Virus record (IMG/VR): IMGVR_UViG_3300027631_002380
Span: 1-20,292 of that record
Direction: 5' to 3' (one strand)
Origin: a virus
Length of the DNA stretch: 20,292 nt
The position numbers and the translations under genes are program-made. Of the stretch, positions 1 through 20,292 are shown piece after piece. The first letter of the stretch is position 1, and every line of letters starts with the position of its first letter. The notes beneath the pieces were generated by a model. The model saw nothing but the letters and a program-made list of their open reading frames with translations, ran no database searches and was not told where the DNA came from.

Positions 1-455
1 CATCTCTTGCCAAACAATTTATGCAAAGAGTATGTGGAATCCTCGAGACTGAATCGGTTTCTTATGAAAAAGCGGTCGTTGCTGAAGTCATCAAGACACA
101 CTTTCCAGATTGGCGCCGTGTTATTAATGAGCTCCAACGTTATAGTGCTACTGGCGGGATTGACACTGGGATTCTTAGGAATTTCTCGGATTCTGCTCTT
201 GCCAAGCTGATCGGTTACATGAAGGATAAGAACTTCACAGCCGTTCGTAAGTGGCTTGGAGAGTCTGACATTGAACCTACCGAATTCTTCCGTGCCTTCT
301 TCGATAAGGCAGAAGATCATATCGGCAAAGGTAGTATGCCGCAACTCGTACTCCATCTCGCAAAGTATCAGTATCAGAATGCATTCGCTGCTGATCCTGA
401 GATCAACCTGATGGCATGTCTCACAGAAATTATGGCCGACTGTGAGTTTTTGTGA
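1..455 (+). CDS. 44: Sliding-clamp loader large subunit, C-terminal part (T4 gp44-like)
   Basis: This is the C-terminal ~150 residues of the AAA+ ATPase subunit that, with gp62, loads the sliding clamp for phage DNA replication. The frame is open to the left edge (codons begin at base 3), so the ATPase domain and Walker motifs lie outside the window. Visible is the clamp-loader collar region, including HFPDWRRVINELQRYS and a following GIDTGIL segment, both close in wording to T4 gp44. Identity is supported by the downstream gp62-like and RegA-like genes in T4 order. The stop TGA overlaps the GTG start of the next gene. No internal start needs to be assumed; a methionine at base 21 is just an internal residue. 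Confidence 0.93.
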   Translation, partial: SLAKQFMQRVCGILETESVSYEKAVVAEVIKTHFPDWRRVINELQRYSATGGIDTGILRNFSDSALAKLIGYMKDKNFTAVRKWLGESDIEPTEFFRAFFDKAEDHIGKGSMPQLVLHLAKYQYQNAFAADPEINLMACLTEIMADCEFL

Positions 456-700
456 TCTGGTTCAATCGAAACAAAACGTGCGCCGTGTGTGAAGATAAGT
501 ATCTGAAGAGCGTGCCATTTCATGAAATACAAATGAATACTGATGAAGGCATGGTCTCTCTTGAAATATGTGATAAGTGCGCAGACTTCTTTGATAAGTC
601 TGCTGACGTGATAATGAAAGGCCGTAAAGATGAAACCGTTCGACTTCGTAACATCGATCAACTCGACCAAAAAGAACCTGATGAAAGGTACAGAGAATGA
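452..700 (+). CDS. Small zinc-ribbon-like protein between gp44 and gp62
   Basis: An 82-residue protein starting at GTG (452-454), which overlaps the stop of the clamp-loader gene in a GTGA arrangement typical of translational coupling. It has two CxxC pairs (CAVC near residue 10 and CDKC near residue 40), the spacing of a small zinc ribbon. The C-terminal third is charged. Its last 71 bases overlap the start of the gp62-like gene in another frame. T4 has no gene at this position, so it is an insertion in the replication cluster. Function is unknown; nucleic-acid or protein binding through zinc would be a guess. Confidence 0.75.
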   Translation: MIWFNRNKTCAVCEDKYLKSVPFHEIQMNTDEGMVSLEICDKCADFFDKSADVIMKGRKDETVRLRNIDQLDQKEPDERYRE

Positions 701-1016
701 TGCTCTTGCCGAGAAAACATATAGTCCTTGGCTAACAAATAGATCCTTATCTTACTTCGCCGATTCGATTCATGCAGCCAACATGATGAACTGCAACCAC
801 AACCTCGATAACAAACTCCAATATTCTTTTTTGATAAATATCATACGACCTAGCAAACGCTTTGCGAAGTGGGTGAAAAAAGAAAAGGATGGAGATCTCG
901 AAGCGGTTGCAGAGTATTACGGTTATAACCGCCGTGCTGCCAAGGCAGCTCTTGATATCCTCTCCTCTGAACATATAAAAATAATAAAGAAAAAGATTCA
1001 GAAGGGTGAAACATGA
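630..1016 (+). CDS. 62: Sliding-clamp loader small subunit (T4 gp62-like)
   Basis: A 128-residue protein matching the family of gp62, the non-ATPase clamp-loader subunit that completes the complex with gp44. Family-like segments are MKPFDF at the start, LTNRSLSYFADS (about residues 35-46), and IRPSKRFAKW followed by an EYYGYNRRAAKAAL helix near the C-terminus. It is shorter than T4 gp62 (187 residues) but similar to what I recall of the compact versions in marine T4-like phages. The start at 630 overlaps the zinc-ribbon gene; a purine-rich AAAGG lies upstream. The stop overlaps the ATG of regA (ATGA), so translation is probably coupled. Confidence 0.9.
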   Translation: MKPFDFVTSINSTKKNLMKGTENDALAEKTYSPWLTNRSLSYFADSIHAANMMNCNHNLDNKLQYSFLINIIRPSKRFAKWVKKEKDGDLEAVAEYYGYNRRAAKAALDILSSEHIKIIKKKIQKGET

Positions 1017-1408
1017 ATATTTTAGAAACTTTAGTTGAAGTGAGGCTTGGAGAAGAAGACGATTTCTTGAAAGTTCGCGAGACTTTAACTCGCATTGGTG
1101 TAGCTTCTCGTAAAGACAAGACTCTTTATCAGTCTTGCCATATCCTACACAAACAAGGCAAATATTATATCGTCCACTTTAAAGAGCTCTTTGCTCTTGA
1201 CGGTAAGCCATCAGACTTTTCTGAAGAAGATAAAGGTCGCCGAAATACGATTACCAAACTTCTCTCCGACTGGGGATTGATTGCGATTGTTGATCCAGAT
1301 AATATCGTTGATCCTCAAACTCCATTGAATCAGATTAAGATCCTTCCATTCAAAGAAAAAAATGAATGGAGTCTCGTGACAAAATATAATATAGGAAGAA
1401 AAAAATGA
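1013..1408 (+). CDS. regA: RegA-like translational repressor of early mRNAs
   Basis: A 131-residue homologue of T4 RegA (122 residues), an RNA-binding protein that blocks ribosome binding on early phage mRNAs. The match is easy to read: DFLKVRETLTRIGVAS, LYQSCHILHKQGKYYIVHFKE and LLSDWGLIAIV each line up with T4 RegA, followed by a basic C-terminus ending in KYNIGRKK. It follows gp62 directly with an ATGA overlap, as in the T4 order 44-62-regA. In T4 the DNA polymerase gene 43 comes next; here it does not, and small genes follow. AAGGG upstream is a reasonable ribosome binding site. Confidence 0.95.
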   Translation: MNILETLVEVRLGEEDDFLKVRETLTRIGVASRKDKTLYQSCHILHKQGKYYIVHFKELFALDGKPSDFSEEDKGRRNTITKLLSDWGLIAIVDPDNIVDPQTPLNQIKILPFKEKNEWSLVTKYNIGRKK

Positions 1409-1611
1409 GCAATCCAGTAAGATTCATAGAATTTATTAACGAAACAGGCGGCAAGTATCTTGTCAATCTCGATCTCTTGATTGGTGTGGTTGAGCATCGT
1501 GGAAAAGTGATGATTCGTACAGTCGATGATCGCGGTTCTGATGTCATTCTCGACACTATCGATGAAGTAATTGAAAAGTTAGCAGCGTTTAATATTCCAA
1601 TTATTAAATAA
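1405..1611 (+). CDS. Small hypothetical protein downstream of regA
   Basis: A 68-residue protein whose ATG overlaps the regA stop (ATGA), making it the last gene of the replication operon before a strong terminator at 1636-1668. It has no signal peptide, membrane segment or cysteine motif. The pattern (VRFIEFINETGGKYLVNLDLLIGVVEHRGKV) looks like a small beta-rich fold with a C-terminal helix. I do not recognise a family. The operon position suggests early expression with the replication genes. Confidence 0.75.
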   Translation: MSNPVRFIEFINETGGKYLVNLDLLIGVVEHRGKVMIRTVDDRGSDVILDTIDEVIEKLAAFNIPIIK

Positions 1612-1635
1612 GTCTTTGATTTAAATCGAAACTAA

Positions 1636-1668
1636 AACGCGCTTGGATGATTCTGAGTGCGTTTTTTT
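1636..1668 (+). terminator. Rho-independent terminator after the replication block
   Basis: AACGCGC (1636-1642) pairs with GTGCGTT (1657-1663), with extra pairing inside the loop, and runs into a seven-T tract (1662-1668). The T tract abuts the TGTACA promoter that begins at 1670, so transcription of the replication operon ends and a new unit begins within a few bases. Confidence 0.85.
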
Positions 1669-1698
1669 GTGTACATTATTGTCAAAACGTTGTATCCT
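1669..1698 (+). promoter_or_regulatory. Early-type promoter copy 1 (TGTACA-N17-TATCCT)
   Basis: GTGTACA at 1669-1675 and TATCCT at 1693-1698. The spacing is identical in six copies in this window (see 2129, 2954, 3537, 6272, 16626). All share TGTACA, a 17-base spacer and TAnnnT. A second AT hexamer, here TATGAT, follows five bases later in most copies. The GTGTAC block resembles the GTTTAC -35 region of T4 early promoters. It drives the gene at 1729. Confidence 0.8.
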
Positions 1699-1728
1699 GG
1701 GTATATGATGATGAAAAGGAAAAATGAT

Positions 1729-2121
1729 ATGCTTACTCTTCGTGATATTAATGCTGCTACCAATAGCCGTGATGGCGATATCTACTCTGACCTGTACAAG
1801 GACGTATACGGTAGCCGTCCTCGTCACGCCGAGTTTGCGTCGATCGAAGAGTTCGATACCGACTTCGAGGCTCTTTCACACATGCTTGATAAGCAGATCG
1901 AGAGCGAAGCTGAGTATCAACAGATCTACTTCGACAAGTTTGTTGCTCGCGTTGAAGAGACGCTGCAAATCGTTCAAGGTACAACTCGTGAACGTGCGAT
2001 CGAGATCATCGCCGAAGCCGAAGGCATTCGCGCGGCAGAGTTCGAATTTTATGGTCTCGAGATTCTTGAGCATGAACTGAACCTTAAGTATGGTTCTATT
2101 GCTCGGTGGTTATCAGAGTAA
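1729..2121 (+). CDS. Hypothetical acidic phage protein
   Basis: A 130-residue acidic, mostly helical protein starting MLTLRDINAAT. I chose ATG 1729 because AAGGA sits eight bases upstream and the promoter at 1669-1698 lies just before; an upstream in-frame ATG at 1657 falls within the terminator and is not credible. It contains a YSDLYKDVYGSRPR segment near the N-terminus that I associate with small early proteins of large phages, but I cannot name a family. No cysteine pairs, signal peptide or membrane segment. It is the only gene of its unit before the next promoter at 2129. Confidence 0.8.
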   Translation: MLTLRDINAATNSRDGDIYSDLYKDVYGSRPRHAEFASIEEFDTDFEALSHMLDKQIESEAEYQQIYFDKFVARVEETLQIVQGTTRERAIEIIAEAEGIRAAEFEFYGLEILEHELNLKYGSIARWLSE

Positions 2122-2128
2122 AATACCG

Positions 2129-2158
2129 GTGTACAATAATGCCAAACTATGGTAGAAT
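2129..2158 (+). promoter_or_regulatory. Early-type promoter copy 2 (TGTACA-N17-TAGAAT)
   Basis: GTGTACA at 2129-2135 and TAGAAT at 2153-2158, starting eight bases after the stop of the preceding gene. No hairpin terminator is seen before this copy. It precedes the gene at 2187. Confidence 0.75.
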
Positions 2159-2186
2159 GATATTATCAATTGAAAAGGAATATATT

Positions 2187-2492
2187 ATGACTCTTACCAT
2201 TAAACAAATCGAATCCACTTACGCCGTCCCTGCCGACGCGACTCGTCAAAATTATTATCCTGTCCGCGCCTATTGGATTCCGATCGAACTTCGCGAACAA
2301 GTTTTAGCCGCCTATCGCGAAACCAATACTCGTGTCCGTCTTCGTTATCGTGGCCCACGTTCCGTTTCAATCGGTCGCGAAATGACTCGTAACGATAAAA
2401 CTACTTATCTTCGCTCGCGCCATCGTGCGATGCAAGATTGTTTGATTGCCGACGCAACTCATTTCACCGTTTACGACTATACATCGCGATAA
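2187..2492 (+). CDS. Hypothetical basic phage protein
   Basis: A 101-residue protein. ATG 2187 is preferred over the in-frame ATG at 2106 because AAAAGGA lies 8-14 bases upstream and the promoter at 2129-2158 starts inside the longer version. The sequence is rich in arginine and tyrosine (RVRLRYRGPRSVSIGRE, RSRHR), suggesting nucleic-acid contact, but this is inference from composition only. I do not recognise a family. It shares its unit with the two short genes at 2526 and 2687. Confidence 0.75.
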   Translation: MTLTIKQIESTYAVPADATRQNYYPVRAYWIPIELREQVLAAYRETNTRVRLRYRGPRSVSIGREMTRNDKTTYLRSRHRAMQDCLIADATHFTVYDYTSR

Positions 2493-2525
2493 GTTGAATA
2501 TATATTATTATTAGGAGATTATTTT

Positions 2526-2687
2526 ATGAACGTCGAACTTTTTGCATTTCCAACAATGGAAAATCCGAAGGCCGTTGAAGATACATTTTGCGATCTTCTG
2601 AACGCGAAGCGCCGCGGTGAATCGATTCCTGTCGAAGCACTCGATTGGATGGATACTGCGAATAACTGGTTATTGGAGTCGAAGTAA
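2526..2687 (+). CDS. Small hypothetical protein (53 aa)
   Basis: Translation begins MNVELFAFPTMENPKAV and ends NNWLLESK. A strong AGGAG (2513-2517) lies eight bases before the ATG, which is the main support for a gene this short. It is acidic and probably helical. Its stop TAA shares a base with the ATG of the next gene (TAATG), indicating coupled translation. No known family recognised. Confidence 0.65.
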   Translation: MNVELFAFPTMENPKAVEDTFCDLLNAKRRGESIPVEALDWMDTANNWLLESK

Positions 2688-2860
2688 TGCCGAATGAAAA
2701 TAAAGGTGGCACGTTTGCACCGGCAGATATGGATTTGCTGAAGCGCGCTCTTCGTTATTATAAAGATATGCTTGTGAGTACCGAAGAAAGCGAACGAAAT
2801 GCTTCTCCCGAACTCATGAAGGTAGCTAATCTCCTCCATCGAATAGGTCGTATCGCCTAA
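2687..2860 (+). CDS. Small hypothetical protein (57 aa)
   Basis: Begins MPNENKGGTFAPADMDLL and ends LLHRIGRIA. It is translationally coupled to the preceding gene through a TAATG overlap. The middle reads as one amphipathic helix (LLKRALRYYKDMLVS). No family recognised. The tRNA-Arg gene starts nine bases after its stop, so mRNA and tRNA are probably on one transcript that is processed. Confidence 0.6.
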   Translation: MPNENKGGTFAPADMDLLKRALRYYKDMLVSTEESERNASPELMKVANLLHRIGRIA

Positions 2861-2868
2861 GAGTTAAA

Positions 2869-2946
2869 GGTCCCGTAGCTCAGCTGGATTAGAGCACGAG
2901 CCTTCTAAGCTTGGGGTCGCAGGTTCGAATCCTGCCGGGATCACCA
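2869..2946 (+). tRNA. tRNA-Arg (anticodon TCT)
   Basis: Complete cloverleaf read by eye: acceptor GGTCCCG (2869-2875) pairs with CGGGATC; anticodon stem CGAGC/GCTTG with loop CTTCTAA; anticodon TCT at 2904-2906 (reads AGA); T-arm with TTCGAAT; encoded CCA at 2944-2946. First of six tRNAs. Phage tRNAs for rare host codons such as AGA are common when phage and host codon use differ. Confidence 0.95.
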
Positions 2947-2953
2947 CTTTTTA

Positions 2954-2983
2954 GTGTACATTAATTCTTTTTTGGTTTAAGAT
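2954..2983 (+). promoter_or_regulatory. Early-type promoter copy 3 (TGTACA-N17-TAAGAT)
   Basis: GTGTACA at 2954-2960, TAAGAT at 2978-2983, then TATAAT at 2989-2994. It starts eight bases after the CCA of tRNA-Arg and precedes the 52-residue gene at 3010, and probably also serves the tRNAs that follow. Confidence 0.8.
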
Positions 2984-3009
2984 GGATCTATAATCAGAAA
3001 GGAAACGAA

Positions 3010-3168
3010 ATGCTCAACTACACTCTCACCATTCGCAACGCTAAAACCAATAAGGTTCTTCGTAAGATTGAGTATAAGAACCACAGCGGTCATGCTATGA
3101 TGGATGAATGCTTCTACTGGAGGCAGCATTATCGGAAGAAAGGAATTGAGGCGATCACCGAATGGTAA
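3010..3168 (+). CDS. Small hypothetical basic protein (52 aa)
   Basis: Begins MLNYTLTIRNAKTNKVL and ends GIEAITEW. AAAGGAAA upstream of the ATG and the promoter at 2954-2983 support it. It is basic, with a predicted beta hairpin then a helix. The tRNA-Leu gene begins six bases after its stop. No family recognised. Confidence 0.65.
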   Translation: MLNYTLTIRNAKTNKVLRKIEYKNHSGHAMMDECFYWRQHYRKKGIEAITEW

Positions 3169-3173
3169 TCTAC

Positions 3174-3249
3174 GGGGGCATAGTCCAACGGCAGAGACAA
3201 AGGACTTAAAATCCTTCCACTGTGAGTTCGAGTCTCGCTGCCCCTACCA
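3174..3249 (+). tRNA. tRNA with Leu anticodon TAA, short variable loop
   Basis: Acceptor GGGGGCA (3174-3180) pairs with TGCCCCT; anticodon stem AAGGA/TCCTT; loop CTTAAAA, anticodon TAA at 3207-3209 (reads UUA); T-stem GTGAG/CTCGC; discriminator A; encoded CCA at 3247-3249. Unlike normal leucine tRNAs it has only a five-base variable loop (3217-3221), so it folds as a class I tRNA. By anticodon it is Leu; which amino acid it is charged with is uncertain. Confidence 0.85.
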
Positions 3250-3257
3250 TTTAATAC

Positions 3258-3333
3258 GGACACTTAGCTCAGTAGGTAGAGCAACGGGCTTTTAACCTGT
3301 AGGTCCTGGGTTCGAACCCCAGAGCGTCCACCA
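3258..3333 (+). tRNA. tRNA-Lys (anticodon TTT)
   Basis: Acceptor GGACACT pairs with AGCGTCC with one A-C mismatch; D-arm AGCTCAGTAGGTAGAGC; anticodon stem ACGGG/CCTGT with loop CTTTTAA; anticodon TTT at 3291-3293; T-arm GGTTCGAACC; encoded CCA at 3331-3333. Confidence 0.95.
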
Positions 3334-3341
3334 ATTCATAA

Positions 3342-3416
3342 GTCGGTGAGGGAAAACGGTAATCCGCAGGTCTCCAAAACCTTGAGAAGTAGGTTCAATT
3401 CCTACCACCTTCGCCA
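3342..3416 (+). tRNA. tRNA-Trp (anticodon CCA), weak acceptor stem
   Basis: Anticodon loop CTCCAAA with anticodon CCA at 3374-3376, stem AGGT/ACCT; T-stem GTAGG/CCTAC with loop TTCAATT; encoded CCA at 3414-3416. The acceptor stem is poor: 5' GTCGGTG against 3' CACCTTC leaves mismatches at the second and third pairs, and the outer anticodon pair is mismatched. Probably a diverged or decaying phage tRNA. Confidence 0.78.
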
Positions 3417-3433
3417 GATATATAATAGGCAGT

Positions 3434-3509
<76 letters not shown>

Positions 3510-3536
3510 TTTATTTTTAGCTGCATGCGTTTTTTA

Positions 3537-3566
3537 GTGTACAAATTATGTAAACTGTTGTAGATT
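3537..3566 (+). promoter_or_regulatory. Early-type promoter copy 4 (TGTACA-N17-TAGATT)
   Basis: GTGTACA at 3537-3543 and TAGATT at 3561-3566. A T-rich run (GCGTTTTTT, ending at 3535) sits immediately upstream as in copies 1 and 5, but no strong hairpin precedes it. It drives the genes at 3591 and 3858 and perhaps tRNA-Asn. Confidence 0.75.
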
Positions 3567-3590
3567 GAATAATAAGAAATGGAGATTATA

Positions 3591-3842
3591 ATGACTAATT
3601 CTGATTACTTGACTATGGCTGAAAATCGTTTCGCATCAGTTCAACGCTACTTTCCTAACTCTTCTGAGTTTAATCGGTTGTTTAATATCATTCTTGATAT
3701 GACAAACAAGATGACTGACGAAGAACGCGATCAGCATAACGCAAAGAAGATTGAAACTCCTGAACAAAAGATTGCCCGCTTGAAAGAAGAAAAGCGAGTG
3801 CTTGATCAGATGTCCATGAATAAAGATAGTAACAGCATATAA
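3591..3842 (+). CDS. Small hypothetical protein with helical C-terminus
   Basis: An 83-residue protein. I chose ATG 3591 over the in-frame ATG at 3579 because GGAGA (3581-3585) then serves as a ribosome binding site five bases upstream. The first half is mixed (NRFASVQRYFPNSSEFNRLF), the second half is charged and helical (TPEQKIARLKEEKRVLDQM), suggesting a short coiled coil. No family recognised. It lies between tRNA-Thr and tRNA-Asn in the early promoter-rich area. Confidence 0.75.
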   Translation: MTNSDYLTMAENRFASVQRYFPNSSEFNRLFNIILDMTNKMTDEERDQHNAKKIETPEQKIARLKEEKRVLDQMSMNKDSNSI

Positions 3843-3845
3843 ATA
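3838..3845 (+). promoter_or_regulatory. TATAAATA, possible T4-type late promoter (weak)
   Basis: An exact match to the T4 late consensus overlapping the stop of the preceding gene. The expected transcription start (about 3851) would fall after the AAGGA used by the gene at 3858, so a transcript from here would lack that site. It may be coincidental. Confidence 0.3.
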
Positions 3846-3857
3846 AGGATATAGATT

Positions 3858-4049
3858 ATGATTAAGAAAGTTGAAATGCATGTCAGTGAACACACTCTCG
3901 ACGAAGATGGTGGTCCTGGTGCACAGTCGATTGATATCAATCTTTATGTTCAAGCACTCGGTGCAACGCCTGCTGAGAAAGTAGCGATTCGCACTATTAT
4001 GAATTCGGCTCAGTTGTATATCAATACAGAATTAAAGAATTTAAAATAA
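3858..4049 (+). CDS. Small hypothetical protein (63 aa)
   Basis: Begins MIKKVEMHVSEHTLDEDGG and ends YINTELKNLK. AAGGA at 3845-3849 is a good ribosome binding site eight bases before the ATG. It looks like a short strand region followed by two helices. Its stop lies seven bases before tRNA-Asn. No family recognised. Confidence 0.7.
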   Translation: MIKKVEMHVSEHTLDEDGGPGAQSIDINLYVQALGATPAEKVAIRTIMNSAQLYINTELKNLK

Positions 4050-4056
4050 AGTTTAT

Positions 4057-4131
4057 TCCCCGATAGCTCAGTGGTAGAGCAGGTGACTGTTAATCACCTG
4101 GCCGGTGGTTCGAACCCATCTCGGGGAGCCA
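4057..4131 (+). tRNA. tRNA-Asn (anticodon GTT)
   Basis: Acceptor TCCCCGA (4057-4063) pairs perfectly with TCGGGGA; D-arm AGCTCAGTGGTAGAGC; anticodon stem GGTGA/TCACC with loop CTGTTAA; anticodon GTT at 4089-4091; T-arm GGTTCGAACC; discriminator G; encoded CCA at 4129-4131. The best-formed tRNA of the set. Confidence 0.96.
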
Positions 4132-4210
4132 GTTTGAGTGTAATGATTACATTCATGAGACCTCGGCAAGTCTGAAACTACCGATCACGTTAATAACAAA
4201 AGGTAAAAAT

Positions 4211-4687
4211 ATGAAAAAGTATATGTTTCCTCTTGCCGCTGCAGCGGCGTTTGTAACTACACCTGCAATGGCAAATGATTTTGCGGGTGTTCGTGCAGAA
4301 GTGACTGCAGGTCTAGACGACGTTACTGGTGGTGTAGATACCACAAAAGTAGCGTACGGTGCAGGCATTGGTCTCGATGCTGAGCTATATAAGAACGTTG
4401 TAGTTGGTGTAGAAGCCACACTTGACAATGTCTTTGATCGTCGTAATATCGGTGCATCAGCTCGTCTTGGTTATGTAGTTGCTGATAAGGCACTCGTATA
4501 TGCGAAAGTTGGTTATTCCAACTGGAAGCAGACTACTGCTGCTGAACTCGAAGGTCTCCGTGTAGGAGGCGGCGTTGAAGCCAATCTATTTGGCCCAGTT
4601 TATGGCAAAGTAGAATATCGTTACACCGATTTTGATGGTGGCATTGGCCAGCACGGCGGTCTTGTAGGACTCGGTGTAAGGTTCTAA
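4211..4687 (+). CDS. Outer-membrane beta-barrel protein (porin-like, host-derived type)
   Basis: A 158-residue secreted protein. Residues 1-21 form a clear Sec signal peptide (charged MKKY, then an Ala-rich core ending TPAMA, cleavage before NDF). The mature part has alternating hydrophobic strands (GVEATLDNVF, GASARLGYVV, ALVYAKVGYSNW, LRVGGGVEANL, VYGKVEYRYTDF) and ends in GLGVRF, with the terminal Phe used by the BAM machinery: an eight-strand OmpA-transmembrane-like barrel. The DNVFDRRNIGASARLGY wording resembles alphaproteobacterial, especially sphingomonad, small porin-like proteins. Possible roles are altering the host surface or blocking superinfection; this is inference. AAAGG upstream is the likely ribosome binding site. 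Confidence 0.88.
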   Translation: MKKYMFPLAAAAAFVTTPAMANDFAGVRAEVTAGLDDVTGGVDTTKVAYGAGIGLDAELYKNVVVGVEATLDNVFDRRNIGASARLGYVVADKALVYAKVGYSNWKQTTAAELEGLRVGGGVEANLFGPVYGKVEYRYTDFDGGIGQHGGLVGLGVRF

Positions 4688-4870
4688 TTTAACACATAGA
4701 AATCAGTGGAAGATGATGGAGGTGCATCTCCAGATTCAAGGCACACTATGAGGGTCACTATAACTAGAACCCGAACTGCTGAACCATTGATGAAGCGACA
4801 GATCTAAGGAGTGGTACTCTTGCCCAACCAGCAATAGGTCTGTCGCTTCGCTTTATTCATGGAAATTATT
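4688..4870 (+). ncRNA. Structured non-coding region, candidate regulatory RNA
   Basis: The largest gene-free stretch in the window. The main element is a perfect 14-bp stem (counting one G-T pair): 4792-4805 pairs with 4836-4849 across a 30-base loop that itself holds a 6-bp hairpin (AGGAGT/ACTCTT). Upstream are two smaller hairpins, TGGAGG-TGCA-TCTCCA around 4718-4733 and GGGT/ACCC around 4752-4772. A T tract is lacking, so it is not a classical terminator. It could be a small RNA, an mRNA processing or stability structure, or a leader for the small gene at 4871 and peroxiredoxin. Confidence 0.4.
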
Positions 4871-5020
4871 ATGTGGCGTATTTGGGCAAAAGCTTTAGGT
4901 GAGAAAGCAACTCCTTGTGATCGCGAGTCTGATAGAGTCGCTTTGATCCGGACTCTTTTTATCGTACAAGCTGTCATAGCAAACATTTTTCTAATTGCAA
5001 ATGCAATTCATCATTGGTAG
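4871..5020 (+). CDS. Small membrane protein upstream of peroxiredoxin (49 aa)
   Basis: Begins MWRIWAKALGEKATPC, with a C-terminal hydrophobic segment (LFIVQAVIANIFLIANAI) and ends IHHW. GGAA lies seven bases upstream of ATG 4871; the in-frame ATG at 4859 is an alternative. Its stop TAG is part of the TAGGAG that serves as ribosome binding site for the peroxiredoxin gene nine bases on, so the two are in one unit. No family recognised. Confidence 0.6.
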   Translation: MWRIWAKALGEKATPCDRESDRVALIRTLFIVQAVIANIFLIANAIHHW

Positions 5021-5029
5021 GAGTAAATT

Positions 5030-5617
5030 ATGGTAGAACGTATTAAGATCAAAAGGTTTTGGGATATTGATGAGAATGTAGGCGATGAGCTGAAAACTCT
5101 TGTTCCAAGTGTAACTTTTAAAACTCGTGTTAGAGATGACTCGATTGGTGGTGACAATCCATATCGTTGGGAAGATGTCACCACATGGGATTTGTTCGCA
5201 GGTAAACGCGTGGTTCTCTTCTCTCTTCCGGGTGCATTCACTCCAACATGTTCGACTTATCAACTTCCTGGTTTCGAAGAGAAGTTTGCTGAATTCAAGG
5301 CTCTCGGAATTAAGGACATCTATTGTGTTTCGGTCAACGATGCGTTTGTGATGAATGCATGGGCGAAAGCACAGAAGGTGAAGAAAGTCAAGGTAATTCC
5401 TGACGGTTCAGGTATGTTCACTCGTAAGATGGGTATGCTAGTTCATAAAGATAATCTTGGTTTTGGTGAACGCTCGTGGCGTTACGCATGTGTCGTCAAT
5501 AATGGTAAGATCGAGAAATGGTTTATCGAACCAGGTGCCGAGGATAACTGTCCAGTAGATCCTTATGGCGAAACTGCTCCAGAAAACATCTTAAACTGGT
5601 TGAAAGAAAATGGATAA
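5030..5617 (+). CDS. Peroxiredoxin, Prx5 type
   Basis: A 195-residue thiol peroxidase of the AhpC/TSA superfamily that reduces hydrogen peroxide and organic peroxides. The active-site motif PGAFTPTC is at residues 67-74, with Cys74 as the peroxidatic cysteine; the following LPGFEEKFAEFKALGI and the CVSVNDAFVMNAWAKA segment (with Asn-Asp after the strand) are typical of the Prx5 group. The N-terminal ~55 residues have an inserted DNPYRWEDVT segment. No glutaredoxin domain follows, so the reductant must come from the host. Phage peroxiredoxins may protect the infected cell from oxidative damage. TAGGAG upstream; the 3' end overlaps the next gene. Confidence 0.93.
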   Translation: MVERIKIKRFWDIDENVGDELKTLVPSVTFKTRVRDDSIGGDNPYRWEDVTTWDLFAGKRVVLFSLPGAFTPTCSTYQLPGFEEKFAEFKALGIKDIYCVSVNDAFVMNAWAKAQKVKKVKVIPDGSGMFTRKMGMLVHKDNLGFGERSWRYACVVNNGKIEKWFIEPGAEDNCPVDPYGETAPENILNWLKENG

Positions 5618-5783
5618 TAAGAAAGTCGTTGCTGGAGTTGCTGGCATCGCTGTCGTAGGAATTCTTTCCTATCTCGGTTATCGTGTCGTGAAGGAACTCA
5701 ACGAACTCGACATTGATTTCTTCGGAGAGAATATCGAAGAATCATATTATCAGAGGTATCCTCAGAAAAATGACAACGAATAG
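5610..5783 (+). CDS. Small membrane protein (57 aa)
   Basis: Begins MDNKKVVAGVAGIAVVGILSY: one N-terminal transmembrane helix (about residues 6-24), then an acidic, aromatic tail (DIDFFGENIEESYYQRYPQ). Its ATG overlaps the end of the peroxiredoxin gene by eight bases and its end overlaps the next gene by 14 bases. Translational coupling rather than a separate ribosome binding site is likely. The topology is probably N-out with a cytoplasmic tail. No family recognised. Confidence 0.6.
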   Translation: MDNKKVVAGVAGIAVVGILSYLGYRVVKELNELDIDFFGENIEESYYQRYPQKNDNE

Positions 5784-6222
5784 AGCAACGACGAATGTGA
5801 TGAATCGTAAGTGCGGTGATTGTACTGCATGCTGCGAAGGTTGGCAAAGTGCAAATATCAATGGGCATGAGATGTTTCCCGGTCGACCATGTCACTTCTT
5901 TGCAAAAACTTGTACCATCTATGAGTTTCGACCGTCGACATGTACGAGTTATTTTTGCTCGTGGATGTTAGACAGTGATAAGACATTCCCAGAATGGTTT
6001 CGACCAGATCTTTCAGGTGTGATTATGACTCATCGAGATTGGGAAGGCGGAACATATCTTGAGGTGCGAGAAGCCGGTAAGGAAATAACACCGAGTGTCT
6101 TATCATGGATCTATGAACATGGCGCTCGTACTAACATATACTTACGAGTTCAGATCAAAGGATCATGGCATTGTCACGGAGATCAAAGCTTCGCAGACAG
6201 TTTTAACACAGTCGATCGCTAA
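5770..6222 (+). CDS. YkgJ-family cysteine-cluster protein
   Basis: A 150-residue protein with the metal-binding cysteine pattern of the YkgJ/UPF0153 family: CGDCTACC at residues 15-22, PC at 40-41, then CTIYEFRPSTC at 48-58 and C63. These cysteines probably bind zinc or an iron-sulfur cluster; no enzymatic role is established for the family. Start uncertain: ATG 5770 overlaps the preceding gene, and ATG 5800 (MNRKCGD) would remove only a short Thr/Asn-rich leader. It is the last gene before the terminator at 6238-6270. Confidence 0.82.
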   Translation: MTTNRATTNVMNRKCGDCTACCEGWQSANINGHEMFPGRPCHFFAKTCTIYEFRPSTCTSYFCSWMLDSDKTFPEWFRPDLSGVIMTHRDWEGGTYLEVREAGKEITPSVLSWIYEHGARTNIYLRVQIKGSWHCHGDQSFADSFNTVDR

Positions 6223-6237
6223 AATCTTTTCAAAAAA

Positions 6238-6270
6238 AATGCATTCGGACTTGTTCTGAGTGCGTTTTTT
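6238..6270 (+). terminator. Strong rho-independent terminator
   Basis: A 12-bp hairpin: 6238-6249 (AATGCATTCGGA) pairs fully, with G-T pairs, with 6255-6266, loop CTTGT, then a T tract to 6270. The 3' arm TCTGAGTGCGTT is nearly identical to that of the terminator at 1636-1668, and the same promoter type follows at once, so the terminator-promoter unit looks like a duplicated cassette. Confidence 0.9.
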
Positions 6271-6271
6271 G

Positions 6272-6301
6272 GTGTACATTATTATCAAAACAGTGTAAGG
6301 T
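6272..6301 (+). promoter_or_regulatory. Early-type promoter copy 5 (TGTACA-N17-TAAGGT)
   Basis: GTGTACA at 6272-6278, TAAGGT at 6296-6301, then TATAAT at 6307-6312. It abuts the terminator at 6238-6270 with one base between. It drives the genes from 6330. Confidence 0.82.
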
Positions 6302-6329
6302 GGAACTATAATCAAGAAGGAAGAAAAAA

Positions 6330-6677
6330 ATGATTAAGGTTTATCAGATCCAGTTGAGCAACGCAGAAATTGATGCGATCAATAGCGGCGAAACTAGCGT
6401 ACGCATCAAGGCTTATTTCGATCGTAGCTTCGAAGGCAAATTTAAAGCTGAAAACTTTCAGTACTACACACATGTTGCTAATGTTGATACCAACGACATG
6501 GAAAATGCCTTCGAAGCGATGAATCTCTGGGAAGAAAGCATATACTTCGAGGATATTTTTAAGCTCGGTCCTTGCTCTTCGATGTCAGTTGGCGATATTA
6601 TTGAAGACGCTGATGGTAAACTTTATCGCTGCGCTTCGGCCGGCTTCACACTTCTTGAAAATTATCAAAAGGATTAA
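6330..6677 (+). CDS. Hypothetical protein with YodL-like C-terminal motif
   Basis: A 115-residue acidic protein with AGAAGGAAG upstream of the ATG. The C-terminal part reads SSMSVGDIIEDADGKLYRCASAGF (given in parts: SSMSVGDIIE near residues 84-93, then KLYRCASAGF), a pattern seen in small YodL/DUF-type proteins of phages and plasmids with an SxSVGD-V/I...G..Y.C...GF ending. The family has no firm function that I know. First gene of the unit driven by the promoter at 6272. Confidence 0.75.
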   Translation: MIKVYQIQLSNAEIDAINSGETSVRIKAYFDRSFEGKFKAENFQYYTHVANVDTNDMENAFEAMNLWEESIYFEDIFKLGPCSSMSVGDIIEDADGKLYRCASAGFTLLENYQKD

Positions 6678-6679
6678 TT

Positions 6680-6961
6680 ATGCTTAAACTCTCAAAAGAT
6701 TTAAGTCGGTTTCCAAGTCAGCGGGCTGCTTTGGCTCGTCGGAATTCCGAACTCTTTCTTGAAATCATTAAATGGACTGGTACGTCTTGCGTTATTGTGG
6801 CTGCAGCTTGTCGAGCGTTTGATTTCCATGCAGCAGATCTTCTGATCTCGATTGCTGGTGCTGGCCTTTGGGGTTATGCTGCAATTGCGATGAGAGATAA
6901 AGCACTGATTGCCGTAAACGCACTTGTTGTTGGTATTTTGATTATAGGAGTTATCGTATGA
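6680..6961 (+). CDS. Small two-helix membrane protein (93 aa)
   Basis: N-terminal ~25 residues are basic (SRFPSQRAALARRN), followed by hydrophobic segments WTGTSCVIVAAACRAF (about 32-47), LLISIAGAGLWGYAAIAM (54-71) and ALIAVNALVVGILIIGVIV (75-93). Thus two or three transmembrane helices with an inside N-terminus. AAGGA upstream. Stop overlaps the next ATG (ATGA). Could be a holin-like or accessory membrane protein; nothing in the sequence decides. Confidence 0.7.
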   Translation: MLKLSKDLSRFPSQRAALARRNSELFLEIIKWTGTSCVIVAAACRAFDFHAADLLISIAGAGLWGYAAIAMRDKALIAVNALVVGILIIGVIV

Positions 6962-7098
6962 AGTATGATCCATGGACCAATCCGGTCTTTGTTCGTCGTT
7001 TGAAGAACGTTCTTGTTGCATCTCAGCGTGCAGAAAACCCTGAATTTAAAGCGATGTGGTTGAAAAAGTTTGATCAGCTGTTCTTGGAAGCAGAATAA
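6958..7098 (+). CDS. Small basic hypothetical protein (46 aa)
   Basis: Begins MKYDPWTNPVFVRRLKNVL and ends KFDQLFLEAE. It overlaps the stop of the preceding gene in an ATGA arrangement. TAGGAG lies 8 bases upstream inside that gene. Amphipathic helix with several aromatic residues. It has no cysteines, so it does not look like a peptide substrate for the radical SAM enzyme that follows. No family recognised. Confidence 0.6.
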   Translation: MKYDPWTNPVFVRRLKNVLVASQRAENPEFKAMWLKKFDQLFLEAE

Positions 7099-7101
7099 AT
7101 A
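7094..7101 (+). promoter_or_regulatory. AATAAATA, possible late promoter before the radical SAM gene
   Basis: One base off the T4 late consensus TATAAATA. Expected transcription start about 7107 would leave a 24-base leader containing GAGGTG before the TTG start at 7131, which is a workable arrangement. Confidence 0.35.
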
Positions 7102-7130
7102 CCTTGCTACAGTTTTTTGTGAGGTGAAAT

Positions 7131-8144
7131 TTGTCTAATTTTATTCGTTCTCGGTTAAAAGCATATCAGATCCGGCGTTTGGCTATCGACCTTTTTGGGT
7201 TCTGTAATGCCAAATGCTGGTATTGCCCTGTCAAGTATATTCCTCAGCCAGAATCTGGCATGAAGCAGATGGCCATCGAGGATGTCGAGAAGATCTTTCG
7301 AAAACTTATTGTCGAACGAGAGACACCGAACGGTGTAGTCAGTCCAGATTTTGAGCTTTTCTTAACTACACACTATAGCGAAGTCTTACTATACAAAAAC
7401 TTCGAGAAGCTGCTTGAGTTGGCAAAGCACTATGGATTGAAGACATTTGTTCTCAGTAATGGAATCAATGTGACGCCCGAAAAACTTGATATTATCAATA
7501 AATATACTCCATCGGTAATTCAAGAACTTGCTTTAAATATACCTGCCTTTGAAAGCGCAAAGCTTTGGTCAAAAAGATCAGGATTTCCTGAGAAACGCTT
7601 CGATGAAATGATGGCAAACCTTCAAAACTTGCATGATCATCCAGTGACTCGTAAGTTACAAGGAAGAGTAAAGCTGATTGTTAACGGTGTGAATGAACTG
7701 TCGTTTAAAACAGGATCTCTCAAGAAAGGTCCTAAATTTGAAGAGCTTGACATCGATCTCGATCTTTTTACAGGCGAGCATCAGAGGCAAGTAGATATTG
7801 CGACTAAGTTATTTCCTAAATTTGACATCGAAAAGTCTGAACTTATCGATCGTACTGGACTCATTGGTCAGTATATTACTGAAGAAGAATATATGAAAGA
7901 TCGTATGAAGAATCGTACGGTCGTCGGTTGTAATAATTGGGGCGATCGAAACTACGAGTGGTTAAGTGTTAATTCAAACGGAGATGCCATTCTTTGTTGT
8001 AATGATTATAACTTTGATTATATCTTTGGTAATATTCTCGAACAAGAACTCGATGAAATGTGGTACAGTGAGAAGCATGTCGAAACTATCGACAGAGCCT
8101 ATAACAACATTTGTACAAAGTGCAGCGCATCAGTCACGAAATAG
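7131..8144 (+). CDS. Radical SAM/SPASM-domain enzyme
   Basis: A 337-residue protein with a TTG start preceded by GAGGTG. The radical SAM motif CNAKCWYC (Cx3Cx2C) is at residues 25-32 and binds the 4Fe-4S cluster that cleaves S-adenosylmethionine. The C-terminus has a SPASM-like set of cysteines for extra clusters: C267, CC at 289-290, and CTKC at 328-331, with GNILEQELDEMW between, as in peptide- or protein-modifying SPASM enzymes. The middle of the protein has an unusual insert around ELNELSFKTGS and DIDLDLF. Substrate unknown; possible targets are phage or host proteins, or a small molecule. No obvious precursor peptide gene adjoins it. Confidence 0.9.
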   Translation: MSNFIRSRLKAYQIRRLAIDLFGFCNAKCWYCPVKYIPQPESGMKQMAIEDVEKIFRKLIVERETPNGVVSPDFELFLTTHYSEVLLYKNFEKLLELAKHYGLKTFVLSNGINVTPEKLDIINKYTPSVIQELALNIPAFESAKLWSKRSGFPEKRFDEMMANLQNLHDHPVTRKLQGRVKLIVNGVNELSFKTGSLKKGPKFEELDIDLDLFTGEHQRQVDIATKLFPKFDIEKSELIDRTGLIGQYITEEEYMKDRMKNRTVVGCNNWGDRNYEWLSVNSNGDAILCCNDYNFDYIFGNILEQELDEMWYSEKHVETIDRAYNNICTKCSASVTK

Positions 8145-8152
8145 TATAAATA
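8145..8152 (+). promoter_or_regulatory. TATAAATA, T4-type late promoter before the curli-like cluster
   Basis: An exact match to the T4 late consensus in a 13-base intergenic gap. T4 late promoters place this element at -13 to -6, so the transcript would start at about 8158, exactly the ATG of the first gene. This is the best candidate for late, gp55-type expression of the 8158-16617 cluster. Confidence 0.55.
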
Positions 8153-8157
8153 ATCGT

Positions 8158-8445
8158 ATGGGTTACGATACTATATTCAAAATTATTGGTGACGTCGGAT
8201 TCCCCATCGCAGCAGCATTGCTCGGTGGGGTTTTCGTTTATTTTGTTATCAACTATATCCTTGAGAGTGTTGTAAAAGCAATCAAGGGTATGCAGGGTAT
8301 TATCATGGGGCTTGACAATCGAGTCAAGACAATGAATCATGATATCATCCGTGTTGATGCTATAGTCAGTTCAGCTCTCGGTCTTCAACCAGACCTTGAC
8401 AGAATTGCCCGAGCAGACGGAAAGAACGATGCTCGGAAAGACTAA
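8158..8445 (+). CDS. Small single-pass membrane protein, paralogue A
   Basis: A 95-residue protein. One transmembrane helix follows a GDVGFPI motif (PIAAALLGGVFVYFVINYIL, about residues 15-34), then an amphipathic helix (GLDNRVKTMNHDIIRVDAIV) and a charged tail. There is no visible ribosome binding site; a transcript from the late promoter at 8145 would be leaderless. It is clearly related to the next gene in motif order (GFPI, TM, then DRV-type helix with ND-I-R). Small phage proteins with this plan include UviB/BhlA-type holin-like proteins, but the similarity is only in architecture. Stop and next ATG overlap (TAATG). Confidence 0.75.
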   Translation: MGYDTIFKIIGDVGFPIAAALLGGVFVYFVINYILESVVKAIKGMQGIIMGLDNRVKTMNHDIIRVDAIVSSALGLQPDLDRIARADGKNDARKD

Positions 8446-8696
8446 TGGATCCAGAACTGCTCGCAGAGCTTATAAAACAATACGGTTTTCCAATTGTCGC
8501 GTCTGTGGGAATGGGATATTTTGTTTGGTTCATTTATAAGTTTGTCACAGACAAATTAATGCCATTGATTGGCGAAACTAACGGTATTTTAATTGCACTA
8601 ATTGATCGTGTCCGCATGTTGGACAACGATCTCATTAGACTTCAGCAGAAGGTGAGTGTTGTTTTACAGATTAAGGATCCTCATAATGACAATTAA
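8445..8696 (+). CDS. Small single-pass membrane protein, paralogue B
   Basis: An 83-residue protein, paralogous to the preceding one: short N-terminal helix (ELLAELIKQY), GFPIVASVGMGYFVWFIYKFV transmembrane segment beginning about residue 15 (read as GFPIV then a hydrophobic stretch), then a helix with IALIDRVRMLDNDLIRLQQ resembling a coiled coil. Coupled by TAATG to paralogue A. The plan resembles UviB/BhlA-like holin-related proteins. Given its place directly before csgF, a role as an inner-membrane partner of the secretion module is equally possible. Evidence does not separate these. Confidence 0.75.
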   Translation: MDPELLAELIKQYGFPIVASVGMGYFVWFIYKFVTDKLMPLIGETNGILIALIDRVRMLDNDLIRLQQKVSVVLQIKDPHNDN

Positions 8697-8767
8697 TTTA
8701 AAAATTGAAATCCTTAAAGTATTCTGTCTTGAATTTGGGTTTTCTTCTGAAAAGAAAGAGGAAAAAG

Positions 8768-9208
8768 ATGTTCAAGAAAATATTGATTTGCTCGATATTC
8801 TTCAGCAGCCCAGCGGCAGCTGATCCGCTCGTACAACAGTTTAAAAGTCCATCCTTTAATGGATATGGATGGTCGTCACATGCGCAATCAATCGATGCAC
8901 AAGAACGTTCTCGTGAACAAGCAATCAAAGATGCCGAAGCCTCAAAGATTGCTCTTGCAAGAGCTGAAGCTTCGAACACGCCGCTTGCAAAATTTATGGC
9001 ACTATTCACCTCTCAGGTATATGCTCAGCTAGCCACACAGTTGTCAAACAATCTGTTTGCAGAAGGTTCGGCGCAACAAGGCATGTTTAATCTTGATGGT
9101 AATACGATTAGCTATGTAAAGACTGGCACATCGGTGACGTTGACAGTTGTCGACAAATTTGGTAATACGACAGTTGTGACTGTTCCTATTGCAACATTTG
9201 CATTTTAA
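8768..9208 (+). CDS. csgF: CsgF-like curli secretion accessory protein
   Basis: A 146-residue secreted protein. ATG 8768 is chosen over the in-frame ATG at 8705 because AAAGAGGA sits just upstream and it gives a clean signal peptide (MFKKILICSIFF...PAAA, cleavage before D19). The mature N-terminus has FKSPSFNG (25-32), matching the F-R-x-P-x-F-x-G pattern of E. coli CsgF, the part that inserts into the CsgG pore. The middle is an Ala/Glu-rich helix (RSREQAIKDAEASK), longer than in CsgF; then FTSQVYAQLATQLSNNLF and a C-terminal strand pair (TLTVVDKFGNTTVVTVPI), as in CsgF. It immediately precedes csgG. In curli systems CsgF caps the pore and helps anchor the nucleating fibre subunit. Confidence 0.88.
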   Translation: MFKKILICSIFFSSPAAADPLVQQFKSPSFNGYGWSSHAQSIDAQERSREQAIKDAEASKIALARAEASNTPLAKFMALFTSQVYAQLATQLSNNLFAEGSAQQGMFNLDGNTISYVKTGTSVTLTVVDKFGNTTVVTVPIATFAF

Positions 9209-9217
9209 GGAGAAGTT

Positions 9218-10042
9218 ATGAAAAAGCTTTTATTACTTCCATTACTTCTTATTACGACTGCTTGCGCCGGAGGAGTGCATCCTCATCTCAATCAGTCATA
9301 TCTTGCAAGAGAAGATGCTGAAGTAGAAAGATTTGCAAATCCTAAGTTGTTTAGAACTCTGCCAGAACTTGATGGTCAGGTAATTCCGATTGCCATCTAC
9401 TCGTTCACAGATAGAACAGGGCAACGCAAACCTTCTGCTACTCAAGCCAGCTTCTCGACAGCTGTCACACAAGGCGCAGATGCTTATGTTATCAAAACGT
9501 TGGCAGATGCTGGTGATGGCAAATGGTTTAAACCAGTAGAGCGTGTAGGCATTGATTCACTGATTAAAGAACGTCAACTCGTAAGACAGATGAGAGAGCA
9601 ACAACTCGGAGAAGGGGCTGAACCACTTCCTCCTTTGATGGTTGCAGGTATCATCCTTGAAGGTGGTATTATTGATTATAGTTCAAATACCAAAACTGGT
9701 GGTAACGGTGCAAGATTCCTTGGAATTGGTCCTTATCAACAGTATTCGGAAGATCAAGTTACTATTAGTATGCGACTCGTCTCAGTGCAAACAGGAGAAG
9801 TCCTAACATCTGTGACTGTTGAGAAAAATCTACTCTCTACATCCGAGGGAATTACAGCATTTAAGTTTTTCGATATGGGAACAAAGGCTTTTGAATTCGA
9901 TGGGCAACAAACATCAAATGAAGCCGGTAGTTATGCGATCCGTTCAGCCATAGAAACGGCCGTCGTTGAATTAATTAAGGATGGTGAACGTAAAGGTCTA
10001 TGGAGATTTAAGCAAAAGGAAACAACAAATGAAGGTAATTAA
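9218..10042 (+). CDS. csgG: CsgG-like outer-membrane curli secretion lipoprotein
   Basis: A 274-residue protein, close to the 277 of E. coli CsgG, the nonameric outer-membrane channel of type VIII (curli) secretion. Residues 1-15 form a lipoprotein signal with C16 as the lipidated cysteine (ITTAC). Matching regions include YSFTDRTGQRKP (61-72), FSTAVTQGADA (79-89), KWFKPVERVGIDSLIKERQ, GIILEGGIIDYSSN, GGNGARFLGIGPYQQY and AIRSAIETAVVELIKDG. In the pore-constriction loop Phe79 is kept, but the Tyr and Asn that accompany it in E. coli are replaced by Ser/Ala-type residues with one residue inserted. AAGGAGA is a strong ribosome binding site; the 3' end overlaps the curlin-like gene. Confidence 0.96.
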   Translation: MKKLLLLPLLLITTACAGGVHPHLNQSYLAREDAEVERFANPKLFRTLPELDGQVIPIAIYSFTDRTGQRKPSATQASFSTAVTQGADAYVIKTLADAGDGKWFKPVERVGIDSLIKERQLVRQMREQQLGEGAEPLPPLMVAGIILEGGIIDYSSNTKTGGNGARFLGIGPYQQYSEDQVTISMRLVSVQTGEVLTSVTVEKNLLSTSEGITAFKFFDMGTKAFEFDGQQTSNEAGSYAIRSAIETAVVELIKDGERKGLWRFKQKETTNEGN

Positions 10043-10802
10043 ATCTTTATTGGTTGGAGCTGCTCTTCTTTATGGAACATCAGTGACTGCACAAACAGTG
10101 CTACCGACAGCACCAACTCCACCAGCAATTGTAACTACATCACCAAATGAGGTGACTGCAGCTGCAGTAGCTACAACAAACAAAGTATATATCGATCAAG
10201 AAGGCGGCAATGTAGATGTTAACGTTGTTCAAACTGGTACTGCTAATATCATTGGCGACAATGATGATCCTATCTATTTACGAGGTGATAATCAAAGTGT
10301 CATCGCTATTCAAACCGGTAACGGAAACCAACTCTACATGGGCTTGGTCTCCGCTACAGGAGCACAAGGAATCGCAGCAGTAACAGTTCGTCAAATCGGC
10401 AATCTCAACACTGCAGACATCCGTTGTGGCACGCTGCAATCTGATGCTATCTGTAACCAGTTTGACCTAAATGCCAGATTTACAGGCGATTCAAACTCGC
10501 TCGTATTTCATGGTTCAGGCGAAAACATTCGTAACTCGATGGATATCACTGGTGATAACAATGCATTCAACATCGATGCACTCTCACCTAACGCAACTCA
10601 AACCATTCTCGTGACTGGTGATTACAATGACTTCGACGTGACACAGACAGGTCTCGGTGGAACATTCGGCCATTCACTGTATGTGAACCTTACAGGTACA
10701 CTGAACACCATTACAACCCAACAGTACGGAGCTTCTGAAACCGTAATCAATATTAACTCGGCGGGTTCAAATGGTACGTTTAATATTAAAACTGGTCATT
10801 AA
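10029..10802 (+). CDS. Secreted curlin-repeat-like protein 1 (candidate fibre subunit)
   Basis: A 257-residue protein. ATG 10029 is chosen because AAGGA lies eight bases upstream and it gives a signal peptide (MKVIKSLLVGAALLYGTSVTA, cleavage before Q22). After a Pro/Thr-rich linker (24-50) it has repeating short strands with Gln, Gly and Asn at turns, as in CsgA/CsgB: VYIDQEGGN (53-61), VNVVQTGTANIIGDN, IAIQTGNGNQ, VRQIGNLN, then GDSN, GDNN, GDYN and VTQTG units to the end. The repeats are less regular than in CsgA. As the gene directly after csgG, it is the likely secreted amyloid-type substrate. It has two cysteines, unlike typical curlins. Confidence 0.85.
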   Translation: MKVIKSLLVGAALLYGTSVTAQTVLPTAPTPPAIVTTSPNEVTAAAVATTNKVYIDQEGGNVDVNVVQTGTANIIGDNDDPIYLRGDNQSVIAIQTGNGNQLYMGLVSATGAQGIAAVTVRQIGNLNTADIRCGTLQSDAICNQFDLNARFTGDSNSLVFHGSGENIRNSMDITGDNNAFNIDALSPNATQTILVTGDYNDFDVTQTGLGGTFGHSLYVNLTGTLNTITTQQYGASETVININSAGSNGTFNIKTGH

Positions 10803-11907
10803 TGCACTCTTTCTGATATCGGTTCCCGCCTTTGCAGGTGTGGGATCGATATCAGAATTTCAGGGTGGAGGTTCCGTAAAGCGTGGTGCAAAGGTTGCGC
10901 CTGCTGCTAAAGGCTCGAGTATCGAGAAGAACGATACCGTATCGACCAATTCTCAAGGTAGATTTAAGATTCGATTCGTCGATGCCACCATGGTGAACAT
11001 CACACAAAATTCAAGGTTGGTCATCGACGATTTCGTGTATGATGGAAACAATAAGAGTAAAGGCAAGATTGGACTGAAACTCGCTTTAGGAACGGCGAGA
11101 TATACTTCTGGTGCGATTGCAAAGGGAAATTCAAAAGGTGTTGGTATACGTACACCGACTGCAACGATTGCTGTAAGAGGCACAGACTTTGTCATGTCTG
11201 TCGACGAAGCAGGTAGATCAACAGTTGTTTTGGTTCCTGAATGTTATAACGATAAAGATATTACAAAGCTCAACTTCGAATGTCCTTCAGGAGCTATCGA
11301 TGTCATCACTGCTGCAGGCATCGTCACTCTGACTCAGCCATTCCAAGCAACGATGGTCGAGAATTCTTATGCGCCTCCTGCGCCTCCTGTCGTCATTAAT
11401 CCTTCAATGAAGGGTATGGACAACAATATTCAGATCTCTCCTCTCGAAACGGATGACGGTCAATCACTCATCACTGCTGCTCGAGACGCGCTGAAGAAGT
11501 TTGTCAATCCTGCAAAGGCGGCATCTGACGACAATCAAGATCCAAATACTGGAGGAGATGGCGTAGAAGAAGTTGCAGTGGCGACTCTTCGTTTGCCTAC
11601 TCAAAACGAACTTCAAGACATTTATGCAGAGTATAACTCTGGAGAGAGACCGACTGAAACTGTCTACACGAACGTATCTCCTATCTTTAAAAAACAAATG
11701 CAAGTCGGATGGGTATACTCAAGAATTTCAGAAGATAAAAATCAAGTTGTCGTAATATGGTTACCAAAAGATACTGAAATTCAACTGGTTTCATCTCATA
11801 ACGGTATTGTCGACGCATACAATTTTATGGATGATAAATGGACCACGACAGGCACAGGTAGACCACAAGGAAATATCACCGTGATACAAGAGTCAGGTGC
11901 AAGATGA
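10771..11907 (+). CDS. Secreted FecR-domain protein
   Basis: A 378-residue protein with a signal peptide (MVRLILKLVINALFLISVPAFA, cleavage before G23). Residues ~30-145 are a FecR-type beta domain: VKRGAKVAPAAKGSSIEKND, TNSQGRFKIRFVDATMVNI, and the hallmark IRTPTATIAVRGTDF at 126-140. A ~165-residue C-terminal region of unknown fold follows, with a Pro-rich spacer (APPAPPVVINP). It lacks a transmembrane helix, so it is likely periplasmic or secreted rather than a membrane anti-sigma factor. The start overlaps the curlin gene by 32 bases. FecR-domain genes adjacent to CHASE2 cyclases are, as I recall, a recurring pair in bacteria. Confidence 0.87.
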   Translation: MVRLILKLVINALFLISVPAFAGVGSISEFQGGGSVKRGAKVAPAAKGSSIEKNDTVSTNSQGRFKIRFVDATMVNITQNSRLVIDDFVYDGNNKSKGKIGLKLALGTARYTSGAIAKGNSKGVGIRTPTATIAVRGTDFVMSVDEAGRSTVVLVPECYNDKDITKLNFECPSGAIDVITAAGIVTLTQPFQATMVENSYAPPAPPVVINPSMKGMDNNIQISPLETDDGQSLITAARDALKKFVNPAKAASDDNQDPNTGGDGVEEVAVATLRLPTQNELQDIYAEYNSGERPTETVYTNVSPIFKKQMQVGWVYSRISEDKNQVVVIWLPKDTEIQLVSSHNGIVDAYNFMDDKWTTTGTGRPQGNITVIQESGAR

Positions 11908-13364
11908 TGAGATGGATCTTCACACTACTACTGTTAACGTTCAGCGTGCAGTTAAATGCCCAGACTCCTTCAAACTATGGTTTCGAAGATGGAAATTATT
12001 CCGGTTGGACCGTGTCGAATGGCTCTACTGCACTTCGTACGTCATGGAGTGACAGTGGCAACGGTGTACAAGTGACAACTGGCATGCAAAATTATTGCCC
12101 TGGAGATGGTAAGTGTTGGACGATTACTCCGTATGGATCGTACATGCTATCGGTTCAGGCAGGAGGAAGTTCTCCTCAATTTAACGCCGCGATGACGACT
12201 CTTGGTCTTAGCGCTTCAAATATCACTTCTATTCGTAATACGATCTATTCAAACGGATCGATGTATCCTACAAACGCTTCTTCGGTCAGTCGAACAGTAT
12301 TTTTACAAACAGGAATTACATACTCGTTTGGTTGGCAGTATCTGTCGACAGACTATGTTCCGTATAACGATGGCTCTTTGATCACGTTAACTGGTGGACC
12401 AGGAACGCCAACTCTCAATGGTCAAACACAAAACTTTGCGCTATTAGGCTTTACAAATCCTGGAACAGGTAACTACTCTACCAATTCTTATGGTGCAACT
12501 GGATGGCAAGTTGCTGTATTCACGGTTCCAGCAGATGGCAACTATATGCTTGGCTTCTCATCGTTCAACCTCGGTGATACTGCACTTTCTCCTATCTTGT
12601 TCATCGATCAGTTGCAAGGAACTACGGCGTTGAATGGTACTACGTTTGCTCCTGTTGCTCCGAACGAAGGATCTTCTGCACCGACTGCACCACCTCCACC
12701 TCCTGCAGAACCAACATATCCAACTACATCGATTGCCACCAATCAAACTATCAAGCTCGGTCAGACGAATGCCATTACGAGCAACTCGATTTACATTCAG
12801 AACATCGGCGATAACAATACCGTTAACATCGAACAGTTCTCAAAGTTTAATGCTATCAGAGGAGTAAATGGTTCTCAAGCCATGTTGATTAATGGTAGCA
12901 ACAACTCTATCACTATCAATCAAGGTACTGCGATCGCAGTTCTTGGAAACAATCTTGCCGAAGTGTCTGTGACAGGGAGCAATAATACCGTGTCTCTGAC
13001 TCAGCAATATAATGGCAAGTATGCAGAGCTAGTAATGAATGGAACAGGAAATCAACTGACTGCTCAACAAAAAGATACTGGTGGAAAGTCTGCGTTCTTC
13101 AACATCTTAGGTAACTCAAATGTTGTGACAACTCTTCAGCAAGGAACTGGTAATCATTTCCTTGATATCAGCGCTCCGTATGGCGGATTGAATGCAAACA
13201 TCACTCAATCTGGTGATGCACAGAAGCTGTTTAAACTAGTAATAAATAATCCTGGAATTGGAGTCACTGTATCGCAAACTGCTGCGAGCGTTACTGACTC
13301 AGTCTTAATGTCAATCACTTGTGTCACTGGGCCTTGCACCGGATACAGTTATATAAAGAATTAA
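11904..13364 (+). CDS. Secreted lectin-like plus curlin-repeat protein 2
   Basis: A 486-residue protein. Signal peptide: MMRWIFTLLLLTFSVQLNA, cleavage before Q20. Residues ~24-245 form a beta-sandwich-like module starting NYGFEDGNYSGWT, a common opening of jelly-roll carbohydrate-binding or adhesin domains, with GVQVTTG, AVFTVPADGNYMLGFSS and FIDQL segments. A Pro-rich linker (257-272) leads to curlin-type repeats from residue 295 to ~470: SIYIQNIGDNNTVNIEQ, GSNNSITINQG, VTGSNNTVSLTQQ, GTGNQLTAQQ, LGNSNVVTTLQQGTGN and others. It resembles an adhesin tip fused to an amyloid stalk. It overlaps the FecR gene stop. The C-terminus has a CVTGPC pair. Confidence 0.85.
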   Translation: MMRWIFTLLLLTFSVQLNAQTPSNYGFEDGNYSGWTVSNGSTALRTSWSDSGNGVQVTTGMQNYCPGDGKCWTITPYGSYMLSVQAGGSSPQFNAAMTTLGLSASNITSIRNTIYSNGSMYPTNASSVSRTVFLQTGITYSFGWQYLSTDYVPYNDGSLITLTGGPGTPTLNGQTQNFALLGFTNPGTGNYSTNSYGATGWQVAVFTVPADGNYMLGFSSFNLGDTALSPILFIDQLQGTTALNGTTFAPVAPNEGSSAPTAPPPPPAEPTYPTTSIATNQTIKLGQTNAITSNSIYIQNIGDNNTVNIEQFSKFNAIRGVNGSQAMLINGSNNSITINQGTAIAVLGNNLAEVSVTGSNNTVSLTQQYNGKYAELVMNGTGNQLTAQQKDTGGKSAFFNILGNSNVVTTLQQGTGNHFLDISAPYGGLNANITQSGDAQKLFKLVINNPGIGVTVSQTAASVTDSVLMSITCVTGPCTGYSYIKN

Positions 13365-13366
13365 TC

Positions 13367-13954
13367 ATGATTATTTGTGTACACGACAATGGAAATTTAA
13401 ATGTTTTGTCTATGCCTAAATGCGGACACACTGCGATGTGGGAATATTTCGATCTACTGCATATACGACAATCGAGGACGTTTGCGGATTGGTTAAAATC
13501 CAATTCTCCAAAAGTAGTAGTGTTACGACATCCTGCAGAGCGAATGCATTCTGCTATTACATTTTGTAACGAAATGTGGGACACGCGGAGTATAGAATAT
13601 AAAAAAACAGGGAAATGTTTTGACTTTCCGGAAATAGAACAATGGGTCAACCTCAATAGCACTGATCGCAGGCGGTCAATAGATGAGTTTATTTTTAATC
13701 AACACTGTCGGCCGTATATGCATATTATAAAAAATAGAGATTTTAGAATTATAAAATTTGAAGATTTGTCTCAATATGTTCCAAAGATATTGCCGGGAGG
13801 TATTGACACAAATACTACAAATAAAAATATAGATCCTTTTCCAAAGAATAGATACTTTAAACGGGAAGATATGTTAAGAGAGATTGAATTGTACGAGAGT
13901 TTTTTAGTAAATAGAGAAGTTATAACGCCTGAAGAATGGAAAGCGTTGACATGA
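13367..13954 (+). CDS. Sulfotransferase-like P-loop protein
   Basis: A 195-residue protein starting at ATG 13367 (MIICVHDNGNLNVL), three bases after the preceding stop. MPKCGHTAM (16-24) matches the 5'-phosphosulfate-binding loop of PAPS-dependent sulfotransferases, and VVLRHPAERMHSAI (51-64) matches the 3'-phosphate-binding segment. The protein is shorter than usual (about 250-300), so substrate parts may be reduced. The gene looks more AT-rich than its neighbours, with many AAA/ATA/TTT codons, hinting at separate acquisition. A sulfated target such as a surface glycan or the exported fibre is possible, not shown. Confidence 0.75.
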   Translation: MIICVHDNGNLNVLSMPKCGHTAMWEYFDLLHIRQSRTFADWLKSNSPKVVVLRHPAERMHSAITFCNEMWDTRSIEYKKTGKCFDFPEIEQWVNLNSTDRRRSIDEFIFNQHCRPYMHIIKNRDFRIIKFEDLSQYVPKILPGGIDTNTTNKNIDPFPKNRYFKREDMLREIELYESFLVNREVITPEEWKALT

Positions 13955-15996
13955 TGAAAAAGATTCTATTGAGCCCATGGCTTGCTCTCTTTACATTTGC
14001 ACTATTACTTACTTTTAAATTACAAGATCCGTACTTAGTTGAAGCGACTCGTCTTAAATTTTATGACTACATCATGCTTGATAAAGCAAAGCAATCTGAG
14101 CAGATTGTAGTCATAAATTTAGGGGAGAAATCAATTGAAAAATATGGTCAGTGGCCCTTCCCGCGCGAAGTCCACGCTAAAATCCTTGATGAAATCTATA
14201 GCAGAAGGGCTGCTCTTGTTGGCAGCACTATACTTATGCTCGAGCCTGATCGCATGGGCACTGATAGTGCTCTTGCAGATACCTTAAACAAATATCCAGT
14301 CGTTCTCAGTCAGACTGTAAGCGACTCTTGTTCTCGGGTAAGTACGACAATTCGGAAAACAGGCGTTGCCGTAATCGGCGATGGAGAAGCAACTGAATTT
14401 CTTCCTCAATACCCATGCGTTCTAAGTAATGTCTCAATTCTTCAAGAAGCCGCAGTCGGTGTTGGGATAACGTCAACCCTACCCGAGACCGATGGGGTTG
14501 TGAGGCGAGTTCCTCTTCTATCTGAGTCATCAGGCGAATACTATCCTGCATTTGCTCTAGAGATGCTGCGTGTAGCTGCAGGAGACTCTTCGTATCAAGC
14601 CAAGATAAATCAGACTGGGGTTGAAGCATTACGAATTCCTTCTTTTGAAACAATTAAAACAGACGAATATGGAAGAGTGTTCATCAATCCGAACTATCGA
14701 TTTGAGTCATACGAAATTGGTGCGGGGCCTTTGCCTGATCTGGCAGGTAAAATCGTGATTCTCGGAGTGACTGCAGCTGGATTAAGTAATCCCGTAGCGA
14801 CTCCGTCAGGTGCGCAGTATCCCCATCAGCTCCAGGCGAGTATTCTTGAGACTCTGATAATTGGTGATTCTGTTTCAATTCCGAATTGGACTCAGCTTGT
14901 AGATTTGGCTGCTCTACTTGTTTTGGCTCTGTCATTAATCATGATCTCTCGATTAAAATATTCTATTGTCTGGATAGCTTTGATTCTAGGTGGATACCTT
15001 TACTTACCTATATATTTATTCGCGAGTAAAGGAATCTTGTTAGACGTGACGTTTAACGTGATGGCCATCGCGATTATCTATATGCATATTTATACCGTAA
15101 AGTTTATTAGCGAGTTCATGCAGAAGCAACAAATTAAGAAACAGTTCGGAACATATCTGAGTCCAGATTTGGTTGCGAGATTGCAAAGACAACCAGAACT
15201 TTTGAAACTCGGTGGAGAATCAAGAGAGCTTTCGATTATGTTCACTGACGTTCGAGGATTTACTACAATCTCTGAGCACTACGGAGAAGATGTCCAAGGT
15301 TTGACTTCAATTATGAATCGTTATATGACTGTCATGACAAAAGCGATTTTGGAAAATAACGGGACATTAGATAAGTATATTGGTGATGCACAGATGGCAT
15401 TCTGGAATGCTCCACTCGATAATAATAAACATGCTTTGGATGCCGTTCGAACTGCTTTTCAGATGCTCAAAGACTTGGAGATATTTAATGAAGAAGTTAA
15501 AAGCGAAGGCATACCCGCTTTTGGGATGGGTCTTGGTATTAACACTGCCACTGTGGTTGTTGGCAATATGGGCAGTACTCAGCGTTTTGACTATACTTGC
15601 TTGGGGGATGGCGTTAATTTGGCTGCTCGTTTGGAAGGTCAATCCAAGCCTTATGGGGTCAAACTTGTCGTCGGGCCACAAACTGCCGAATTGGTTAGGG
15701 ATGTATACCAAGTAGTTGAGCTTGATCTCATTGCTGTGAAAGGCAAGACAGAGCCTGCTCGCATCTATACCATTTTTGATGTTGCTGATGGCGCAGGAGA
15801 ACTCCTACATAAGAAGTTTCTCGATCTCTATCGTCAAGGAAAATGGGACGCAGCTCTTAATCTGATAAAAGATCTCAAGCGTTGTTGGAACGAAGAGCTC
15901 AATGCCTACTACAAAATGATGGAAGAACGCATTCAGGATCTGAAGTTTGAAGAACCGTGGGAATGGGACGGAATTTATAGAGCTACAAGTAAGTGA
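13951..15996 (+). CDS. CHASE2-domain transmembrane adenylate cyclase
   Basis: A 681-residue membrane receptor enzyme making cAMP. TM1 is about residues 6-22; a periplasmic CHASE2 sensor domain follows (about 30-305, with YDYIMLDKAKQSEQIVVINLGEKS then QWPFPREVHAKIL); three more TM segments lie about 316-385; the class III cyclase domain spans about 425-610. Catalytic residues are present: metal-binding D433 (FTDVRGF) and D479 (DKYIGDA), adenine-specifying K475 and D553 (CLGDGVN), transition-state N556 and R560. So it is predicted active and adenylyl-specific. A C-terminal helical tail (~615-681) may be regulatory. The ATG overlaps the preceding stop (ATGA). I know of no well-characterised phage-encoded CHASE2 cyclase. 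Confidence 0.95.
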   Translation: MMKKILLSPWLALFTFALLLTFKLQDPYLVEATRLKFYDYIMLDKAKQSEQIVVINLGEKSIEKYGQWPFPREVHAKILDEIYSRRAALVGSTILMLEPDRMGTDSALADTLNKYPVVLSQTVSDSCSRVSTTIRKTGVAVIGDGEATEFLPQYPCVLSNVSILQEAAVGVGITSTLPETDGVVRRVPLLSESSGEYYPAFALEMLRVAAGDSSYQAKINQTGVEALRIPSFETIKTDEYGRVFINPNYRFESYEIGAGPLPDLAGKIVILGVTAAGLSNPVATPSGAQYPHQLQASILETLIIGDSVSIPNWTQLVDLAALLVLALSLIMISRLKYSIVWIALILGGYLYLPIYLFASKGILLDVTFNVMAIAIIYMHIYTVKFISEFMQKQQIKKQFGTYLSPDLVARLQRQPELLKLGGESRELSIMFTDVRGFTTISEHYGEDVQGLTSIMNRYMTVMTKAILENNGTLDKYIGDAQMAFWNAPLDNNKHALDAVRTAFQMLKDLEIFNEEVKSEGIPAFGMGLGINTATVVVGNMGSTQRFDYTCLGDGVNLAARLEGQSKPYGVKLVVGPQTAELVRDVYQVVELDLIAVKGKTEPARIYTIFDVADGAGELLHKKFLDLYRQGKWDAALNLIKDLKRCWNEELNAYYKMMEERIQDLKFEEPWEWDGIYRATSK

Positions 15997-16002
15997 GGTA
16001 AT

Positions 16003-16617
16003 ATGATTAATGATACGATGATGGCTTCTTATCAAGCCGAATTTAAAAAAAACGGTTTTGTTAAAATTAAAAACGTTCTTTCTCCCGAGATCATAGAACT
16101 CTATAAATCTTTTATCGATATTTCTCATCTTATCGATATGAGAAAGATAGAAACCGGAACATATTTGGCTGGAAACATTCAGTCTGTCGCTGAAAATGTT
16201 CTCGATAGTAGCATACTCTTATACTGTAAACATATCATAGAAAAGATATGGGAAATCGATGATTTAGTTCCATCATATGCTTACTCTCGGGAATATTTCC
16301 CTGGAGCTGAGCTAAAAAATCATCGAGATCGAGAAGCGTGTCAATATTCTGTCACTCTTACAATGTGTAAGAGAGGAGAAGGAAACACTCCTTTATGGTT
16401 TAGTGATTCAGATGATAAGAGCAATCCGATACCAGTTGACCTCGACGAAGGCGACGCTATTATTTTTAACGGCGGATCAAACTATGGAGGCAAGTGGCAC
16501 TGGAGAGATCCTCTCGAGATCGATTCATTAGTTCAATTGTTTCTTCATTATGTCCATCCAGACACACCGCACCTCGCAGACAATAACTATCCTCGGCCTT
16601 TTTATCGTTCACGCTGA
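16003..16617 (+). CDS. 2-oxoglutarate/Fe(II)-dependent oxygenase-like protein
   Basis: A 204-residue protein of the cupin-fold dioxygenase type common in phages. The iron-binding HxD is H107-R-D109 (KNHRDREACQYSVTL), and the distal His is probably H166 in KWHWRDP; the DEGDAIIFNGG strand (148-158) precedes it, as in prolyl-hydroxylase-like proteins. GAGGT six bases upstream of the ATG is a good ribosome binding site. Such enzymes hydroxylate proteins, nucleic acids or small molecules; the target is unknown. It follows the cyclase by six bases and is the last gene before the promoter at 16626, so it may belong to the cluster's transcript. Confidence 0.82.
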   Translation: MINDTMMASYQAEFKKNGFVKIKNVLSPEIIELYKSFIDISHLIDMRKIETGTYLAGNIQSVAENVLDSSILLYCKHIIEKIWEIDDLVPSYAYSREYFPGAELKNHRDREACQYSVTLTMCKRGEGNTPLWFSDSDDKSNPIPVDLDEGDAIIFNGGSNYGGKWHWRDPLEIDSLVQLFLHYVHPDTPHLADNNYPRPFYRSR

Positions 16618-16625
16618 TTTTTAGC

Positions 16626-16655
16626 ATGTACATTTTATCAAAAGCTTGGTAAGGT
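16626..16655 (+). promoter_or_regulatory. Early-type promoter copy 6 (TGTACA-N17-TAAGGT)
   Basis: ATGTACA at 16626-16632, TAAGGT at 16650-16655 and TATAAT at 16661-16666. The GGTAAGGTGGACCTATAATGA stretch is nearly identical to copies 3 and 5. It starts the operon from 16683 to 19258, separating it from the curli-like cluster. Confidence 0.82.
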
Positions 16656-16682
16656 GGACCTATAATGATGAGGAACGAAAAC

Positions 16683-17153
16683 ATGAATATCACGATCACC
16701 GGCATGATTGGTAAGCGTAAAGAAAAAGCCCTCCTGAAGGAAGCCGCAGAGTTTTTTGCCGATCAGTTGATGGATCCTCGCATGGTTCGCAACCTCACCC
16801 TCGACATCGAAGTTTACAACAATCTTGATGTTGAAGGCGAATGTGTCGACGAAGATGGTTTTCGCAATCCTCGGTGGTTCACCATCGGCCTGAAAGGTGA
16901 CCAAGACATTGGTACAATGATCAAAACTCTTGGCCATGAAATGGTGCATGTCAAGCAGCATGCCAAGAACGAACTTCAAACTGGCCATGCAATTGCCGCA
17001 CGTGGCGGCCTCAAAATCTACAGCAAGTGGATGGGCGAAGTTTGGAAAGCAAAACGTAAAGAAGATGACTACTTTGACTCTCCATGGGAGATCGAAGCAT
17101 ATGGCCGCGAAGTTGGCCTTTATGCAAAATGGGTTCAATATAAAGGAAATTGA
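16683..17153 (+). CDS. Zincin-like metalloprotein with HExxH motif
   Basis: A 156-residue protein. ATG 16683 is preferred to the in-frame ATG at 16665 because AGGA lies eight bases upstream. HEMVH at residues 85-89 is a classical zincin metal site, and a downstream SPWEIEAYGREVG helix supplies a candidate third ligand Glu. The size and layout resemble small SprT-like or phage-borne zinc peptidases. No signal peptide, so it acts in the cytoplasm. Substrates unknown; phage early proteases may act on host regulators. First gene of the promoter-6 operon. Confidence 0.8.
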   Translation: MNITITGMIGKRKEKALLKEAAEFFADQLMDPRMVRNLTLDIEVYNNLDVEGECVDEDGFRNPRWFTIGLKGDQDIGTMIKTLGHEMVHVKQHAKNELQTGHAIAARGGLKIYSKWMGEVWKAKRKEDDYFDSPWEIEAYGREVGLYAKWVQYKGN

Positions 17154-17154
17154 T

Positions 17155-17391
17155 ATGAAGATTGTTAAAGATATTTTTGATCGTGTATTTAGTTTTGCCG
17201 GTATGGTAGGTTTACTGGTTTTATTGACTGGCTGGTTTCTTGGATCGGCTATCATTAATGAAAACGAAGAACGCGCGCTGAATAAAGCTACTATTAAGGC
17301 TTGTTACGATGGAGGCCTAATTAAGGTCGACACTGATGCAGGTTCTTATTGCGTTGCTCCTGCTAATCTTGTAAGGGTTGAAGTAAAATGA
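17155..17391 (+). CDS. Small membrane-anchored protein (78 aa)
   Basis: Begins MKIVKDIFDRVFSFAG, one transmembrane helix (GMVGLLVLLTGWFLGSAI, about 16-33), then a soluble domain with two cysteines (KACYDGG and GSYCVAP) that may form a disulfide, implying a periplasmic C-terminus. AAAGGAA precedes the ATG, and the stop overlaps the next gene in ATGA. No family recognised. Confidence 0.75.
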   Translation: MKIVKDIFDRVFSFAGMVGLLVLLTGWFLGSAIINENEERALNKATIKACYDGGLIKVDTDAGSYCVAPANLVRVEVK

Positions 17392-17600
17392 GTTTTTGGT
17401 TGATTGTTTATTTGTTCACCTCTGAAGGCGAATTTATTGCAAAAGATGTCTACGAGACGGGTAATCAGGAACAGTGTGCTCAGTTTGCAGGTGAAGTGAC
17501 TCGCACCATTATTAATAGTCAACTCCAAGCACAGTTTCATTGTGTAAGTGATGACCACTACATGGGTCGCAAACAGGACGAAGGTGTCGATTATGACTAA
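17388..17600 (+). CDS. Small hypothetical protein (70 aa)
   Basis: Begins MSFWLIVYLFTSEGEFIAKDVY and includes two cysteines (EQCAQF, FHCVSDD). The hydrophobic start is too short for a sure membrane helix; a beta-strand is as likely. Its ATG overlaps the preceding stop (ATGA), and its end overlaps the next start. A similar small protein with a strand-type N-terminus is typical of phage accessory operons. No family recognised. Confidence 0.7.
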   Translation: MSFWLIVYLFTSEGEFIAKDVYETGNQEQCAQFAGEVTRTIINSQLQAQFHCVSDDHYMGRKQDEGVDYD

Positions 17601-17706
17601 TCATCCTCGTCAGCGCGCAATGTGGGATGGACTCACTGGATCAGGTTGTCTTGGTATTATTCTTTTGCTTGCTATGATAACTGTAATTGGAGTTTTGTTT
17701 GAATGA
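17593..17706 (+). CDS. Tiny membrane protein (37 aa)
   Basis: Reads MTNHPRQRAMWDGLTGSGC followed by LGIILLLAMITVIGVLFE. One C-terminal transmembrane helix and a basic, probably cytoplasmic N-terminus. It overlaps both neighbours by a few bases (with the previous gene at 17593-17600 and the next by ATGA), the main support for so short a gene. No family recognised. Confidence 0.6.
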   Translation: MTNHPRQRAMWDGLTGSGCLGIILLLAMITVIGVLFE

Positions 17707-17867
17707 CTGAACTTGAAACACTGTTAAAGAATCATGACTGGTCTCTTGCAGGATATGTGACTCGACCTGCTGTGGATCAAGCGATGCGACTATCGCCCGG
17801 TCCAGAGTCTCTTACATTGTGGGAAAAGTATTGCCCATGGAGTGATACCAACGGTGGCCATGACTGA
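17703..17867 (+). CDS. Small hypothetical protein (54 aa)
   Basis: Begins MTELETLLKNHDWSLAGYV and ends CPWSDTNGGHD. ATGA overlap with the preceding gene and an eight-base overlap with the next. It is soluble and has a Trp-rich C-terminal part (LTLWEKYCPWSD). The wording resembles small uncharacterised phage proteins, but I cannot name a family. Confidence 0.62.
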   Translation: MTELETLLKNHDWSLAGYVTRPAVDQAMRLSPGPESLTLWEKYCPWSDTNGGHD

Positions 17868-18276
17868 GCGCGTAGGCATCGTAGCAAGTTGTTTTGATTT
17901 GTTTCATGCAGGTCACATTCTGATGTTGACTGAGGCAAAAGAAAACTGTGACCGCTTGGTCGTAGCTTTACAATCAGATCCTACAATCGATCGACCTGAG
18001 AAAAACAAACCAGTTCAGGCTTTGTCCGAGCGATTTATTCAGGTTAATGCCTGCAAATATGTGGATCAGATCATTCCATATGATACAGAAGCTGATCTGC
18101 TAAACCTACTGTCAGGTTATGATTGGGATATTCGATTCCTTGGATCTGATTATTCTGGTCGGACAGATTTCACAGGATCTGATTTGTATATTCCAATTCA
18201 CTACTGCTCGCGTAGGCACAACTATAGCTCATCGGGTTTGCGTGAACGTATTGTTAAATCGGAGAAAAAGAAGTGA
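17860..18276 (+). CDS. Glycerol-3-phosphate cytidylyltransferase-like (TagD-like) nucleotidyltransferase
   Basis: A 138-residue protein of the HxGH nucleotidyltransferase superfamily. HAGH is at residues 16-19 after GIVASCFDLF, and RRHNYSSSGLRERI near the C-terminus replaces the RTSGISTT signature of TagD. The nearest type is glycerol-3-phosphate cytidylyltransferase, which makes CDP-glycerol from CTP and glycerol-3-phosphate; related enzymes use other phosphates, so the substrate is uncertain. ATG 17860 is chosen over 17842 because it gives the typical short lead-in. The gene overlaps the dCMP deaminase gene by GTGA. Confidence 0.88.
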   Translation: MTERVGIVASCFDLFHAGHILMLTEAKENCDRLVVALQSDPTIDRPEKNKPVQALSERFIQVNACKYVDQIIPYDTEADLLNLLSGYDWDIRFLGSDYSGRTDFTGSDLYIPIHYCSRRHNYSSSGLRERIVKSEKKK

Positions 18277-18716
18277 GTAAATGGGCAGCACGATTCCTCG
18301 ATCTTGCTGATCATGTCGCGACATGGTCAAAGGATCCTCGGACACAAGTAGGCTGCGTTATTGTAGATAAGCACAATCGTATCGTCTCTCTTGGTTTCAA
18401 TGGCTTTCCTCGTGGTGTGAAAGATCTTGCAGAGAGATACAATGATAGGCCTACGAAGCACCTGTTCGTAGCTCATGCCGAAAGAAATGCGCTTGATAAT
18501 GCTCCGCTGTCTGTTGAAGGTTGTACGCTTTATAGTCCTCTTTTACCTTGCAGCGAATGTGCGAAAAGTATCATTCAAAAAGGAATTACGAAAGTAGTAT
18601 CGTATGAACCAGATGAAGACGTTGAACATTTTCATTGGCACATCACAAAAATGATGTTTCAAGAAGCAGGTGTTCAACTTTATCTGATAAATAAAACCGT
18701 CACGCCTACTGGGTGA
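18273..18716 (+). CDS. dCMP deaminase (zinc-dependent)
   Basis: A 147-residue deoxycytidylate deaminase, converting dCMP to dUMP and so feeding dTMP synthesis. Zinc-site motifs are HAE at residues 68-70 and PCSEC at 92-96, with SKDPRTQVGCVIVD and GFNGFPRGV before them, as in the family. It is shorter than T4 Cd (193 residues) and closer to bacterial ComEB-type forms. GTG start (18273-18275) overlaps the stop of the preceding gene, with GGAG upstream. Phage enzymes of this type balance dNTP pools. Confidence 0.93.
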   Translation: MSKWAARFLDLADHVATWSKDPRTQVGCVIVDKHNRIVSLGFNGFPRGVKDLAERYNDRPTKHLFVAHAERNALDNAPLSVEGCTLYSPLLPCSECAKSIIQKGITKVVSYEPDEDVEHFHWHITKMMFQEAGVQLYLINKTVTPTG

Positions 18717-18748
18717 CATAACTAAACTCGCTTAATAGGAGAATGAGT

Positions 18749-19258
18749 ATGTTTAATAATATCAAGGATTTCGATCGCTTTTTTGTAGGCTTCGATCCAA
18801 TCGTAAAGAGAATGTCAGAAGCTGCAGAGCAGACTGTAAAGGCAGCTCAAAACTATCCCCCATACAATATCAAGAAGATTGATGAGAACAAGTATCTTAT
18901 CGAGATGGCTGTTGCTGGTTTCGGTAAGCAAGATCTTGAGATAGAACTTGCTGAAGATAAGCTAATCATCAAAGGCAATGTTCAGTCTGGCGAACCTGCA
19001 GAGCAGGATTCGAAAGGCGAGTGGACTTGGCCAGCATTCCTGTATCAAGGACTTGCGAATCGCCCGTTTACTCGCACGTTCAATCTCGCAGATAATGTAG
19101 AGATTCGTAACGCATCTCTTCTGAATGGTATTTTAAAGATTGCTCTCGAAGCTATTATTCCTGAGCATAAGAAGCCAAAGAAGATCCACATTCAGGATCC
19201 TGACGAAGAGTATCCGTCACAAGCTGCTGAATTCTTGGCAGAAGGTAAAACGAAGTAA
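18749..19258 (+). CDS. HSP20-family small heat-shock protein
   Basis: A 169-residue alpha-crystallin-type chaperone similar to IbpA. The alpha-crystallin domain runs from about residue 33 to 150: YPPYNIKKIDENKYLIEMAV, GKQDLEIELAEDKLIIKG, then LANRPFTRTFNLADNVEI and ASLLNGILKIAL (the conserved GxLxI-type strand). ATG 18749 is preferred to ATG 18743 because TAGGAG then has seven bases of spacing. HSP20 genes are frequent in marine T4-like phages; they hold aggregation-prone proteins during infection. Last gene of its strand, followed by a hairpin shared with the opposite-strand lysin gene. Confidence 0.93.
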   Translation: MFNNIKDFDRFFVGFDPIVKRMSEAAEQTVKAAQNYPPYNIKKIDENKYLIEMAVAGFGKQDLEIELAEDKLIIKGNVQSGEPAEQDSKGEWTWPAFLYQGLANRPFTRTFNLADNVEIRNASLLNGILKIALEAIIPEHKKPKKIHIQDPDEEYPSQAAEFLAEGKTK

Positions 19259-19286
19259 AAAAGATGGGGAGCGAAAGCTCCCCATC
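19256..19286 (-). terminator. Hairpin terminator between convergent genes
   Basis: GATGGGGAGC (19263-19272), GAAA loop, GCTCCCCATC (19277-19286): a perfect 10-bp stem. The adjoining A run becomes a T tract on the minus strand, so it terminates the lysin gene and may also stop HSP20 transcription. Confidence 0.88.
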
Positions 19287-19289
19287 AAC

Positions 19290-20292
19290 TTATCCCCAAT
19301 TGGCGTATTGTTTTGTTTTCTTTAAACGATCGTCAAGACCATGTGTACCGCCATTCACTCGCTTTGTAATCTGAGTGATGATAGCATCCGATACACCTTT
19401 GTCTGCAATTGCAAGCAATCCATTTTTACGGAAGAACCATAATGCAGACTCAAAAGCCAACTCACCAACCACAAGATCAGGATTCGTTAAGACGTCAGGT
19501 CGTTTTACGTCAGCGGCAAAGGCTGTATAGTTGTCTTTCCCGGTCAGTTGAATCGGGCCTCGACCACGATACTTCCAACCATCTCCAGAGGCTTCTGAAC
19601 CGTTCCCCATCCGATTAGCATACACTTTGTTTGCAATCTTTTCTGGTTTACGTGCATAACCTGCAGTCGAAGCGATCGTAGGAAAATACTTCTTGAAGAT
19701 TCCGTTGAGTCCCTTATCAGAATAGTTCAGGTTCTCAGAGAACACCTTAAACCCACCTGACTCATGCGCGCACTGACCAAAGAAGTGTGCAGCCTGAGTA
19801 TTCGATAGTTTGAAATAATCTCTGGCGGTCACATAAGTTCCTGGTCCCCATTTACCGTCGGCAGTAATGCCGCATTTCGTTTGGAGAGCAGCTAATGGAC
19901 CAAGACCAGATACTTTTGAAGGAGCAGCCGGAGACGACTGAGGAGGCGCTTGCTTTGGCGCTGTGGCGATTGAAGGAGCCCCAGCTGCCTTTGTCGTCGA
20001 TGGATCAAAGTCAGCGACCGTTGTATAGACGGTACCGCCTGCCTTCGACTTCGAAGCAATCATACGCATCTTACGATTACCGCCAGCTTTCTTGATCGAA
20101 GCGTGAACCCAACCAGAATTCTTATCACCCTTGGTGTAAAACTCGAGAATGATTTGGTCAAACTCGAGATTGTCACCGATCCAATCGGCAACAGTTTTGT
20201 TGTCAATACCAGGAATTTCGAAGTCGATCGCTTGGCCGTTGACGTGTTGTGATGTCTTCGATCCGCCAACTGCCTTGTTCACCAACGGTGCA
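19290..20292 (-). CDS. Two-domain lysin: M15 peptidase plus GH19 glycosidase, N-terminus cut
   Basis: A minus-strand gene entering from the right edge; at least 333 residues are visible and the start lies outside (a TTG at 20285 is internal). The N-terminal part has an M15-type peptidase signature, GGSKTSQHVNGQAIDFEIPG with the zinc-ligand pattern S-x-H-x-x-G-x-A-x-D, and WVHAS as the later His. A short Pro/Ala-rich linker (APKQAPPQSSPAAP) joins it to a GH19 chitinase/lysozyme-type domain: FFGQCAHESGGF with the catalytic Glu, NLNYSDKGL, YRGRGPIQLTGKDNY and ALWFFRKNGL. It would cut both peptide and glycan bonds of peptidoglycan. No signal peptide can be judged. It is the only clear minus-strand gene. 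Confidence 0.92.
   Translation of the reverse strand, partial: APLVNKAVGGSKTSQHVNGQAIDFEIPGIDNKTVADWIGDNLEFDQIILEFYTKGDKNSGWVHASIKKAGGNRKMRMIASKSKAGGTVYTTVADFDPSTTKAAGAPSIATAPKQAPPQSSPAAPSKVSGLGPLAALQTKCGITADGKWGPGTYVTARDYFKLSNTQAAHFFGQCAHESGGFKVFSENLNYSDKGLNGIFKKYFPTIASTAGYARKPEKIANKVYANRMGNGSEASGDGWKYRGRGPIQLTGKDNYTAFAADVKRPDVLTNPDLVVGELAFESALWFFRKNGLLAIADKGVSDAIITQITKRVNGGTHGLDDRLKKTKQYANWG

Follow-up and report, generated by a model that had tools for sequence, protein, structure and literature searches.

What use would a T4-type phage have for a curli secretion system? The question is raised by a 20,292-bp virus record (the window, that is, the whole stretch of DNA analysed here), with a G+C content of 42%, which we take from its IMG numbers to belong to an aquatic phage. 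T4-type genes were found at the left end of the window (gp44 lid, clamp-loader A subunit and RegA by domain search), followed by five tRNAs. From position 8158 onwards there is a run of same-strand genes in the order sm1, sm2, CsgF, CsgG, curA, FecR, curB, sulfotransferase-like, CHASE2 cyclase and PhyH-like:

8145..8152, plus strand: T4-type late promoter TATAAATA, exact match, 13 bp before sm1; one of three in the window
8158..8445, plus strand: sm1, 95 aa, single-pass membrane and coiled-coil protein (phrog_18771)
8445..8696, plus strand: sm2, 83-aa paralogue of sm1
8768..9208, plus strand: CsgF homologue with signal peptide (PF10614, 2.2e-16)
9218..10042, plus strand: CsgG outer-membrane pore lipoprotein (PF03783, 3.3e-51; profile match to E. 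coli CsgG, 2e-71)
10029..10802, plus strand: curA, secreted curlin-repeat protein, candidate fibre subunit (repeats, profile match to curlins, AlphaFold2)
10771..11907, plus strand: FecR-domain protein, secreted or periplasmic (PF04773, 1.4e-12)
11904..13364, plus strand: curB, with a beta-rich head (about residues 20-270), a Pro-rich linker and C-terminal curlin repeats
13365..13953, plus strand: private insertion with a sulfotransferase-like gene (ORF 13367-13954), absent from L017, L010 and L004
13954..15996, plus strand: CHASE2 class III adenylate cyclase (Pfam CHASE2, 1.9e-38; Guanylate_cyc, 1.4e-17)
16003..16617, plus strand: PhyH-like Fe(II) oxygenase, an optional neighbour (PHROG match and sub-threshold PhyH)

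We consider it probable that this block is a type VIII secretion (curli) cassette, specialised to phages and expressed late, whose curlin fibre would display carbohydrate-binding heads from the infected cell.

Composition and phage origin of the block

The sequence-only reading of this DNA had described a curli-type block with CsgF, CsgG, two curlin-repeat proteins, a FecR protein and a CHASE2 cyclase on one strand, and this was confirmed by Pfam and by repeat tests. Its broader claim, that a T4-like phage holds a full type VIII module equipped with substrates, a sensor and a cyclase, is likewise supported. The genes are spaced by -32 to +9 bp, except for 71 bp before csgF, and signal peptides or a lipobox could be read from the sequences of CsgF, CsgG, curA, the FecR protein and curB.

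The core genes of the earlier gene list therefore stand, but sm1 and sm2 at the start of the block had been overlooked, and two genes that it counted as members do not belong. In the alignment to L017, L010 and L004, positions 13365-13953 are a 589-bp insertion that takes up precisely the stretch from the curB stop to the cyclase start; in these three loci the curB stop is joined to the cyclase ATG. The inserted gene gave no Pfam, PHROG or NCBIfam match and is called sulfotransferase-like from its motifs alone. Paralogues of it (27-33%) occur upstream of sm1 in L015, L016, L018, L022 and L037. The oxygenase has a PHROG match (2.5e-28, labelled 'ferrochelatase') besides the sub-threshold PhyH match, and its gene is present in L007-L009 and L014 and missing from L017 and L010. 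Both genes were thus rejected as parts of the module, the former being private to the window and the latter optional.

An assembly error that attached a bacterial curli locus to phage DNA is almost certainly not the explanation. In near relatives a single contig carries both the Gp23 capsid gene and CsgG, T4 Gp23 and CsgG occur together on many independent contigs of 96-344 kb, the isolates HTVC008M and Melnitz carry the module, and phage CsgG forms a clade of its own. No point in favour of a misjoin, which the sequence-only reading had named as a refuting condition, was found, and we reject it; the phage origin of the cluster stands.

What did not survive is the supposed novelty of the full phage module. 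CsgF and CsgG were reported in pelagimyophages, with the comment that their 'function is unclear' (Zaragoza-Solas et al. 2020, PMC7029224), the full set with curlins, FecR and adenylate cyclase was described in pelagiphages (Wittmers et al. 2022, PMC9599517), and a module in methylophage Melnitz was proposed to act in lysis (Buchholz et al. 2022, PMC9004378). Since HTVC008M and Melnitz share the gene order, as do dozens of IMG/VR loci, and the full set is published, the claim was wrong. The pelagiphage module shares with the window CsgF, CsgG, a curlin, FecR, a second curlin and an adenylate cyclase in the same order, with small genes before them; its published form is also preceded by a histidine kinase, for which no match was found in the window. 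The window CsgG is only about 46% identical to that of HTVC008M. Sampled pelagimyophages have a G+C content of 32%, against 42% in the window, and in HTVC008M and Melnitz the module adjoins ssb and tape-measure genes, whereas in the window it lies near clamp-loader, regA and tRNA genes. What is new here is a cassette behind a late phage promoter, with one fibre protein that bears swappable, probably sugar-binding, heads. A word search of PMC9599517 found neither the late promoter, nor the head domains, nor the non-kinase nature of the small genes.

Late promoter, small membrane pair and loss of the csg block

The exact T4 late promoter TATAAATA at 8145-8152 is conserved before sm1 among relatives and supports the late expression that had been proposed from the window alone. 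The motif ATAAATA lies at most 60 bp from sm1 in 51 of 79 distinct loci, against 6.6% of other ORFs in the same loci, and in a pelagimyophage group devoid of the small pair csgF itself has the late motif at about -30 in nearly every locus. The module thus appears to sit behind a T4-type late phage promoter. In the window lineage, the promoter spacing (8145-8158) would put the mRNA start at the A of the sm1 ATG, which predicts a leaderless transcript; other lineages have 30-45 bp between promoter and sm1, and a ribosome site.

The paralogous membrane and coiled-coil proteins sm1 (95 aa) and sm2 (83 aa) are apparently the genes labelled 'HK', one or two of which precede the module in podoviral and myoviral pelagiphages (PMC9599517), the correspondence being drawn by position and not by comparison with the published sequences. 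None of 24 small-pair members matched HisKA, HATPase or any other kinase family. A histidine kinase identity is unsupported for proteins of 83-95 aa with no kinase domain, and the mismatch may stem from the published label. On the other hand, 12 of the 24 matched the holin phrog_4898, mostly weakly (best 1.1e-5). Identity to HTVC008M and Melnitz is 45-54% for sm1/sm2 and 44-45% for CsgG; between divergent phages the small pair is conserved as much as CsgG or more. Among 50,697 phage records, the pair was found in the same six as the csg module, which represent two lineages only. L041 has a second sm1 copy (7579-7854 and 9047-9319), and four apparent phage contigs with the small pair (L163, L166, L168 and L170) had been binned into MAGs labelled Pirellulales, Flavobacteriaceae and Thaumarchaeota.

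These data bear directly on the proposal of Buchholz et al. (2022) that the CsgG pore has been turned to lysis: it would open late and so depolarise the envelope, sm1 and sm2 being the holins. The late promoter upstream of the block and the phrog_4898 matches agree with it, as do a spanin-like gene pair, read from sequence, that immediately precedes the cyclase and csgF in the sm-less pelagimyophages L046 (6316-7144) and L063 (5000-5783), and the lack of a visible CsgE. Nevertheless, there are close relatives in which the csg block is gone altogether and the small pair persists. In L086, sm2 directly adjoins a homologue of the window gene at 16665; in L088 and L089 the csgF start alone remains of the block, and in L092 it is fused to the tail of the cyclase. 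No csgG was found on the records of these four loci, and because they keep the small pair, lysis does not need csg. A pore-only role also leaves unexplained the purifying selection on the curlin proteins and the head swapping described below. We regard this proposal as quite unlikely.

Such scars and block-less relatives indicate that the csg block is a cassette that can be lost while the small pair stays. Among distinct IMG/VR small-pair loci with at least 9 kb on each side, 31 of 33 have csgG on the record, and the other two keep csgF scars. The small pair probably serves a separate, holin-like late function, with the cassette sitting behind it.

Curlin proteins and their swappable heads

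Both curlin proteins matched Pfam Curlin_rpt (0.0021 and 0.003), below the curated cut-off in each case. The repeats nonetheless outnumber those in shuffled sequences: QxGxxN occurs three times in curA against 0.18 in shuffles, and GxxNx5Q five times in curB against 0.32. Moreover, a profile of curA relatives matches the solved curlins 8c50 (2.8e-13) and E. coli CsgA 8enq (2.9e-4). The sequence-only reading had made curlin-like structure a check on both proteins. The AlphaFold2 model of curA consists of stacked strands (pLDDT 82.7), but it has no significant match among PDB folds (CsgA 8c50 comes seventh, E 0.31), and the curB model is of low confidence overall. Every module gene, including both parts of curB, has a dN/dS of 0.01-0.18 among window relatives, comparisons with saturated dS being left out; CsgF, CsgG, curA, FecR, curB and the cyclase are thus intact and all under purifying selection.

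Such conservation is hard to reconcile with the simplest case raised by Zaragoza-Solas et al. (2020), an open pore for nutrient uptake with vestigial curlins. The absence of a visible CsgE gate and the fact that the host taxa of known phages have no curli (PMC7029224, PMC9004378) would fit it, but the strong conservation extends to CsgF as well as to the two curlins, and we consider it very improbable.

Sequence comparison revealed curB to be a conserved C-terminal curlin tail joined to a swappable N-terminal head. In pairwise blastp, L007 (window type) and L130 share 57% identity in the head and 30% in the tail, L115 and L132 share 60% and 30%, respectively, and L115 and L130 share 64% in the tail with no similarity in the head, which shows that heads and tails recombine independently of each other. 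These relations were taken from pairwise blastp, as phmmer clustering and single-linkage blastp merged nearly all heads. PA14 heads were found on curB of HTVC008M (L001), L098 and L137, and F5/8 type C heads on 5 of 18 curB proteins scanned. For the window head, Foldseek pointed to carbohydrate-binding modules (CBM61, prob 1.00, TMt 0.59, E 0.02-0.1), and there is a weak PEP-CTERM-family match (2.4e-4); with a head model of pLDDT 55, its CBM-like assignment is of low confidence. HTVC008M curB thus has a PA14 head and the window a CBM-like one, whereas Melnitz curB has no evident head. As many loci also have no curB, the head is not essential.

The curB heads are probably sugar-binding, and their presence in several phages lends backing to the adhesive part of the surface-fibre reading first made from the window. 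PA14 is not mentioned in either 2022 paper (PMC9599517, PMC9004378; word search), and our literature search found no paper linking the PA14 domain, curlin and phage; we have not found swappable curB heads in the published descriptions of the module that were consulted.

Proposed function, distribution and origin

The FecR protein does not resemble the FecR iron-citrate regulator in its architecture: no cytoplasmic anti-sigma domain precedes FecR, the signal peptide does so directly, and no other Pfam domain was found. In the cyclase, the metal-binding Asp, the substrate Lys and Asp and the transition-state Asn and Arg, residues whose roles are general knowledge for class III cyclases, are present in all or nearly all of eight aligned phage copies. 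Its profile matches P. aeruginosa CyaB (3r5g, 3.4e-46), which shares the class III domain and is also CHASE2-linked; the phage cyclase, by contrast, sits in a curli operon.

In the cassette model that we favour, the late promoter would open the block and the csg genes would be expressed late in infection. The CsgG-CsgF pore would export curA, which would polymerise into a curli-like fibre, and curB would co-assemble through its curlin tail with its head displayed outside. Infected cells or their debris may then stick to sugars on particles or other cells. While export is under way, the FecR protein and the CHASE2 cyclase would probably monitor the periplasm or envelope, with a rise in cAMP as the output. 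The most likely benefit is that the infected cell, or its debris, would adhere or aggregate. More tentatively, T4-like phages of many lineages may have kept a dedicated curli system, long apart from bacterial curli, and may use it to display swappable carbohydrate-binding heads on late-infected cells, so that the dying cell and not the virion would bear a receptor-binding apparatus. Several points count against the cassette model: no CsgE was seen, curA has no significant fold match, the window head is of low confidence, and cultures with Melnitz did not clump according to its authors (PMC9004378).

Superinfection exclusion, in which the fibre would mask or occupy phage receptors and cAMP would alter host surface genes, has in its favour that the products are surface-exposed, that head turnover fits an arms race and that the cyclase residues are intact. 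Late expression, however, would come late for exclusion, and sugar-binding heads suggest binding and not masking, so that we hold it to be unlikely.

The function of phage curli has been open since 2020 (PMC7029224), and the late promoter, the natural loss of the cassette and the swappable heads now make it testable. Should infection make cells sticky, these phages could have an effect on how particles form and how carbon is exported in lakes and oceans.

With bacterial curli (csgBAC-csgDEFG) the window shares CsgG, CsgF and curlin repeats. CsgE and CsgD, on the contrary, had no Pfam match among the window ORFs scanned, the window being a genome fragment. When 66 CsgG sequences from phages were placed in a tree with 25 from bacteria, a limited bacterial sample, those of phages made up one clade on one side of a branch (support 100/98). 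The 25 bacterial csgG genes had neither FecR nor a cyclase nor the small pair within about 8 kb, and capture of a ready-made bacterial FecR-cyclase-curli operon was rejected on these loci, with the reservation that the FecR profile may miss distant FecR. The module seems to extend well beyond the phages of SAR11 and OM43 from which it was reported. A csgG on a 1,499-bp record named Salmonella phage (OR851715.1, 310-957) is probably host DNA. Elsewhere in the window, we observed a phage-borne outer-membrane beta-barrel protein with a peroxiredoxin (4211-5617) and, on the minus strand, a GH19 plus M15-type endolysin (19290-20285).
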